Assembly (NCBI RefSeq): GCF_022879595.1 | Contig: NZ_CP084267.1 | Location: forward strand, 310,001 to 374,000 | Length of the DNA stretch: 64,000 bases | Direction of reading: 5' to 3' | Origin: Caballeronia sp. Lep1P3 | Lineage (GTDB): Bacteria; Pseudomonadota; Gammaproteobacteria; Burkholderiales; Burkholderiaceae | Shown: positions 1-64,000 of the stretch, in pieces | Numbering within the stretch: position 1 is the stretch's first letter | How the letters are laid out: every line of letters begins with the position of its first letter | The notes under the pieces: model-generated | The model's input: only the letters and a program-made list of their open reading frames with translations | Databases searched by the model: none | What the model was told of the DNA's origin: nothing | Position numbers and translations under genes: made by a program

Positions 1-106
1 GCGCGTCACCGCACGGCGCGGCACAAGCACTAGTTCGCGCGGCGGGGCGGATACAATGCGGCGGCGCGCAGCATCGCGCGTCCCGCCGAGTCATCCGATC
101 CGACAC

Positions 107-1150
107 ATGAATCCAACGTCCCGGGCCTTTCTCCTCGGCCCGCTTCTGAAGCGCGTCTCGCGGTCTTTCTATCTGACGCTGCGCATCCTGCCGCCCGCGA
201 TGCGCGATCCCATCGGTCTCGCGTATTTGCTCGCGCGCGCCGCCGACACCATCGCGGATACATCGCTCGTCTCGCCCGAACGCCGCCTCGATCTGCTGCT
301 CTCGCTGCGCGCACAAGTGAACGGCGCGCCCGACGATGCCGCGCTCGCGCGCATCGCCGATGATGTCGCCGGCCAGCAGACGCAGCAGGACGAGCGCGTG
401 CTGCTCGAATCGCTCGGCGCCGCGTTTGCGATTCTGCGCGACCTGAACGCCGCCGACCGCGACGCCGTGCGCGACATCGTGACGACGCTCACCACCGGCA
501 TGGAGTTCGATCTGCGCACGTTCCCCGATGAAACGTCGGGCCAGATCGCCGCGCTCGAACGCTTCGACGAGCTCGACCGCTACACGTATCTCGTGGCGGG
601 ATGCGTCGGCGAATTCTGGACGAAGATGACTTACGCGCACATGCCGGGCGCCCTGAAAGCCGCGCCCGACGCGATGCTCGCGCGCGGCGTGCGCTTCGGC
701 AAAGCCTTGCAGATGACCAATGTGCTGCGCGATTGCCCGCGCGATCTGCGCATTGGCCGATGCTATCTGCCCGCCGCGATGCTCGCGCGTCGCGGGCTCG
801 CGCCGCACGATCTGCTCGCGCCCGATGCGTCGTCGCGTGCGCAGCCGGTGCTCGCCGATCTGTTGCGCACGACGCTTTCGCTGTTTCAGGACGCGATCGA
901 TTACACGCTCGCCATTCCGCCGGGCGCCGTCCGTCTGCGCCTCGCGTGCCTGTGGCCGATCATGATCGGCCTCGACACGCTCGTCCTGCTCGCGCGCAAC
1001 CGCGCGTGGCTCGACCCGGCGCAGCCCTCGAAGGTTCGCCGCAACGACGTTTATCGGATCATGGCGGTGTCGCTGCCGCTCGTCGCATCGAACGCGATGG
1101 TGCGCGCATGGGCCGCGCGCCGCGTGCGCGCAATCGAAGCCGAGCTTTAA
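107..1150 (+). CDS. Squalene/phytoene synthase family protein
   Basis: A 347-residue trans-isoprenyl diphosphate synthase of the squalene/phytoene synthase family, expected to condense two farnesyl (or geranylgeranyl) diphosphates head to head in the cytoplasm or at the inner membrane. The two Asp-rich Mg-diphosphate motifs are visible: D47-T-I-A-D51 and N205-V-L-R-D209 to D213, followed by GRCYLP, which favours squalene synthase over phytoene synthase. An upstream in-frame ATG at 56 would add 17 Arg-rich residues; I prefer ATG 107 because MNPTSRAFLLGPLL begins like the family. It stands alone, without visible hpn or crt neighbours, so the product (hopanoid precursor or other) is inferred. 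Its TAA stop lies in the TTAA that also ends the convergent LysR gene. Confidence 0.85.
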   Translation: MNPTSRAFLLGPLLKRVSRSFYLTLRILPPAMRDPIGLAYLLARAADTIADTSLVSPERRLDLLLSLRAQVNGAPDDAALARIADDVAGQQTQQDERVLLESLGAAFAILRDLNAADRDAVRDIVTTLTTGMEFDLRTFPDETSGQIAALERFDELDRYTYLVAGCVGEFWTKMTYAHMPGALKAAPDAMLARGVRFGKALQMTNVLRDCPRDLRIGRCYLPAAMLARRGLAPHDLLAPDASSRAQPVLADLLRTTLSLFQDAIDYTLAIPPGAVRLRLACLWPIMIGLDTLVLLARNRAWLDPAQPSKVRRNDVYRIMAVSLPLVASNAMVRAWAARRVRAIEAEL

Positions 1151-2010
1151 CGCCGCAATTCCGCGATGATGCGTTCCGCAAGGAAATCGCACGGCGGGCG
1201 CCGCGACGCCGCGCTGCGCGCAAGCACCACTTCGAGCGCGGCGATTTCCGGCAAACCCTGCGCCTGTCCGAGTAGCGTGAAATGCGACGGCACCGCGCAC
1301 TTCGCGAGCGGCGCGACGGCGAGGCCCGCTTCGGCCATCGTCAAAAGACCGAGCAGGCTCGGACTCTCGTAAGACGTGCGATAGCCGATGCGCGCGCGCT
1401 CGAGACTTCGGATCGCGTTTTCGCGCGCGACGCTGCCGGGCAGAAACACCGCGATCGGCAACGGCCGTTCGCGCCAGATTTCGTTCGCGCCCGGCGCGGC
1501 GGCCCAGACCATCGGCTCGTGACGCAGGAATTCGCCGGTGATGCCCTTTACGCGCGTGGCGCAGACGAGATCGACGGCGCCGTCTTTGAGCATCGGCGCG
1601 AGCGCGGCGCTCGGCAGTCCGACGACCTGTATCTCGACCTTCGGATACGTCGCCGAGAATTTCTTGAGAATGGGCGGAAAGAGCGACGACGCGTAGTCGT
1701 CCGGCACGCCGATCACCACGCGCCCGGTCACGTCGGGGCGCACGACGGCGGCCCACGCCTCGTCGCGCAGCGCGATCATGCGGCGCGCGTAGGTGAGCAG
1801 CACTTCGCCGTCCTGCGTCGGCACCACGCTGCGCGGCTTGCGCACGAACAGCGCCTTGCCGAGCGCCGTTTCGAGCGTCTTGATTTGCATGCTGACCGCC
1901 GATTGCGAGCGATGCACGAGCTCCGCCGCGCGGCTGATGTTGCCGGTGTCGGCAACGGCGACGATCATCGAAAGGACGTCGAGGTCGAGCGTTTTGCTGG
2001 CGTGGGGCAC
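1147..2010 (-). CDS. LysR-family transcriptional regulator
   Basis: A 287-residue LysR-type regulator. The N-terminal winged helix-turn-helix covers about residues 3-62 (LDVLSMIVAVADTGNISRAA, then QSAVSMQIKTLE), and a periplasmic-binding-protein-like effector domain follows (RVVIGVPDDYASSLFPPILK). The start is a GTG at 2010 (VPHASKTLDLD): the frame is open much further upstream, but that extension is antisense to the alpha/beta hydrolase gene and has no family similarity. It is transcribed divergently from the hydrolase at 2110 across a 99-base gap holding a T-N11-A motif, so it probably controls that gene and itself. The inducer cannot be read from the sequence. Confidence 0.88.
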   Translation of the reverse strand: MPHASKTLDLDVLSMIVAVADTGNISRAAELVHRSQSAVSMQIKTLETALGKALFVRKPRSVVPTQDGEVLLTYARRMIALRDEAWAAVVRPDVTGRVVIGVPDDYASSLFPPILKKFSATYPKVEIQVVGLPSAALAPMLKDGAVDLVCATRVKGITGEFLRHEPMVWAAAPGANEIWRERPLPIAVFLPGSVARENAIRSLERARIGYRTSYESPSLLGLLTMAEAGLAVAPLAKCAVPSHFTLLGQAQGLPEIAALEVVLARSAASRRPPCDFLAERIIAELRR

Positions 2011-2023
2011 GGGTGATTCGGTA

Positions 2024-2036
2024 TCAGAAAAACTGA
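2024..2036. promoter_or_regulatory. LysR-type T-N11-A motif between LysR gene and hydrolase
   Basis: TCAG-AAAAA-CTGA is a 13-base inverted repeat that fits the LysR box T-N11-A. It lies in the AT-rich 99-base gap between the divergent LysR and hydrolase starts. Binding by the neighbouring regulator is inferred from position. Confidence 0.45.
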
Positions 2037-2109
2037 ACGATTCTATCAATATTATGCGTTTTTCTTTTGCCTCGACGCGGCGCATAGTGACGCCAAGGAG
2101 AGAAAACCG

Positions 2110-2988
2110 ATGAACGCGCGTACCGATCCCGCCGTGCTGGCCGCAGTGCAAACCTTGCCGGAACCGTCGTTCGCGACGATCGCCTCGGGCATTTCCGTGC
2201 CTTACGTCGAATGCGGCGAGGGCGAGCCGCTTCTCTTCGTGCACGGTTCGCTCTGCGACTTCCGCTACTGGACCGCGCAACTCGCGCCGCTCGGCGAGCA
2301 CTTTCGCTGCATCGCGCCGAGCCTGAGTCATTACTGGCCCGCCGTCGATGCCTTCGTGCAAGGCGAATTCGGCTGGCAGGCGCACGTCGCGGAGATGGCG
2401 GAGTTCATCGTGGCGATGGATCTCGCGCCGGTGCATCTCGTCGGGCATTCGCGCGGCGGCTGCATCGCGTTTCATCTCGCGCGCGAATATCCGCGGCTCG
2501 TCAAGACGCTGACGCTCGCCGACCCCGGCGGTCCGCTGCAATCCGCGCCTCAATCCGCGCAAACAACGCCCGCCGCGCTGCCGCCCGCGACGAACGCGTT
2601 GCGCGCGCGCGTAGCCGAGTTGATCGAAGAGGGCGACTTCGACACCGGTCTCGAACTGTTCGTCGATTCGGTCAGCATGCCCGGCTTCTGGCGCAAAAGC
2701 ACGGCGGGCTTCCGGCGCATGGCGCTCGACAACGCGCTCACGCTGCCCAAGCAGTTCGGCGATCCGCTGCCCGCCTACACACGCGACGCCGCGCGCGACA
2801 TCAAATGCCGCACGCTGCTCATCGACGGGCAAAAAAGCCCGCGCATGTTCCGCAACAACGTGGAGAAGCTCGTCGAGTGGATCGAGTTCGCGGAGCGGCA
2901 GACCATCGCGGGGGCATCGCACGGAATGAATGTCGCGAGTCCGGCGGCATTCAATCGCGCAGTGCTGGCTTTCGCGCTCGCGTGGTGA
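2110..2988 (+). CDS. Alpha/beta-fold hydrolase
   Basis: A 292-residue alpha/beta hydrolase with no signal peptide, so probably cytoplasmic. The oxyanion HG motif is at LLFVHGSLCDFRYW, the nucleophile elbow is GHSRGG with Ser114, and the C-terminal catalytic His sits in GASHGMN near residue 271. These features fit an esterase, lactonase or C-C hydrolase; the Ser nucleophile rules out an epoxide-hydrolase mechanism. Start ATG 2110 follows the Shine-Dalgarno AAGGAGAG with good spacing. The divergent LysR gene is its likely regulator. The substrate is unknown and no catabolic partner lies next to it. Confidence 0.82.
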   Translation: MNARTDPAVLAAVQTLPEPSFATIASGISVPYVECGEGEPLLFVHGSLCDFRYWTAQLAPLGEHFRCIAPSLSHYWPAVDAFVQGEFGWQAHVAEMAEFIVAMDLAPVHLVGHSRGGCIAFHLAREYPRLVKTLTLADPGGPLQSAPQSAQTTPAALPPATNALRARVAELIEEGDFDTGLELFVDSVSMPGFWRKSTAGFRRMALDNALTLPKQFGDPLPAYTRDAARDIKCRTLLIDGQKSPRMFRNNVEKLVEWIEFAERQTIAGASHGMNVASPAAFNRAVLAFALAW

Positions 2989-3122
2989 CGCAAACGATCG
3001 AACGGTCATGCGCCTAGCGCGCTTTTCCTCCGACATTTCGCGCACTGTTGTGACGGCACAACCGAAAACGCGGGACGCCCGGGCTAACATCGTCGGCACC
3101 TCATCGTCCAAAAGAGGCATCC

Positions 3123-3530
3123 GTGAGTACGGGCCACGACGATCTCGACGCTTGGAAGCGCCAGCGCACCGTCGCACTGGCGTTCGAACTGGCCGATAGC
3201 GGCCGTTGCGAGCATATCGGCGACATCGCCTACGCGCTCCAATTCGAGCACGGCCTCGCGTCGGCGCAGGCGCTCATCGACGACGCCGACATGCGCCGTC
3301 GGCTCAACGAGCGTTGCGCCAACGCGCGCGACGCGCTGCTGCCCGAGCCGGCCGAATCGCCCGAACCGCCCGAACCGCCCGAACCTGAGACTCTCCCGCA
3401 AACCGACGCCGCAGCGAAGCCCGAACCTTCGACGCTGCGCCGCACCGCCTCCGCGCTGTGGCGTTCGGCCGCCCGCGCCGCGAAAGCCGACTCCATCGAG
3501 TCGCCCGACCTGAATTCCGCCGCGTCGTAA
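3123..3530 (+). CDS. Hypothetical protein with Pro-Glu repeat
   Basis: A 135-residue protein of no family I recognise. It starts at GTG 3123 (STGHDDLDAWKRQRTVALAF) after an AAAGAGG Shine-Dalgarno. Residues 1-75 look like a small helical domain, residues about 77-92 are an acidic EPPEPPEPE run, and the C-terminus is Ala/Ser rich with several Arg. There is no signal peptide or membrane segment. Codon use resembles its neighbours. It lies between the hydrolase and the aldolase on the same strand, with gaps over 130 bases on each side, so it is probably a separate transcript. Confidence 0.6.
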   Translation: MSTGHDDLDAWKRQRTVALAFELADSGRCEHIGDIAYALQFEHGLASAQALIDDADMRRRLNERCANARDALLPEPAESPEPPEPPEPETLPQTDAAAKPEPSTLRRTASALWRSAARAAKADSIESPDLNSAAS

Positions 3531-3679
3531 TCCGCACGCTTTTCGGCCCCGAACGGAAGGCATCGCCGGGGAAATGGCGGATTTGCACGAGAATGGCGCG
3601 TGCCAAAACCTTTAAACTTGAGAAAGTTGAACCAGAAGCCCGGACCGTGCTCGCGCGCGTGTCCGGCGTTTGAACTTTG

Positions 3680-3685
3680 AGGAGG
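3680..3685 (+). promoter_or_regulatory. Ribosome binding site that sets the aldolase start
   Basis: A perfect AGGAGG. The first in-frame ATG (3688) is only 2 bases downstream, too close to be used, while GTG 3694 is 8 bases away. This makes GTG 3694 the likely start; a TTG at 3670 lies upstream of the site and is rejected. Confidence 0.7.
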
Positions 3686-3693
3686 AAATGTTC

Positions 3694-4590
3694 GTGGCTA
3701 ACGAAAAAATGCTGGCGCAGATGGCGGAAAAGCAGGGTTTCATCGCCGCGCTGGATCAAAGCGGTGGTTCGACGCCCGGCGCGCTGCGCCAATACGGCAT
3801 TGCGGACGACGCCTATAACGGCGACGACGACATGTTCAAGCTGATGCACGAAATGCGCGTTCGCATCATGACCGCGCCGTCTTTCACGGGCGACAAGGTC
3901 ATCGGCGCGATTCTCTTCGAACGCACGATGGACGGCGAAGCGCAAGGCAAGCCGGTGCCGACGTTCCTGTGGGAAGACCGCGGCGTCGTGCCGTTCCTGA
4001 AAGTGGACAAGGGTCTCGAAGCCGAAGCCGACGGCGTGCAGGTCATGAAGCCGATTCCCGGCCTCGACGCGCTGCTCCAACGCGCGGCGAAGCTCGGCGT
4101 CTTTGGCACCAAGATGCGCTCGGTGATTCATCAGGCGTCCGAGAAGGGCATCGCGGCGGTCGCGAAGCAGCAGTTCGAAGTGGGCGCGCAGATCATCGCG
4201 CAGGGTCTCGTGCCGATTCTCGAACCCGAAGTGTCGATCAAAAGCCCGGACAAGAAGGGCGCGGAGAAGATTCTGCGCGACGAGTTGCTGAAGGGCCTCG
4301 ATGCGCTGCCGGAATCGAGCCGCGTGATGATCAAGCTGACGATTCCCGACGAAGCGGATTTCTATCGTCCGCTGATCGAGCATCCGCGTGTCGTGCGCGT
4401 GGTGGCGCTTTCGGGCGGCTACTCGCGCAGCGACGCGTGCAAGCGGCTTGCCGAGAACCACGGCATGATCGCGAGCTTTTCGCGCGCGCTCATCAACGAG
4501 TTGAAGAAGTCCATGAGCGACGACGAGTTCAACACGACGCTCGGCCAATCGATCGACGAGATTTATCAGGCCTCCGTCGAAAAGGTCTGA
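3694..4590 (+). CDS. fda: Class I fructose-1,6-bisphosphate aldolase
   Basis: A 298-residue class I (Schiff-base) fructose-bisphosphate aldolase of the bacterial type; it cleaves fructose 1,6-bisphosphate to dihydroxyacetone phosphate and glyceraldehyde 3-phosphate in glycolysis and gluconeogenesis. Diagnostic segments are ALDQSGGSTP near the N-terminus, FLWEDRGVVPFLKVDKGL, TKMRSVI, ILEPEVSI and VMIKLTIPDE, where Lys214 is the expected Schiff-base lysine. GTG 3694 is taken as start because of its spacing from AGGAGG. It is followed by a strong GC hairpin, so it is probably monocistronic. Confidence 0.93.
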   Translation: MANEKMLAQMAEKQGFIAALDQSGGSTPGALRQYGIADDAYNGDDDMFKLMHEMRVRIMTAPSFTGDKVIGAILFERTMDGEAQGKPVPTFLWEDRGVVPFLKVDKGLEAEADGVQVMKPIPGLDALLQRAAKLGVFGTKMRSVIHQASEKGIAAVAKQQFEVGAQIIAQGLVPILEPEVSIKSPDKKGAEKILRDELLKGLDALPESSRVMIKLTIPDEADFYRPLIEHPRVVRVVALSGGYSRSDACKRLAENHGMIASFSRALINELKKSMSDDEFNTTLGQSIDEIYQASVEKV

Positions 4591-4601
4591 TATCGCGCAG
4601 T

Positions 4602-4630
4602 GCGCCGGGGACGCGCGCCCCGGCGCTTTC
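4602..4630 (+). terminator. Hairpin terminator after aldolase
   Basis: A perfect 9-base stem, GCGCCGGGG and CCCCGGCGC, around ACGCGCG, followed by only TTTC. The stem is strong and the U tract is weak. Confidence 0.65.
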
Positions 4631-4770
4631 GATTCAGCGCGGTTTCACCAACAGTGACTTCGTGGTTTAGGTATTTACCCTCAGGCGCGTGGTTTTTACA
4701 CTTTCGTCATCGGTCGCGCGCGACTCAAGCCGTGAGCGATCGCCGACAGAACGCACGCGAGGGATGAATC

Positions 4771-5079
4771 ATGAAGAAGCTGTTTGGTATTGCGGCGCTT
4801 GCCGTTGCACTCTCCACGCCGGTTGCGTCCTTTGCGCAATCGAATCAGCCAGTCACGCGCGCGCAGGTTCGCGCCGAACTCGTCGAGCTGGAACAGGCGG
4901 GCTACACCCCGTCCGTTCGCAACGATCCCAGCTATCCCGCCGATCTTCAGGCCGCCGAAGCGCGCATCGCGGCAAAGCAGCGCGCCTATGGCGGCGCATC
5001 GGACGTCACGGCGCAATCGGGCGCGCGCGTCACGAGCCAGAGCCAGGCGAATCCGTTGCCGACGTTCGCGCATCACTGA
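4771..5079 (+). CDS. DUF4148 family secreted protein
   Basis: A 102-residue exported protein typical of Burkholderiales. A Sec signal peptide (MKKLFGIAALAVALSTPVASFA) is followed by the DUF4148 core TRAQVRAELVELEQAGYTPS and YPADLQAAEARIAAKQ. These are small periplasmic proteins of unknown role, often present in many paralogues. ATG 4771 has a GAGGGA Shine-Dalgarno. It appears to be monocistronic, with a hairpin shortly downstream. Confidence 0.85.
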   Translation: MKKLFGIAALAVALSTPVASFAQSNQPVTRAQVRAELVELEQAGYTPSVRNDPSYPADLQAAEARIAAKQRAYGGASDVTAQSGARVTSQSQANPLPTFAHH

Positions 5080-5094
5080 TCGCAGCGCGCCTTG

Positions 5095-5122
5095 CGTAGC
5101 ACGTCTTGCATGGCGTGCTACG
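5095..5122. terminator. Inverted repeat after DUF4148 gene
   Basis: A perfect 9-base stem, CGTAGCACG and CGTGCTACG, with a 10-base loop and no T tract. Its position 16 bases after the stop suggests a transcript end or 3' stabilising hairpin. Confidence 0.45.
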
Positions 5123-5306
5123 GACGCGCCATCGCGATCATTAGTCCGTTCGATTGTTGACTGGGGTTCGTCACGCTTGGGTCGCGCTCCGCCCGATTCC
5201 TGTACTCAAGTAAGGGAAACGAACGGCGGCGCGGCGATAAGCGTTTCAGCCCTCGCGGTCGTCACTTGTCACGGCACGCCTGCCGGAACCATCATCGACG
5301 CCCATC

Positions 5307-5531
5307 ATGACCGACCTTGCCTGGAACGTGCTTTTTTCGGTGTCCTCCGTAACGGCGGTCGCCATGCTGTCGTGCACGATCGCCACCTACCTCGAACTCT
5401 GGCGATTTCACGATCTCGGCTGGCGCTATCGCGAACCGACGCGGTTCCGTCTTCTGCGCGCCAACTGGTTCTTCTATCTGAACGCGGGCGCGTGTTTCGC
5501 GTCCGTCGGCGCGCTCGTCTACGCGACGTAA
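5307..5531 (+). CDS. Small two-helix membrane protein
   Basis: A 74-residue protein with two hydrophobic segments, about residues 6-28 (VLFSVSSVTAVAMLSCTIAT) and 52-72 (WFFYLNAGACFASVGALVY), joined by an Arg-rich cytoplasmic-type loop (HDLGWRYREPTRFRLLR). The frame is clean and starts at ATG 5307, though I see no strong Shine-Dalgarno. I do not recognise a family. It ends 24 bases before the convergent LysR gene. Confidence 0.55.
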   Translation: MTDLAWNVLFSVSSVTAVAMLSCTIATYLELWRFHDLGWRYREPTRFRLLRANWFFYLNAGACFASVGALVYAT

Positions 5532-5570
5532 GGCTTTCACGCCAGATTCGCCGCTTCAGAGCGGAAAGCC
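5532..5570. terminator. Bidirectional hairpin between small membrane protein and LysR gene
   Basis: Outer arms GGCTTTC and GAAAGCC enclose an inner stem CCGCT-TCAG-AGCGG. The structure starts right after the plus-strand stop and includes the last codons and stop of the minus-strand LysR gene, so it could end both transcripts. Confidence 0.45.
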
Positions 5571-6497
5571 GCCCGCGAACGCTTCGCGCAGATAGCCGAT
5601 GAAAAGCGCCACCGCGCGCGGCACATGCGGCGCATACGGCCTCACCACATAGAGCTGATCCGCGAACGCGCCGATCGGCCTCCAGTCCGGCAGCAGCACG
5701 ACGAGCTTGCCCCCCTGGACCGCCGCCTGCGCGCTGAAGTCGGGAAGCAGCGCGATGCCGAGATCGTCGAGGGCGGCATCGCGCAGCACTTCGCTGTTGT
5801 TCGCCGAAAACGCGCCGTTCACCGCAAGCGTGACCGGCGCCGCCGTCGTCTTGCGCGCGCCCTTGCGCGCGAACGACCAGATGCTCGCCGCCTGCGTGCG
5901 CGGATAGAACAGGCAGTCGTGCAGCGCGAGATCGGCGGGCGTCGCGGGCGTGCCGCGCCGCCGGAGATACGCGCGCGTCGCGACGATGACCGAATGTGTA
6001 TCGCACAGCTTCCATGCGACGTGCGTCTCGGGCGCCTGCGCGCTGTGCCGGATGGCGAGATCGAAGCCTTCCGTCGCAATCGACGTGAGCCGGTCCGACG
6101 CCTCCAGTTGCACGCGCACTTCCGGATGCGCGTGCAAGAAACCCGCGAGCCGCGGCACCAGTTGCTGACGCGCGAACGCGACCGGCGCGGTCAGACGAAT
6201 CAGCCCGCGCGCGACGCCCGCCATTTCCCGCACGCTCGAAAAACTCGCGGCGATCTGCTCGTATTGCGCGCGGGTGTCGTCGACGAGCCGGCGGCCCGCC
6301 TCGGTGAAGCGCACGCTGCGCGTCGTGCGCGTGACGAGCGGCACGCCCGCCGCGCGCTCCAGTTCCGCGATGCGCTGGCTCATCGCCGCCTTGCTCACGC
6401 CGAGCCGCGCCGCCGCCGCCGTGTAACTGCCCTGTTCGGCGAGCACCGTGAGCCAGTGCAGATGCGTCCAGAGCGCTTCGATCTTTTGCTCGTCCAT
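5556..6497 (-). CDS. LysR-family transcriptional regulator
   Basis: A 313-residue LysR-type regulator of the CrgA/DsdC-like group. The helix-turn-helix is at residues about 8-68 (LTVLAEQGSYTAAAARLGVS, KAAMSQRIAELERAAGVPLV), and the effector-binding domain begins near GLIRLTAPVAFARQQLVPRL. I start it at ATG 6497 (MDEQKIEALW); a TTG 12 codons upstream is open but less likely. It diverges from mmsA, and the gap holds a 15-base inverted repeat, so control of mmsA is the simplest inference. Confidence 0.88.
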   Translation of the reverse strand: MDEQKIEALWTHLHWLTVLAEQGSYTAAAARLGVSKAAMSQRIAELERAAGVPLVTRTTRSVRFTEAGRRLVDDTRAQYEQIAASFSSVREMAGVARGLIRLTAPVAFARQQLVPRLAGFLHAHPEVRVQLEASDRLTSIATEGFDLAIRHSAQAPETHVAWKLCDTHSVIVATRAYLRRRGTPATPADLALHDCLFYPRTQAASIWSFARKGARKTTAAPVTLAVNGAFSANNSEVLRDAALDDLGIALLPDFSAQAAVQGGKLVVLLPDWRPIGAFADQLYVVRPYAPHVPRAVALFIGYLREAFAGGFPL

Positions 6498-6517
6498 TCG
6501 CGGATTGTTTGCCGTAG

Positions 6518-6532
6518 TGAACAACGAGTTCA
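6518..6532. promoter_or_regulatory. Inverted repeat between LysR gene and mmsA
   Basis: TGAAC-AACGA-GTTCA is a perfect 5-base inverted repeat with a 5-base spacer, 21 bases before the LysR start. It is a plausible LysR recognition site, inferred from position only. Confidence 0.4.
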
Positions 6533-6610
6533 ATGTTAACGCCTTTGCGCGGCGGCAATCGCTTCCTAAACTGACGGCATCAGCACACTTTCGCGAGACA
6601 GGGAGACGAA

Positions 6611-8122
6611 ATGCAAGCCTTCAACGATACCGCCGATGTCGTCCACTACATTCACGGCGCGCGCGTAAGCGGCGCGGCCACGCGCTCGCAGCCGGTCTTC
6701 AACCCCGCGACCGGCGAGCGTCCGCGCAAGCTCGTGCTCGGCGAAGCCGCCGATGTCGACGCCGCCGTCGCGAGCGCGAAGGCCGCGTTTCCCGCCTGGC
6801 GCGATACGCCGCCCATTCGCCGCGCGCGCGTCATGCTGCGCTTTCTGGAACTGATGAATCAGCATCGCGATGAACTCGCCGCGATCATCACCGCCGAGCA
6901 CGGCAAGGTTTTCTCCGATGCGCAAGGCGAAGTGACGCGCGGCATCGAGGTGATCGAATTCGCGTGCGGCATTCCGCAATTGCTCAAGGGCGATTTCACG
7001 GAGCAGGTTTCGACCGGCATGGACAACTGGACGCTGCGTCAGCCGCTCGGCGTCGTCGCGGGCATCACGCCGTTCAACTTTCCGTGCATGGTGCCGTGCT
7101 GGATGTTCCCGGTCGCCATCGCAACGGGCAACGCGTTCATCCTGAAGCCGAGCGAGCGCGACCCGTCCGCCTCGCTTTTCATGGCGCAACTTCTGAAGAA
7201 AGCCGGCTTGCCCGATGGCATTTTCAACGTCGTGCAGGGCGACAAGATCGTCGTCGATGCGCTGCTCGAACATCCCGATGTGCGCGCGATCAGCTTCGTC
7301 GGCTCGACGCCGATTGCCAACTACATCTACGAAACGGGCGCGAAGCACGGCAAGCGCGTGCAGGCGCTCGGCGGCGCGAAGAATCACATGGTCGTGATGC
7401 CGGACGCCGACATCGAACAGGCGGTCGATGCGCTCATCGGCGCGGCCTACGGTTCGGCGGGCGAGCGCTGCATGGCGATCTCGGTTGCCGTGCTCGTGGG
7501 CGATGTGGCGGACAAGATCGTGCCGCGTCTTGCCGAGCGCGCGCGCCAGCTCGTCGTGAAGAACGGTATGGAGCCGGATGCGGAAATGGGCCCGATCGTC
7601 ACGCGCGCCGCGCTGGAACGCATCGAAGGCTATATCGCGATGGGCGTCGACGAAGGCGCGCAACTCGTCGTCGATGGACGCGGCCTCAAGGTCGAAGGCC
7701 ACGAAGACGGCTTCTTCACGGGCGGCACGCTGTTCGATCACGTCACGCCGAACATGCGCATCTACAAGGAAGAAATCTTCGGCCCGGTGCTCGCGTGCGT
7801 GCGTGCGAAGGATTTCGGCGAAGCCGTCGATCTCGTGAATGCGCACGAGTTCGGCAACGGCGTCGCGTGCTATACGCGCGATGGCCACGTCGCGCGTGAG
7901 TTCGGGCGCCGCATCGAAGTGGGCATGGTCGGCATCAACGTGCCGATTCCGGTGCCGATGGCATGGCACGGCTTCGGCGGCTGGAAGCGCTCGCTCTTCG
8001 GCGATACGCACGCTTACGGCGAGGAAGGCGTGCGCTTTTATACGAAGCAGAAATCCATCATGCAGCGCTGGCCCGAAAGCACCGAAAAGGGCGCGGAATT
8101 CGTGATGCCGACCGCGAAGTAA
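6611..8122 (+). CDS. mmsA: CoA-acylating methylmalonate-semialdehyde dehydrogenase
   Basis: A 503-residue aldehyde dehydrogenase of the MmsA type, converting methylmalonate semialdehyde (and malonate semialdehyde) with NAD and CoA to propionyl-CoA (acetyl-CoA) in valine, thymine or inositol breakdown. It has the cofactor segment [28 protein letters not shown], and catalytic Cys287 in GSAGERCMA. The position held by the general-base Glu in hydrolytic aldehyde dehydrogenases reads ALGGAKNH, with Asn, as in CoA-dependent members. ATG 6611 has the Shine-Dalgarno CAGGGAGA. No mmsB, acyl-CoA dehydrogenase or iol genes are adjacent; only the divergent LysR gene is. Confidence 0.92.
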
Positions 8123-8144
8123 CGGTCGCACGCATGCGCATGCC

Positions 8145-8176
8145 GCCCGCTTTCTCCCCGGAGAAGCGGGCGTTTT
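8145..8176 (+). terminator. Rho-independent terminator after mmsA
   Basis: GCCCGCTT and AAGCGGGC arms continue through CTCC/GGAG with one bulged T and a CC loop, and GTTTT follows. It separates mmsA from the nitronate monooxygenase gene. Confidence 0.75.
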
Positions 8177-8213
8177 GCTTTGCCGGGCAAAGCCATTCTG
8201 GAGGGATGTTTCC

Positions 8214-8243
8214 ATGACGAACGCAGCAAGCAGAACACGCTGA
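8214..8243 (+). other. Nine-codon leader ORF overlapping the next gene (TGATG)
   Basis: ATG 8214 has an ideal Shine-Dalgarno (GGAGGG at 8200-8205, spacing 8) and encodes MTNAASRTR before TGA at 8241-8243. That stop shares its last base with ATG 8243, the first good in-frame start of the flavoenzyme downstream. ATG 8243 has no Shine-Dalgarno of its own. Either translation is coupled through this leader, or a one-base indel has detached a longer N-terminus. Confidence 0.5.
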
Positions 8244-9334
8244 TGCCCTTGCTCGGCATCACGAAGCCCATCATTCAGGCGCCGATGGCGGGCGTGAGCA
8301 CGCCGGCGCTTGCGGCGGCGGTATCGAACGCGGGCGGACTCGGCTCGCTCGGCGTCGGCGCGATGAACGCGGACGGCGCGCGCAAAGTGATTCGCGAGAC
8401 GCGCGCGCTGACGGACAAGCCGTTCAACGTCAACGTGTTTTGCCATCGGCCCGCGCAGGCGAACGAAGCCATCGAGAAAGCGTGGATCGACTGGCTCGCG
8501 CCGGTCTTCGCGCAATACGGCGCGAAGCCGCCGCAAAAGCTGAGCGAGATCTATACGAGCTTTATCGTCGATGACGCGATGCTCGACATGTTCCTCGAAG
8601 AGAGGCCGCCGATCGTCAGCTTTCATTTCGGACTTCCGTCAGACGACACGCTCGAGGCATTGCGCCGCGCCGGCATCACGCTGATCGCATCGGCGACGAA
8701 TCTGCGTGAAGCGCAACAACTCGCCGACGCGGGCATCGATGCGATCGTCGCGCAGGGCATCGAAGCGGGCGGGCATCGCGGCGTCTTCGATACGGACGCA
8801 CACGACGACGCAAACGACGACGCGCTCGGCACGTTCGCGCTCACGCGCCTCATCGCAAGCCGGTTCGACGTGCCGGTGATCGCGGCGGGCGGCATCATGG
8901 ATGGCGCGGGAATTGCGGCCGCGCTCGCGCTCGGCGCACAGGCCGCGCAACTGGGAACGGCGTTCGTGCCGTGCACGGAGACATCGATCGACGAGGGTTA
9001 TCGCCGCGCGATCCTGAGCGATGCGGCGCAGCGCACGATCCTTACCGCTGCGATTTCCGGGCGTCCCGCGCGCAGCATCGTCAACAGGTTCACCGAACTG
9101 GGCGCACGCGCCGATGCGCCGCGCAATGCCGCGTATCCGATGACCTACGACGCGGGCAAGGCGCTGCACGCGGCGGCCAAAGCGCAAGGCGAGTTCGGCT
9201 ACGGCGCGCAATGGGCGGGGCAGGCCGCGGCGCTCGCGCGCGAATTGCCCGCGGCGGAACTGGTCGCGCGGCTCGTCACTGAGTTGCGCGAGAGCATCGC
9301 GGGCTTGCACCACTATGCGGCCGAAAGCGAGTAA
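8243..9334 (+). CDS. Nitronate monooxygenase (2-nitropropane dioxygenase) family flavoprotein
   Basis: A 363-residue TIM-barrel FMN enzyme of the nitronate monooxygenase / FabK family. N-terminal GITKPIIQAPMAGVSTP, the phosphate-binding GIEAGGHRG and IAAGGIMDGAGIAAAL are characteristic. It would oxidise alkyl nitronates such as propionate 3-nitronate; a detoxification role is likely. A FabK-like enoyl-ACP reductase is less likely. The start is ATG 8243, where the family N-terminus begins, but the ribosome signal sits before a 9-codon leader in another frame (8214-8243). Transcription is probably independent of mmsA, which ends in a terminator. Confidence 0.85.
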   Translation: MPLLGITKPIIQAPMAGVSTPALAAAVSNAGGLGSLGVGAMNADGARKVIRETRALTDKPFNVNVFCHRPAQANEAIEKAWIDWLAPVFAQYGAKPPQKLSEIYTSFIVDDAMLDMFLEERPPIVSFHFGLPSDDTLEALRRAGITLIASATNLREAQQLADAGIDAIVAQGIEAGGHRGVFDTDAHDDANDDALGTFALTRLIASRFDVPVIAAGGIMDGAGIAAALALGAQAAQLGTAFVPCTETSIDEGYRRAILSDAAQRTILTAAISGRPARSIVNRFTELGARADAPRNAAYPMTYDAGKALHAAAKAQGEFGYGAQWAGQAAALARELPAAELVARLVTELRESIAGLHHYAAESE

Positions 9335-9467
9335 TCGCGCTGCTATCGGCATCAGGCCGGCGCTGTAAAGCTAAGTCGAAACGCTTCGTTGGATGCGTTC
9401 GCGTGGAGTGCTTCAATGTCTTCTCCCCAAGCGACTCAACGCGAACCCGCCAACAACGGAGCCATCG

Positions 9468-10418
9468 ATGTCCGATACCGTCTCGCTCGCCAACGCCTCT
9501 TCCAGCGACGCCGCACGTCAGCCCGCCGAATTCCACGAGCCGTTCCAGGTCCGCCCGATAGGCGGGCGCATCGGTGCCGAAGTGCGTGGGCTCACGCTCT
9601 CGGCCGATCTCGACGATGCCGCCATCGGCGCGATCAATGCGGCGCTGCTTCGGCATAAGGTGCTGTTTTTCCGCGGCCAGTCGCATCTCGACGACGCCGC
9701 GCAGGAAGCCTTCGCCGCGCGCTTCGGCGAGACGGTCGCGCATCCGACGGTGCCTTCGCTTGCGGGCGGCAGCCGTCTGCTGGAACTCGATTCGAAGCAC
9801 GGCACGCGCGCCAATTCCTGGCATACGGACGTGACTTTCGTCGATGCCTACCCGAAAATCTCGATCCTTCGCGGCGTGGTGATTCCGCCCGCAGGCGGCG
9901 ACACCGTGTGGGCCAATACCGCCGCCGCGTATGCGAACCTGCCGCAAGCCCTGCGCGATCTGGCGGACGGCTTGTGGGCGCTGCATTCGAACACTTACGA
10001 CTACGCCGCGACGCGCAGCACGCCCGATACCGAAGCGGACCGCGAGTATCGTCAGCAGTTCACCTCGACGCTTTACGAGACCGAGCATCCGGTCGTGCGC
10101 GTGCATCCGGAAACCGGCGAGCGCACGCTCGTCCTCGGCCACTTCGTGCAGCGCTTCCTGGGCCTTTCGCAGCGCGATTCGGACCGGCTCGCGGCCATCT
10201 TCCACGATCACGTCACGCGCCTCGAAAACACCGTGCGCTGGCGCTGGACGCAAGGCGACGTCGCGATCTGGGACAACCGCGCGACGCAGCACTATGCCGT
10301 CGCGGATTACGGCGACGCGCATCGCGTGGTGCGACGCGCGACCGTGCATGGCGACGTACCCATCGGCATCGACGGACGCACGAGCCGCATCGTCAGACGC
10401 GAGACGCGCACGCACTGA
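9468..10418 (+). CDS. TauD/TfdA family Fe(II)/2-oxoglutarate dioxygenase
   Basis: A 316-residue non-haem iron dioxygenase. The facial triad reads H119-T-D121 in NSWHTDVTF and a distal His275 in DNRATQHYAV; the 2-oxoglutarate-binding Arg follows in HRVVRRATVHG. TauD-type enzymes hydroxylate taurine or alkyl sulfonates/sulfates next to sulfur, releasing sulfite. The downstream SsuA/SsuC/SsuB-type transporter supports a role in sulfur scavenging from organosulfonates or sulfate esters. ATG 9468 (MSDTVSLAN) is chosen over an upstream in-frame ATG at 9393 because CGGAG precedes it. The next gene starts 33 bases after its stop. Confidence 0.87.
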   Translation: MSDTVSLANASSSDAARQPAEFHEPFQVRPIGGRIGAEVRGLTLSADLDDAAIGAINAALLRHKVLFFRGQSHLDDAAQEAFAARFGETVAHPTVPSLAGGSRLLELDSKHGTRANSWHTDVTFVDAYPKISILRGVVIPPAGGDTVWANTAAAYANLPQALRDLADGLWALHSNTYDYAATRSTPDTEADREYRQQFTSTLYETEHPVVRVHPETGERTLVLGHFVQRFLGLSQRDSDRLAAIFHDHVTRLENTVRWRWTQGDVAIWDNRATQHYAVADYGDAHRVVRRATVHGDVPIGIDGRTSRIVRRETRTH

Positions 10419-10451
10419 GCGCACCGCCCACGCCCACTTCGATATCGCCCG

Positions 10452-11534
10452 ATGACACCAAGCCCGATCCTTAGCCGCTTCACGCGCCATCTCGTTGCCT
10501 TGCTCGGCGCGGCGCTGCTCTCGGCCTCGGCCGCCCATGCCGCCGAACCCGCCGTGGTACGCATCGGCGTCGCGCAGCAAGGCTCGGGCGATCCGCCCGT
10601 CTTTGGCGGGTCGCCCGCCGCGACCGCACTTCTACAGCATCGCGTGGAAGATGCGCTCAAGCCCGAACACGTCGACGTGCAATGGATCTTCTTCAAGGGC
10701 GCGGGACCGGCCGTGAACGAAGCCCTCGCGAACAAGCAGATCGACTTCGCTTATCAGGGCGATCTGCCTTCGGTGCTCGGACGCGCGAACGGACTCAAGA
10801 CGCACTTGCTGCTCGCGTCGAACGTGCGCGCGGGCGTCTATCTCGCCGTGCCGCCCGGCTCCGACATCAAGAGCGTGAAGGACCTCAAGGGCAAGCGCGT
10901 CGGCATCTTCCGGGGAACCAACCTTCAGTTGGTCACGGACAACGTGCTGAAGGAGAACGGTCTCACCGAGCGCGACCTTCGCGTCATCAATCTGGATACG
11001 GCGGCGGCGCAAGCGGCGCTCGCATCGAAGGGCGTGGATGCGGTGTTCCTCGACTATTCGCTCTTCAAGCTGCAACGGCAGGGGCTCGCGAAGATCGTCT
11101 ATGCGTCGCGCGACGGCGGTTTGCAGCTCACGCGGCAGGCGCATCTGCTGGTTCTCGACGACTACGAGCGCGGGCATGCCGATACGGTGCAGAAGGTCGT
11201 GACCGCGGTCGTCCAGGCGGCGCAATGGCAGTCGAACGAAGCGAACCGCAGCGCGCTCTTCACGCTGTGGGCGAAGTCCGGCGTGCCGGCCGAATCGTGG
11301 CAGGACGAGTACGCGAATCAGTCGCTCAAGGACCGCAGCTCGCCGCTCATCGATCCGTTTCTCGTCGCGCGATACCAAGCCGTCGCCAACGATGCGCTGC
11401 GCCTGAACCTGATTCGTCAGCCCGTCAGCGTGGATGGCTGGTTCGAGCCGAAGTATCTGAATCAGGCGATCAAAACGCTCAATCTCGACGGCTACTGGCC
11501 GCGCTTCGATGCGTCGGGCAACCCGCTCGCGTAA
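10452..11534 (+). CDS. Aliphatic sulfonate-type ABC transporter substrate-binding protein
   Basis: A 360-residue periplasmic binding protein of the SsuA/TauA/NitT class. A Sec signal peptide (RHLVALLGAALLSASAAHAA, residues about 12-31) is followed by VVRIGVAQQGSGDPP, FKGAGPAVNEALANKQIDFAYQGD and LKGKRVGIFRGTN, the usual ligand-lobe pattern. It would deliver an organosulfur compound to the two permeases encoded next. The gap to the dioxygenase is 33 bases and to the first permease 32 bases, so this is one operon. The exact ligand is inferred from the dioxygenase. Confidence 0.87.
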   Translation: MTPSPILSRFTRHLVALLGAALLSASAAHAAEPAVVRIGVAQQGSGDPPVFGGSPAATALLQHRVEDALKPEHVDVQWIFFKGAGPAVNEALANKQIDFAYQGDLPSVLGRANGLKTHLLLASNVRAGVYLAVPPGSDIKSVKDLKGKRVGIFRGTNLQLVTDNVLKENGLTERDLRVINLDTAAAQAALASKGVDAVFLDYSLFKLQRQGLAKIVYASRDGGLQLTRQAHLLVLDDYERGHADTVQKVVTAVVQAAQWQSNEANRSALFTLWAKSGVPAESWQDEYANQSLKDRSSPLIDPFLVARYQAVANDALRLNLIRQPVSVDGWFEPKYLNQAIKTLNLDGYWPRFDASGNPLA

Positions 11535-11566
11535 CGCTCATCCATTTCGCTAGGAGATTTCCGCAC

Positions 11567-12394
11567 ATGGCGAACGCACTCTCGCGCGTGCAGCTTTTTA
11601 CGGGCCGCGAACGCGCCCGCCACTCTTTCGCCGATACGGCGCGCGCGATCGCGTGGACCGCGCTTCCCTGGCTCGTGCCCGTTGCGTGCGCGCTGCTGTG
11701 GGTGCTCGGCTCGCGCAACGGATGGATTTCCGCGCAGGTTCTGCCACCGCCCGCGCTCGTCTTCGATACGCTCGGCGCGCTTGTCAGAAGCGGCGAACTG
11801 TGGACGCATCTCGGCGCGAGCGTGTCGCGCGTGGCGGTGGGGTTCATCGGCGGCGTGGCGCTCGGCGTCGTGCTGGGCGCGTTGCTCGGTCTTTCGCGCT
11901 CGCTCGAAGCGTATGTGCTGCCGAGCTTCAACGCGATCGTTCAGGTGCCGGTGCTGGGCTGGCTGCCGTTTCTGATGATCGTCGTCGGCATCGGCGAGCC
12001 GCTGAAGTATCTGCTGATCGGTCACGCGGCGCTCGTGCCGGTGACGTTGAGCACGCTGCAGGGCTTTCGCGGCACGCCGCCCGCGCTGCGCGAAGTGGCG
12101 TCGGTGTATCGCCATACGCGCTGGCAGACCATCTTGCATGTGACGCTGCCCGCCGCGCTTCCGATGATCGGCACCGGCGTGCGCCTCGCGTTCACGAAGG
12201 CATGGCTTACGCTCGTCGTCGTGGAACTGGTGGCGTCGTCGGAAGGGCTCGGGTATCTCATCGTCTACGGGCGACAGCTCTTTCAGCTCGACCTCGTGCT
12301 GGCTGCGGTGTTGATCGTCGGGGCCATCGGTTATGTCGCGGACCGGTCGCTCAATGCGCTCGAACGCAAGCTCGATCGCGCGCACGCTCGATAA
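11567..12394 (+). CDS. ABC transporter permease (SsuC/TauC type), first copy
   Basis: A 275-residue inner-membrane permease with about six hydrophobic segments, starting at IAWTALPWLVPVACALLWVL. The cytoplasmic EAA loop that docks on the ATPase is visible as LREVASVYRHTRWQTILHVTLPAALP. ATG 11567 follows a TAGGAGA Shine-Dalgarno; the longer open frame runs back through the binding-protein gene and is not real. It pairs with a second, distinct permease 10 bases downstream, so the transporter may be a heterodimer, unlike the usual SsuC homodimer. Confidence 0.87.
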   Translation: MANALSRVQLFTGRERARHSFADTARAIAWTALPWLVPVACALLWVLGSRNGWISAQVLPPPALVFDTLGALVRSGELWTHLGASVSRVAVGFIGGVALGVVLGALLGLSRSLEAYVLPSFNAIVQVPVLGWLPFLMIVVGIGEPLKYLLIGHAALVPVTLSTLQGFRGTPPALREVASVYRHTRWQTILHVTLPAALPMIGTGVRLAFTKAWLTLVVVELVASSEGLGYLIVYGRQLFQLDLVLAAVLIVGAIGYVADRSLNALERKLDRAHAR

Positions 12395-12404
12395 GGGAGA
12401 CGCC

Positions 12405-13208
12405 ATGTCCACACTGGAACTGGAAGCAGGCAATGTCGATGCGCGCCGCGCGCGCGGACCGCGACGCTGGCGGGGCGCCGTACTGCCGCTTGCCGCGCTC
12501 GCGCTGTGGTGGTTCGTCACGCGTCACGCACAAAGCGAGCATGGCGTGATGGTCTCGCCCGCGCAAGTGCTGCATACGGCCATCGAGCAGGCACGAAGCG
12601 GTGCGCTTGCGCGCGCGCTCGAAGCATCGCTTGCGCGCGAATTGACAGGCTTCGCCATCGGCACGGCGCTCGGTCTCGCGCTCGGCGCGCTGCTCGGCAT
12701 GTCGAAGCTCGCGAATCGCGCGATTGCGCCGAGCTTCAACACGTTCAAGCAGGTCTCGCTCTTCGCGTGGATTCCGCTGATCTCCGTCTGGTTCGGTCTT
12801 GGAGATGCCGCGAAGGTCGTGTTCCTGTCGCTCGCGGCGCTGGTGCCGGTCGTCGTGCATACGAGCGACGGCATGCGCGCGGTGCCTGAAAAATGGATCG
12901 AAGTGGCGCGCACGTTCGGCTACGGCAGGCTGCAAACGCTATGGCACGTGGTGCTGCCCGCCGCGTTGCCTTCCATCTTCACGGGCGTCTATCTCGCGCT
13001 CATTTATTCGTGGCTCGCGACGCTCGGCGCGGAGTATCTGCTCGTCGCTGGCAGCGGCATCGGCAATACGCTCGTGGATGGCAGCGAGCAGTTCCGGATG
13101 GATCTCGTCGTGTTCGGCGTGATCGTGGTCGGCGTGACGGGCTGGGCGCTCAATGCGCTGGCGCGCGCGGTGCAGCGCCGCTGGTTCGACGCATCGCGCT
13201 TCATATAA
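12405..13208 (+). CDS. ABC transporter permease (SsuC/TauC type), second copy
   Basis: A 267-residue inner-membrane permease homologous in plan to the preceding one but clearly different in sequence. Hydrophobic segments include AVLPLAALALWWFV and FAIGTALGLALGALLGM, and the EAA loop is PEKWIEVARTFGYGRLQTLWHVVLPAALP. ATG 12405 has AGGGAGA upstream. It starts 10 bases after the first permease and ends 13 bases before the ATPase, in a tight transport operon. Confidence 0.87.
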   Translation: MSTLELEAGNVDARRARGPRRWRGAVLPLAALALWWFVTRHAQSEHGVMVSPAQVLHTAIEQARSGALARALEASLARELTGFAIGTALGLALGALLGMSKLANRAIAPSFNTFKQVSLFAWIPLISVWFGLGDAAKVVFLSLAALVPVVVHTSDGMRAVPEKWIEVARTFGYGRLQTLWHVVLPAALPSIFTGVYLALIYSWLATLGAEYLLVAGSGIGNTLVDGSEQFRMDLVVFGVIVVGVTGWALNALARAVQRRWFDASRFI

Positions 13209-13221
13209 GGAAACCTACGGA

Positions 13222-13986
13222 ATGGCAACACTCACGCAGGACGGCAGCCTCGCATTGCGCCACGTCACCAAGCGCTTTTCCGCCGATGACGCCGCGCCCG
13301 TGCTCGATCACATCGATCTCGACGTGGCGAGCGGCGAGTTCGTGAGCATCGTCGGGGCGAGCGGTTGCGGGAAATCGACGCTGCTGCGGCTCGTCGCGGG
13401 ACTGGACGGCGCATTCGACGGCGAGATCGACTTCGGCGGCGCGCGCGTCATATCGACGGACCTGTCGCGCGGCATCGTGTTTCAGGATCATCGGCTCTTT
13501 CCGTGGCTCGATGTCGCGCAAAACATCGCGGTCGCGCTGCGCAATGCGCCGTTATCGCGGCAGGAGAAGGCGCGCGCCGTGGCGGAGCATGTCGCGCTCG
13601 TCGGGCTGCGCGGCTACGAGCGGCACTATCCGCATCAGTTGTCGGGCGGCATGGCGCAGCGCGTGGCCATCGCGCGCGGCCTCGTGAATCGTCCGCGTCT
13701 GCTTTTGCTCGACGAACCGTTCGGCGCCCTCGATGCGTTGACGCGCGCGCGCATGCAGGACGAATTGCAGCGCATCTGGGCCGCCGAGCGCATCACGATG
13801 GTGCTCGTCACGCACGATGTCGAGGAAGCGGTGCTGCTCGCGGACCGCGTCGTCGTGATGCAGGCGCGTCCGGGCCGGATCGCCGATGTGATCGATGTCG
13901 ATCTGCCGAGGCCACGCGCGCGCACCGATGCGCGAATCGCGCGGGTGAAAGACGAGATCGTCGCGGAGTTTTTCTCCGAGGCGTGA
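13222..13986 (+). CDS. ABC transporter ATP-binding protein (SsuB/TauB type)
   Basis: A 254-residue ABC ATPase that powers the transporter encoded upstream. Walker A is GASGCGKST, the Q loop is IVFQDHRLFPWL, the signature is LSGGMAQR, Walker B is LLLLDEPFGALD, and the switch His is in LVTHDVEEAV. These are the motifs of the nitrate/sulfonate/taurine subfamily. ATG 13222 has an AAGGAAA Shine-Dalgarno. It is the last gene of the operon; its stop is one base from the stop of the convergent penicillin-binding protein gene. Confidence 0.92.
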   Translation: MATLTQDGSLALRHVTKRFSADDAAPVLDHIDLDVASGEFVSIVGASGCGKSTLLRLVAGLDGAFDGEIDFGGARVISTDLSRGIVFQDHRLFPWLDVAQNIAVALRNAPLSRQEKARAVAEHVALVGLRGYERHYPHQLSGGMAQRVAIARGLVNRPRLLLLDEPFGALDALTRARMQDELQRIWAAERITMVLVTHDVEEAVLLADRVVVMQARPGRIADVIDVDLPRPRARTDARIARVKDEIVAEFFSEA

Positions 13987-13987
13987 C

Positions 13988-16363
13988 TTATTCCGCGGAC
14001 GATGCGGGCGCGGGCGCTTCGCTCGCCGAGGACGGCAAGAGCGGCGGCATCGTCGAGAATACCGGCGGTCTCGGCGCATCCTCGGTCACGACCGCTTCCG
14101 CTTCGGGCTCCGACGAAGCGGGCGCGCGCTTCACATGAACGCGCTTTTGCGGGGCCGTTTGCGCCGGCTTCGGCTGCGTCTTGCGGAAGGTTTCATCGAT
14201 CCATGTGCGCAGGCGCGCGACCATCGTCTGCCAGGCGCTCGGCAGCGGTTGCGTATCGAAACGCGCACGCGCGTCGATCAGATGCGAGCGCAACGCGCGC
14301 TGCGTGAAATCGCCGACCATCGGCAACGCGCTGTGCGCGCCTTGTCCCCAGTAGTCGCTGCGCAGCGTGACGCGGCTATCGTTGAAGCCGACCCATGCGC
14401 CCGCCACGAGCTGCGGATGCATCAGGATGAACCAGCCGTCCGCGTTGTCCTGCGTCGTGCCGGTCTTGCCCGCGACATCGCCGCGAATGCCGAAGCGCGT
14501 GCGAATGGCCGTGCCCGTGCCGCGATTCACGACATCGCGCATCACGTCGATGAGCTTGTGCGTCGCATCGGCGGAGAGCGCGCGCTGCGGCGTGCTCTCG
14601 AACTGCGCGAGCACGTCGCCCTTCCTGTTCTCGATGCGCGTGACGAGCAACGGCTCCATGTAGTTGCCATCGTTGGCGATCGTGCCGTAGGCCGACACCA
14701 TTTCCTTGAGCGTGACGGGACTCGTGCCGAGCGCGAGCGACGGCACCGCGTCCAGATGACTTTCCCGCACGCCCATGTCGCGCGCGAGCCGCGCGACGCG
14801 CGCGGGGCCGACCGTCTGCATCAGTTGCGCGGTGATGCGGTTCTTCGAGAACGCGATGCCGTCGCGCAGGCTGACGGCGCGGCCGCTCGGCGGCGTTTCG
14901 TCGGTCGGGCGCCACGTCTCGTTGCCGCTCACGGCAATCGTCACGTCCTGATCGATGAACGTGTCCGACGGCATCGCGCCGCGCTCGAAGGCCGCGCCAT
15001 ACACGAACGGTTTGAAAGTCGAGCCGGGCTGACGGCGCGCCTGCGCGACGTGATCGAACGGGTCCTGCGTGAAGTCGCGGCTGCCGACCCACGCCTTGAT
15101 CTGGCCATTGCGCGGATCGAGCGCGACAAAGCCCGCCTGCACGCGCGTCTTGTTCTCGCAGAGCGCCCGCATGAAATCGCGGTTCGCGGCGAGATGCGCG
15201 AGCGCATCGGCGTCGTTCGCGCCCGCATCGCGCGCCGCGCGATAGTCGCCCGTCTCGCGGATGAACGCGCGCGCAAGCTCCGCGTTCGCGCTCGCGCAGC
15301 CGCCTCGTCCGCCCCATGCGGCGTTCGCGATCGACTGCAACTGATTGCCCTGCAACGCGAGCGCTTGCGCGGCCATCGCCTGAAGACGCGAGTCGATGGT
15401 CGTGCGCACGACGAGGCCATCGGAATAGATGTTGAAGTCGTTGTCGTCGGCCCATGAAATGAGCCACTTGCGCAATTGCTGCGCGAAATGCGGCGCGCGT
15501 CCCGGCTCTTCGGTCTGCCGCTCGAAGTCGATGCGAAGCGGGCGCTTCTTCAGCGCGTCGAGCTTGTTCGGCGCGAGATGGCCGAAGCGCACCATTTGCC
15601 CGAGCACGATGTTGCGTCTGTCGAGCGCGCGCTCCGGATTGATGACCGGGTTGTAGTAGCTGTTGCCCTTCAGCATGCCGATGAGCGTAGCGCTTTGCAG
15701 CACGTCGAGCTGGTCCGCGGACGTGTCGAAATACGTGCGCGCGGCCATTTCGATGCCATACGCGTTGTACAGGAACGGCACCGTGTTCAGATACGTTTCG
15801 AGAATCTCGTCCTTCGAATAGACCGCTTCGATCTTGAACGCGGTGATCGCTTCCTTCAGTTTGCGCGTGAGCGTCTGCGAGCGGCCGATTTCATCGGGAT
15901 ACAGATTGCGCGCGAGTTGCTGCGTGAGCGTGGAGCCGCCCTGACGGTCGCCCGAGAATGTATGCAGCGCCGCCGATGCCGTGCGCCGCCAGTCGATGCC
16001 GTGATGCGCGTAAAAGCGCCGGTCTTCTGTCGCGATCAGCGCATCGATCACTTGCGGCGAGATTTGCCGCAGGCTCACCCATTCACGATGCGTCGGCCTG
16101 AACTCGGCGAGGAGCTTGCCGTCGGCGGAATAGATCTGCGCGGGTTGATCGACCTTGGCCTTGCGGATATCACTGATGCCGGGCGTGAACGGGATCAGCG
16201 CCAGCACATACAGCACGAACAGCGCTGGCACGAGCAGCAGCGTGCGGGGCCGGACATGCGGACGCAGCCGGGCCGCGAGACGGACGAGCATCGCGTGCGC
16301 GATGGCTTTGAATTCGGGCGCGGTCAAGACGAAACGGCAGGCAGAGGCGTGGAAAGCCTGCAT
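13988..16363 (-). CDS. Bifunctional penicillin-binding protein 1 (transglycosylase/transpeptidase)
   Basis: A 791-residue class A penicillin-binding protein that polymerises and cross-links peptidoglycan. After a cytoplasmic N-terminus there is one membrane helix (about 43-62, LLLVPALFVLYVLALIPF). The GT51 transglycosylase domain has EDRRFYAHHGIDW with the catalytic Glu, and GGSTLTQQLARNLY. The transpeptidase domain has SxxK in GSTFKPFVYG, SxN in FSKNRITAQL, and KTGTT. A Pro/Ala-rich tail of about 60 residues ends the protein. It resembles the PBP1C/1A group. ATG 16363 is the first start; ATG 16291 is an alternative. It is convergent with the ABC operon and not co-transcribed with obvious wall genes. 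Confidence 0.9.
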   Translation of the reverse strand: MQAFHASACRFVLTAPEFKAIAHAMLVRLAARLRPHVRPRTLLLVPALFVLYVLALIPFTPGISDIRKAKVDQPAQIYSADGKLLAEFRPTHREWVSLRQISPQVIDALIATEDRRFYAHHGIDWRRTASAALHTFSGDRQGGSTLTQQLARNLYPDEIGRSQTLTRKLKEAITAFKIEAVYSKDEILETYLNTVPFLYNAYGIEMAARTYFDTSADQLDVLQSATLIGMLKGNSYYNPVINPERALDRRNIVLGQMVRFGHLAPNKLDALKKRPLRIDFERQTEEPGRAPHFAQQLRKWLISWADDNDFNIYSDGLVVRTTIDSRLQAMAAQALALQGNQLQSIANAAWGGRGGCASANAELARAFIRETGDYRAARDAGANDADALAHLAANRDFMRALCENKTRVQAGFVALDPRNGQIKAWVGSRDFTQDPFDHVAQARRQPGSTFKPFVYGAAFERGAMPSDTFIDQDVTIAVSGNETWRPTDETPPSGRAVSLRDGIAFSKNRITAQLMQTVGPARVARLARDMGVRESHLDAVPSLALGTSPVTLKEMVSAYGTIANDGNYMEPLLVTRIENRKGDVLAQFESTPQRALSADATHKLIDVMRDVVNRGTGTAIRTRFGIRGDVAGKTGTTQDNADGWFILMHPQLVAGAWVGFNDSRVTLRSDYWGQGAHSALPMVGDFTQRALRSHLIDARARFDTQPLPSAWQTMVARLRTWIDETFRKTQPKPAQTAPQKRVHVKRAPASSEPEAEAVVTEDAPRPPVFSTMPPLLPSSASEAPAPASSAE

Positions 16364-16424
16364 CGTAACGCATCTTTACAGTGCGCTTGCCGTGCCTCCC
16401 GCCGCGCGCATTCGGCGCGTTCCT

Positions 16425-16778
16425 TCATGCCTTCTTCACGAATTCGGATTTCAGGCTCATTGCGCCGAAGCCGTCGACTTTGCAGTCGATATCGTGATCG
16501 CTGTCCACGAGGCGGATGTTCTTGACCTTCGTGCCCATCTTGATGACGCCGCCCGAGCCTTTCAGTTTCAAGTCTTTGATGACGGTGACCGTGTCGCCGT
16601 CCTGAAGAATGTTGCCCGCGCTATCGCGATACACCTTCGCGGCAGGTTCGGCGGACGCGCCCGCCTGTGTACCTGATTGCGCGCTCCATTCATGCGCGCA
16701 TTCGGGGCAAATGAAGACGCCGCCATCTTCGTAGGTGAATTCGGAATGGCATTGCGGGCAGGGCGGGAGTGCGCTCAT
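16425..16778 (-). CDS. PhnA-like zinc-ribbon protein (YjdM family)
   Basis: A 117-residue cytoplasmic protein. Residues 7-32 form a zinc ribbon with CPQC and CPEC, and the C-terminal half is the PhnA domain ([32 protein letters not shown]). The family was named after the phosphonate region of E. coli but has no established role in phosphonate breakdown. ATG 16778 has a GAAGGA Shine-Dalgarno. It lies 61 bases upstream of the penicillin-binding protein gene on the same strand and could be co-transcribed with it. Confidence 0.85.
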
Positions 16779-16869
16779 CGGGAATCCTTCGGTATTGCTG
16801 TTCGAAAGCGCGAGAGTATAGCGCCGCGCGTTATGCCCGATGAGCGCCGTTGTGCCGCTTCCCGTGCCG

Positions 16870-18660
16870 CTATTGCGACGGCTCCGCCGGACTCAGCCGA
16901 TGCGTATTCTTCGACGCCTTCGCCGCCGATGCCGCCGCGTCCGCGACGCCCGCCGCACCCGATGGCACATCGACAGGACGCGTCGTCGCGCCCGCCGCCG
17001 ACGGATACATCGCCATCAACGTGCGCAGCACGCCGTTGGTCCAGCCGAAGCCGTCCTGCAGCGGATATTCGCCGCCGCCCGCCGCCGTCGATCCGGCTTT
17101 CGCATCGACATCGTATTTCTCGACGAGCTTGCCGGTGTGCTGGTAATACGCGACGTTCGTCTGAATCCAGCGCTCGGCGATCTCTTTGGCGAGCGCCGAT
17201 TGACCGTAACGGCGAAGGCCCATCACCGCGAGATATTGCAGCGGCGCCCAGCCGTTCGGCTCGTCCCATTGCTGGCCCGAGCGCACGGTCGTCGTCGCGA
17301 GCCCGCCCGGGCGCACGAGCCGCGCGCGAAGCGTCGAGGCCACCGCGCTCGCCTGCGCCTTCGTCGCGATGCCCATGTAAAGCGGATACACCGTCGCCGC
17401 GCTCAGCCGATGCGTGAGCGCGTGCGCCTCGAAGTCGTAATCGCCGAATGCGTGCAGTTGCGGGTCCCACAAGTGGCCGCGAATGGCCTGCGCCCGCACG
17501 CGCGCGCGTTGTTCGAAGGCTTCGGCGTGCGCGGCATCGCCTTTTACGCGATACGCGCGGGCAAGCGTGCGTTCGAGGTCGTAGAGCAGCGCGTTGAGAT
17601 CGGCGGGCACGAGCGACGTCACTTCGACGGTCGCGAGCGACTTGCCGTCCGAAAACCATCGCGAACTGAAGTCCCAGCCGGTTTCGCCGCCCGCGCGAAG
17701 ATTGCGCCACAGGTCTTCGGCATTGCGCTGGGGCATCTGCTTCGCCGTTTCCACGTCCTCGCGATACGACTCGTCGCGCGGCGTGGCGCGGTCGTCCCAA
17801 TAGCGGTTCAGAAGCGAGCCGTCAGCGAGGCGCACGACATGCCGATACGCTTTCCCCGGCTCGACCTTGTCCTCGCCATCCATCCAGTACGCGTATTCGC
17901 GCGCGAGTTCGGGCAGATAGCGGAGGTACGCGGCATCGCCGTCCGTCTCGGCGGCGAGCTGCACCATCTGCGCGAAAAACGGCGGCTGCGAGCGGCTCAG
18001 ATAGTAGCTGCGATTGCCGTTCGGGATATGGCCGTATCGGTCGATGAGCGTCGCGAAGTTGTCGAGTTCGTTCTTCATCAGTTCGCGTTGGCCGCTTTGC
18101 AGCAGGCCCAGCATGATGAAATACGAGTCCCAGTAGTAAATCTCGTCGAAGCGGTCGCCCGGCACGACATACGCGTAAGGCAGCGGCAACAGTGATGACC
18201 ACGGGCTCGCGTTCGCATCGGGATTGCGGCGCAGGACGGTCCACAAGGTATCGATATGCTGCGTGACGCTTTCGTTCGGGTCCGACGCGTAGCCCTTGGT
18301 TTCCCGTTGCGGCAGCGTGAAGTGCGAGCCGACGAAGCGCGCAAGATCGAAGGGCTGCGTCCGGTTCGCATAGTCGGTCATGACCTGCTTCGGCGAGACA
18401 TTGGGCTGCATGTCCGCGAATGTCTTGCTGTCCGGATAAAGACGCGCGAGCTGAACCTCGCGATAAAGATCGCCGTAGAGTTCGGACGGCGGCAGTGGCG
18501 AGGCGGCGGGCGCGCTCGCGGTGACGGCGGCGGAAGCGGCCTGTGCAGGCTCTGCCGCCTGCGCTGCGTGGACGGTGGAAAAGGCCGCCGCGCTTGCGAC
18601 GGCGAGCAATGCGCGTGCAAGCGCGTTGAAGGTGGCTGTAGGGTACGTCGCTCGATGCAT
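16870..18660 (-). CDS. treA: Periplasmic alpha,alpha-trehalase (GH37)
   Basis: A 596-residue glycoside hydrolase family 37 enzyme that splits trehalose into two glucose molecules in the periplasm. Both trehalase signatures are present, [15 protein letters not shown] and [24 protein letters not shown] carries the expected acid Asp and LVEKYDV the expected base Glu region. The signal peptide is [20 protein letters not shown] and following residues. ATG 18660 has the Shine-Dalgarno CGGAGAAACG, so the 21-residue extension to 18723 is rejected. The Ala/Pro-rich C-terminal tail (about 40 residues) is longer than in E. coli TreA. Confidence 0.92.
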
Positions 18661-18735
18661 TCGTTTCTCCGCGTGGCGCTGATGCCGACCACGCGCTGTC
18701 GCAAGATGCATTCCGCCGAGCAATCTCGCCGTTCG

Positions 18736-20211
18736 TTACGACTTTGCGTCAGTCGTCTGCCAGCCGAGCCCGAGGCTCTTTTGCAGCGACACGAAGTCCT
18801 TGAGCAATTCGGCCTGCGCCGCGACGACGTCCTGTTGCGCGGCGAACTGCGTGCGCTGCGCGTCGAGCAGATCGATGAGCGTGGATACGCCCGCCGTATA
18901 GCGTTGCCGCACGAGCGTGGCCGACCTTTCCGACGACGCCTGCACGTCTCTCAACCGCACGACATGCTCACGCTGATTGCCATAGCGCGAGAGCGCGGAA
19001 TTCGCGTCCTTCAGCGCGGCGAGCACGGTCTTCTCGTAGCGCGCCTCGGCTTCGTCGCGCGATGCCTTCGCTGCATTCACGCTTGCCGCCGTGCGGCCGA
19101 AATCGAGAAAGCTCCATTGCAGATACGGCACGCCGAGCCACGAGAAGTTCTGCTTGCGCAACAAATGTCCGGGGTTCGACGCCGAGAAGCCGATGTCGCC
19201 GAGCAGCGACACCTTCGGGAAGTAATCGGAAATATGCTCGCCGATTTGCGCATTGCTCGATGCGAGACGCCTTTCGGCCGCGCGGATATCGGGGCGTTGC
19301 TGAAGCAGCGTCGCCGGATCGCCGATCGGCACCGACGCGGGGAGCGCGGGCAGCGGCGCGGGCTGCGCGAGTTCGGCATCGAGCGCGCCGGGCGCGCGGC
19401 CCGTCAGCACGGCGAGCTGATCGAGCGAATCGGTGATCTGCACTTGCAGCGGCACGAGCGTCGCGCGCGTGGTGTCCACTTGCGTCGTAAGGCGCTCGAC
19501 ATCGACTTGCGCCGCCGTGCCGCGCGCGCGGCGCTGCTCGGTGAGCGTGAGCATCTGCTGCTGATATTCGGCGGTGCGCTCGGCGAGCGCGAGGCGTTCC
19601 TGCTCGTCGCGCAGGTCGATATACGCGGATGCCACTTCCGCCGCGAGCGAGACCTGCGCATCGGAGAGATCGGCGTGCACGGCTTGCGCTTCGTCCGATG
19701 CCGCTTCTATCGCGCGGCGCGTGCCGCCGAAAAGATCGATTTCCCACGACGCATCGAAGCCCACGGTGTAGAAATCGACCGGGCCGCGCCCGCCGCCCGA
19801 AGCGTCCGATGGACCGAGTATCGACGTATCCGGCGAGCGCATGCGCAAGGCCGCCGCCGACGCCGATGCCTTCGGCAATTCGTTGGCCTGCTGGCCGCGC
19901 AACTGCGAGCGCGCCTCGCGCAAGCGCGCCTGCGCCATTCTGAGGTCGGGATTGTGCGCGAGCGCCGCGTCGACGAGCGCGTTCAGCTGCGAGTCGTTCA
20001 GCGCGCGCCACCATGCAGCGGGCGCGTGCGTCGCGGCGATGCCTTCCTGCGGCGCGCGTACGAAGGCGCCGCTCTTCACGGCGTCGCCAGCAATATCGGG
20101 CGCGCCGCGATAGTCGGGGCCGACCGTGCACGCGGCGAGCGCGATCGCGGTGAGGGGCAAGAGGAGGAAAGAGAAGCGGAAGCGGCGAGGGAACATCGTG
20201 GAAGAAATCAT
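18736..20211 (-). CDS. Outer-membrane efflux lipoprotein (NodT/OprM family)
   Basis: A 491-residue TolC-like outer-membrane factor. A lipoprotein signal with lipobox LAAC precedes TVGPDYR, the usual mature start of this family, and two OEP repeats follow (ELPKASASAAALRMRS; FPKVSLLGDIGF). It forms the exit duct for the EmrAB-type pump encoded upstream; the gap to the emrB-like stop is 4 bases, so it is the third gene of the operon. ATG 20211 is chosen over ATG 20196, although neither has a clear Shine-Dalgarno, suggesting translational coupling. Confidence 0.9.
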   Translation of the reverse strand: MISSTMFPRRFRFSFLLLPLTAIALAACTVGPDYRGAPDIAGDAVKSGAFVRAPQEGIAATHAPAAWWRALNDSQLNALVDAALAHNPDLRMAQARLREARSQLRGQQANELPKASASAAALRMRSPDTSILGPSDASGGGRGPVDFYTVGFDASWEIDLFGGTRRAIEAASDEAQAVHADLSDAQVSLAAEVASAYIDLRDEQERLALAERTAEYQQQMLTLTEQRRARGTAAQVDVERLTTQVDTTRATLVPLQVQITDSLDQLAVLTGRAPGALDAELAQPAPLPALPASVPIGDPATLLQQRPDIRAAERRLASSNAQIGEHISDYFPKVSLLGDIGFSASNPGHLLRKQNFSWLGVPYLQWSFLDFGRTAASVNAAKASRDEAEARYEKTVLAALKDANSALSRYGNQREHVVRLRDVQASSERSATLVRQRYTAGVSTLIDLLDAQRTQFAAQQDVVAAQAELLKDFVSLQKSLGLGWQTTDAKS

Positions 20212-20215
20212 TGCG

Positions 20216-21787
20216 TCAGTGTCCGGCGGACGGCGTCTCGCCGGGGGCGTGCTTGGGCGTCTTGAGCAGCATGGCGAGCGGCAGGCACGCGATGAGTGCA
20301 ATCGCCAGCACATAGAATGTTTCGGAGTACGTCATGACGACGGCTTGCTGCCCGATCTGCATCGACAATTGGCCGAGCGCCTGCAGCTTCGCGTGCGCCA
20401 TGTCGCCGCCTTGCGCGAGGAAGCTTGCGGCGCTCCCGGCGATGCGTTCCTGAGCGATCACCGAGTTCGCGCTCACCGACTCGCGAATGGCGGCGGCGTG
20501 AAAGTCGTTGCGCCGGTCGATGACCGTGCCGAGAATCGCGAGCCCGACCGAGCCGCCGAGATTGCGCGCCATGTTGTAGAGGCCCGCCGCATCGCCGGAT
20601 TCTTCGCGCGACACCGCGGCCATCGACGCCTGGTTGAGGGGCATCATCGCGAGCATTTGGCCGAAGCCGCGCAGGATCTGCGACCAGAAGAAGTCGTGCC
20701 CGACGCTTTGCGCGGTGAGCGAAATGTCGAGCAGGCAACTCGTCGCGAAGCACAGCAAGCCCGCTATGACCATCACGCGGAAATCCACCTTGCCGAGCAG
20801 GCGCGGCAAGATCGGCATGATGAGAAACGCGGGCACGCCCGAGATGAGCATGATCGAGCCGGATTGCAGCGCGTTGTAGCCCGCGACGATGCTCAAGAAC
20901 TGCGGCAGGAGAAACGACACGCAGTAGAGGCCCGCGCCGACGGCGAACACGATCAGAATCACGCTTGCGTAGCGCAGGTTGCGCAGCAGCGAGAGCCGCA
21001 CGATGGGCTGCTTCGCGACGAACTGCGACAGCGCGATCAGCAGCATCCCGAACGTGGCGACGCAGGTGAGCATCACGATTTCGCTGGATTCGAACCACTG
21101 GTTGCGCTGGCCTTCTTCGAGCACGACCGTGAGCGAGCTCAGGCCGATGGCGAGCCCCGCAATGCCGGTCCAGTCCGCCTTGAGGAAAGCTTCCCACTGC
21201 GGCTTTTCGGCGGGCAGGCCGGAGAGCAGCAGCGTCACGAGCGCGACGCCCACCGGCAGGTTGATGAAGAAGCACCACGACCACGCGATGTTCTCCGCGA
21301 GCCAGCCGCCGAGCACCGGCCCGAGCAACGGGCCGAGCAGCACGATCAGCCCGAAAATCGTCATGCCGACGGGCATCTGCTCGCGCGGCAGCCGCGTGCG
21401 GATGATGGTCTGCGCGGTCGGGATCATCGCGCCGCCGGTGAAGCCCTGACCGATGCGGCCCACGACCATCATCGGCAGCGAGGTGGACAGGCCGCACATG
21501 ACCGAGAACAGCGTGAACAGGACCGCGTTGCCGAGCAGGAAGTTGCGCAGCCCGAACACGCGCGTGAGCCAGGCGGCGAGCGGGATCATCACGATTTCCG
21601 ACATCAGGTAGCCGGTCGAAATCCAGGTGCCCTCGGTTCCGGTCGCGCCGATTTCGCCCTGAATCTGCGGCAGCGCGGAGTTCGTGATGGAGATGTCGAG
21701 CGTGGCCATCAGCGCGCCGAGCGCGCCCGCCGTGACCGCGATCCAGTCGGTCGCGCTGGCCCGCGCGTGCGCCTGCGCGTCACTCAT
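20216..21787 (-). CDS. DHA2-family multidrug MFS transporter (EmrB type)
   Basis: A 523-residue, 14-helix drug:H+ antiporter. LDISITNSALPQIQGEIGAT is the DHA2 motif after helix 1, and GRIGQGFTGGAMIPT and LGGWLAENIAW are further conserved segments. ATG 21787 (MSDAQAHARAS) overlaps the end of the emrA-like gene by 8 bases (ATGAGTGA), which supports this start over ATG 21844. It couples through the adaptor to the outer-membrane factor downstream. The substrates are unknown; hydrophobic drugs or aromatic acids are typical of the family. Confidence 0.92.
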   Translation of the reverse strand: MSDAQAHARASATDWIAVTAGALGALMATLDISITNSALPQIQGEIGATGTEGTWISTGYLMSEIVMIPLAAWLTRVFGLRNFLLGNAVLFTLFSVMCGLSTSLPMMVVGRIGQGFTGGAMIPTAQTIIRTRLPREQMPVGMTIFGLIVLLGPLLGPVLGGWLAENIAWSWCFFINLPVGVALVTLLLSGLPAEKPQWEAFLKADWTGIAGLAIGLSSLTVVLEEGQRNQWFESSEIVMLTCVATFGMLLIALSQFVAKQPIVRLSLLRNLRYASVILIVFAVGAGLYCVSFLLPQFLSIVAGYNALQSGSIMLISGVPAFLIMPILPRLLGKVDFRVMVIAGLLCFATSCLLDISLTAQSVGHDFFWSQILRGFGQMLAMMPLNQASMAAVSREESGDAAGLYNMARNLGGSVGLAILGTVIDRRNDFHAAAIRESVSANSVIAQERIAGSAASFLAQGGDMAHAKLQALGQLSMQIGQQAVVMTYSETFYVLAIALIACLPLAMLLKTPKHAPGETPSAGH

Positions 21788-22907
21788 GGCGATTCTCGGC
21801 GGCGATGCGCCTGCTTTCGTCGGTGGCGGATTTCGTATCGACATCGACGGTCACGGAGAGTCCCGGCAGCAGCACCTTGCGCGTCTGCGGGCCGGTGTCG
21901 ATCCGAATGCGCACCGGCACGCGCTGCACGATCTTCGTGAAATTGCCGGTGGCATTCTCGGGCGGCAAGAGCGCGAACTGCGCGCCGGTGCCGGGCGAGA
22001 AGCTCTCGACGACGCCGTGCAGGTCCGTGCCCTTGAGCGCGTCGACGTGCAGCGTCGCCGGCTGGCCGATACGCATGCGGCCCACCTGCGTTTCCTTGAA
22101 GTTCGCTTCGAGATAGACGGTCTGCACCGGCACGACCGTCATGAGGCGCGTGCCCGGCTGCACGTACTGGCCGACGCGCACGGTGCGGTCCCCGACGCGG
22201 CCCGCGAGCGGGCTGTAGAGCGTGGTGTCGTTGAGATCGAGCTTCGACTGGTTCAGTTGCGCCTGCGCCGCTTCGAGTTGCGCGCGCGCCTGCGCGATCT
22301 GCGCTTCGGTGCCGCCGATCTGCGTGGCGGCGCCGCGCGCGGCGGCGAGACTGGCGGCGAGCGTGGCGCGCGCCTGATCGCGCGTGCTCACGAGGCTCGC
22401 CAGGCGCTCGGCGGATTCCGCGCCGGTCGCAACCAGCGGACGATAGCGGCGCACGTCGTCTTCCGCGTGCTCGAGGCTCACGCGCGAGACTTCCGCCTGC
22501 GCTTTCGCCTGATCCGCGTTGGCGCGCTGCTGCTTGAGTTCGGCTTCGGCGCGTGAAATGTCGGCGGCGCGCGCATCGAGCGTGGCCTTGCCCTGATCGA
22601 GCGATGCCTGATACTGCCGCGTGTCGAGCCGCGCGAGCGGCGCGCCGGCCGCGACGGATTCGTTGTCGCCGACCAGCACTTCGGTCACATAGCCGCTCAC
22701 CTTGGGCGCGATGGTTACGCTGTCGGCCTTGAGGTAGGCGTCGTCCGTGCTTTCGATGAAGCGGCCGACCGTCCACCAGCGCAGCCCCCACACGATGCCG
22801 ACGACGACCGCGACGACGCCGATGGCGATGAGCACGCGCCGACGCGACGGTTTGCGTCGCGTGGCCTGATTAGAATCGCCGCCTTGCGCAGGCGCTGCAA
22901 CTGCCAT
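21780..22907 (-). CDS. HlyD/EmrA-family membrane fusion protein
   Basis: A 375-residue periplasmic adaptor. A short cytoplasmic N-terminus with RRKPSRRR is followed by one membrane helix (about 25-43), then ESTDDAYLKADSVTIAPKVSGYVTEV, the EmrA hallmark, a long coiled coil (about 95-205, Ala/Gln/Glu rich) and the beta-barrel segments YSPLAGRVGDRTVRVGQYV and VYLEANFKETQVGRMRIGQP. ATG 22907 has CGGAGAAATTC upstream. It is the first gene of the efflux operon, and its promoter lies in the gap to the divergent TetR gene. Confidence 0.92.
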   Translation of the reverse strand: MAVAAPAQGGDSNQATRRKPSRRRVLIAIGVVAVVVGIVWGLRWWTVGRFIESTDDAYLKADSVTIAPKVSGYVTEVLVGDNESVAAGAPLARLDTRQYQASLDQGKATLDARAADISRAEAELKQQRANADQAKAQAEVSRVSLEHAEDDVRRYRPLVATGAESAERLASLVSTRDQARATLAASLAAARGAATQIGGTEAQIAQARAQLEAAQAQLNQSKLDLNDTTLYSPLAGRVGDRTVRVGQYVQPGTRLMTVVPVQTVYLEANFKETQVGRMRIGQPATLHVDALKGTDLHGVVESFSPGTGAQFALLPPENATGNFTKIVQRVPVRIRIDTGPQTRKVLLPGLSVTVDVDTKSATDESRRIAAENRHE

Positions 22908-23003
22908 GAATTTCTCCGACTTTTTGGCGCCGCCGCGCGAGTAGCGGCAGCGGTAGAAAATGCGCGTCCAGTGCGGCGTGAGCGTTTTCGCGACGCTCGC
23001 AAA

Positions 23004-23023
23004 ACTAGACGGTGTCGTCTAGT
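23004..23023. promoter_or_regulatory. TetR-type operator 1
   Basis: A perfect inverted repeat: ACTAGACG and CGTCTAGT separated by GTGT. It lies between the divergent efflux operon and TetR gene and shares its half-sites with operator 2. Confidence 0.75.
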
Positions 23024-23032
23024 ATGCACGAT

Positions 23033-23052
23033 TGTAGACGCGAGCGTCTAGT
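23033..23052. promoter_or_regulatory. TetR-type operator 2
   Basis: The second copy of the same palindrome, TGTAGACG and CGTCTAGT around CGAG; only the outermost two bases of the left arm differ from operator 1. Centre-to-centre distance from operator 1 is 29 bases, close to three helical turns, so both dimers could sit on one DNA face. Both divergent promoters would be covered. Confidence 0.75.
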
Positions 23053-23085
23053 TTCATTCGACTAATGGAGACACGAGGAAGAACG

Positions 23086-23715
23086 ATGACCAAGCCCCGC
23101 GACGAACAAGAGAGCGCCGCGCCGCGGCTGCAGGCGCGCGGCCGCGCGCGCATCGAGAGCGTGCTCGACGCAACGGCGGAACTGATCGTCGAAAAGGGTC
23201 TCGCGGGCGTGACGATGCACGGCGTCGCGCGGCGCGCGCAGACGCCCATTGGTTCGATGTATCACTTCTTTCCGGACCGCGAGAGCCTGCTCACCGCGTT
23301 GTGGGACCGTCACGTCGCCGCGATGGGCGAGATCGACGACGAGCTGGGCCAGATCGACATCGAAACGTGGCGCGCGCTGTCGTCCGAGGCGGTGATCGAC
23401 CGCATCATGACGCCGTACATCACGTATCTGGAGCAGAAGCCGGACTGCCTCATTCTCATGTCCGTGATGCCGCACGACGAGCGCAAGCGCGAGCCGGGCA
23501 CGCTGCGCAAGGTGATCGACGCGCGCATGGCAAGCGTCAAGCCCGCCGACCGCGCGCTCTACGTCGAAATGCTGCGCGCGCTCGCGAGCGGCTCGCTGGC
23601 CATCAAGCTGCGTCCCTCCATGGGCGACGTGCAACTCGCGAGGCGCTACCTGCGCGAAGTGAAGCGCGCACTGGCCGCGTATCTCGCGGCGGTCGAAGCG
23701 TCCGTCGCGGAGTGA
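23086..23715 (+). CDS. TetR-family transcriptional regulator of the efflux operon
   Basis: A 209-residue TetR-type repressor. The helix-turn-helix spans about residues 20-62 (RIESVLDATAELIVEKGLAG, VARRAQTPIGSMYHFFPDRE). The C-terminal ligand domain is all-helical and has no specific motif I recognise. ATG 23086 follows GAGGAAG with good spacing, so ATG 23065 is rejected. It diverges from the EmrAB-OMF operon with two copies of one palindrome in between, which makes repression of both directions the likely mode. Confidence 0.9.
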   Translation: MTKPRDEQESAAPRLQARGRARIESVLDATAELIVEKGLAGVTMHGVARRAQTPIGSMYHFFPDRESLLTALWDRHVAAMGEIDDELGQIDIETWRALSSEAVIDRIMTPYITYLEQKPDCLILMSVMPHDERKREPGTLRKVIDARMASVKPADRALYVEMLRALASGSLAIKLRPSMGDVQLARRYLREVKRALAAYLAAVEASVAE

Positions 23716-23876
23716 CGCCGGCTTTCAAAACGTTTTCAGAGCGGTGTTCAAGAGCGCGAGCGCGCATCTAAAACAACGTTCGTCCTATTCGTTAAGGCAT
23801 CCTATCTTGTTAGGCAGCGATCAGTTCAAGTGCTTCACTCGTGCCGTTAAATCGCCTATACGTCGGGAGAATCGCC

Positions 23877-24605
23877 ATGCGTATGATCGCGTCTTACCCG
23901 GTCTTTGCCGGACTCTGCATCGCCCTCGCTTCGCCGCTCGCCCATGCCTATGACAACGACGACTATCCCGCCGGCCACTGCACGCTGCCGCAGGGCACCG
24001 TATCGCTCGTCGAGAAACAGCTCTATTCGGTCGTCAATGCAAGCGACGGCAACGGCGGCATCTTCAAGCCGAATCGCATGTGGGCGGCGGTCGTGGATCG
24101 CCAGGGCCATCTCTGTTCGGTGGTGAAGACCGGCGACGCGTGGCCCGGCAGCCGCGCAATCGCAATCGCCAAGGCGTACACCGCCAACGGCTTCAGCAAC
24201 GACGCGCTCGCGCTTTCCACCGCGAACCTCTATGCCGCCACGCAGCCGGGCGGCTCGCTCTACGGTCTGAACAACTCGAATCCGTTCGATGCGCGCTTTC
24301 TCGAACAGGGCAGCGGCATCGGCCGCACGCTCGGCGGCGTCATCACGTTCGGCGGCGGCGTCGCGCTCTATGCGGGCGGCAAGGTGATCGGCGGGCTCGG
24401 CGTGAGCGGCGACAGCGCATGCGCCGATCACGCGATCGCTTACCGCATGCGCAAGCTCGCCGGGCTCGGCAGCGTGCCGGCGGGACAAGGGCCGAACAAT
24501 ACCGACAACATCATCTATTCGACGGGTCCGTCGCCGACCGGCTTCGAACACCCGCATTGCTTCCCCACCGATCTCAGCGCGGCGGCGATCGAGTCGACGC
24601 ACTGA
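23877..24605 (+). CDS. Secreted GlcG/HbpS-type (DUF336) protein
   Basis: A 242-residue exported protein. A Sec signal peptide ends at SPLAHA, near residue 24. The rest resembles the GlcG/HbpS haem-degrading-like family: [32 protein letters not shown], then a Gly-rich [26 protein letters not shown] with the conserved C-terminal [11 protein letters not shown]. Some members bind haem or cobalamin; the function here is unknown. ATG 23877 has GGGAGA six bases upstream. It is probably monocistronic, with a GC hairpin after it. Confidence 0.8.
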
Positions 24606-24626
24606 CTCTCCCGCACTTGCGGACTG

Positions 24627-24653
24627 TGCGGCGTCCGTGCGGCGCCGCCTTTT
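24627..24653 (+). terminator. Probable terminator after GlcG-like gene
   Basis: GCGGCG and CGCCGC arms with a 9-base loop, then CTTTTC. A short but GC-rich stem. Confidence 0.5.
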
Positions 24654-24915
24654 CGTTCGCTCATCGAGGGCAACGCCGGTAAAATGCGAGGCTTGCCCGC
24701 CATCTGGCCGCCGCGCGTCACCCGCGCGGGCGGCGCCGCGATTCGGGCATTCGCCCCACGAAGGCACGCCTTTCGTCTCACACGCGGTCGTTCGATCCTG
24801 CCGCGCGCCTTTCCCGCCGACGCCCCGCGCGCCCCGACCGGCATCGCGCCGCCCGAGCGCGCCGCGTCCGCTCCCATACGCTAGGCCAGGCCACGACATC
24901 CGAGGATTGCTGCAC
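24654..24915. other. Intergenic region before BASS transporter gene
   Basis: About 260 GC-rich bases with no convincing gene, riboswitch or repeat. The open frame that runs through it into the transporter has Arg/Pro/Ala-rich composition typical of random GC-rich DNA and no start signal. A TAAAAT near 24680 could be a -10 element, but no matching -35 is clear. Confidence 0.4.
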
Positions 24916-25875
24916 ATGCTTGCCCGCGTCACCCGTCTCTTTCCGCTTTGGGCCGTACTCGTTTCCGTCGCCGCTTACCTGTCTCCGTCGTCCGTCACCG
25001 GCATCGCGCCGCATGTGACGACGCTGCTCACCATCATCATGCTGTCGATGGGCGTCACGCTTTCCATCGACGATTTCCGGCGCGTGTTCACACGCCCCGC
25101 GCCCGTGGTCGCGGGCATCGTGCTGCATTACCTCGTGATGCCGCTCGCGGCCTGGGCGATTGCGAAGGCGCTGCGCATGCCGCCCGATCTGACGGCGGGC
25201 ATGGTGCTCGTCGGCAGCGTCGCGAGCGGCACCGCGTCCAACGTGATGATCTATCTCGCGCGCGGCGACGTGGCGCTCTCGGTGACGATCAGCGCGCTCT
25301 CCACGCTCGTCGGCGTGTTCGCGACACCGCTGCTCACGCGGCTTTACGTGGATGCCTCCATCGCCGTCGATGTACACGGCATGCTCATGAGCATTCTTCA
25401 GATCGTGGCGCTGCCGATCGTGGTCGGCCTGATTGTGAATCATCTGTTCGGCAAGTTCGTGCGCAAGATCGAGTGGGTGCTTCCGCTTATCTCGATGGTC
25501 TCGATCCTGCTCATCATCGCGGCCGTCGTCGGCGGCACGCAGAAGAGCATTGCGTCGGTCGGGCTCGTGGTTGCGCTCGGCGTGGTGCTGCACAACGGCA
25601 TCGGCTTGCTCGGCGGCTATTGGGGCGGGCGTCTGCTCGGCTTCGACGAAGCCGTGTGCCGCACGCTCGCCATCGAAGTCGGCATGCAGAATTCGGGGCT
25701 TGCCGCGACGCTCGGCAAGCTGTACTTCACGCCGATCGCGGCGCTGCCCGGCGCGCTCTTCTCGGTGTGGCACAACCTGTCCGGCTCGATGCTCGCGGGC
25801 CATTGGGCGGGCCGCCCGGCGAAGGGTTCCACGCGCGATGCGGACGCCCGCGGCGCCGAGGGAATCCGCGGCTAG
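24916..25875 (+). CDS. Bile acid:sodium symporter (BASS) family transporter
   Basis: A 319-residue membrane protein with about 9-10 hydrophobic helices. Family features are [43 protein letters not shown] (the Na-site crossover region) and [15 protein letters not shown]. Bacterial members such as YocS/PanS carry pantoate, ketopantoate or other organic anions with sodium; the substrate here is not evident. ATG 24916 ([12 protein letters not shown]) follows GAGGA about 10 bases upstream and matches the family N-terminus. Confidence 0.88.
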
Positions 25876-25996
25876 CGCAGTCGGGCGGCGTCGCGCGATG
25901 ACAGGCACAATACGCGCTGACGCCGCCTGGCCGTGCTCCATTCGTTCTTCGTACCGGCGGATGCCTCGTCACGGCATCCGCTCAATCACTGCTTCC

Positions 25997-27241
25997 ATGA
26001 ACCCTGCCCATCCCGACGGCACGCTCATTGCCGCGCGCGCCGCGAATTCGCCGCGCTTCCTGCTGTTTATCGTGTGCTTTTTCGCTTCGGCGGGCCAGCT
26101 CGCGATCGATATCTACGTGCCGGCGCTGCCCGCGATGGCGCGTTACTTCGCGACTTCGCCGCAAGCCATTCAATCGAGCGTGTCGGGCTATATGGCCGCC
26201 TACGCGCTCGGGCAACTGACGCTCGGACCCGTCGCGGATGCGTATGGACGCAAGCGCGTTCTGGCCTTCGGCCTCGTCGTCTTCACGCTCGGATGCCTGC
26301 TCTCGCTCGCCGCGACGAACCTCGAAACCTTCCTGCTCGCGCGCTGCATGCAGGGCTTCGGCATCGCGGCGACGAACCTGCTCGCCAAGGCGATCATCAC
26401 CGATTCCTTCAAGGGGATGGCGCTGGTTCACGCGTTCACGTACATGTCGATTGCATGGGGTCTCGCGCCGATCGTCGCGCCGGTGATCGGCGCGCATCTG
26501 CAGACGGCTTTCGGCTGGAAGGCGTGTCTCGTCTTTCTGCTGCTTTATTCGATCGTCATGTGGGCGCTCGTCTGGCGTTATCGCGAAACCTTGCCACGGC
26601 CGGTGCGTCTCGAGCCGCGCACGCTGATTTCGAATGCGGGCAAGGTGCTCTCCAGTCCGGTGTTTCAGAGCTGCTTTCTCGCGCAAGGGCTTTGCTACAG
26701 CATCCTGCTCGTGTTCAACATCGTCGGGCCGTTCATGGTGCAGAACACGCTGCACAAGCCGCCAACGTTCTTCGGCTATCTCGCGCTCGAAATCGGCATG
26801 ATGTACTTCCTCGGCGGCCTCTCGAACCGCGTGCATGGGCCGCGCCTGCCGAGCGCGGAAGCGCGGCTGCGAATCGGATCGTGGGCGATGGCGGCGTCAG
26901 CGGTCGTCATGCTGCTGCTGGCGCTGACGGTCGGGCTGAGAGTCTGGACGCTCGCGATGCCCGTTCTCGTGATGGGCTTTTGCGCCGGCGCGATGTATCC
27001 GACGCTAATGGCGAAGGGCAATTCGCTGTTCCCGCATATCGCGGGATTGACGAGCGCGATCCTCGGATGCGCGTTGCTGCTCGTTTCGTCCGCGATGATG
27101 GGCCTCGCCGGATTCGTCTCCGTGCAGATTCTCGCGCCGCTGGCCGCGTTTTTCGTGGCGGTGGGGCTGACCGTCGTGTGGATGGTGGGCAAGCTCTTGC
27201 GGCACCTCGAAGGCGTAGAAGCGGCGAAGGGCCGGGGCTAA
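25997..27241 (+). CDS. Bcr/CflA-type MFS drug transporter
   Basis: A 414-residue, 12-helix transporter of the DHA1 group. IDIYVPALPAMARYF after helix 1 and LGQLTLGPVADAYGRKRVLAFG (motif A) are characteristic, as is ARCMQGFGIAA in helix 4. Such pumps export bicyclomycin-like compounds, sulfonamides or amino acids; no substrate can be assigned. ATG 25997 is the start by family N-terminus, with no clear Shine-Dalgarno. Its stop overlaps by three bases the stop of the convergent gene at 27238. Confidence 0.85.
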   Translation: MNPAHPDGTLIAARAANSPRFLLFIVCFFASAGQLAIDIYVPALPAMARYFATSPQAIQSSVSGYMAAYALGQLTLGPVADAYGRKRVLAFGLVVFTLGCLLSLAATNLETFLLARCMQGFGIAATNLLAKAIITDSFKGMALVHAFTYMSIAWGLAPIVAPVIGAHLQTAFGWKACLVFLLLYSIVMWALVWRYRETLPRPVRLEPRTLISNAGKVLSSPVFQSCFLAQGLCYSILLVFNIVGPFMVQNTLHKPPTFFGYLALEIGMMYFLGGLSNRVHGPRLPSAEARLRIGSWAMAASAVVMLLLALTVGLRVWTLAMPVLVMGFCAGAMYPTLMAKGNSLFPHIAGLTSAILGCALLLVSSAMMGLAGFVSVQILAPLAAFFVAVGLTVVWMVGKLLRHLEGVEAAKGRG

Positions 27242-27666
27242 CCCGGCGCGTCCGCTCTTTCGTAGGCTTGCGCGAATACTTCGGCATCGACGAGCCCGTA
27301 GTCGGACTCGTCGTACTGCACGAGCCAGTCGCCGGGATGACCTTCGACGACATCGCCTTGTCCGCCGACGCGCACCTTCATCGGAGCCGTCAGGCGAATG
27401 GCGTAGGCGAGCAGCGGGCGCTTGCGGTATCGGCCATCGCTGACGAGTTCATACGTCTCGTCGAACCGCTCGCGGCTCACTGGCCAGTTTTCGCCGAGCG
27501 TTCCCGTCAAGATGGCGTCGCCCGCGCGAAAGCGCACCGGGCCTTCGAGCGTGTCGCACGTTCCGTCGGCTTCGGCGAAGCGCACGTCGAGCGCAACGGG
27601 GCGCTTCACCACGCGCCATGCGTCGGGCGCGTGCCTGAGGTCGGGCATGTCGGGGGAGTCCGTCAT
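27238..27666 (-). CDS. Small protein of two internal repeats, coupled to the SLOG-membrane gene
   Basis: A 142-residue soluble protein with no signal peptide. Two internal copies of one pattern are visible: FRAGDAILTGTLGENWPVSRERFDETYE and, after about 40 residues, HPGDWLVQYDESDYGLVDAEVFAQAYE (shared pattern GD-x-(I/L)-(L/V)-x7-(W/Y)-x-(P/L)-V-x4-F-x2-(T/A)-Y-E). I have seen this pattern in uncharacterised phage-type and housekeeping proteins but cannot name a function. ATG 27666 overlaps the TGA of the upstream SLOG gene (ATGA), so translation is coupled. It is the last gene of the five-gene operon. Confidence 0.65.
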   Translation of the reverse strand: MTDSPDMPDLRHAPDAWRVVKRPVALDVRFAEADGTCDTLEGPVRFRAGDAILTGTLGENWPVSRERFDETYELVSDGRYRKRPLLAYAIRLTAPMKVRVGGQGDVVEGHPGDWLVQYDESDYGLVDAEVFAQAYERADAPG

Positions 27667-29612
27667 GGAATCTCGGTCTTCTGATAGTGGATCAGGTCGC
27701 GCCACTGGACGTTTTCGCCCGCGAGCAGATTCACGACGTTGAGCGCATCGAAGCGCAGGTTGGCCGCCGCCCGCCAGCCGTTCGCTTGCGGCGTCTTCAG
27801 CGCATCCTGCACCGCCTGGAGATAGGTGACGAGGCGTGCGTGCGCCTTTTTCGATTGCTGCGCGACGCGCCCGTATTCGAGCTTCGTCATCACGCCGTGC
27901 AACGCGGCGCCGAGCGCGGGCGTGGCGGCGCTGACGAGCGGCAGCAGGTGTTCGAGCTTCTCGAGAATGCGCGGGACGTGCGGGAAGGGCGCTTCGATGC
28001 CGCAGATTCGAGCGACCAGAATCAGCACATGCACCGCCGTGATGAAGGCGGCCACTTCGAAGATGCGTATTGCCAGGTGCTCCATTCGTTCGCGCAAGCC
28101 GCGCATGGAGCCGCACTTCTTGTCATGGAAGCCCAATTGTTGCTTTACGCTTTCTTCGAGCGGGGTAGCCAGTCTCACGAGCGATTCGGCTTCCAGGTCA
28201 TACGAACAGTATCGCGACGGAAGTCCGCCGGCGCTGGCCGAGCGCTGCAAGAGCCAGAGTTCCGCGTTGCGCAGCCTGAGATGCCCTTTCGTCAGGACGA
28301 AAAGCGGCTCGTTGAACGGCGGCGGAATGCCGAGAAACGGCGCGAGAATTCCCAGATAGCGTATCTGTTCCGCGATGAAGCGGTGGCCGAGCCAGAAGCG
28401 ATGCCAGTCGGCGCGGTGCGCTCGCCAGAACGAGACGAGAATGATGACGACGAAGACGCCCTCGGCGGCGCTCCACCAGGCGTCCCACTCGATGTCCGAG
28501 CGACGCGAAAGCAGCGACCACCCGGCGTCCGAGCTCACGATGCCGGCCACCGACGCGAACACCGCCGCCGACGAAAGCATGTACAGCAGCCAGATGCTGC
28601 TGGCGTGCCTGCGGCTTGCGATGTTCGCGCGTTCGTCGCTCCAGCGGTAGCGCATGCGCAGATGTTCCGTCGATGCCACCGCGTCCGCTTCGTCCGATGC
28701 GTGGGACGCCGCCGCGCCGCGTATCGCTCTCGATATGCCGTTCGCGATGCCGCGCGGGTTGAACATGAGCACGCCCCGCATGAGTTCGTCGAACCAGCCC
28801 ACGCGCCGTTCGATCCACGACGGCGGATGCCGCTCGCTTGCATACGACTTCAGCACTTCCGTGGCCTTGCTCGGCTTGACGTACTTCTCGTCGAGCGGAT
28901 TGAGCCGCCCACGCAATGTATCGATGAGCACGTCGTCGTGTGGGCCTCGCTTTTCGAAAAGCGAGCACAGCAGTCCTTCCGGCGGGATAGGCCGCGAGAA
29001 CTGATAAATGCAGTATTCGGTGACGCGATCGCCCGCGATCGTATGCAGTGCGCCGTGCATGTCGATCCACAGCACGGGCATTCCGCCCTTGACGGCCCGC
29101 TCGACGAGCCGCACGACGCCGCCCGCCTTGCCTTGCGGCCGCTCGCCGTCCCAGACCGCGATCAGCATGTCGGCATACGCGAGCGCCAGTTCGTCGCGCA
29201 TTTCGTAGACGGCGTCGTCATCGCGCGCGGCGTCCTCCTCCGTGCATCCGAACGCCACTGACCGGTCGGCCTTGTCGCGCGCAGCGCCGAGATGATCCGG
29301 CACGATGACGTCGACCGGCAATCGGAGCGCGTTCGCCGTCTTTATCGCGTGCTGGTCGACGCCGCTCGCCTGTCCCGTCAGCACGCGTATGGTCGTGCTT
29401 TCGGCCGCATAAAGCGAAGCGGGGAAGAGGTCGTCGAGACCGAGATCCGACCGATGAAGCTCGGCAAACGCGCCCAGCACGGCGTCCAGCCGCTTCAACG
29501 CCGGCCCCGGATTCCTGCCGCCCGCTTCCAGCCGTTCCTTGCGATGCCCGGAAACCAGCAGCGATATGGTTCGCGGAAGAAGCGGAAAGGCTTGCGGCGT
29601 GTCGATGGGCAT
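27663..29612 (-). CDS. SLOG-domain protein with four-helix membrane (SLATT-like) module
   Basis: A 649-residue protein. Residues about 14-195 form a Rossmann-like SLOG domain: ISLLVSGHR at strand 1, RVLTGQASGVD with the Gly-rich loop, then ALAYADMLIAVWDG and GKAGGVVRLVERAVKGGMPVLWID. The C-terminal half holds four hydrophobic segments in two pairs, about 338-359, 381-395, 518-537 and 556-575; the first pair is followed by WHRFWLGHRFIAEQIRYL, resembling SLATT/DUF4231 effector helices. SLOG domains bind nucleotides, including NAD-derived signals in Thoeris ThsA. I infer a ligand-gated membrane effector. ATG 29612 is chosen over an upstream TTG at 29648; neither has a clear Shine-Dalgarno. The domain naming is by eye. 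Confidence 0.7.
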   Translation of the reverse strand: MPIDTPQAFPLLPRTISLLVSGHRKERLEAGGRNPGPALKRLDAVLGAFAELHRSDLGLDDLFPASLYAAESTTIRVLTGQASGVDQHAIKTANALRLPVDVIVPDHLGAARDKADRSVAFGCTEEDAARDDDAVYEMRDELALAYADMLIAVWDGERPQGKAGGVVRLVERAVKGGMPVLWIDMHGALHTIAGDRVTEYCIYQFSRPIPPEGLLCSLFEKRGPHDDVLIDTLRGRLNPLDEKYVKPSKATEVLKSYASERHPPSWIERRVGWFDELMRGVLMFNPRGIANGISRAIRGAAASHASDEADAVASTEHLRMRYRWSDERANIASRRHASSIWLLYMLSSAAVFASVAGIVSSDAGWSLLSRRSDIEWDAWWSAAEGVFVVIILVSFWRAHRADWHRFWLGHRFIAEQIRYLGILAPFLGIPPPFNEPLFVLTKGHLRLRNAELWLLQRSASAGGLPSRYCSYDLEAESLVRLATPLEESVKQQLGFHDKKCGSMRGLRERMEHLAIRIFEVAAFITAVHVLILVARICGIEAPFPHVPRILEKLEHLLPLVSAATPALGAALHGVMTKLEYGRVAQQSKKAHARLVTYLQAVQDALKTPQANGWRAAANLRFDALNVVNLLAGENVQWRDLIHYQKTEIP

Positions 29613-29669
29613 GGTCGTCGTGGGCGAGCGTGCAGGATGTCCTTTCAACCCGAGAGCCGGTTGCCGCCG

Positions 29670-30488
29670 CTATTGAACGCATTGCACGAGCGCGGAGATC
29701 GCGCGCAGTGTGCGCTGCGGGTCCGGACTCGAACGCTTCGGCTCATCTCGCTCCGCGCCGGCGCGCGTGCGCAAGAATCCGGCGAGGTCGCTCGCGCGCA
29801 CCGCGACGGCCATATCGGGTCGTGCCTGATAACGTCCGACGATCATGCCGAGCAAAAAACCCTGATCGTCGATGACCGGCCCGCCGCTGTTGCCTTCATA
29901 GAGCCGCGCGTGAATCGCAAGGAGACGGCGCGCGTCGATGTCCACGGTGCCATCCACGGAACCGCGCGTGAACACGGGCAGCAGCGGCGTCGAAGGTGTC
30001 AGACCGAAGGCGATGGTCCACGCCGCGACACGCGCGCCGGCCGGCCCCGCGCGCGCAACCGCGATGCGGCTCACGCTTCGATGCGTCGCGAGCACGGCGA
30101 CGTCGAGCGCGGTATCCACCGACACCAGCGAGGCGACGAGCCGCGAGTCGTCGTCGGGCCAGACCTCGATGCGCTTGCAGCCTCGCAACGTATGCGCCGT
30201 CGTGAGCAGGTCGCCGTCGCGCGCGACGAAAAACGCGGTCCCGCTTCGACGAAGCCCCGGCCGCTGCGCAAGCGGCGCGGATTCCTCGACGGAACTTCCC
30301 ACGCGCGATACGTCGATGCGCTCGCGCGATGCCGCGAGCGCATCGGTGCGGAGCATGCCCGCCGCGAGGATCGCGCACAGAACCGGCGATGGACCGCGGT
30401 GCCTGGCCGGGCCCCGAGCGGCGGCATCACTGCTGGGCCAGTTGCCACTCTCCCTTCGAATTGCGGCACGCGTGCGCATTCTGCTCAT
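29670..30488 (-). CDS. Trypsin-like serine protease
   Basis: A 272-residue S1-fold protease with a complete triad: His98 in LLTTAHTL, Asp128 in TALDVAVLATH, and Ser200 in EGNSGGPVID. No PDZ domain follows. ATG 30488 has a good Shine-Dalgarno (AAGGAAA) and overlaps the preceding lipoprotein gene by 62 bases. The N-terminus is long and basic, with a hydrophobic stretch SPVLCAILAAGML (34-46) before ALAAS, which could be a signal peptide with a long n-region; an alternative start is the Met at residue 45. A periplasmic site is likely but not certain. It is the third gene of the TIR-SLOG operon. Confidence 0.8.
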   Translation of the reverse strand: MSRMRTRAAIRRESGNWPSSDAAARGPARHRGPSPVLCAILAAGMLRTDALAASRERIDVSRVGSSVEESAPLAQRPGLRRSGTAFFVARDGDLLTTAHTLRGCKRIEVWPDDDSRLVASLVSVDTALDVAVLATHRSVSRIAVARAGPAGARVAAWTIAFGLTPSTPLLPVFTRGSVDGTVDIDARRLLAIHARLYEGNSGGPVIDDQGFLLGMIVGRYQARPDMAVAVRASDLAGFLRTRAGAERDEPKRSSPDPQRTLRAISALVQCVQ

Positions 30489-30915
30489 AGGTCTTTCCTT
30501 CTTTTACATACGACTCGGTGAAATCCCGGCACGTCTGCGCGTTCGCCGATGCCGTGTAGCCATTCAGTGGCTTGATCGTGCCGGAGTTGCCGGTCTTGGT
30601 GTTGCGCCAGTGCTTCGGCTGGCTGTTCTTCGAGCTTTGCAGCGCCTCCTGCAGCGCCCGGTCGCGCGCTTCGCGATCGCGCTCGTCCATTTCATGCCCG
30701 ATCACGCCGCCGAGCAGTCCGCCCGCGAGACCGCCCGCGACGATCGCGCTCGCCTTGCCGTGTCCGAAGAGGCCGCCGAGCGCCGCGCCCGCGCCCGCGC
30801 CGAGCAGTGCGCCCGAAGTCGTCTTGTTCATTCCGTTCGACTGGTCTTCCGCGCATCCGGATGCGAGGAGGCTCGCCGCGAGCGTGAGGATCATTGCCGG
30901 GAGGTATCTGTTCAT
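30427..30915 (-). CDS. Glycine-zipper outer-membrane lipoprotein
   Basis: A 162-residue lipoprotein. The signal MNRYLPAMILTLAASLLASGC ends in a lipobox with Cys21. Residues about 34-74 are a glycine zipper (ALLGAGAGAALGGLFGHGKA, then IVAGGLAGGLLGGVIGHEMD) of the Rick_17kDa_Anti/2TM type, followed by a charged helix and a tail with Cys residues, CRDFTESYVKEGK and ACRNSKGEW. Such proteins sit in the outer membrane and some span or oligomerise in it. ATG 30915 has AGGAGA upstream. It follows the TIR gene by 39 bases and overlaps the protease gene. Confidence 0.82.
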   Translation of the reverse strand: MNRYLPAMILTLAASLLASGCAEDQSNGMNKTTSGALLGAGAGAALGGLFGHGKASAIVAGGLAGGLLGGVIGHEMDERDREARDRALQEALQSSKNSQPKHWRNTKTGNSGTIKPLNGYTASANAQTCRDFTESYVKEGKTYEQNAHACRNSKGEWQLAQQ

Positions 30916-30954
30916 CGCTTGTCTCCTGGATCAGCCGGTGCGGGCTCGCGGCGG

Positions 30955-32421
30955 CTATTTGCTCCAGACGCCGGCGCGCGAGCGCCTTGCCTCGTCCTGC
31001 GCGGCGCCATACTGCGCGGGCGAGTTATCGCGGATGCGCGCCCATCCGAGGCGCACGGCGTGCGCCGCGACGTCGTGTCCGTTCGCAAAGCACTGGTACG
31101 CGTCGTCGTGCGCGAAGCATCGGACGATGTTGCCTTCGCTCTGGAGATAGCGCTGCATCGCGCGCGCCGGCCGTCCATCCTCTCCGCGAATGCCGTACAG
31201 ATTGACGATCTTCCCCGCGACGATGAGTGCGCCCGAGTCGAGAATCTGGTCGACGCTGCCCTCGAGGTCCGGCGCGGGGGCACGCGCCGTGGCGTTGTCC
31301 GTCGGCGGCGTTGGCGTTGGCGTCGGCGTCGGCGTTCGTGTCGCTGAAGGAGACGGCGCGGGCACAGGCGCGGCGACGGCAGGCGCGGGAGGCGTGGCCA
31401 GCGGCGCCGACGCCGGAGCGATCGACGACGCCTGAGGCGTCTCGTGCCGCATGAAGACCGCGACGAGCGTGCCCGCCACCACGACCGCCCCAGCCGCCGA
31501 TACCATCAGCACGCCGACGCGCCTTCCGCGCGCGGGCGCGACGTTGCGCTGCGCCATATAGCCGGGCATGACGGCGGTGCCGCGGCCCGTCGCGGGCGCG
31601 AACGGCTCCGCCTCTGCGTCGAGCACTTCGGGGTGTTCGAGATGCTCGACCGGCTTTTGGGCCGTTTCCCTGCGCCGGGCTTCTTCGGCCGCTCGCGCCG
31701 CCGCTTCGCGCTGCCGCGCTGTTTCCGCCGCCGCCCGGGCTTGCGCTGCTTGCGCCGCCTGAGCCGCGTCGCGTTGCCGCGCTTTCTCCGCTTCGCGCGC
31801 CGCCGCTTCCCGCTGACGGCCTTCCTCCGCAGCCGCCGCTATCGCGTCGCGTGCGGGGCCGGTTCCGCTCGAGCTTCCGCTTGCGCTTCCGATTCCGGCC
31901 GCATGCTCCGCCTTCGAAACCGCCACGGCGACCTTGAGGATGTTCTCCGCGAGTCCATCGACCCATGTCCAGACTTCGTGCGAACGCACGTCCGCGTGAC
32001 GCAGCGGCCTGAAGTCGATCCACTGATGACGGCGCAGCGCGTCGAGGTCCGCGCCGAAGGCGGTTTCGTCGGCGCTGAACTGATCGACGCCGACGTAGAG
32101 AATCGGAAAGATGAGATCGTCGCGGCCCAGATCGATCATGCGTTGCCGAAACGACCGGAACTCCGCGAGGCAGTTCGGGCTTTTCAGGTAACGCGGGCTG
32201 ACGATCGGCATGAAGAAGACGGTCTGCCCAATCGTTCGTTCGATGGAATTGGCCCAGTCCGCGCCGGGCGGAATCGCCTGAATGTCCTGCCAGATGGTGA
32301 TGTCCGCGCCGTACTGCAACGCGATGGCCTTTCCCACGATCGTGCGCAGCTGGCTCAGATGCCCGTCGCTATGCGCGTCGTCGCTGCGGGCATAGCTCCA
32401 GAAACCCACTGGGTTGGACAT
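30955..32421 (-). CDS. TIR-domain protein with coiled coil, membrane helix and SNase-like tail
   Basis: A 488-residue protein. Residues 4-160 are a TIR domain: FWSYARSD at 7-14, BB-loop-like IWQDIQAIPPGADW at 43-56, and SPNCLAEF with Glu87, the expected NADase glutamate. Residues about 190-256 are an Ala/Arg/Glu coiled coil, 302-324 a membrane helix, 327-400 a Pro/Ala/Thr linker with a TPTP run, and 400-488 a degenerate staphylococcal-nuclease-like (OB) domain: IVNLYGIRGEDG, HDVAAHAVRLGWAR, YGAAQDEARRSRAGVW. Most SNase catalytic residues are not apparent. The predicted topology puts TIR in the cytoplasm and the tail in the periplasm. ATG 32421 has CGGAG about 10 bases upstream. First gene of the operon. 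Confidence 0.82.
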   Translation of the reverse strand: MSNPVGFWSYARSDDAHSDGHLSQLRTIVGKAIALQYGADITIWQDIQAIPPGADWANSIERTIGQTVFFMPIVSPRYLKSPNCLAEFRSFRQRMIDLGRDDLIFPILYVGVDQFSADETAFGADLDALRRHQWIDFRPLRHADVRSHEVWTWVDGLAENILKVAVAVSKAEHAAGIGSASGSSSGTGPARDAIAAAAEEGRQREAAAREAEKARQRDAAQAAQAAQARAAAETARQREAAARAAEEARRRETAQKPVEHLEHPEVLDAEAEPFAPATGRGTAVMPGYMAQRNVAPARGRRVGVLMVSAAGAVVVAGTLVAVFMRHETPQASSIAPASAPLATPPAPAVAAPVPAPSPSATRTPTPTPTPTPPTDNATARAPAPDLEGSVDQILDSGALIVAGKIVNLYGIRGEDGRPARAMQRYLQSEGNIVRCFAHDDAYQCFANGHDVAAHAVRLGWARIRDNSPAQYGAAQDEARRSRAGVWSK

Positions 32422-33188
32422 GTGCAGATGCTCCGAAGAGGACGGGCGAGCGGTTCTCGGTTGGCCAGTAGCAAGTGCCGGTAAACATCAGGATGCCTAA
32501 CCCGGCGTGACGGCAAGAGCCGTTCGCGCGGGCATGGCGATGCAAAGGATAGCTAACAGGAATTCGGATCGTGCCGCCTCGTCGGGGGTGAACCGCGATT
32601 CGTGTCATTCCGGTCGTTGCTGGTGCTAATCGTTGCGCGGATCGATTTAGGTATAGGCAATCGCGAGTCCGTTAGCAAGTTACGAAACGCGTTTCGGTTT
32701 CCTCCGGGCCGATGGGCGTTGCGGATTCGCCGGTCGATGCTTCGCACAGGCGGTTGACGCACATCGCGAACGCGCCGGGCTTTCAAGCCGCCGCGTTACG
32801 GTTGCCTTACGCGAGCTGGCGCATGCATGAGCGCGATGCGTGCGGTAGCGCACATTGCGCGCGGGCGGCCACCGCTGACATTCGCATCTGCCGGCGATCG
32901 TCCGGGCGTGCGCCGCCGGAAGCCCGCCCGCTTGCGTCCTTTTTACGTTGCCATCAGTTTTATTTATCGGGCGCATGCGCGAGCAAGCCGCGCGCCGCGC
33001 CCGCGAACCCGCCCGGGCTGGCCCTCCGGCACGCGTCATCGCAAGCGCCGTCAATGCCGGTCATGGTTTACGCCCAGTTCCGCGCGATAGCGCCGGGCCG
33101 TATCTTTCCCTTCAGTTTTCGCAACATACCGGGCCGCGTGCATTCGACGAGCGCCTGATTGCCCGGCACCTCACGGAGCACCCTCATC
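32422..33188. other. Long divergent intergenic region between TIR operon and gallate operon
   Basis: About 770 bases with no credible gene. The open frames in it are Arg/Ala/Pro rich and have no ribosome binding sites. The part from about 32480 to 32700 is less GC-rich than the coding DNA around it and contains the 14-base palindrome at 32683. It must hold the promoters of both divergent operons. I see no tRNA, integrase remnant or direct repeat. Confidence 0.6.
32683..32696. promoter_or_regulatory. 14-base perfect palindrome, candidate operator
   Basis: CGAAACG-CGTTTCG. The core AAACGCGTTT resembles operators of LacI/GalR-family repressors. It lies about 260 bases before the TIR operon start and about 490 before the gallate dioxygenase start. 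No LacI-type gene is adjacent, so the regulator is unknown. Confidence 0.45.
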
Positions 33189-34490
33189 ATGGCTCGCATC
33201 ATCGGCGGCATTGCCGCCTCGCACACGCCGACCATCGGTTTCGCATTCGACAAGAACAAGCGCGACGATCCGGTCTGGGCGCCGATCTTCGAGAACTTCG
33301 CGCCGCTCGCGAACTGGCTCGAAGAGAAACGCCCGGACGTCATCGTGACCATCTATAACGATCACGTCACGTCGTTCTTCTTCGATCACTATTCGGCATT
33401 CGCGCTGGGCGTCGGCCCCGAATGGCGCGTCGCGGACGAAGGCGGCGGTGCACGCGATCTTCCGCCGATCAAAGGCCATCCGGCGCTCGCGGCGCACATC
33501 GGCAACTCGCTGATGACCGACGAGTTCGACATGTCGTTCTTCCAGAACAAGCCGCTCGATCACGGCTGCTTCTCGCCGCTGTCGATGCTGTGCCCGCACA
33601 AACCCGAGTGGCCCGTGAAGCTCGTGCCGCTGCAAATGGGCGTGCTGCAGTTGCCGGTGCCGAGCGCGCGGCGCTTCTACAAGCTCGGGCAGGCGCTGCG
33701 CCGCGCCATCGAGAGCTATCCCGAGGACATCAAGGTCGCGATTCTCGCGACGGGCGGTCTTTCGCATCAGGTGCACGGCGAGCGCGCGGGCTTCAACAAC
33801 ACGGAATGGGATCAGCGCTTCCTCGATCTCTTCGAGCGCGATCCGCAGCAACTCGCCGACATGACCATCGCCGAATACGCGGAACTCGGCGGCTACGAAG
33901 GCGCGGAAGTCGTCATGTGGCTCACGATGCGCGGCGCGCTGTCGTCGAATGTCGTGTGCAAGCATCGCAGCTACTACCTGCCTTCGATGGCCGGCATCGC
34001 GACCGCGATCTACGAAGGCGAGGGCAGCGAGACGAAGCCCGCGATCATCGAGCGGCATCGCGCGCGCATGGCCGCCGAACTCACCGATGTCGACAAGCTG
34101 CAGGGCACGTATCCGTTCAGTATCGAGATGGCCGTGCGCGCGTATCGCATCAACGATTATCTGCATCGCATGATCGAGCCCGGGCATCGCGAAGCCTTTC
34201 AGCGCGATCCCGAAGCGAGCTTCGAAGCGGCCGGTCTTTCCGATGAAGAGCGCGACATGATCCGCCGCCGCGACTGGCGCGCGCTGCTGCATTACGGCGT
34301 CATCTTCTTCATGCTGGAGAAGCTCGGCGCGGTGACGGGCGTATCGAACCTGCATATCTATGCGGCGATGCGCGGCGAGACGCTCGAAGAATTCCAGAAG
34401 ACCCGCAATGCGCCCGGCGCGCTGTATTCGGTGGCGGGCAAGAGCGGCGGCAAGCTCGACTGGGACAAGGCCGAGCAGGGCAAGCAATAA
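33189..34490 (+). CDS. galA: Gallate dioxygenase (single-chain extradiol type)
   Basis: A 433-residue extradiol dioxygenase of the LigAB superfamily in which the LigB-like catalytic part (about 1-290) and a LigA-like part (about 310-415) are fused, as in GalA and DesB. The Fe(II) ligands are visible as His12, His59 (YNDH) and probably Glu240 in GGYEGAEVVMW; His193 in GGLSHQVHG is the expected catalytic base. It opens gallate to 4-oxalomesaconate. The fused length separates it from the two-subunit protocatechuate 4,5-dioxygenase. ATG 33189 (MARIIGG) is 10 codons inside the longest frame and has CGGAG upstream. First gene of a five-gene operon. Confidence 0.9.
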   Translation: MARIIGGIAASHTPTIGFAFDKNKRDDPVWAPIFENFAPLANWLEEKRPDVIVTIYNDHVTSFFFDHYSAFALGVGPEWRVADEGGGARDLPPIKGHPALAAHIGNSLMTDEFDMSFFQNKPLDHGCFSPLSMLCPHKPEWPVKLVPLQMGVLQLPVPSARRFYKLGQALRRAIESYPEDIKVAILATGGLSHQVHGERAGFNNTEWDQRFLDLFERDPQQLADMTIAEYAELGGYEGAEVVMWLTMRGALSSNVVCKHRSYYLPSMAGIATAIYEGEGSETKPAIIERHRARMAAELTDVDKLQGTYPFSIEMAVRAYRINDYLHRMIEPGHREAFQRDPEASFEAAGLSDEERDMIRRRDWRALLHYGVIFFMLEKLGAVTGVSNLHIYAAMRGETLEEFQKTRNAPGALYSVAGKSGGKLDWDKAEQGKQ

Positions 34491-34517
34491 AACTACAGCG
34501 ATGCACGGAGACACCAA

Positions 34518-35867
34518 ATGACTAGCGGTAAAACCATCGATATCAAGAGCTTCATCGACGAGCGGCCCATTTCCGCCTACCAGTGGCTGCTGGTGGCGTT
34601 GTGCTTTCTCGTCGTCACCGCCGACGGCATGGACGTGGCCATCATGGGCTTCGTCGCGCCTTCGATCATCGCGGACTGGCACATCTCGCGGCCCGCGTTC
34701 GGCCTCGTGATGAGCGCCGCGCCCATCGGCCTCGTCATCGGCGCGCTGGCGGCGGGACCGGCGTCGGACCGCATCGGACGCAAAGGCGTGTTGATCGCGT
34801 CGGTCTTCTTCTTCGGCGTCTTCACGATCGCGACCGCGTTCACGAATTCGCCGGCGAGCATGGCGTTACTGCGCGTGCTGACGGGCATCGGCCTGGGCGC
34901 CGCCATGCCGAACACGACGACGCTGCTCTCCGAATACGCGCCGCAACGCAAGCGCGCGCTGCTCATCACGATCATGTTCACGGGCTTCAACCTGGGCTCG
35001 GCGCTGATCGGCTTCGTGGCGGGCTGGCTGATTCCGACGCACGGCTGGCGCTCGGTGCTCGTCTTCGGCGGCGGGCTTCCGCTCGTCCTGATTCCGCTGC
35101 AAATCTGGCTGCTGCCCGAATCGGCGCGTCTGCTCGCGGTGCGCGGCGCGACGCCGCAGAAGGTCGGCAAGGTGCTCGGCCGCGTGTGCGGCGTGCGCTT
35201 CAAAGGCGACGAAACCTTCGTCTCGGCGGAACCTCCGCTGCCGACCAAGAAGCCTATCGGCGTGCTCTTCTCGCATGGCTTTGGCCTGCTCACGGCCGCG
35301 CTGTGGGTCACGTATTTCATGGGCCTGCTCGTCATCTATCTGCTGACCGGCTGGCTGCCCACGTTGATGAAGGACGCGGGTCTCACCGTATCGGCGGCGG
35401 CGAACATCACGGCGATGTTCCAGATCGGCGGCACGATCGGCGCGATCATCGTCGGCTGGATCATGGACCGCGTGCGCCCCGCGCCTGTGATTAGCGCGGC
35501 GTATCTCGGCGGCGCGATCTGTGTGCTCGGGCTGGCGTGGATCGGCGCGTTGTCGTCGTCGCTCGCGGTGCTCGTGTTTGCCGCGGGCTTCTGCATGAGC
35601 GGCGCGCAAACGGGCCTGAACGCGTTTGCGCCGGGCCGCTACCCGACGGTTGCGCGCGCCACCGGCGTGAGCTGGATGCTCGGCATGGGCCGCTTCGGCA
35701 GCATCTTCGGTTCGGCGTTCGGCGGCGCGCTGCTCGGCCTCGGCTGGCAGTTCGGCGCGATCCTCGCGATGCTCGCCGTTCCCGCGACGCTCGCGGCCAT
35801 CGCCATTCTCGTGGCGCAGCGCGGCCGCACGGCCGACGCCGCGCCGCAGACCACCGCTGCACATTAG
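34518..35867 (+). CDS. Aromatic acid:H+ symporter (AAHS family MFS)
   Basis: A 449-residue, 12-helix transporter. VTADGMDVAIMGFVAPSI in helix 1 is the AAHS signature (compare the DGFD motif of PcaK), and GPASDRIGRKGVLIAS is motif A. Position directly after gallate dioxygenase (27-base gap) makes gallate the likely substrate, as for GalT. ATG 34518 follows ACGGAGACACCAA. The proton-coupled import role is known for the family; the gallate specificity is inferred. Confidence 0.88.
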   Translation: MTSGKTIDIKSFIDERPISAYQWLLVALCFLVVTADGMDVAIMGFVAPSIIADWHISRPAFGLVMSAAPIGLVIGALAAGPASDRIGRKGVLIASVFFFGVFTIATAFTNSPASMALLRVLTGIGLGAAMPNTTTLLSEYAPQRKRALLITIMFTGFNLGSALIGFVAGWLIPTHGWRSVLVFGGGLPLVLIPLQIWLLPESARLLAVRGATPQKVGKVLGRVCGVRFKGDETFVSAEPPLPTKKPIGVLFSHGFGLLTAALWVTYFMGLLVIYLLTGWLPTLMKDAGLTVSAAANITAMFQIGGTIGAIIVGWIMDRVRPAPVISAAYLGGAICVLGLAWIGALSSSLAVLVFAAGFCMSGAQTGLNAFAPGRYPTVARATGVSWMLGMGRFGSIFGSAFGGALLGLGWQFGAILAMLAVPATLAAIAILVAQRGRTADAAPQTTAAH

Positions 35868-35881
35868 TACTTGGAGTCACG

Positions 35882-36907
35882 ATGATCATCGACATTCACG
35901 GCCACTACACCACGGCGCCCAAGGCGCTGGAGGCGTGGCGCAACCGGCAGATCGCCGGTATCGCGAATCCTTCGGAGATGCCGCGTCCGTCGGAGCTGCA
36001 CATCGGCGACGACGAACTGCGCGAGTCCATCGAAAGCAATCAGTTGCGTCTCATGCGCGAACGCGGCCTCGATCTCACGGTGTTCAGCCCGCGCGCGAGC
36101 TTCATGGCGCATCACATCGGCGACTTCGACGTGTCGAGTACGTGGGCCGCGATCTGCAACGAGCTGTGCTATCGCGTGAGCCAGTTGTTCCCCGAAAACT
36201 TCATTCCCGCGGCGATGCTGCCGCAAAGCCCCGGCGTCGATGTCTCGACGTGCATTCCCGAACTCGTGAAGTGCGTGGAGCAGTACGGCAACGTCGCGAT
36301 CAACCTGAACCCGGACCCGTCCGGCGGTCACTGGACGAGTCCGCCGCTATCGGACCGCTACTGGTATCCGATCTACGAGAAGATGGTCGAGTACGACATC
36401 CCCGCGATGATTCACGTGAGCACCAGTTGCAACGCGTGTTTCCATACGACCGGCGCGCACTATCTCAACGCCGATACGACCGCGTTCATGCAGTGCCTCA
36501 CGTCCGATCTGTTCCGCGATTTCCCGTCGCTCAAGTTCGTGATTCCGCATGGCGGCGGCGCGGTGCCGTATCACTGGGGACGCTTCCGCGGCCTCGCGCA
36601 AGAGCTTAAAAAGCCCTTGCTGAAGGATCATTTGCTCAACAACGTGTTCTTCGATACGTGCGTCTATCATCAGCCGGGCATCGATTTGCTCACGCGCGTG
36701 ATTCCCGTCGACAACATTCTCTTTGCAAGCGAGATGATCGGCGCAGTGCGTGGCATCGATCCCGAAACGGGCCACTATTTCGACGATACGAAGCGCTATG
36801 TCGAAGCTGCATCGATGCAGCCCGAAGCACGCGACAAGATTTACGAGGGCAACGCGCGCCGCGTGTATCCGCGGCTCGATGCGGCGCTCAAGGCACAGGG
36901 AAGATAG
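35882..36907 (+). CDS. ligJ: 4-Oxalomesaconate hydratase (LigJ-type amidohydrolase family)
   Basis: A 341-residue amidohydrolase-superfamily protein. The metal motif HGH is at [14 protein letters not shown], with [23 protein letters not shown] and a late [10 protein letters not shown] supplying further ligands. It matches LigJ rather than the unrelated GalB hydratase. LigJ hydrates the 4-oxalomesaconate isomer to 4-carboxy-4-hydroxy-2-oxoadipate. It starts 14 bases after the symporter (GGAGTCACG then ATG) and ends 2 bases before the aldolase gene. A catabolic role for gallate follows from position. Confidence 0.86.
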
Positions 36908-36909
36908 AC

Positions 36910-37593
36910 ATGTACGAACTCGGAGTGGTGTATCGCAACATCGATCGCGCCGATGGCGATGCCGCGGCGAAACTCGGCGCGCTAGGCTCGGCTACGGTCC
37001 ACGAAGCCATGGGCCGCGTGGGGTTGATGAAAACTCATATGCGGCCCATTTATGCCGGCGCGCAGGCGAGCGGCACGGCGGTGACGGTGCTTCTGCAGCC
37101 GGGCGACAACTGGATGCTGCACGTCGCGGCCGAGCAGATTCAGCCGGGCGATATCGTCGTGGCCGCGTGCACGACCGACAACACCGACGGCTTCTTCGGC
37201 GACCTGCTCGCGACGAGCTTCAAGGCGCGCGGCGCGCGGGCGCTCGTGATCGATGGCGGCGTGCGCGACGTGCGCGTGCTCACCGAAATGGGCTTTCCCG
37301 TGTGGAGCCGCGCGGTCTCGGCGAAGGGCACCGTGAAAGCGACGCTCGGCTCGGTGAACATTCCGGTGGTGTGCGCGGGCGCGATCGTCACGCCCGGCGA
37401 TGTGATCGTCGCGGACGATGACGGCGTCGTCGTCGTGCCGGCGGCATCGGCGCAGAAGGTATTGGAGAAGGCCACGGCGCGCGAGGCGCTCGAAGAAGAG
37501 AAGCGCGCGAAGCTCGCGAGCGGCGTGCTCGGGCTCGACATGTACAACATGCGCGAGCCGCTGCAGCGCGCGGGCCTGCGGTATATCGACTGA
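36910..37593 (+). CDS. ligK: 4-Carboxy-4-hydroxy-2-oxoadipate aldolase (LigK/GalC, RraA fold)
   Basis: A 227-residue RraA-like divalent-metal aldolase. The motif [16 protein letters not shown] carries the Arg and Asp that bind substrate and metal, and [22 protein letters not shown] is typical of the HMG/CHA aldolases. It splits 4-carboxy-4-hydroxy-2-oxoadipate into pyruvate and oxaloacetate, ending gallate breakdown, and may also cleave 4-hydroxy-4-methyl-2-oxoglutarate. It starts 2 bases after ligJ, and its TGA overlaps the next ATG (TGATG). Confidence 0.88.
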
Positions 37594-38309
37594 TGCAGGC
37601 GCGAGCGATGAACGACACATCGAACGCGGTCACGATCATCTCGTCGATGGCGACGCGCCATGTTCTCGACCATCTCGCCGATGCGTACACGCAGCGTTCG
37701 TCGCGGCGCGTGCGCGTCGAATCGGTGGGCGGCGTGACGGCGGCGCAACGTGTTCAGGATGGCGAAGCATTCGATATCGTCGTGCTCGCGGCCGATGTGA
37801 TCGGCAAGCTCGCGACAGCCGGTTTCGTCGATGCGGAAAGCCGCGTCGGAATCGCGCGTTCCGGCATTTCGGTGGCGGTCGCGGCGGGCGCGGCGCGTCC
37901 CGTGATCGACGACGAAGCCGCCGTGCGCGAGGCGGTGCTGTCCGCGCGCAGCATCGGTTATTCGACGGGGCCGAGCGGCGCGCATCTCATGCGTCTCTTC
38001 GAGCGCTGGGGCATCGCCGATGCGATCGCATCGCGCATCGTTCAGGCGCCGCCCGGCGTGGGCGTCGGCACGTTGATCGCGCGAGGCGAAGTGGCGCTCG
38101 GCTTTCAGCAGACGAGCGAGCTGATCGGCGTGGATGGCGTGGATGTCATTGGCTCTTTGCAGCGTGAGATTCAGGCGCTGACCGTGTTTGAGGGCGCGGT
38201 GTGCGGCAATGCGCGTGATGCGTCTGCCGCGATGGCCGTGCTTGCCTTCATGGGTTCGTCGGAATGCGATGAAACGAAGCGCCGGTTCGGAATGGAGCCG
38301 GTGAGCTGA
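37593..38309 (+). CDS. ModA-like substrate-binding-domain protein without signal peptide
   Basis: A 238-residue protein resembling molybdate-type periplasmic binding proteins (SBP_bac_11): TIISSMATRHVLDHLADAY at the N-terminus, RVQDGEAFDIVVLAADVI, and GYSTGPSGAHLMRLFERWG. Unlike true ModA it has no hydrophobic signal sequence, and no modB/modC lies nearby, so it is probably cytoplasmic. It is fused to the aldolase gene by a TGATG overlap and is the last gene before a terminator. Its place is where a 4-oxalomesaconate tautomerase would be expected. A ligand-binding or isomerase role is only a hypothesis. ATG 37608 is an alternative start. Confidence 0.72.
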   Translation: MQARAMNDTSNAVTIISSMATRHVLDHLADAYTQRSSRRVRVESVGGVTAAQRVQDGEAFDIVVLAADVIGKLATAGFVDAESRVGIARSGISVAVAAGAARPVIDDEAAVREAVLSARSIGYSTGPSGAHLMRLFERWGIADAIASRIVQAPPGVGVGTLIARGEVALGFQQTSELIGVDGVDVIGSLQREIQALTVFEGAVCGNARDASAAMAVLAFMGSSECDETKRRFGMEPVS

Positions 38310-38334
38310 AGGCGACCGTTCCATCGCCAACAAA

Positions 38335-38368
38335 AAAGGCCTGCGCTCGACAATCGGCGCAGGCCTTT
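38335..38368. terminator. Bidirectional terminator after gallate operon
   Basis: A perfect 12-base stem (AAAGGCCTGCGC and GCGCAGGCCTTT) with a 10-base loop. It lies between the convergent gallate operon and the chemoreceptor gene and has A and T runs on its two sides, so it can serve both strands. Confidence 0.85.
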
Positions 38369-38394
38369 GCACTTCTCGATCAGCCGCGCATGCC

Positions 38395-39930
38395 TCACGC
38401 ATGCAGTCTGAACGTCTCCACCGCCGTGCGCAGCGCGGCCGCCTGATCCTCCAGCGATTGCGCCGCCGCCGCCGCTTCTTCCACGAGCGCCGCGTTCTGC
38501 TGCGTGACTTCATCCATCTGCGTGACGGCGCGCGCCACCTGATCGATGCCGCTGCTCTGTTCTTCCGATGCCGCCGCGATCTCGCCCATGATGTCCGTCA
38601 CGCGCTGCACCGCGCCGCTGATTTCGGTCATCGTGCGGCCCGCTTCGTCGACGAGCGCGCTACCCGATTGCACGCGTTCCACCGACGTATCGATCAGTTC
38701 CTTGATCTCCTTGGCCGCCGCCGACGAGCGTTGCGCGAGCGAACGCACTTCGCCCGCGACCACCGCGAAGCCGCGTCCTTCTTCGCCCGCGCGCGCCGCT
38801 TCCACCGCCGCGTTCAACGCGAGAATGTTGGTCTGGAACGCGATGCCTTCGATGATCGTGATGATGTCCGCGATCTTCGCCGAGCTTTGATTGATCTCGC
38901 CCATCGTCGTGACGACCTGCGAGACGACATGGCTGCCCTTGGTCGCAATCTCCGATGCGTTCGCCGCAAGCGTGCTCGCCTGGCGCGCGTTGTCGGCGTT
39001 CTGCTTGACCGTGCCGGTCAGCTCGTCCATGCTCGACGCCGTTTCCTGAAGCGCCGAAGCCTGCTGCTCCGTGCGCGAGGACAGATCGATATTGCCGGCC
39101 GCAATCTGCTTCGTCGCGGACGCGATGGATTCGCTTCCCGAACGAACCGAGCGCACCGTTTCGATGAGGCTCGCCTGCATCGTCGAAAGACCGCGCAGCA
39201 ACTGGCCCATTTCGTCGTTGGACGTGACCGTCACTTCGCGGCGCAGGTCGCCTGACGCGATCGCGGTGAACTGCGTGAGCGCGGCATCGAGCGGACGCGC
39301 GATGCGGCGGCGCAGCGAGATCCACGAATACACGGCAGCAGCGACGCCGAAAAGAATCGCGGCGACGGAGAGCGTGCGGAACGTCTGATATTCGGATTGC
39401 CCCGCGTCGAAGGCCGTCTGCGCCGCTTCGAACTGCAGCTTGCGCAGCGTGACGCCCGTCTTGGCGAACTCGTTGAAGGCGGCCTGCATCGCGCTCGCGT
39501 CGGCCGTGATCTTGTCCTGATCCTTCGCGCGCACGTCGGCATAGCCTTCGTCGATCAGCTTCTGCATGGTGAGGCGCTGCTCGTTGAACTTGTCGGCGAT
39601 CTGCTTCTCCTCGGCGCCGTGCGGCAGGGCGGCGTACTTCGCCCACGCGTCGTCGGAGGTCTTGCGCATCAGCGCGCCGCGCCCGATGGCGTCTTCAGCC
39701 GCGCTCGTGCCGACATTGAGCGCGGCGCGGTCGAAGCTCAGACGTTCGCGCGCAATGAACATCTCGGCATTGCCGAGCGATACCGCGCTCGGCATTTCGT
39801 TCGCGTAGAGCGCATGCGTCACCGCATTGGACCGCGTCATGCCGACGAGCCCCACTGCGCCGATTGCGATAAGGAGCGCGCTCAACAGCGCCATGGCCAA
39901 TGCCAGGCGGCCCTTGATAGTCGAAAACAT
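38395..39930 (-). CDS. Methyl-accepting chemotaxis protein
   Basis: A 511-residue transmembrane chemoreceptor. Membrane helix 1 is at about 9-31 and helix 2 at about 188-210, enclosing a TarH-like four-helix sensory domain. A HAMP domain follows ([20 protein letters not shown]), then a long signalling coiled coil with the hairpin tip [38 protein letters not shown] split over about 365-402. The C-terminus (AVETFRLHA) has no NWETF-like CheR/CheB tether. ATG 39930 has GGGGAAGAC upstream. The ligand is unknown; convergent placement next to the gallate operon makes an aromatic acid worth testing. A FliA-type promoter precedes it. Confidence 0.92.
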
Positions 39931-40023
39931 GTCTTCCCCGAAGTGGCTGCACCGCGTCTGACGTGCGCGCGGGCTGCGATGCTGCGCCGGCTGCGCGGCC
40001 GAGGGATTGCCTCGACCTCCTGT

Positions 40024-40050
40024 ATATCGACAGGCGTGCAGGACGCTTTA
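40024..40050 (-). promoter_or_regulatory. Sigma-28 (FliA)-type promoter of the chemoreceptor gene
   Basis: On the minus strand, TAAA, 15 bases, then GTCGATAT. The FliA consensus is TAAA-N15-GCCGATAA, so the -35 core and spacing match fully and the -10 matches at 6 of 8 positions. The gene start is about 90 bases downstream. It would place the chemoreceptor in the flagellar late class. Confidence 0.65.
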
Positions 40051-40114
40051 GGGGAGGGATTACCTGCATATGCTCCACGCGAAACACGAACGAACGGTCG
40101 TTTTGACGAGAGAC

Positions 40115-40876
40115 TCAACCGGCGTATTCGTCATGGCGCTTCCACCAGTTTGCCGTTTCGTTCCGGCCTTTGGGCGCGCGGTCGAGCCACTGGTACATGC
40201 CCCACAGCGCATCGAGGCCGCGCGCATACGCCGAGTAAGTGTGATACGCGACGCCGTCTTCCATCGCGAATGCGCTCATGCCAGGACGATCGCGTGTGAA
40301 GGTCGGCGCATCGGTGCCGCAGTCGGCGGCGAATGCCTTGACCGGCTCGGGCGCGTCTTTCATGTCCATCGCGTGAGCGTCGCGCGCGTAGTTGTATTCG
40401 ATTTCGCCCTCGCGCTGCTGGGCTTCGGTGAACGACACGTTGAAGTCGTAGTTGAACTCGCCGTCGCGCGCGCACGCCCAGGGAAAGCGCCAGCCCATCC
40501 GCTTTCTGTATGCGGCGAGCTTCGCGAGGGGCGCGCGCGATACCGCCCATAGCGCGACATCGTGATGCGCGAGATGAATGGCGAAGCCATCGAAGCCGTC
40601 CGCGATCGACGAACACGACGGACACCCCGCGCTCCAGTCCGGCCCGAACATGAAGTGATACACGAGCAGTTGCGAGCGGCCGCCGAAGAGGTCCGCGAGC
40701 GTCGCGCTGCCGGCTTCGGTATCGAAGCGATACGTCTTGTCGATGCGAACCCACGGCAAGGCCTGACGTTGCCGCGCGAGTTCATCGCCGCGACGCGTGT
40801 GCGTTTTTTCCGCATCTAGCAGGGCGATGCGCGCGGCGAGCCATTCGTCGCGCGTTCCGGTGAGATGAGTCGTCAT
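40115..40876 (-). CDS. DUF899 family thioredoxin-like protein
   Basis: A 253-residue cytoplasmic protein of the DUF899 family. Landmarks are RDEWLAARIALLDAEKTHTRRGDELARQRQALPWVR, LLVYHFMFGPDWSAGCPSCSS with a Cys-x2-Cys pair at the thioredoxin active-site position, and HTYSAYARGLDALWGMYQWLD. The biochemical function of the family is not established. The long open frame upstream is antisense to the winged-helix gene and is excluded: ATG 40876 has GGAGG eight bases upstream. It diverges from the regulator at 40973 across 96 bases, which may control it. Confidence 0.87.
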   Translation of the reverse strand: MTTHLTGTRDEWLAARIALLDAEKTHTRRGDELARQRQALPWVRIDKTYRFDTEAGSATLADLFGGRSQLLVYHFMFGPDWSAGCPSCSSIADGFDGFAIHLAHHDVALWAVSRAPLAKLAAYRKRMGWRFPWACARDGEFNYDFNVSFTEAQQREGEIEYNYARDAHAMDMKDAPEPVKAFAADCGTDAPTFTRDRPGMSAFAMEDGVAYHTYSAYARGLDALWGMYQWLDRAPKGRNETANWWKRHDEYAG

Positions 40877-40972
40877 AGGGTTGCCTCCGGTTGGGGTCGT
40901 CGTCGTAAAGCACGGTGTTAGATTAATGCGGGCAACGACGGGCGTGGGAGTGACAAACGTGTCGGGATTCGC

Positions 40973-42193
40973 ATGGATTCGTTGATCACGGCGGCGGCGC
41001 GCGCGCTCGCATCGGGCGATGCGCTCGGCGCGCTCAATCGTGTCGCGCTGCGCGACGACGCCCCCGCGCTCGCGCTTCGCGGCATCGCCTTGGCGCAACT
41101 CGGCGACTTCGTGCGCGCGAAGTCGCTCGTGAAGCGCGCGGCCCGCGCGTTCGGCGCGAAGGAAGCGGTGGCGCGTGCGCGATGCATCGTCGCAGAAGCG
41201 GAGATCGCGCTGGCGTCGCGCGAACTTGCGTGGCCCGCGAAGGCGCTCGAACACGCGCGCGCGACGCTTCACGCGCACGGCGATCACCTCAACGCGGCTC
41301 ATGCGCGCACGCTCGAAGTGCGGCGCGCGCTGTTGATCGGACGTATCGACGATGCTGAACAGTTGCTCGGCACGCTCGATCCCGCCGCGCTGCCGCCCGC
41401 CGCGCGCGCGACGCACGAACTGATGGCGGCGGGTATCGCGATGCGGCGCCTTCGCACGAAAGCCGCGCGCGACGCGCTATCGCGAGCGCAGCGCGCCGCG
41501 AACGATGCCGGCATTCCCGCGCTCGCGGCGGAAGTCGAGCGCGCGTGCGAGCCGTTGCATACGCCGGCGGCGAGGCACGTCGCGCGAGGCACGTCGCGCA
41601 TGCTGCTGCTCGATGACGTCGAAGCGCTTTTCGCATCGGATGCGCTCATCGTGGACGCGTTTCGCAACGGCGTGCGCGATGCGCATGCGTCGGTGTCGCT
41701 CGCCACGCGCCCGGTGCTCTTCGCGCTGGTTCGCATGCTGGGCGAGGCGTGGCCGGCGGACGTGCCGCGCGATGCGCTCATCGCGGGCGCGTTTCGCATC
41801 CGGCATGCGGACGAAACGCATCGCGTGCGGCTGCGTGTCGAAATGGGACGGTTGCGCACGCTGCTGCGGCCGCTCGCGAACGTGCGCGCGACGCCGCATG
41901 GCTACGCGCTTGCGCCACGCGATGCGCCGGACGTCGCGGTGCTCGCGCGCCCTGTCGAAGACGATCACGCGCCGCTGCTCGCGCTGCTCGCGGATGGGCA
42001 AGCGTGGTCGAGTTCCGCGCTCGCACTCGCGCTCGACGCGAGCCAGCGCACGGTGCAACGCTCGCTCGACGCGCTGGCATCGGCGGGCAAGGTGCAGTCG
42101 CTCGGACGCGGACGCGCGCGACGCTGGATCGCGCCGCCGTCGCCCGCATTCACGACGGCCTTGTTACTCCCCGCCGATCTCGCAGGCGCCTAG
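40973..42193 (+). CDS. Transcriptional regulator with C-terminal winged helix
   Basis: A 406-residue, Ala/Arg-rich protein. Residues about 5-190 look like tetratricopeptide-type helical repeats (ASGDALGALNRVALRDDAPA, LAQLGDFVRAKSLVKRAARAF). A middle segment with LVRMLGEAWPADVPRDALIA resembles a response-regulator-type winged helix, and residues about 330-392 hold a second helix-turn-helix (SSSALALALDASQRTVQRSL, then a wing with GKVQSLGRGRARRW). It is probably a DNA-binding regulator of the divergent DUF899 gene. No enzymatic domain is seen. ATG 40973 follows GGGATTCGC. Confidence 0.7.
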   Translation: MDSLITAAARALASGDALGALNRVALRDDAPALALRGIALAQLGDFVRAKSLVKRAARAFGAKEAVARARCIVAEAEIALASRELAWPAKALEHARATLHAHGDHLNAAHARTLEVRRALLIGRIDDAEQLLGTLDPAALPPAARATHELMAAGIAMRRLRTKAARDALSRAQRAANDAGIPALAAEVERACEPLHTPAARHVARGTSRMLLLDDVEALFASDALIVDAFRNGVRDAHASVSLATRPVLFALVRMLGEAWPADVPRDALIAGAFRIRHADETHRVRLRVEMGRLRTLLRPLANVRATPHGYALAPRDAPDVAVLARPVEDDHAPLLALLADGQAWSSSALALALDASQRTVQRSLDALASAGKVQSLGRGRARRWIAPPSPAFTTALLLPADLAGA

Positions 42194-42220
42194 CATGAAC
42201 GCATCTCAGGGAGACAGACG

Positions 42221-42859
42221 ATGAAGCGCGCGAAAGCGGAAATACTGCGTGAATACGGGCCTTTTGTGGATGTGGACGGCGTCCACGGCGTGAGTTGGGA
42301 CGGCCACGCGGTGTGGTTCGCGGGCGGCGACTCGCTCAATGCGTTCGATCCCGCGAGCGGCGAGCGTGAACGCAGCATCGACGTGCCGGCGCATGCGGGC
42401 ACCGCCTTCGATGGCACGCATCTGTACCAGATCGCCGAAGACCGCATCCAGAAGATCGATCCGCAAAGCGGCCGCGTCATCGCGACCATTCCCGCGCCGG
42501 GCGGCGGCGCGGACTCGGGGCTCGCGTGGGGCGAGGGCACGCTCTGGGTCGGGCAGTATCGCGAGCGCAAGATCCATCAGATCGATCCGGCGAGCGGCGC
42601 GATTCTGCGCACGATCGAATCGGACCGCTTCGTGACCGGCGTCACGTGGGTGGACGGCGAACTGTGGCACGCGACCTGGGAAGGCGACGCCAGCGAACTC
42701 CGGCACATCGATGCGCGCACGGGCGATGTCGTCGAGCGGCTCGATATGCCCGAAGGCATCGGCGTGTCGGGACTGGAATCGGATGGCGCCGATACCTTCT
42801 TTTGCGGGGGCGGACGCGCGCGTACGGTGCGCGCGGTGCGCAAGCCGAAATCGCGGTGA
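42221..42859 (+). CDS. Beta-propeller protein resembling glutamine cyclotransferase
   Basis: A 212-residue protein made of short repeats typical of a beta propeller: VHGVSWDGHAVWFAGGDSLNAFDPASGE, IAEDRIQKIDPQSGRVIATIP, LAWGEGTLWVGQYRERKIHQIDPASG, VTWVDGELWHATW. The pattern resembles the glutaminyl-peptide cyclotransferase / YncE-type fold, but it is short for a full propeller and has no signal peptide. No catalytic residues can be assigned. It starts 27 bases after the regulator and may be co-transcribed with it. Confidence 0.65.
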   Translation: MKRAKAEILREYGPFVDVDGVHGVSWDGHAVWFAGGDSLNAFDPASGERERSIDVPAHAGTAFDGTHLYQIAEDRIQKIDPQSGRVIATIPAPGGGADSGLAWGEGTLWVGQYRERKIHQIDPASGAILRTIESDRFVTGVTWVDGELWHATWEGDASELRHIDARTGDVVERLDMPEGIGVSGLESDGADTFFCGGGRARTVRAVRKPKSR

Positions 42860-42993
42860 GCGAAACGCGTGAGCATTTGCGCTTGGGCGTGAAGCCCCGC
42901 CTCGCATGCCGGCGCGTTAGCCTTTATGCTGTCGCATCGGCGCGCAGCACCCGCATAAGAACGCCCGACGAAACCTGGACAAAGAGCCGTCGC

Positions 42994-45123
42994 TTGACTT
43001 CGAATATCCCCGACCCCATTCGCTTCGATTCATGGATCGGCGAGACCGCGCGCGCCATTCGCGACTTCGACTGGAGCAAGACGCCGCTCGGCGGCATCGA
43101 CACCTGGCCGCAAATGCTGCGCGCCGTCGTGCAGGCCATGCTGCGCAGCGCGCTGCCGATGGCCGTTCTCTGGGGCGAAGAAGGCACGCTCCTCTACAAC
43201 GACGCCTACGCGAAATTCTCGGGCGTGCGGCATCCCGGCATTCTCGGCTTGCCCATCGAGCGGGCGTGGCCGGAGGCATCGGAGTTCAATCGCAATGTGG
43301 TGGACTCGGGCCTGCGCGGGGAATCGCTGTCGTATCGCGACATCGGCTTCGTGCTGTCGAGAAGCGGCAAGCCCGCGCAAGTCTGGCTCGATCTGCACTA
43401 CAGCCCCTTGACCGGCGACGACGGCCTGCCCGCGGGCGTCCTCGCGATCGTCGTCGAAACGACCGGGCGCGTGCTGCTCGAACACGACCGCGCGCTCGCG
43501 GAAGCCGCGGTGAGCGAGGCCAACGAGCGCCTGCATCTCGCGATCAATTCGGGCGCGGTGCTCGGCGTGTTCGTATGGGACATCCCGAAGAATCGCGTGA
43601 AAGGCGATGAGCGCTTCGCGCGCACCTTCTCCGTTCCGTTCGAGCAAATCGCCGAAGGCTGGCCGCTCGAAGCCGTGCTGGACATCATGCATCCCGGGGA
43701 CCGCGAGCACGTTCAGGCGCTGATCGAGCGCACCGTGCGCGACGGCGTGCCGTATCGCGCGGAATATCGCATTCGCACGCCCGGCGACGGATGGATGTGG
43801 ATTCTCGCGACCGGCCGCTGCGACTACGACGGCCACGGCCGTCCCGCGCGCTTTCCGGGCGTGATCGTCGACATACACGATCGCCGGATCGCCGAAGAAA
43901 GCCTGAAGGAACTGACGCGCAGCCTGGAGGACAAGATTTCGGAAGCGGTCGCGGCGCGCATCGCGGTGGAAGCGCAGTTGCGGCAAAGCCTCAAGATGGA
44001 GGCGCTCGGCGCGATGACGGGCGGCGTCGCGCACGACTTCAACAACACGCTGCAGGCGATCAGCGGCAATCTGCAACTGCTGCAATATCTTCCGCCGACG
44101 GACCCGCGCGTGCCCGAACGCGTGCAGGCGGCCATGGAAGCGGTGCAGCGCGGCGCGAAGCTCGCGTCGCAATTGCTCTCGTTCGCGCGGCGGCAGCCGC
44201 AGTCGCCGGTGGTCATCAATCCGCGCCGCCTGCTCGATGAAATGCGCGAGCTCTTGCAGCATGCGGTGGGCGCGTCCGTCGTCATCGGCACGCACTTGCC
44301 GGATCATCCCTGGAACTTCTGCGTCGATCGCAATCAGCTCGAAAACGCGCTGCTCAATCTCGCGATCAACGCACGCGATGCGATTCGCGGCGACGGCAGC
44401 TTCACACTCGCGTGCACGAACGAAGTGCTCGACGAAGCCGCGTGCGAGGGCCGCGACTTGCGTCCCGGCGAATACGTGCGGCTCTCCGTGCGCGACGACG
44501 GCAGCGGCATGGCCGCCGACGTGCTGGAGCGCGCGTTCGAGCCGTTTTTCACGACCAAGGCCGAAGGACACGGCACCGGGCTCGGGCTCAGCATGGTGTT
44601 CGGCTTCGTGAAGCAGTCGGGCGGACACATCGACATGTCGAGCGCGGAGGGCGCGGGCACGACCGTCGATCTCTTCTTTCCGCGCAGCTACGACGCGGAA
44701 ACGGTGGTCACGGCGAACGGCGCGCTCACGCCGCAGACGGGCGGTGCGACCGTGCTCGTCGTCGACGACGATGCCGCCGTGCTTTCGTCGACCGTCGCGA
44801 TTCTCGAAGCGATGCGCTACATCGTGCTCAAGGCCGCGAACGGCGATGCCGCGATGAGCGTGCTGCAAAGCGGCGTGGGCGTCGACCTGATCGTCACGGA
44901 TGTGGTGATGCCGGGCAAGGTCAAATGCGAGGATCTCGCGCAATGGGCCTCGGCGCAGGCGCGGCCCGTGCCCGTCATTTACGTGTCCGGCTATACGCGC
45001 GACGTGATCTCGCGCGACGGCGCGCTGCGGCCCAACGTCACGCTTCTTGGCAAGCCGTATCGCGCCGAAGCGCTCGCCAAGGAAATCGCGGCGGCTCTCG
45101 AGGGCGCGGCGAATACGCGCTGA
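42994..45123 (+). CDS. Hybrid sensor histidine kinase with PAS domains and receiver
   Basis: A 709-residue soluble hybrid kinase. Two PAS-like domains occupy about 40-175 and 185-300 (the second has DREHVQALIERTVRDGVPYR, PAS_3 type). A dimerisation domain has phospho-acceptor His347 in GGVAHDFNNTLQ, the ATPase domain has LLNLAINARDAIRG and GTGLGLSMVFGF, and a C-terminal receiver (about 585-705) has LVVDDD and phospho-acceptor Asp636 in VTDVVMPG, with Lys in LLGKPYRAEAL. The start is taken as TTG 42994 because no ATG or GTG lies between the previous gene and the first PAS domain; the true start is uncertain. No HPt or output gene is adjacent. Confidence 0.85.
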   Translation: MTSNIPDPIRFDSWIGETARAIRDFDWSKTPLGGIDTWPQMLRAVVQAMLRSALPMAVLWGEEGTLLYNDAYAKFSGVRHPGILGLPIERAWPEASEFNRNVVDSGLRGESLSYRDIGFVLSRSGKPAQVWLDLHYSPLTGDDGLPAGVLAIVVETTGRVLLEHDRALAEAAVSEANERLHLAINSGAVLGVFVWDIPKNRVKGDERFARTFSVPFEQIAEGWPLEAVLDIMHPGDREHVQALIERTVRDGVPYRAEYRIRTPGDGWMWILATGRCDYDGHGRPARFPGVIVDIHDRRIAEESLKELTRSLEDKISEAVAARIAVEAQLRQSLKMEALGAMTGGVAHDFNNTLQAISGNLQLLQYLPPTDPRVPERVQAAMEAVQRGAKLASQLLSFARRQPQSPVVINPRRLLDEMRELLQHAVGASVVIGTHLPDHPWNFCVDRNQLENALLNLAINARDAIRGDGSFTLACTNEVLDEAACEGRDLRPGEYVRLSVRDDGSGMAADVLERAFEPFFTTKAEGHGTGLGLSMVFGFVKQSGGHIDMSSAEGAGTTVDLFFPRSYDAETVVTANGALTPQTGGATVLVVDDDAAVLSSTVAILEAMRYIVLKAANGDAAMSVLQSGVGVDLIVTDVVMPGKVKCEDLAQWASAQARPVPVIYVSGYTRDVISRDGALRPNVTLLGKPYRAEALAKEIAAALEGAANTR

Positions 45124-45234
45124 AGGCAAGATTTACCGGGACCGATCGAATCCATCGCTCATCTAAAGTGTTTGCCGATCGCGCCGTTAAGCAGCGAGGC
45201 ATTCACGGCCATCACGGCAGAAAGGATTCGAGCG

Positions 45235-47502
45235 GTGCAGGAAAGAGCCAGCGATTTTCTTGGAACCATCGGCGACGCGGTCGCACGGCGGCTTCCGTAC
45301 ATCGAATGCGCGCGCCGCATCGACGCCTTCGCGCTCGCGGTGCTGAGCGTCGCGCTCGTCGCGTGCATGACGCCGTTCGTGCCGCTGCCGTGGAACGTGC
45401 TGCTCGGCGCGGCGGCTGCCGGCGCCATGACCGTCATTCATCAGATGCTCGAATGGAGACGGCACATCTTCGTCGCGCAGCAGCTTTCCAACGGACTGCT
45501 TTCCATCGCCGAGGACTGTCTCAAGCTGCTCGACCTGGATGGCCGCGTCGTCTGCATCTCCGATGTCGGCCGCCGCCTGATCGAAGCGCCGCGCGCACAG
45601 GACATCGTCGGCGTGGACTGGCTCGCGCTGTGGGACGGGCCGGATGCGCGCGATGCGTTCGAACGCGCGAAGGCGGGCGAGTCGGTCTCGTTCTCCGGCA
45701 CTTGCCCGACGATGACCGGCGCGCGCAAATGGTGGACGTCCACATTCGCGCCCGTCTACGGCGAGGAAGGCCGCGTCGCGGCGGTCCTGTGCAAGTCGCG
45801 CGACATCACGGCGGAAGTGAGTCTCATCGACGAGCTGCGCGGCAATGCGCGCGTGCAGAAGGACATGGAAGACCACGTCGATGCCGTGTTCTGGACCGCG
45901 AGTCATGACTTCAGCGATCTGCTGCATGTGAGTTCCGCGTTCGAGCGCATGTGGGAGATGCCCGTGGCGGCGCTCAAGGCGGACAAGACGGCATGGATGG
46001 AGCGCGTGCATCCGGACGACATGCCGGGACTGCGCGGCAAGATGCGCGAAGCGGTGAGCCTGAGCGCGCCTTCGCAGAGCTATTTCCGCCTGTGTCTTGC
46101 CGACGACCGCACGCGCTGGGTGCGCGCCGATATCTATCCGGTGAGCGAAGACGGCGCGGTGTCGCGCGTGGTGAGCGTATGCGTCGATGCAACCGAGGAG
46201 CGCATGCATCTTCAGGAACTGCACCGCCTCGTGAACACGGACAGTCTCACCGGCCTGCACAACCGCAACGCGATGATGAATGCGCTGACGGAACGCTGCG
46301 CATCCGGCGAGCCGTTCGCGTACTTCTTCATCGACGTGGACCGCTTCAAGTCGATCAACGATACGGCCGGCCACAGCGCGGGCGATGCGGTGCTCAAGGC
46401 GATCGCGCAGCGCATCGGCGAAACGATGCCGCCGGGCGCCGTGGCCGCGCGCGCGGGCGGCGACGAGTTCACCGTGATCCTGCCGGGCACCTTCGATCAG
46501 GAGCGCATGGAACGCGCATGCAGGCGGCTTGCGCTCGCGTGCCGCAGGCCGATCAAGGTCGGCTGCAAGACCGTGACGATGACATGCTCCATCGGCGTCG
46601 CGCTCTATCCCGAACATGGCCGCACGCCGGAGGATCTGTTCATCAGCGCGGACATGGCGATGTATGCCGCCAAGCGCGCCGGGCGCAACGCGTTTCGCGT
46701 GTTCGGCGAGCGCGAGAAAGACGATCTCGCGCGCGCGCATCTCGAAACAGAGCTGCATGGCGCGATCCGCGACAATCAGTTCGTGCTGCATTATCAGCCG
46801 CAGTATCGTATCGATACGGGCGCGCTTGCCGGCGTGGAAGCGCTCGTGCGCTGGAATCATCCGCAACTGGGGCTGCTATCGCCGGGCGCGTTCGTGCCGG
46901 TGCTGGAGGAGAGCGGCCTCATCGTCGAGGCGGGACACTGGATCATCCGCGATGCGGTGCAGGCGGCGGCCCGGCTTGCCGCGGCCGTGCCCGAGGTGCG
47001 CTCCGTTGCGGTCAATGTGTCGCCGAAGCAGTTCCGCGATCCGCGTCTCGTCTCCGTGCTTCAGCACGCGATCAGGCGATGCGGCATCGACTCGCACTGC
47101 ATCACGCTCGAAATCACGGAGTCGGCGCTGATCGAAAACGTCGACGATGCGCAGGAAGTGCTGTCGAACGTGCGCGCGATGGGGGTGCGCATCGCCATCG
47201 ACGATTTCGGCACCGGCTATTCGAGCCTCAGCTATCTGGCGCGTTTTCGCCCCGATGTGCTGAAGCTCGACAAGTCGTTCGTCGACAACATCGCCACCGA
47301 CGCGATGATGCTCACGGTCGTCGAAGGCGTGATCGATCTGGCGCACAAGCTCGGCGTGGCCGTGATCGCGGAGGGCGTGGAGACGGCGGAGCAACTGGAA
47401 CGCCTGAAGCATGCGGGCTGCGACAAGATGCAGGGCTTCCTGCGTTCCCCGCCGGTGCCGTTGGAAGCGCTTCTGGAGCAGGTTGCCGTCGCGGAGATGT
47501 AG
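45235..47502 (+). CDS. PAS-GGDEF-EAL cyclic-di-GMP signalling protein
   Basis: A 755-residue membrane protein. Two membrane helices (about 31-49 and 52-68) are followed by two PAS domains (about 85-200 and 205-320), a GGDEF domain with intact GGDEF at 408-412, and an EAL domain with Glu-Ala-Leu at 535-537. EAL catalytic segments NVSPKQF, EITESALI, DDFGTGYSSLSYL, LDKSFV and AEGVE are all present, so both synthesis and hydrolysis of c-di-GMP look possible. GTG 45235 has AAAGGA 8 bases upstream and is preferred over TTG 45172. It follows the hybrid kinase on the same strand and could be regulated with it. Confidence 0.9.
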   Translation: MQERASDFLGTIGDAVARRLPYIECARRIDAFALAVLSVALVACMTPFVPLPWNVLLGAAAAGAMTVIHQMLEWRRHIFVAQQLSNGLLSIAEDCLKLLDLDGRVVCISDVGRRLIEAPRAQDIVGVDWLALWDGPDARDAFERAKAGESVSFSGTCPTMTGARKWWTSTFAPVYGEEGRVAAVLCKSRDITAEVSLIDELRGNARVQKDMEDHVDAVFWTASHDFSDLLHVSSAFERMWEMPVAALKADKTAWMERVHPDDMPGLRGKMREAVSLSAPSQSYFRLCLADDRTRWVRADIYPVSEDGAVSRVVSVCVDATEERMHLQELHRLVNTDSLTGLHNRNAMMNALTERCASGEPFAYFFIDVDRFKSINDTAGHSAGDAVLKAIAQRIGETMPPGAVAARAGGDEFTVILPGTFDQERMERACRRLALACRRPIKVGCKTVTMTCSIGVALYPEHGRTPEDLFISADMAMYAAKRAGRNAFRVFGEREKDDLARAHLETELHGAIRDNQFVLHYQPQYRIDTGALAGVEALVRWNHPQLGLLSPGAFVPVLEESGLIVEAGHWIIRDAVQAAARLAAAVPEVRSVAVNVSPKQFRDPRLVSVLQHAIRRCGIDSHCITLEITESALIENVDDAQEVLSNVRAMGVRIAIDDFGTGYSSLSYLARFRPDVLKLDKSFVDNIATDAMMLTVVEGVIDLAHKLGVAVIAEGVETAEQLERLKHAGCDKMQGFLRSPPVPLEALLEQVAVAEM

Positions 47503-47543
47503 CGGCGGCATCGTCGTCGCAACGACTCGCCGGATAGCCGCGC

Positions 47544-48494
47544 CTATGCACGAAGCGTTCGCGCAGACCGGCCGGAACGAGCGCGCGGCGCGAATATCGG
47601 CATTCTCTCGAGAATCCAGTCGAGCAGTTCCTGCGGTCCCGCCGCGAGCGGTCTGTCCGCCTTCACGAGCACGCGCGCATGCGTGCCTTCGAAGAGCGGA
47701 TGCGCAATGGGCACGGTCTTCATTTCACCGCTTGCTATCTCGCGATATGCGGCGAATGCGCCGATCGGCGTGACGAACGCTCCCGCGCTCACGATGCGCT
47801 TCAACGCCGTCAGCGAATTCGTCGTGAGCGTCGCGCGCACGGCGATGTTGTCGGTCGTCGCGAGCATCTTCAACACATGGCCGATGCCGAACGAAGGCGG
47901 CATGACGGCTAACGGATAGTCGAGCAGATCGGCGACGCGCGCTGCCCCGCCCCGCGCGACGAGCGAATGATCGCGCCGCGCGAGCAGCACGACGGGCTGC
48001 GGCGAACTCGCGCGAACCTCGATGCGCGGATGCGGCGGTGCGTTGTACGCGAGTCCGATATGCGCGCGGCTTTGCGCGACTTCTTCGATCACGTCGTCGA
48101 CGGGCAGCGTGTCCACGCCGATGTCGAGGCCCGGATACCGCGCGCTGAACGGCGCAAGCACATTGTCGACGAGCGTATCGACATAGCCTTCGCTCACGGC
48201 CAGTCTGATATGCCCTTGTTTCAGGCCCTTTAGCGCATGAAGCTGATCTTCCAGCTTCTCCTGCTGCGAGCGATGCCCGCGCCAGAATTCGAGCAGATGA
48301 AACGCGGCTTCGGTCGGCCGCACGCCGCGCGCCTGCCGCTCGAAAAGCGTCGTGTCCAGTTCCGTTTCCAGCAGCCTGATCTGCCGCGCGATGACCGATG
48401 GCGACGTGTTCAGATGATCGGCTGCGCCGCGGATCGTGCCGTGCGCCAGCACTTCGTTGAAATAGCGCAGACGCTGCTGATTGATCTCGCGCAT
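47544..48494 (-). CDS. LysR-family transcriptional regulator
   Basis: A 316-residue LysR-type regulator. The helix-turn-helix is at about 4-64 ([41 protein letters not shown]), followed by an effector-binding domain ([19 protein letters not shown]). ATG 48494 has GAGGAGA upstream, so the 26-residue extension to 48572 is rejected. It diverges from the exported hydrolase gene at 48618, and a 19-base inverted repeat lies in the gap. The helix-turn-helix (PSVIARQI) is divergent but complete. Confidence 0.88.
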
Positions 48495-48515
48495 GGTCCC
48501 GGTCTCCTCAAAGTG

Positions 48516-48534
48516 CGTTGCTCTCAGGGCAACG
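48516..48534. promoter_or_regulatory. Inverted repeat between LysR gene and exported hydrolase
   Basis: CGTTGC and GCAACG with a 7-base spacer. It lies 21 bases before the LysR start and 83 before the hydrolase start, and is a candidate LysR binding site. Confidence 0.45.
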
Positions 48535-48617
48535 ATACGTGAACTTTGTTGCGGTTGCTCACACGGCGTCATGCGCCCAACATTGCATCACGCGAACGCA
48601 CATCGAGGAGAGAGATC

Positions 48618-49649
48618 ATGACCGAACACATCAACGGATCGCGCCGCCGTCTTCTTGGCGCGGCAATCGCGGGCGTCGGCGCGATGCAACCGGGATTCAG
48701 CGGCGTCGTGCGCGCGCAGGCGTCGAGTGCGACGAGTGCGGCGAGTGCGACTTCATTCGGCGATATCAGGCAGATCAACGCGGGCACGCTCGATATCGGC
48801 TATGCGCAGGCAGGCCCCGAGAACGGTGCGCCCGTGATCCTGTTGCACGGCTGGCCCTACGACATCCACAGCTTCGCCGAAGTCGCGCCGATGCTCGCGG
48901 CGGCGGGCTACCGCGTGATCGTGCCTTATCTGCGCGGCTACGGGTCGACGCGTTTCCTTTCCGCCGATACACCGCGCAACGGGCAGCAGGCGGTCGTGGC
49001 GGTGGACATCATCGCGCTCATGGATGCGCTGCGCATTGAACGCGCGCTCGTCGCGGGCTTCGACTGGGGCGCGCGCACCGCGAACATCATGGCGGCGCTC
49101 TGGCCGGAACGCTGCAAGGCGCTCGTATCGGTGAGCGGCTATCTGATCGGCAGCCAGGAGGCGAATCGCGCGCCGTTGCCGCCCAAGGCCGAGCTTGCGT
49201 GGTGGTATCAGTTCTACTTCGCGACGGAACGCGGCCGCGCAGGGTATGCAGCGAATCGCCGCGGGTTCTCGAAGCTCATCTGGCAGACGGCGTCGCCGCA
49301 ATGGCATTTCGACGATGCGACGTTCGAACGCTCCGCGCAAGCGTTCGACAATCCCGATCACGTGGCGGTCGTGATTCACAACTATCGCTGGCGGCTGAGT
49401 CTCGCGGAAGGCGAGCCGCAGTACGACGCGCTCGAAAAGCGCCTTGCTGCCGCGCCGTCGATCGGCATCCCGACGATCACGATGGAAGGCGACGCGAACG
49501 GCGCGCCGCATCCCGCGCCCGCCGCCTATGCTAAGAAGTTCTCCGGCCCGTATCGTCATGTGGACGTGACGGGCGGCGTCGGACACAACTTGCCGCAGGA
49601 AGCGCCCAGGGCTTTCGCCGATGCCGTCATCGCAGCGGATCGAATGTAG
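48618..49649 (+). CDS. Tat-exported alpha/beta hydrolase, epoxide hydrolase-like
   Basis: A 343-residue alpha/beta hydrolase. The N-terminus has a twin-arginine signal (GSRRRLLGAAIAGVGA, then cleavage near VRAQA at about 38), so it is probably folded in the cytoplasm and sent to the periplasm. The oxyanion motif is LLHGWPYDIHSF. The nucleophile elbow reads AGFDWGAR, with Asp in place of Ser, as in epoxide hydrolases and haloalkane dehalogenases. The catalytic His is in GGVGHNLPQEAP near the C-terminus. ATG 48618 follows GAGGAGAGAG. The divergent LysR gene is the likely regulator. Confidence 0.85.
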   Translation: MTEHINGSRRRLLGAAIAGVGAMQPGFSGVVRAQASSATSAASATSFGDIRQINAGTLDIGYAQAGPENGAPVILLHGWPYDIHSFAEVAPMLAAAGYRVIVPYLRGYGSTRFLSADTPRNGQQAVVAVDIIALMDALRIERALVAGFDWGARTANIMAALWPERCKALVSVSGYLIGSQEANRAPLPPKAELAWWYQFYFATERGRAGYAANRRGFSKLIWQTASPQWHFDDATFERSAQAFDNPDHVAVVIHNYRWRLSLAEGEPQYDALEKRLAAAPSIGIPTITMEGDANGAPHPAPAAYAKKFSGPYRHVDVTGGVGHNLPQEAPRAFADAVIAADRM

Positions 49650-49817
49650 GCGCAAACGTTCGCCTTCCCGCCAGCATTGATTCCGCTTTCAAACCGCATT
49701 TCAGAAGCGTTTCGCGCGCTGCAATTTTCGTCAGCTCAGTGTGGCGTTTCCCACATATCGCCTCTCCGTTCTTGCGCACAATCCGTTCCGTCTAATGAAT
49801 AAAAACAAACGCCCGAA

Positions 49818-49835
49818 GGCCGCACCATAGCGGCC
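49818..49835 (+). promoter_or_regulatory. Hairpin in the 5' leader of the curli operon
   Basis: GGCCGC and GCGGCC around ACCATA, ending about 10 bases before the GGGGAAG ribosome site of csgE. It is a perfect 6-base stem that could modulate translation or mRNA stability. Confidence 0.4.
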
Positions 49836-49854
49836 AGGGGCATACGGGGAAGTC

Positions 49855-50520
49855 ATGCAGCGAGAGAAGAAAGTGCCCGCCCAAGCGCGCGCCATCGCAG
49901 TGTGCATCATTGCTTCATCGGCCATGTCGAGCCATGCGTTCGCTCAGGATGCCGAAGGAAATACCGCCGTACATGCCGATGCCAGCGGCCAGGCGCGCGC
50001 GCTCATTTCGCTGCCGACGACGCCGACGCCGAGTCCCGTTGGCAAGACCACGCCGTTGCCCGCCGCGAACGCCGCGCCGCTTTCATCGCGTGGCACGGTG
50101 AACGCATCGGAATCGCTCGAAAAGAGCGCGACGCTCGCCGGGACGCCGCGCGCCCGGACCGCCGACGTCAACGGTCAGGAGCCGCTCGACGACGCGCTCG
50201 GCGGCGTGGTCACCACCGACACCGTCACGCTCGCGGGCCAGGACTTCTATAACGGCTTTGCGCAGGCGTGGGGCGCCATTCCGCTCGCGCAGCGCTACAT
50301 CGTGTCGGTTCACGAGCGCCCGTCGGCACGCTACGGCAGCCTCGTGTGGGTGGAATTCCGCCAGCGCCGCGTCTTTCAGGCATTCCTGCCGATTGCGCGC
50401 GCGAACGTGCGGCCCGTCGCGGAAGGCGCGGCACAGGTGGCGTTCCAGAACGTCATGCAGGCGGACCTCACGCGCCTGCTCTTTCGCGACGCCGACATGG
50501 CGAACGACGAACTCCAATAA
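49855..50520 (+). CDS. csgE: Curli assembly protein CsgE
   Basis: A 221-residue exported protein. The signal peptide ends near SSHAFA (about residue 30). A Pro/Thr/Ser-rich spacer (about 50-85) is followed by the CsgE domain at about 120-220: LAGQDFYNGFAQAWG, IVSVHERPSARYGSLVWVEF and FQNVMQADLTRLLFRD. In E. coli CsgE is the periplasmic cap of the CsgG pore that guides subunits out. This protein is longer than E. coli CsgE (about 129 residues) because of the N-terminal spacer. First gene of a csgE-F-G-B-A operon; ATG 49855 has GGGGAAG upstream. Confidence 0.88.
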   Translation: MQREKKVPAQARAIAVCIIASSAMSSHAFAQDAEGNTAVHADASGQARALISLPTTPTPSPVGKTTPLPAANAAPLSSRGTVNASESLEKSATLAGTPRARTADVNGQEPLDDALGGVVTTDTVTLAGQDFYNGFAQAWGAIPLAQRYIVSVHERPSARYGSLVWVEFRQRRVFQAFLPIARANVRPVAEGAAQVAFQNVMQADLTRLLFRDADMANDELQ

Positions 50521-50550
50521 AAAGCAACACGGCCAATTACGGGGATCACC

Positions 50551-51003
50551 ATGAAAACCAATGCGCTTGCCCGCAGCGCCATGCTCGCCTGCGCGCTCTC
50601 GATGCCGCTTCTGATGCCGTCCACCGCTGCTCATGCAACGTCGCTCGTGTACGAACCGGTGAATCCGAACTTCGGCGGCAATCCGCTCAACGGCGCGAAT
50701 CTGCTCAACGAAGCGAACGCGCAGAACAAGTACAAGGACCCGTCGGCGACCGACTACGGCACCGGCAGCCAGTCCACGCTCGATCAGTTCAACTCGCAAT
50801 TGCAGCAGGCGATTCTCTCGCGCGTGGCGTCGTCGATCTCCAGCTCGATCGTCGGCACCGACGGCACGCTGCATCCCGGCACCATCAACACGGGAAATTT
50901 CTCGATTGCGATCACATCGGTGACGGGCGGCAACCTGCAAGTGACGACGACCGACAAGACGACGGGCGCATCGACCACGTTCATCGTCGGCAACGGACAG
51001 TAA
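50551..51003 (+). CDS. csgF: Curli assembly protein CsgF
   Basis: A 150-residue exported protein. A signal peptide (LACALSMPLLMPSTAAHA) precedes TSLVYEPVNPNFGGNPLNGANLL, the CsgF segment that inserts into the CsgG pore. In curli systems CsgF is displayed outside and couples the pore to the nucleator. Its length matches E. coli CsgF (138). It starts 30 bases after csgE, with GGGG upstream. Confidence 0.93.
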   Translation: MKTNALARSAMLACALSMPLLMPSTAAHATSLVYEPVNPNFGGNPLNGANLLNEANAQNKYKDPSATDYGTGSQSTLDQFNSQLQQAILSRVASSISSSIVGTDGTLHPGTINTGNFSIAITSVTGGNLQVTTTDKTTGASTTFIVGNGQ

Positions 51004-51019
51004 AGCGAGAGCCAAAAGA

Positions 51020-51961
51020 ATGAACAAGAACGCACTCAGGACCACGGCCACGCGCGCGGCGCTTGCGGCCGCCGTCATCGGTTCCATGCTGCTCGCCGGC
51101 TGCGTCACCGCGCCGATGCCTTCGGCCGGGAACGCGACGCTCACGCCGCCCACGCGGATCACGCGCGATCTCACGCATCTGCCGCCGCCCAAGGGCAGGA
51201 TCGTCGCGGCCGTGTACGGCTTTCGGGATCTCACCGGGCAGTACAAGCCGTCGCCGGACAGCTCGTTTTCGTCGCAAGTGACGCAGGGCGGCGCGTCGTT
51301 TCTCGTGAAGGCGATGCGCGATTCCGGCTGGTTCACGCCGGTGGAGCGCGAGAACCTTCAGGACCTGCTGACCGAGCGCAAGATCATGCGCGCCCTCGAA
51401 ACGCCGGACGACAAGAACCGCGCGGGATCGAACATCGCGCAGATCGGTGCGCTCGCGCCGGCGAGCATCGTGCTCGAAGGCGGCATCGTCGGCTATGACT
51501 CGAACATCCGCACGGGCGGCGCGGGCGTTGCATATCTCGGCATTTCGGCGTCGCAGCAGTATCGCGTGGATCAGGTGACGGTGAACCTGCGCGCGGTGGA
51601 TATCCGCAACGGCACCATTCTCAACAGCGTCTCGACTACGAAAACCATCTATTCGGTTCAGGTCGATACGGGCGTGTACCGCTTCATCGGCTTCAAAGAC
51701 TTGCTGCAGGCCGAACTCGGCATGACGCGCAACGAGCCGCAGCAATTGTGCGTGAACGAGGCGATCGAATCGGCGCTCGTGCATCTGATCGTGCAGGGCG
51801 TCGCGAACCAGACGTGGGCGCTCAAGGACATGAAGGACTGGTACGACCCGACGATGCAGCGCTATCTGCTGGAAAACCAGGGCTACGCCGCGACGATGGA
51901 AGCGGTCAATCCGCCGTATAGCGCGGTGAAGGTCGATCCGCCCAAAACCTTCGGTGGCTGA
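51020..51961 (+). CDS. csgG: Curli secretion channel CsgG
   Basis: A 313-residue outer-membrane lipoprotein. The lipobox LLAGC has Cys28. The CsgG core is visible as GRIVAAVYGFRDLTGQYKPS, SFSSQVTQGGASFLVKAM, WFTPVERENLQDLLTERKI and LEGGIVGYDSNIRTGGAG. Nine subunits form the 36-stranded export pore for curli subunits in E. coli. The C-terminus is about 35 residues longer than the E. coli protein. It starts 16 bases after csgF. Confidence 0.95.
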   Translation: MNKNALRTTATRAALAAAVIGSMLLAGCVTAPMPSAGNATLTPPTRITRDLTHLPPPKGRIVAAVYGFRDLTGQYKPSPDSSFSSQVTQGGASFLVKAMRDSGWFTPVERENLQDLLTERKIMRALETPDDKNRAGSNIAQIGALAPASIVLEGGIVGYDSNIRTGGAGVAYLGISASQQYRVDQVTVNLRAVDIRNGTILNSVSTTKTIYSVQVDTGVYRFIGFKDLLQAELGMTRNEPQQLCVNEAIESALVHLIVQGVANQTWALKDMKDWYDPTMQRYLLENQGYAATMEAVNPPYSAVKVDPPKTFGG

Positions 51962-51983
51962 TTCAATGAATAAGGACGACGAA

Positions 51984-52523
51984 ATGATTCCACCACTCGC
52001 GCCCTGGCGCGCTTCGAAGATCGCGCTCTGCGCGACGGTATTCGCGGTCGTGAGTCTCTCGCTTGCGGTCTTCGCGGCGGACCTGTCGCCAGTGTCGGAC
52101 CTCGGTCCATCGGAACCGGGATTCGGCGGCGGCGCGCAAGTGGCCCGCGTATCGCAGGCGGGATCGGGCAACCGGTTCAGCGGCGTGCAGTCGGGACAGA
52201 ACGCGCTGATGGCGAATCAGGCGGGCATCGCGAACGCGGCGGCTATCGCGCAGTCCGGCAACGACAACTGGAGCGCGCTTGCGCAGAGCGGCAACGGCAA
52301 TCAGTTTGCCGGCGTGCAGGCCGGTACGGGCAATCGCTCCGTCGCGGTGCAAAACGGCAGCGGCAACGCGGCCACGGTGACGCAGATCGGCTCGTCGATG
52401 TCGTCGCAAGTGACGCAACTCGGCATCAACAACGAAGTGTCGATCCTGCAAAGCCGCAACGGCGCCGGGCTACAGGTGATGCAAAACGGCAATGGCGCAA
52501 GGGCGTCGGTGCTCATGAAGTAA
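51984..52523 (+). CDS. csgB: Curlin-repeat protein, CsgB-like nucleator
   Basis: A 179-residue exported protein. The signal peptide is SKIALCATVFAVVSLSLAVFA. From about residue 50 it consists of curlin repeats with the S/N-x5-Q-x-G-x-x-N pattern: VSQAGSGNRFSGVQSGQNAL, AIAQSGNDNWSALAQSGNGN, VQAGTGNRSVAVQNGSGNAA. The C-terminus VMQNGNGARASVLMK is basic, as in CsgB, the minor subunit that anchors and nucleates curli fibres. ATG 51984 has AAGGA at good spacing; the upstream ATG 51966 has none. Confidence 0.82.
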   Translation: MIPPLAPWRASKIALCATVFAVVSLSLAVFAADLSPVSDLGPSEPGFGGGAQVARVSQAGSGNRFSGVQSGQNALMANQAGIANAAAIAQSGNDNWSALAQSGNGNQFAGVQAGTGNRSVAVQNGSGNAATVTQIGSSMSSQVTQLGINNEVSILQSRNGAGLQVMQNGNGARASVLMK

Positions 52524-52620
52524 TTGGATTTTCGACCTTGGCGGCGACGTCACGGTGCGAGGAGACCGCAGTAAGGCAGTGCTTTCGGTTCAAAGCGGGT
52601 GCAGTTCGGTCGGTCCGGAG

Positions 52621-52636
52621 GGCAGCAGGGGCTGCC
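52621..52636 (+). promoter_or_regulatory. Hairpin between csgB and csgA
   Basis: GGCAGC-AGGG-GCTGCC in the 166-base gap. A perfect 6-base stem without a T tract; it could be a 3' stabiliser for the upstream message or a processing/attenuation site that sets the csgA:csgB ratio. Confidence 0.4.
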
Positions 52637-52689
52637 AGCCGTCGGGAAGCAAAGAAGTCACTCAAAACTCAAACCACGAGGCTATAAAA

Positions 52690-53967
52690 ATGAAAGTCAA
52701 GGCATCTATCATCGCCATGGGTCTGGCAGCGCTCGCTTCGAGCACCGCATTCGCAGCCGGTTTTTCGGCGGACGAATCCGCTACCGTTTCGCAGTTCGGC
52801 TATGGCAACACGGCGACGGTCGATCAGCAATCGTCCATCGGCGACAGCGTGAACGTGCAGCAGAATGCAGCCGGCGCGAACGCCGCCGTCAAGTCGATCA
52901 ATGGCGGCCTGAACCGCACCGACATCGCCCAGACCAGCTCGTCGATCGATTCGAACCTCGTCGCGAACGTCACGCAGGACCGCGCGGTCGGCGAGCGCAC
53001 GAACATCACGCAGGTCGGCAGCAACTCGAGCGCGAACGTCGCGCAGACGACCTCGTCGGGCGACAAGGACACCGTGCGCCAGAACGGCACGAATAACTCG
53101 GCGACGATCACGCAGACGAGCGCCGCAGGCAACACGGTGAACATCGATCAAGGCCAGAACACCGCCTCCGGCAAGTTCAGCGGCGGCACCGCAAACGTCA
53201 CGCAAACGACGACCTTCGGCAACAACGTGCAGATTTCGCAAGACAACGACCACGGCATCGCGAACGTCGAAACGATCGGCGGCGGCCTGAACAAGACGAC
53301 CATCACGCAGACGGGCGGCGGCACGGACGCGTATGTCGGACAGACAAACGAACTGGGCGACACGGTCACGATCAACGAGAACGGCTCGGCGATCGCCAAG
53401 GTCTTCTCGTCGAACGGCGGCGGCAACAAGACCACCATCGACCAGAGCGGCGCAACGGCCCCGAACTTCGCGCAAGTGAATCAGGGCAACGCGGTCAACG
53501 AAACGACGACCATCGTGCAAAGCGGTCCGCAGTACAACAAGACGTATGTGAACCAGTACAACGAGTCGAACGATCTGGCGTCGGTCGTGCAGCTCGGCAG
53601 CAACAACGAAGCGACCACCACGCAAAAGGATGGCCACAACAACGCGATCGGTTCGTTGCAGCTCGGCTACAAGAACACCGCGAACCTGACGCAGCAAGCC
53701 GCCGTGGAATCGACGCTGCTGTCCTCGCAGATCGGCGACCTCAACGTTGCGACCGGCACGCAGTCGGGCAACAACGAAGAGATGCTGCTGTCGCAGAACG
53801 GTCTCGGCAACAGCGCGACGGCTTCGCAATCGGGCGCGGGCAACGCGGCCGCGATCACGCAGCTCGGCTATTCGAACGTCGGTTCGATCACGCAAGCGGG
53901 CTACGGCAACTCGGCAACGATCGCGCAATCGGGCACGAAGAACTCGGCGACCATCGCGCAGCACTAA
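52690..53967 (+). CDS. csgA: Long curlin-repeat major subunit, CsgA-like
   Basis: A 425-residue exported protein with signal MKVKASIIAMGLAALASSTA, then almost entirely curlin-type strand-loop-strand repeats rich in Gln, Asn, Gly and Thr, from FGYGNTATVDQQ to YGNSATIAQSGTKNSATIAQH. About 18-20 imperfect repeats can be counted, against five in E. coli CsgA (151 residues). Several repeats are extended or spaced irregularly (for example SSNGGGNKTTIDQSG, QYNKTYVNQYNES). It should polymerise outside the cell into amyloid after export by CsgG. ATG 52690 has ACGAGG upstream. Last gene of the operon, followed by a terminator. Confidence 0.88.
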   Translation: MKVKASIIAMGLAALASSTAFAAGFSADESATVSQFGYGNTATVDQQSSIGDSVNVQQNAAGANAAVKSINGGLNRTDIAQTSSSIDSNLVANVTQDRAVGERTNITQVGSNSSANVAQTTSSGDKDTVRQNGTNNSATITQTSAAGNTVNIDQGQNTASGKFSGGTANVTQTTTFGNNVQISQDNDHGIANVETIGGGLNKTTITQTGGGTDAYVGQTNELGDTVTINENGSAIAKVFSSNGGGNKTTIDQSGATAPNFAQVNQGNAVNETTTIVQSGPQYNKTYVNQYNESNDLASVVQLGSNNEATTTQKDGHNNAIGSLQLGYKNTANLTQQAAVESTLLSSQIGDLNVATGTQSGNNEEMLLSQNGLGNSATASQSGAGNAAAITQLGYSNVGSITQAGYGNSATIAQSGTKNSATIAQH

Positions 53968-54002
53968 GCGACGACAGACGCGGTTTTATTCAGAGCGGGC
54001 GG

Positions 54003-54037
54003 CAGGCGGCTTTCGGGCTGTTTGTCGCCTGTTTTTT
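54003..54037 (+). terminator. Rho-independent terminator of the curli operon
   Basis: CAGGCG and CGCCTG arms with a 17-base loop, followed directly by TTTTTT. Confidence 0.7.
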
Positions 54038-54174
54038 ATTTCGGGCGATGCCCCGCGACAACGCGAAGCCGCACTTCCCTCACTCCTGCCAGCTCCCCGA
54101 GATAATGCTACGTTCATGCGAGCCAGAACGATGGCCGCAGCCCCATCGCAAGCACGGACATGGAGCGACACACG

Positions 54175-55290
54175 ATGAAAGCGACGACAGTCGGCCTCTT
54201 TCAGGCAGCGGGCCTGGTGCTGTTCGCATCGAACGCGTGGGCGCAGTCGAGCGTCACGATGTACGGCCGGCTCGACGGCGGCATCGAATATCTGAACCAT
54301 GTTTCCAACGGTGCGGGCGGCAACGCATCGCGCTGGAGCGCCGAGGGCGGCGACTGGGGCACGAGCATGTGGGGGCTCAAGGGAACCGAAGACCTGGGCG
54401 GCGGTTTGACCGCGCTCTTCGATCTCGAGACCGCGCTGCAGATCATGAACGGCAGAACGGGCGGCGACCGTCTCTTTTCGCGCCGCGCCTACGTGGGCAT
54501 CAGCTCGAAGACGTGGGGGCAGATTCAGGCCGGCCGCAACCTCTTCATCGATAGCGACGGCGTCTGGGAATTCGATCCGTTCGTGCAGGAAGCGATGTCG
54601 TCGGCATCGCTCGTGCGGGGACGCAACTGGCAGCAGACGAGCAACAACGTCGAATATCACAGCCCCGTGTTTCATGGCCTCGACGTGCAGGGACAGTACG
54701 CATTCGGCAATCAGCCGGGCGCGTTCAACCGCGGCGCGCCGGGCGAATTCGGCCGCTCCGAAGGCATCATGCTCACGTATCACTCGCCGCTTCTCGACGT
54801 GCGCGGCATCTACGACGAGCTGCGTAGTCAGGACGGGCGCCTCGACAACATCTTCGCGGCATCCCGCGAGTACTTCGTCGGCGCGAACGTGAAGATCGAC
54901 AAGTTCAAGGTGCAGGCCGCCTATACGCACTACGCCGCGCCGGATACGCCCGCGGGCATGGCCGACAGCGCGGACCACTACTGGCTCGGCGCAACATATC
55001 AGGCGACGCCGCAATGGGCCGTGACCGCGGCCGGCTTCTATATTCACGTCGGGCAAGGCTCGGGCGATGCCGCGCACGATCCGGCGAGTCACGCCACGCT
55101 CTATGCGCTCGGCACGACGTACAACGTCACGAAGCGCACGTTCTTCTACGGCACGGCCGCCTATGTGCGCAACAGCGCGAACGGCACCTTCTCGGTGTTC
55201 GCGACACCGCGCAATGCCGACGTGAGCACGAGCCCGTTAGCGGGCGAATCGCAGACGGGCGCGTATGTCGGCGTGATGCATCTCTTTTGA
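54175..55290 (+). CDS. Gram-negative outer-membrane porin
   Basis: A 371-residue trimeric-porin-type protein typical of Burkholderiales. The signal peptide ends in SNAWA|QSS, and the mature start SSVTMYGRLDGGIEYLNH and GLKGTEDLGGGLTALFDLE, then RRAYVGISSKTWGQIQAGR, match the family. It ends in Phe (YVGVMHLF), as expected for an outer-membrane beta barrel recognised by the BAM complex. ATG 54175 follows GGAG. It lies between the curli terminator and the next gene with its own gap, so it is likely monocistronic. Confidence 0.93.
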   Translation: MKATTVGLFQAAGLVLFASNAWAQSSVTMYGRLDGGIEYLNHVSNGAGGNASRWSAEGGDWGTSMWGLKGTEDLGGGLTALFDLETALQIMNGRTGGDRLFSRRAYVGISSKTWGQIQAGRNLFIDSDGVWEFDPFVQEAMSSASLVRGRNWQQTSNNVEYHSPVFHGLDVQGQYAFGNQPGAFNRGAPGEFGRSEGIMLTYHSPLLDVRGIYDELRSQDGRLDNIFAASREYFVGANVKIDKFKVQAAYTHYAAPDTPAGMADSADHYWLGATYQATPQWAVTAAGFYIHVGQGSGDAAHDPASHATLYALGTTYNVTKRTFFYGTAAYVRNSANGTFSVFATPRNADVSTSPLAGESQTGAYVGVMHLF

Positions 55291-55353
55291 TCGTTTAAGA
55301 TACGCCGCCTTTATTCCAGCGATTCATCAACGACCCATGACGGAGCATCTTTC

Positions 55354-55686
55354 GTGATTCAGCCAGGCAACGCATTCAAGGACAACCTCGCTCGATTGCC
55401 TTCGATCGAAGGCATCGAGCGCATCGATCTCGTCGATGCGAAAGGGCAGACGGTGGACAGCATCGAGAACAAGCCGGGCAAGCAAGGCTCGCTCGCGGTG
55501 TATCACTATCTCAAGGAGACGTTCGGCAAGATCGATGCGAAAGCCGCCGAACATGGTCTCGCCGTATTCGCCGAACATACCGCCGATGCGCGCAATCGTC
55601 CGGGCGCGCATCCGAATGTCGATCGCCTCGCCGCGATCGCGGCGGGCGGGGAAGGGCTCGATGTCGCTATCGTGCGCGCGAGCTGA
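55354..55686 (+). CDS. DUF2322-like small protein
   Basis: A 110-residue cytoplasmic protein beginning at GTG 55354 (IQPGNAFKDNLARLPSIEGI) after CGGAG. KPGKQGSLAVYHYLKETFG and AVFAEHTADARNRPGAHPNVDRL are strongly patterned segments that match my recollection of DUF2322, a family of unknown function in beta- and gammaproteobacteria. It is convergent with kdgD, 31 bases apart. Confidence 0.7.
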   Translation: MIQPGNAFKDNLARLPSIEGIERIDLVDAKGQTVDSIENKPGKQGSLAVYHYLKETFGKIDAKAAEHGLAVFAEHTADARNRPGAHPNVDRLAAIAAGGEGLDVAIVRAS

Positions 55687-55717
55687 ACGACGCGACGCGC
55701 GGCGACCTCGAGCAGCG

Positions 55718-56635
55718 TTATTGCGCGCCGACCTTCTTGATGAGCGCGTCGAGCTGCGACATTTCTTCGTCGGTCAGATCCGTCAGCGGCGCGCGCACCG
55801 GACCGGCATCGTGGCCGACGAGCTTCGCGCCCGCCTTCACGATGCTCACCGCGTAGCCCGCGCGACGGTTGCGGATGGCGAGATACGGCAGGAAGAACTC
55901 GTCGATGAGCCGGCCCGTCGTTTCGTGATCGTTTGCCGCGATTGCGCGGTAGAAGTCCATCGCGGTCTTCGGAATGAAGTTGAACACCGCCGACGAGTAC
56001 ACCGGCACGCCCAGCGCCTTATACGCAGCCGCGTAGACTTCCGCGGTCGGCAGGCCGCCGAGGTACGAGAAGCGGTCGCCGAGGCGGCGGCGGATCGTCA
56101 CCATCGCTTCGATCTCGCCCACGCCGTCCTTGAAGCCGATCAGGTTCGGGCAGCGGTCCGCGAGGCGCTCGAGCATGTCCGCGTTCAGCTTCGAATTCGC
56201 GCGGTTATAGATGATGACGCCCAGGTTCGGCACTGCCTTGCACACTTGCTCGGCGTGCGCCGCGATGCCTTCCTGCGAGGCTTCGGTCAGATAGTGCGGC
56301 ATCAGCAGAATGCCTTGCGCGCCGTTCTTCTCGGCTTCCTGCGCAAACGCGATGGCCGTGCGCGTCGGGCCGCCCGCGCCCGCCAGAATCGGCACCTTGC
56401 CCTTGCAGACTTCGGTCGCCGTGCGCACGATCTGCGAATATTCGGGTTGCGTCAGCGAGAAGAACTCGCCCGTGCCGCCCGCGACGAAGAGCGCCGACGC
56501 GCCGTAGGGCGCGAGCCATTCGAGGCGCTCGGCGTAGGTATCCGCGCGGAAGTTGCCCTGACTGTCGAAGTCGGTCACGGGGAACGAAAGCAGGCCTTCG
56601 GAAACGATTTGCTTGAGTTCTTGCGGTGTCGTCAT
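55718..56635 (-). CDS. kdgD: 5-Dehydro-4-deoxyglucarate dehydratase
   Basis: A 305-residue member of the dihydrodipicolinate synthase family. It dehydrates and decarboxylates 5-keto-4-deoxyglucarate to 2,5-dioxopentanoate (alpha-ketoglutarate semialdehyde). The Schiff-base Lys169 is in [26 protein letters not shown] and [13 protein letters not shown] are typical of KdgD. It diverges from garD, whose product makes its substrate, and the shared 198-base promoter region has two matching operator-like sites. The next enzyme, the semialdehyde dehydrogenase, is not adjacent. Confidence 0.93.
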
Positions 56636-56680
56636 GATGTGTGTCTCGGTTGAGCAGCGTCCGGCGGATGCAGCGCTTAT

Positions 56681-56697
56681 ACGTCATCGTACAACAT
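56681..56697. promoter_or_regulatory. Operator-like site 1 in kdgD-garD promoter region
   Basis: ACGTCATCGTACAACAT, 46 bases upstream of the kdgD start. It matches site 2 (in inverted orientation) at 15 of 17 positions. The half-sites resemble those of FadR-subfamily GntR regulators, which often control sugar-acid genes. Confidence 0.65.
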
Positions 56698-56734
56698 GGT
56701 TAGCGGGCGCACAACCGATTCAACGACTCCTCGC

Positions 56735-56740
56735 TATAAT
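56735..56740 (+). promoter_or_regulatory. Candidate -10 element for garD
   Basis: A perfect TATAAT, 94 bases before the garD start and between the two operator-like sites. No good -35 hexamer is seen at the usual distance, so the promoter may need an activator or be extended differently. Confidence 0.45.
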
Positions 56741-56772
56741 TACGGGAAAACCCCGAACACACGGCCGTCGAC

Positions 56773-56789
56773 ATGTTGTAGGATGACAT
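56773..56789. promoter_or_regulatory. Operator-like site 2 in kdgD-garD promoter region
   Basis: ATGTTGTAGGATGACAT, 45 bases before the garD start and downstream of the TATAAT. Its reverse complement matches site 1 at 15 of 17 positions. The two sites are about the same distance from the two divergent start codons, a symmetrical layout that suggests one regulator controls both genes. Confidence 0.65.
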
Positions 56790-56833
56790 AACTCTAGGAG
56801 CACGCAGCACGTTTGTGCGAAGGATCGTCGAGA

Positions 56834-58423
56834 ATGAATCAGCCCCCGCTCTATATTCGCGTTCACCCCGAAGACAACGTCGCGATCGTCGTGAACGACG
56901 GCGGCCTCGGGGAAGGCGCCACTTTTTCCGATGGCCTCGTCTTGCGCGAGCGCGTGCCGCAGGGCCACAAGGTCGCGCTGAAGGACCTGGCCGAAGGCGA
57001 AGCGGTCATCCGCTACAACGTCGTCATCGGCTATGCGTTGAAGGAACTGCCCAAAGGCAGCTGGATCAACGAGCACGTCCTGCGCATGCCGACGCCGCCC
57101 GAACTGGACGACCTGCCGATCGCGACGATCAAGGCGCCCGACACGTCGCCGCTCGAAGGCTTCACGTTCGAGGGCTATCGCAACGCGGACGGCTCGGTCG
57201 GCACGCGCAACATCCTCGCGATCACGACCACCGTGCAATGCGTGGCCGACGTCGTTCAGCACGCGGTCGACCGCATCAAGAAGGAACTGCTGCCGCGCTA
57301 CCCGAATGTCGATGACGTCGTGAGCCTCGGCCACAGCTACGGCTGCGGCGTGGCGATCGAAGCGCCCGACGCGATGGTGCCGATCCGCACGGTGCGCAAC
57401 ATCGCGCTGAATCCGAACTTCGGCGGCGAAGTGATGATGGTGAGCCTCGGCTGCGAGAAGCTCCAACCCGAGCGCCTGATGCCGCCCGGCACCATTCCGA
57501 TCGCGGCGGCCGCCGTCGATGACGCCATCGCGGACATCGGCGAAATGGAACTCGAAGCGAACGGCGGCGCGGTCGTGCTGCAGGACGAGGGACACGTCGG
57601 CTTCGAGTCGATGATCGATTCCATCATGCTCATGGCCGAGACGCATCTGAAGCGCCTCAACAACCGGCGTCGCGAGACGTGTCCGGCGTCCGATCTTGTC
57701 GTCGGTGTGCAGTGCGGCGGCAGCGATGCGTTTTCGGGTCTCACCGCGAATCCGGCGGTCGGCTTCGCAACCGACCTGCTCGTGCGCGCGGGCGCGACCG
57801 TCATGTTCTCGGAAGTGACGGAAGTCCGCGACGGCGTCGCGCAACTGACGGCACGCGCGGCGAACGGCGAAGTGGCGCAGGCGATCATCCGCGAGATGCA
57901 GTGGTACGACGATTACCTGAAACGCGGCGGTGCGGACCGCAGCGCGAACACGACGCCGGGCAACAAGAAGGGCGGGCTCTCGAACATCGTCGAGAAGGCG
58001 ATGGGTTCCATCGTCAAGTCGGGTTCATCGACGATTTCGGGCGTGCTGTCGCCGGGCGAAAAGGTCAAGCAAAAGGGCCTCATCTACGCCGCGACGCCCG
58101 CGAGCGATTTCATCTGCGGCACGCTGCAACTGGCGGCGGGCATCAACCTGCACGTCTTCACGACCGGGCGCGGCACGCCGTACAGCCTTGCCGAAGTGCC
58201 GGTCATCAAGGTGGCGACGCGCTCGGACCTCGCGCGCCGCTGGCACGATCTGATGGACGTGAACGCGGGCACCATCGCCACGGGCGAGGCGACGATCGCG
58301 GATGTCGGCTGGGAGTTGTTTCGTCTGATGCTCGACGTGGCGAGCGGGCGCAAAGAGACGCGCGCCGAGAAGCTCAAGCTGCGTAACGCGCTCGTGCTGT
58401 TCAACCCCGCGCCGGTGACCTGA
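56834..58423 (+). CDS. garD: Galactarate dehydratase
   Basis: A 529-residue UxaA/GarD-family dehydratase that converts galactarate to 5-keto-4-deoxyglucarate. The N-terminal SAF-type domain (about 12-95) is followed by the catalytic part with [28 protein letters not shown] and [19 protein letters not shown]. Length matches E. coli GarD (523), favouring it over altronate dehydratase. ATG 56834 is chosen over the upstream frame start at 56813. Divergent from kdgD, which takes its product, and followed by a strong terminator. Confidence 0.9.
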
Positions 58424-58446
58424 AGCGCCGTTCATTCCGACGCCAG

Positions 58447-58482
58447 CCCCGTTCATGGCCGATGCCGTGAGCGGGGTTTTTT
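58447..58482 (+). terminator. Rho-independent terminator after garD
   Basis: CCCCGTTCA pairs with TGAGCGGGG (one G-U pair) around a small inner GGC-CGAT-GCC stem, and six T follow. The open frame of the next gene runs back into this hairpin, which argues for its later start. Confidence 0.88.
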
Positions 58483-58508
58483 CATCTGCATTCGAGAAGA
58501 GACTTGTC

Positions 58509-59753
58509 ATGCTGAAGATCGATTCGTCCCGCCTGCTCGGCGACTTGAGGACACTGCGCAGCTTCGGCGCGACGGGACCGGGCGTCGTGCGGCTCTCGCT
58601 CTCGCCCGTCGATATGGAGGCGCGGCGCTGGCTCGTTGAACGCATGACGGACGCGGGCCTCGATGCGTCGATCGACGGCGTCGGCACCGTGCTCGGCCGC
58701 TCGCGCAACGCGGGTCCGGCGCTGCTCATCGGCTCACACACGGATACGCAGCCCACGGGCGGCTGGCTCGACGGCGCGCTCGGCGTGATTTACGGTATCG
58801 AGATTGCGCGCGCGTTCGCCGAGTGTGACGAGACGAAGCACTTCGCGCTCGATGTCGCATCGTGGATCGACGAAGAAGGCACGTTCGCGGGCTTTCTCGG
58901 CAGCCGCAGTTTCGTCGCCAACGCCGGCGATGCTTCCGTCGATGCGTCGATCCGCACCGCGCGCAGCCGCGAGGGCGTGTTGCTCGCCGACGCGCTCAAA
59001 AGCGCGGGCCTCGCGGACGTGCCGCGCGTTCGCATCGACGCGTCGCGGCACAAGGCGTATCTCGAACCGCACATCGAACAGGGCGGGCGGCTCGAAGCGC
59101 GCGGCAAGTCGCTCGGCGTGGTGACGACGATCGTCGGCATACGCGAACTCACGCTGCGCTTCACCGGCCAGCGCAATCACGCGGGCACGACGCCGATGTC
59201 CATTCGCCGCGACGCCGGCGCGGGTCTCGTCGCGTTCATCGCGCGCATGAACGATGCGTTCGGCCAGCTCGCGGACGCGGATACGGTTTGGACGGTCGGG
59301 CGCATCGAGCTCGATCCGGGTTCGTTCAGCGTCGTGCCGGGCCGCGCGGAGATGTCTCTGCAATTCCGCGATGCGAGCGCCGCGCGTCTCGATGCAATGG
59401 AACGCGCGCTCGCCGCGCTGATCGACGACTTCAACGCGCGCGACGGCGTGTGCGTCGAGATTGCGTCGAGCGAGCCGCCGGAGCAGCCCGTCGTGATGGA
59501 CGCCGCGTTGCAGGCGCATCTCGCGAACGCCGCCGAAGCGCTCGCGCCGGGGCAATGGGAACGCATGCCGAGCGGCGCGTCGCATGATGCGCAGGTGATC
59601 GCGCATCGCGTGCCGGCGAGCATGCTGTTCGTGCCGAGCATCGGCGGCGTGAGCCACGACTTCATCGAAGATACGGCGGAAGCCCATATCGTGCTCGGCT
59701 GCGAAGTGGCGGCGCGCGCGGCGGCTGACATGCTTCGCGCAATGCATGCGTGA
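58509..59753 (+). CDS. Zn-dependent amidase of the hydantoinase/carbamoylase family
   Basis: A 414-residue M20-type amidohydrolase related to N-carbamoyl-L-amino acid hydrolase, beta-ureidopropionase and allantoate amidohydrolase. Metal ligands are seen in GSHTDTQPTGG (His), LDGALGV (Asp), WIDEEG (Glu-Glu), and a late His in GGVSHDFIEDT. RNHAGTTPMSIRRD is the dimer/substrate-binding segment. Substrate choice among ureido compounds cannot be decided. ATG 58509 is used because the longer frame begins inside the garD terminator; GAAGAGAC lies upstream. It stands alone. Confidence 0.88.
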   Translation: MLKIDSSRLLGDLRTLRSFGATGPGVVRLSLSPVDMEARRWLVERMTDAGLDASIDGVGTVLGRSRNAGPALLIGSHTDTQPTGGWLDGALGVIYGIEIARAFAECDETKHFALDVASWIDEEGTFAGFLGSRSFVANAGDASVDASIRTARSREGVLLADALKSAGLADVPRVRIDASRHKAYLEPHIEQGGRLEARGKSLGVVTTIVGIRELTLRFTGQRNHAGTTPMSIRRDAGAGLVAFIARMNDAFGQLADADTVWTVGRIELDPGSFSVVPGRAEMSLQFRDASAARLDAMERALAALIDDFNARDGVCVEIASSEPPEQPVVMDAALQAHLANAAEALAPGQWERMPSGASHDAQVIAHRVPASMLFVPSIGGVSHDFIEDTAEAHIVLGCEVAARAAADMLRAMHA

Positions 59754-59894
59754 TACGTGGGAACAGCAGCGCGATTCATGACCGCGCGTCATGGATGTCA
59801 TGACGCGCGCGGCATTTCTTCGGCGTGAAGCGCGCCCTACCATGCGAATCGTTCAGACAGTCACATCGACCGATACGCAAAGGGAGCATCGAAC

Positions 59895-60776
59895 ATGTAC
59901 GCCATTACGGGAATCAGCGGGCAAGTCGGCGGCGCGCTCGCGCACGCATTGCTGGAAAGAGGCCGGCCGCTTCGCGCGATCGTTCGCGACGCGAAGAAAG
60001 GCGAGCCGTGGGCCGCGCGCGGCTGCGAAGTCGCGCAAGCGCGTATGACGGACGCCGATGCGCTCGCGCGCGCATTCGAAGGCGCGCAAGGCGTATTCCT
60101 TCTTCTGCCTCCGGTGTTCGATCCGATGCCCGGCTTTCCCGAGGCACGCGAAGCCATCGGTGCCATCGTCGCTGCGCTCGCACGCGCCAGGCCGCGCAAG
60201 ATCGTGTGCCTTTCGACCATCGGCGCGCAGGCGAGCGAAACCAATCTTCTGACGCAGCACACGCTGCTTCAGCGCGCGCTCGGCGATCAGCCGATGCCGG
60301 TCACGTTTCTGCGCCCCGGCTGGTTCATGGAAAACTGCGCGTGGGACGTGCGATCCGCGCGCGAAGAAGGCGTGATCCATTCGTTTCTCCAGCCGCTCGA
60401 TCGCGCGATTCCGATGGTCGCGACCGAGGACGTCGGCAGAACGGCTGCGAAGCTGCTCGATGACGACGACCATGACGACGAGCGGCACGGCGCGCGCGTC
60501 GTCGAACTCGAAGGACCGCGGCGCGTCAGCCCGAACGACATCGCCGCGACGTTCGCCTCCGTGCTCGGCAAGCCGGTGGGCGCACAAGCGGTGCCGCGCG
60601 AGAACTGGCGCGCGCTGTTCGACGCGCAGGGCATGCTAAACCCGGAGCCGCGCATCCGCATGCTCGACGGCTTCAACGAAGGATGGATCCGCTTCGAAGG
60701 CCGCGACGCGGATATCGTGAAGGGCGAAGTCGCGCTGGCGTCGGTCATTCGCAGGCTCGTCGCCCGAGGTGAATGA
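59895..60776 (+). CDS. NmrA/SDR-type NAD(P)-binding reductase
   Basis: A 293-residue atypical short-chain reductase. The Rossmann nucleotide motif is ITGISGQVGGALAHALLERG at the N-terminus, followed by VRDAKKGEPWAARGCEV, which suggests NADP through the Arg after strand 2. LSTIGAQASETN and FLRPGWFMENCAW are typical of the NmrA/QOR2-like group; no Tyr-x3-Lys pair is evident, so it may act as a quinone reductase or redox sensor. ATG 59895 has GGGAG upstream. Confidence 0.85.
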   Translation: MYAITGISGQVGGALAHALLERGRPLRAIVRDAKKGEPWAARGCEVAQARMTDADALARAFEGAQGVFLLLPPVFDPMPGFPEAREAIGAIVAALARARPRKIVCLSTIGAQASETNLLTQHTLLQRALGDQPMPVTFLRPGWFMENCAWDVRSAREEGVIHSFLQPLDRAIPMVATEDVGRTAAKLLDDDDHDDERHGARVVELEGPRRVSPNDIAATFASVLGKPVGAQAVPRENWRALFDAQGMLNPEPRIRMLDGFNEGWIRFEGRDADIVKGEVALASVIRRLVARGE

Positions 60777-60786
60777 GCGTCTCGCC

Positions 60787-60816
60787 TTGACATGCCGTGG
60801 TCGCGTTACCTAGCAT
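60787..60816 (+). promoter_or_regulatory. Sigma-70-type promoter of the MRJP-family gene
   Basis: A perfect -35 TTGACA at 60787-60792, an 18-base spacer, and -10 TAGCAT at 60811-60816 (4 of 6). A 10-base palindrome, TGATTAATCA, lies just downstream near 60832-60841 and could be an operator. Confidence 0.6.
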
Positions 60817-60884
60817 CGTTGAACCAAACGTTGATTAATCACTTACGGAACGACAGGCGCAACGTGGACACCCGAGGAAACGCG

Positions 60885-62063
60885 ATGAAACACGGCATCG
60901 AGCGCCAGCGTATGCGGCGGCACGTTCTTGCATCGATGGGCGCGGGATGGCTCGGCGCGATGGGCTTTCCCATGTCGGCCGGCGCCGCGACGCAGCATGA
61001 GCCGCGGCTCGAAACCGTCGCGGCCTTCGACGACGACTTCCGGCTCGTCGGCATCGGCGTGTCGCGGCAAGGGCGCGTCTTCGCGACGGCGCCTGCGTCG
61101 GTGAAGCGCTCGCGCTACAGCATGGTCGAAGTTGACACGAAGACGCACGCGCTTGCGCCGTTTCCCGACGAAAGCTGGAACGTCTATAAGCCCGACGAGG
61201 ACGGCGCGCGCCAATGGATCTCGGTGCAGGCGCTCTGGGTCGATGAGCGCGATCATCTCTGGGCGCTGGATTCGTCGCTCGCGTCCGTCGATCAGACGCG
61301 CCAGCCGCCGAAGCTCATCGAGTTCGATCTGGCTACGCGCGAGATCGTGCGCCAGTTCGATTACGGCGACATCGTCACGCCGAAGGATTCGCTCAACGAT
61401 ATCCGCGTCGACCTGAAACACGGTTACGTGTACATCAGCAATGCGGGGAATCAGGGCGGCGTCGTGGTGACGAACCTGCAAAGCGGGCAGTCGCGGCTCG
61501 TGCTGGCGGGCGACCGGTCGAGCGTCGCGGACCCGGAGCAGCATCTGATGTTCGGCGATCGCATCGCACGCAAGCTCGATGGCGGCGTGCTCGTGCTGCA
61601 AACGGATGGCATCGCGCTGTCGCCGGATCGCGAATGGCTCTACTACCGGCCCCTGACGGACCATCACTATTGGCGCGTGCCGACGGCCGCGCTGATCGAC
61701 GCCACGCTGAGCGTGGACGAGTTATCGAAGCGCGTGCAATTTCTCGGCGATGGCGCGGAAACCGGCGGCCTCATCATGAGCGCGGCGGGCGTGCTGTATG
61801 GCGGCGATCTGGAAAACCGCACGGTGGTTGCGTTCGACATCGTGGAGCGCGACGGCAAGCCGGCAATCGTGCAGAAGACGTTCGTCGGCAAGCATCCGCA
61901 GCTTTCATGGGCGGACGGCTTCGCGATTTCAAGCGGGTATCTGTATATCGCGGATTCGCACCTGCACGAACTCAATTTCTCGAACGGATATCCGCGCGAA
62001 GGAAAGCTCGCGATCTTCCGCGTGCGCTTGCCGAAGCAGCCCGCGCATGGCTTGGCGGGCTGA
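60885..62063 (+). CDS. Major royal jelly protein (yellow)-family exported protein
   Basis: A 392-residue exported protein. The N-terminus QRMRRHVLASMGAGWLGAMGFPMSAGAA looks like a twin-arginine-type or basic Sec signal, with cleavage near residue 35. The mature part is a six-bladed propeller of the MRJP/yellow family: WVDERDHLWALDSS, DYGDIVTPKDSLNDIRVD, YVYISNAGNQGGVVVTN, DGIALSPDREWLYYRPL and WADGFAISSGYLYIADS. Bacterial members have no settled function. ATG 60885 follows GAGGAAACGCG. Confidence 0.83.
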   Translation: MKHGIERQRMRRHVLASMGAGWLGAMGFPMSAGAATQHEPRLETVAAFDDDFRLVGIGVSRQGRVFATAPASVKRSRYSMVEVDTKTHALAPFPDESWNVYKPDEDGARQWISVQALWVDERDHLWALDSSLASVDQTRQPPKLIEFDLATREIVRQFDYGDIVTPKDSLNDIRVDLKHGYVYISNAGNQGGVVVTNLQSGQSRLVLAGDRSSVADPEQHLMFGDRIARKLDGGVLVLQTDGIALSPDREWLYYRPLTDHHYWRVPTAALIDATLSVDELSKRVQFLGDGAETGGLIMSAAGVLYGGDLENRTVVAFDIVERDGKPAIVQKTFVGKHPQLSWADGFAISSGYLYIADSHLHELNFSNGYPREGKLAIFRVRLPKQPAHGLAG

Positions 62064-62072
62064 CGGTGGCAT

Positions 62073-63566
62073 TTACTTGCCGCTTGGGTTGGTCGCGTTG
62101 GTCGCGTTCGTTGCGTCTTGCGCGTCGTCGCGTTCCCAGCCGCCGCCGAGCGCGAGGAACAGATTTACCTGATCGATCGCGACTTGTCCCTGCGCCGCCG
62201 CCACTTGCGCGGCGACGCTCGTGAGCGTGCGCGTGGCGTCGAGATCGGCCAAGAAGGATTCGCGCCCGGCCGAATAGAGCCGATGCGTTTCGTCCGCCGA
62301 TTGCGCCGCCGACCGGTACGCCGTCTGCAGCGTGCCGGCGCGCGTGCTGTCCGACGCGTAGGTCGCGAGATTGCTCTCCGTTTCGCGCAACGCGTTGAGC
62401 ACCACGCCGTCGAAGTGAGCGAGCGCGCCGCCCGATGCCGCTTCCGCCTGCCGCACGCGCGCGCGCTGGCCGTTGATCGGAAAGCTCCAGTTGATGAGCG
62501 GCCCGAACGCCCAGCGGTTCGTCGTCGCGCCGAAGAGATCCTCGGCGACGCCCACCGATCCCACCGACGCCCCGAAGCTCACCGACGGATACAGCGCCGC
62601 CGTCGCCACGCCGATGCGCGCGGTCGATGCCGCGAGTTGCCGCTCGGCCTGACGCACATCGGGACGGCGCTTGAGCAGCGCCGCGCCGTCGCCGACGGGA
62701 ATCGGCTGGCGCAGCGTCGGCACCTTGCTGCACGAAAGCGCGGCGGGCGGCAGCGCGGACGGCGCGCGCGCGAGCAGCATCGCGAGCCGATACTGCGCCA
62801 CGCGGCGGCGCGCGACGAAGCGCGGAATATCGGCGGCGAGCGTTTCGGATTGCGTCTGCCCGCGCGTGACTTCGGACTGGTTGCCGCGGCCCGCTTCGCG
62901 CAGACGCTGCGTGAGGCTCACGCGTTGCCGCTGAAGCGCGAGCGACTTGCGCGCGATATTCAGCTCTTCCGTCGCCGAACAGGATTCGACATACGCGCGC
63001 ACGACATCCGCCACGACCGTGATGCGCGCGAGATCGGCGGCGGCTTCGACCGCTTCGTCGTCCGCTTGCGCGGCTTCGATGCCGCGCTTGAGCTTGCCGA
63101 AGAGATCGAATTCATACGACACGCTCAGTTCGAGCGCGCCTTCGTTCACCACCGGCAGTTTCTCCGTCAATAGATACTGCTCCGCCGATTCCTGCGCGCG
63201 CTGGAACGCAACCGAGCTTCGGCTGGAGAAGCCGCCTTGCCGGTTCGCAAACTCGACTTCGGCGCGCGAGCGGGCGAGATTGGCCGCGGCCACGCGAATG
63301 TCCGCGTTCGAAATCAGCGCTTCGCTCACGAGTGCGTCGAGCGCGGGATCGTCGTAGAGACGCCACCATTTCGACGGCGCCGTGCCGCGCGCGACGGGCG
63401 CTTCGTCCACGCCGTCGATGGGCGCGTTCGCGAACGGCGCGTTGGCCACGGCGCCTTCCGGCAGCTTGTAGTCCGGCCCGACGGTCATGCAGCCGCCGAG
63501 CGCGAGCATCGACGCAAGCAGAGTCAGGCGAAGGCGTTGCGTCTTCATGCGCGCGATGCTTCTCAT
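62073..63566 (-). CDS. Outer-membrane efflux lipoprotein (NodT family), second system
   Basis: A 497-residue outer-membrane factor. The lipobox LALGGC has Cys26 and is followed by MTVGPDYKLPEGA. OEP repeats include LISNADIRVAAANLARSRAE and ATAALYPSVSFGASVGSVG. The C-terminus ends in an unusual DATNATNATNPSGK. ATG 63566 overlaps the TGA of the adaptor gene (ATGA), favouring translational coupling; ATG 63548 is an alternative. It shares the family of the gene at 18736 but belongs to another operon. Confidence 0.9.
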   Translation of the reverse strand: MRSIARMKTQRLRLTLLASMLALGGCMTVGPDYKLPEGAVANAPFANAPIDGVDEAPVARGTAPSKWWRLYDDPALDALVSEALISNADIRVAAANLARSRAEVEFANRQGGFSSRSSVAFQRAQESAEQYLLTEKLPVVNEGALELSVSYEFDLFGKLKRGIEAAQADDEAVEAAADLARITVVADVVRAYVESCSATEELNIARKSLALQRQRVSLTQRLREAGRGNQSEVTRGQTQSETLAADIPRFVARRRVAQYRLAMLLARAPSALPPAALSCSKVPTLRQPIPVGDGAALLKRRPDVRQAERQLAASTARIGVATAALYPSVSFGASVGSVGVAEDLFGATTNRWAFGPLINWSFPINGQRARVRQAEAASGGALAHFDGVVLNALRETESNLATYASDSTRAGTLQTAYRSAAQSADETHRLYSAGRESFLADLDATRTLTSVAAQVAAAQGQVAIDQVNLFLALGGGWERDDAQDATNATNATNPSGK

Positions 63567-64000
63567 TGCGATGCGCCCGAAGCCGGCGCGACGTGCGCGG
63601 GAACCGCCGATGCCGGCGCGGTCGCCGATGCGGGCACGCCGCCCGATGCGTTGCGTCGTCCGATCGTCGGCCCTGTGCCGCGCACGGACACCGTCGCGGT
63701 GCGGCCCGCGATCATGCGGAAATCGGCGGGAATCTCGTCGAGCGCGACGCGCACCGGAATGCGCTGCGCGAGACGCACCCAGCTGAACGCGGGATTCACG
63801 TTCGGCAGGAGGCTCGCGCTCTGCTGGCGGTCGCGGTCCTCGATGGCCGCGACGATGCTCTGAACATGCCCGCGCAACAGATTCGGCTCGCCCATCACCT
63901 TGATATCGACGCTCTGGCCGATGTCGATGCCATGCAGCTTCGTCTCCTCGAAGTAGCCGTCGACGCGAAACGAGTTCATGTCCACCACCGACAACACCGC
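63563..64000 (-). CDS. Efflux periplasmic adaptor (HlyD family), cut by window edge
   Basis: The C-terminal 145 or so residues of a membrane fusion protein; the N-terminus lies beyond base 64000. VDGYFEETKLHGIDIGQSVD and FSWVRLAQRIPVRVALDE are typical of adaptors that work with FUSC/AaeB-type inner-membrane exporters (aromatic acid or fusaric acid efflux). The Ala/Pro-rich tail after residue GTGPTIGRR is probably disordered. It overlaps the outer-membrane factor gene by four bases. Confidence 0.85.
   Translation of the reverse strand, partial: AVLSVVDMNSFRVDGYFEETKLHGIDIGQSVDIKVMGEPNLLRGHVQSIVAAIEDRDRQQSASLLPNVNPAFSWVRLAQRIPVRVALDEIPADFRMIAGRTATVSVRGTGPTIGRRNASGGVPASATAPASAVPAHVAPASGASQ

Follow-up and report, generated by a model that had tools for sequence, protein, structure and literature searches.

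What does a five-gene operon do that joins a TIR protein and a SLOG-membrane protein to a lipoprotein, a protease and a small two-repeat protein? The initial annotation had proposed an undescribed, Thoeris-like system for it. The operon lies in the window (the whole stretch of 64,000 nucleotides that was analysed), between metabolic or transport genes on both sides. Since the first 12 kb of the window resemble Caballeronia plasmids, with 84.5-85.7% identity in five records covering at least 80%, the window is most likely part of a Caballeronia secondary replicon. The host is a soil bacterium.

Domain content of the five proteins

The five minus-strand genes annotated at 27238..32421 were present and spaced exactly as claimed: the TIR gene, a 39-base gap, the lipoprotein gene, a 62-base overlap, the protease gene, a 57-base gap, the SLOG-membrane gene, a 4-base ATGA overlap and the PGDYG gene. 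Their features are the following.

30955..32421, minus strand: TIR protein, 488 aa, with TIR domain, helical region, one TM helix and SNase-like C-terminal domain
31918..32421, minus strand: TIR domain, residues 1-168
32161..32163, minus strand: codon of Glu87, putative NADase-type glutamate, invariant in 24/24 rows
31456..31512, minus strand: TM helix of the TIR protein, residues 304-322, N-terminus predicted cytoplasmic, hydropathy 2.4
30958..31275, minus strand: SNase-like domain, degenerate and probably periplasmic, with two conserved Cys
30427..30915, minus strand: 17-kDa-antigen/glycine-zipper lipoprotein, 162 aa (PF16998, 50.1 bits; PF13488, 29.8)
29670..30488, minus strand: trypsin-like protease, 272 aa, with hydrophobic N-terminal segment (PF13365, 68 bits)
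27663..29612, minus strand: SLOG-SLATT membrane protein, 649 aa
28893..29585, minus strand: SLOG domain, residues 10-240
28410..28667, minus strand: membrane helix hairpin 1, residues 316-401, SLATT-type (structure model and family matches)
27879..28181, minus strand: membrane helix hairpin 2, residues 478-578 (structure model)
27238..27666, minus strand: two-repeat PGDYG protein of 142 aa, with translational coupling to the SLOG gene (PF14083)

The Pfam search assigned the first protein to TIR_2 (47.7 bits, cut-off 28), in line with its annotation as a TIR protein. Glu87, which we take to be the catalytic residue of an NADase, lies among many likewise invariant positions in the 24 rows. SPARTA and Cat1 were among the nearest structures in Foldseek, for which the TIR model was weak. 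The TM helix follows a long helical region, and the net charge ahead of the TM helix is positive in 15/15 relatives, the window counted. This charge rule agrees with the annotated periplasmic tail, and the SNase-like domain is placed on that side as probable. Its two Cys stand at identical places in 15/15 sequences. All 12 rows of this domain matched the SNase family (PF00565) at E up to 10, the best at 7e-6 and the window copy at 0.032, below cut-off; against an SNase of the PDB the E value was 0.093, and an unrelated ribosomal protein scored better. The catalytic residues are probably lost, as judged by eye; a search of the same genome for a canonical SNase to serve as reference gave the window domain as its sole match (0.216, below cut-off).

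The glycine-zipper lipoprotein and the trypsin-like protease were both recovered under these names by Pfam, the former through 17kDa_Anti_2 and Gly-zipper_Omp, the latter through Trypsin_2 (68 bits) with an intact triad. The lipobox residue Cys21 is retained in 4/4 aligned lipoproteins (L009 left out), and His99, Asp129 and Ser201, presumably the catalytic triad, in 5/5 proteases. PADLOC gave a protease-domain match for the latter at E 3.2e-12, and Pfam found no PDZ domain in it. An HtrA/DegP identity was rejected, given the lack of PDZ and a degP_htrA_DO score of 41 bits against a cut-off of 416; the scores with MarP and DegP/DegS-type models were also below their cut-offs. Envelope features are present in three of the five genes, and these parts hint that a cue may be read in the periplasm.

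The SLOG domain fused to membrane helices, as the fourth protein had been annotated, was borne out by matches of the SLOG fold, including ThsA and TRPM-type structures, and by two modelled helix hairpins. The window protein has no Pfam or PADLOC match of its own. At the level of its family (22 members, E up to 0.1), DUF4231 was matched by 16/22, SLATT_3 by 7 and SLATT_1 by 5; the best DUF4231 E value in the family was 8.2e-5, the window protein itself having none above threshold. Hairpin 2 was considered as an internal duplicate of hairpin 1 and rejected (hhalign probability 0.3 percent, E 0.19). On its predicted fold and family matches, the fourth protein is a putative SLOG sensor fused to a SLATT-type membrane module. 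The small two-repeat protein was named PGDYG by Pfam (75.3 bits for PF14083, cut-off 27).

Recurrence of the cassette and of its TIR/SLOG-SLATT core

The complete five-gene order was also found at three other Burkholderiaceae loci, L137 (genome G107), L008 (Paraburkholderia lacunae) and L009 (P. oxyphila), where the SLOG proteins are 48%, 46% and 44% identical to that of the window, respectively. At a fourth locus, in Caballeronia glebae (L007 and L138, 47%), the TIR gene is truncated at the contig start, with the remaining four genes after it. Missing TIR-SLOG synteny in relatives had been named beforehand as an argument against a TIR-SLOG system; the synteny was instead conserved. Lipoprotein and protease genes of the window type were seen in five-gene loci only, except for one remote lipoprotein-like match in L048.

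Among the 58 same-genus genomes, three have the cassette and a fourth (G034) has a distant SLOG homologue only. The comparison of the window's 10 kb on each side with the available flanks (one side only for L138) gave no blastn match at 1e-10, and tblastx gave two pairs of weak matches, with 37-38% identity over 76-97 residues. Two Caballeronia plasmids carry the efflux transporter and the gallate dioxygenase that flank the cassette in the window, with other genes in between. The five-gene cassette looks mobile, because its order recurs with unrelated flanks, in 3/58 genomes, and because other genes occupy the place between the same flanks. A conserved housekeeping operon was rejected on the same count of 3/58. 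Plasmid spread was also rejected: a single one of 72,556 plasmid records, a set that may not include the genome of the window or a very close one, matched the SLOG protein, at 22% identity over 69%. A class-wide profile search matched 5/274 genomes, own included, and viral contigs gave 16 partial matches, chiefly inside the SLOG part.

The wider core was surveyed in the best 80 of at least 136 confirmed loci, which were found through the SLOG-SLATT protein only. A TIR gene lies at most 2 kb from the SLOG-SLATT gene in 48 of these best 80 loci, on the same strand in 36 of the 48, and the density of TIR genes falls from 0.25 per kb in the first kb to 0.08 at 1-2 kb and to 0-0.024 farther away. 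These counts come from a TIR profile grown on the same 80 loci, so that detection there is favoured; they include L083, in spite of overlapping SLOG and TIR ORF calls, and leave out L054, although a TIR gene adjoins its first SLOG match. The other 32 of the best 80 loci are TIR-less within 2 kb, some of them with short flanks, and some adjoin metabolic genes, as seen by eye. L007, whose TIR gene is severed by the contig end, is among these 32. Three of the best 80 loci are five-gene loci, two of them within the 48.

Among the partner TIR proteins searched with Pfam, the additional modules were WD40, TPR, FHA, DUF4189, SIR2-like or nSTAND1. The neighbour of the SLOG-SLATT gene is TrkA_N-RyR in L012 and TrkA_N in L021. 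In G034 the order is SLOG-SLATT, TIR, nSTAND1, next to a remnant that resembles the window TIR protein in its C-terminal part (44% over 88 residues). In G002 the order is SLOG-SLATT, PGDYG, patatin, with the contig ending just upstream; the patatin scored 127 bits with a PADLOC phospholipase-effector model.

PGDYG genes in genomes and phages

A PGDYG match was found in 55/58 same-genus genomes, mostly as one copy away from any such operon, and farther off in 8/299 genomes of the own phylum (own included) and 2/299 in the phylum of G066. Of the best 80 of at least 136 SLOG-SLATT loci, 77 are without PGDYG and the three that have it are all five-gene loci. No TIR, SLATT or SLOG gene was found within 1.5 kb of the strong PGDYG genes in L173-L177 (5/5).

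The window PGDYG protein finds 42 of 50,697 phage records (tblastn, E 0.01). A phage SLATT_1/DUF4231 query finds 33 of the 50,697 (E 1e-5), as does a second SLATT query, and all 33 SLATT records are also PGDYG-positive (33/33, inside the 42). We opened 22 of the 42 loci: 16 have PGDYG, TIR and SLATT genes in a row, with TIR in the middle and PGDYG convergent to the pair, and 6 have PGDYG alone (Javan91, IPP24, Aerococcus AVP, Lactobacillus LfeInf, Caulobacter BL64 and Karma). The positives for all three genes come from Staphylococcus and Enterococcus and, as phages and satellites, from Streptococcus; near-duplicates are frequent among the records, so that perhaps nine cases are independent. 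Six of the scanned loci had supplied the TIR profile used here, and four the SLATT profile; Pfam confirmed ThsB_TIR in the six TIR genes, and SLATT/DUF4231 in the four SLATT genes and in two further ones. In G604 a SLATT gene (84 bits) and a PGDYG gene (51 bits) are convergent and overlapping. L181 was not counted, its PGDYG neighbour being SLATT-like by eye but reaching E 0.068 with DUF4231 and no match with the SLOG profile. The profile search found neither TIR nor SLATT beside PGDYG in L183, and L179, the 3.2-kb core of L184, has PGDYG only.

For SN10 and Javan281 the TIR-SLATT pair has been published already, in a paper whose main text holds no occurrence of PGDYG, and a full-text literature search, with most subscription papers outside its scope, returned no paper on PGDYG. 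We take PGDYG to be a partner of the TIR/SLATT pair, with a regulator as its likeliest role. A role in phage recognition is possible, because some phage PGDYG genes are located in capsid gene clusters.

Relation to known systems and proposed mechanism

Plain Thoeris was rejected, as no SIR2, macro or ThsB_TIR match was obtained in any of the five proteins (E up to 0.1). The TIR protein matched neither PF08937 ThsB_TIR (E up to 0.1) nor the PADLOC ThsB model, and PADLOC gave weak matches to non-Thoeris models (best E 3.1e-4). Instead of the ThsA architecture (SIR2-SLOG or TM-macro), the SLOG fold is fused to SLATT-type helices. The operon shares with type I (ThsB TIR and ThsA SIR2-SLOG) a TIR and a SLOG sensor on the effector, but has no SIR2, TIR_2 rather than ThsB_TIR, membrane helices in place of an NADase effector and three extra genes. 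With type II (ThsB and TM-macro ThsA) it shares a TIR and a nucleotide-sensing membrane effector, but SLOG replaces macro and the helices are SLATT-type. Of the initial proposal, the conserved TIR-SLOG synteny, the SLOG-membrane fusion, the envelope parts and a Thoeris-like logic are supported; membership in Thoeris is not, given the lack of SIR2 and macro. TRPM2-type channels also have a SLOG-fold N-terminal region before membrane helices in one chain; their membrane part differs and the superposition is loose beyond SLOG.

Conflict systems of TIR, SLOG and SLATT were reportedly predicted by Burroughs et al. in 2015. The sequence features of predicted SLOG-SLATT conflict systems are found here: a SLOG-fold sensor, a SLATT membrane module (at family level) and, in the same operon, a TIR as the putative enzyme that makes the nucleotide signal. 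The operon differs from them in its single SLOG-membrane protein, TM-anchored TIR, SNase-like domain, lipoprotein, protease and PGDYG. The phage and satellite sets of Staphylococcus, Streptococcus and Enterococcus likewise bring TIR, SLATT and PGDYG genes together, but with a ThsB_TIR-type TIR, a stand-alone SLATT_1 without SLOG and a short convergent PGDYG; envelope genes of the window's kind were not seen in them. We place the operon among the predicted TIR/SLOG/SLATT conflict systems, as a variant with links to the envelope. The TIR-SLATT pairing has been predicted in print (PMC9503650), as has SLATT as a membrane effector (PMC9503650, PMC7159879; related literature also includes PMC9122126), and the core of the operon is to that extent not undescribed. 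A literature search with most subscription papers outside its scope gave no description of this five-gene arrangement, of its envelope module or of PGDYG as a partner that recurs.

Our preferred reading, with a probability of about 0.5, is a conflict operon that spreads horizontally and most likely counters phages by abortive infection, acting via a TIR-to-SLOG nucleotide signal and a membrane effector. The TIR protein would be anchored in the inner membrane, its TIR domain facing the cytoplasm and its probably non-catalytic SNase-like domain the periplasm. Attack would be sensed, perhaps via the envelope-side parts (SNase-like domain, lipoprotein and protease), and the TIR domain would then convert NAD+ into an ADPR-type signal. 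Binding of this signal by the SLOG domain of the fourth protein would switch the attached SLATT-type helices, and the cell would lose membrane integrity or potential. Domains, folds, gene order, recurrence and gene company are read here from the sequence. We infer the NADase activity, phage attack as the trigger, and what the lipoprotein, the protease and PGDYG do; the path from TIR signal through SLOG binding to pore-type membrane action is modelled on Thoeris (PMC11204291, PMC12948488). In favour of this reading are the recurrence with unrelated flanks, the SLOG fold and SLATT-type helices, invariant Glu87, the closeness of TIR to SLOG-SLATT genes, the conflict-type neighbours in relatives and the phage loci that combine TIR, SLATT and PGDYG. 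Against it speak the 32 of the best 80 loci that are TIR-less within 2 kb, the presence of PGDYG in only 3 of these 80, the near-confinement of the lipoprotein and protease types to five-gene loci, the many PGDYG genes away from TIR and SLATT, the metabolic or transport genes around the operon, and the window SLOG-SLATT protein's want of a Pfam or PADLOC match.

An envelope-stress pathway, in which the state of the wall or outer membrane is sensed by the periplasmic domain together with the lipoprotein and the protease, and TIR-SLOG-SLATT tunes ion flux or growth, would suit the three genes with envelope features, the protease scores with MarP and DegP/DegS-type models, though below cut-off, and the metabolic genes around the site. 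We regard it as unlikely: the cassette is in only 3/58 same-genus genomes, at unrelated sites, and relatives of the core keep conflict-type company. The nSTAND1 and patatin neighbours in relatives and the sporadic distribution are why a conflict role is favoured. Less probable still, the TIR itself might kill by NAD+ depletion while SLOG-SLATT and PGDYG restrain it or report NAD-derived metabolites. NADase effectors with a TIR domain are known, with SPARTA and Cat1 among the nearest structures, and operon partners with a nucleotide-type SLOG fold could be regulators; against this stand the prediction of SLATT as membrane effector (PMC9503650, PMC7159879) and the distant SLOG-SLATT genes beside TrkA_N-RyR (L012) or patatin (G002, contig ending upstream) with no TIR seen beside them. 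A non-enzymatic TIR scaffold that assembles membrane proteins by contact fits the long helical region and the fact that all parts except PGDYG and protease share or face one membrane, but is likewise improbable given invariant Glu87 and its many invariant neighbours in 24 rows, and SLOG partners that suggest a nucleotide ligand.

A conflict operon of the preferred kind might, as a speculative and rather doubtful extension, be an outside-in pathway resembling that of Toll receptors, in which a periplasmic sensor, with protease and lipoprotein, acts through the TM helix on a TIR that makes an NAD-derived messenger for a SLOG-gated effector, and PGDYG is a recurring third partner of TIR and SLATT, possibly recognising phage. 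TIR immunity would then reach the cell envelope, with the sensor outside, one TM helix and the TIR enzyme inside, as in animal Toll receptors. PGDYG would gain a testable role, since its gene accompanies TIR and SLATT genes in Burkholderiaceae as well as in Firmicute phages, and the short phage sets would offer a compact version of the circuit for dissection.

Variable site and TIR relatives

The window interval 27242-33158 is a variable site, and in Caballeronia sp. Sq4a and M1242 the same flanks enclose different genes (MipA/OmpV, hydrolase, diguanylate cyclase/phosphodiesterase and hypothetical genes). Two more TIR genes are present at other places of the same genome, at loci L001 and L003. 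The TIR subtype encoded at 31918-32421 was found to recur, often with 54-69% identity, in the comparison proteins P0040-P0057, where it is fused to different C-terminal modules, e.g. FGE-sulfatase or WD40 domains.

SLOG-SLATT and PGDYG genes in other bacterial genomes

At locus L139 of genome G034, a remnant of the C-terminal part of a window-type TIR protein adjoins SLOG-SLATT, TIR and nSTAND1 genes, a layout that looks as if one system had been replaced by another. A contig end of genome G002 (L140:4380-7957) carries, in series, SLOG-SLATT-type, PGDYG and patatin genes. In genome G729 (L181:4159-9347), PGDYG is flanked by a membrane protein, whose SLATT-like resemblance was judged by eye only, and by a DUF4062-TPR protein with a weak NACHT match.

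PGDYG genes in phages and satellites

The PGDYG, TIR and SLATT genes were consecutive in 16 of the 22 phage loci opened (L148-L154, L156 and L161-L168), which belong to Firmicute temperate phages and satellites, with an integrase and a repressor nearby. PGDYG-like genes were also located within capsid gene clusters:

L155:3408-3662, PGDYG-like gene, Streptococcus phage Javan91
L157:3378-3620, PGDYG-like gene, Streptococcus phage IPP24

In Aerococcus phage AVP (L158:1151-2755), genes annotated as nicotinamide mononucleotide transporter PnuC and nucleoside 2-deoxyribosyltransferase both lie near the PGDYG gene.
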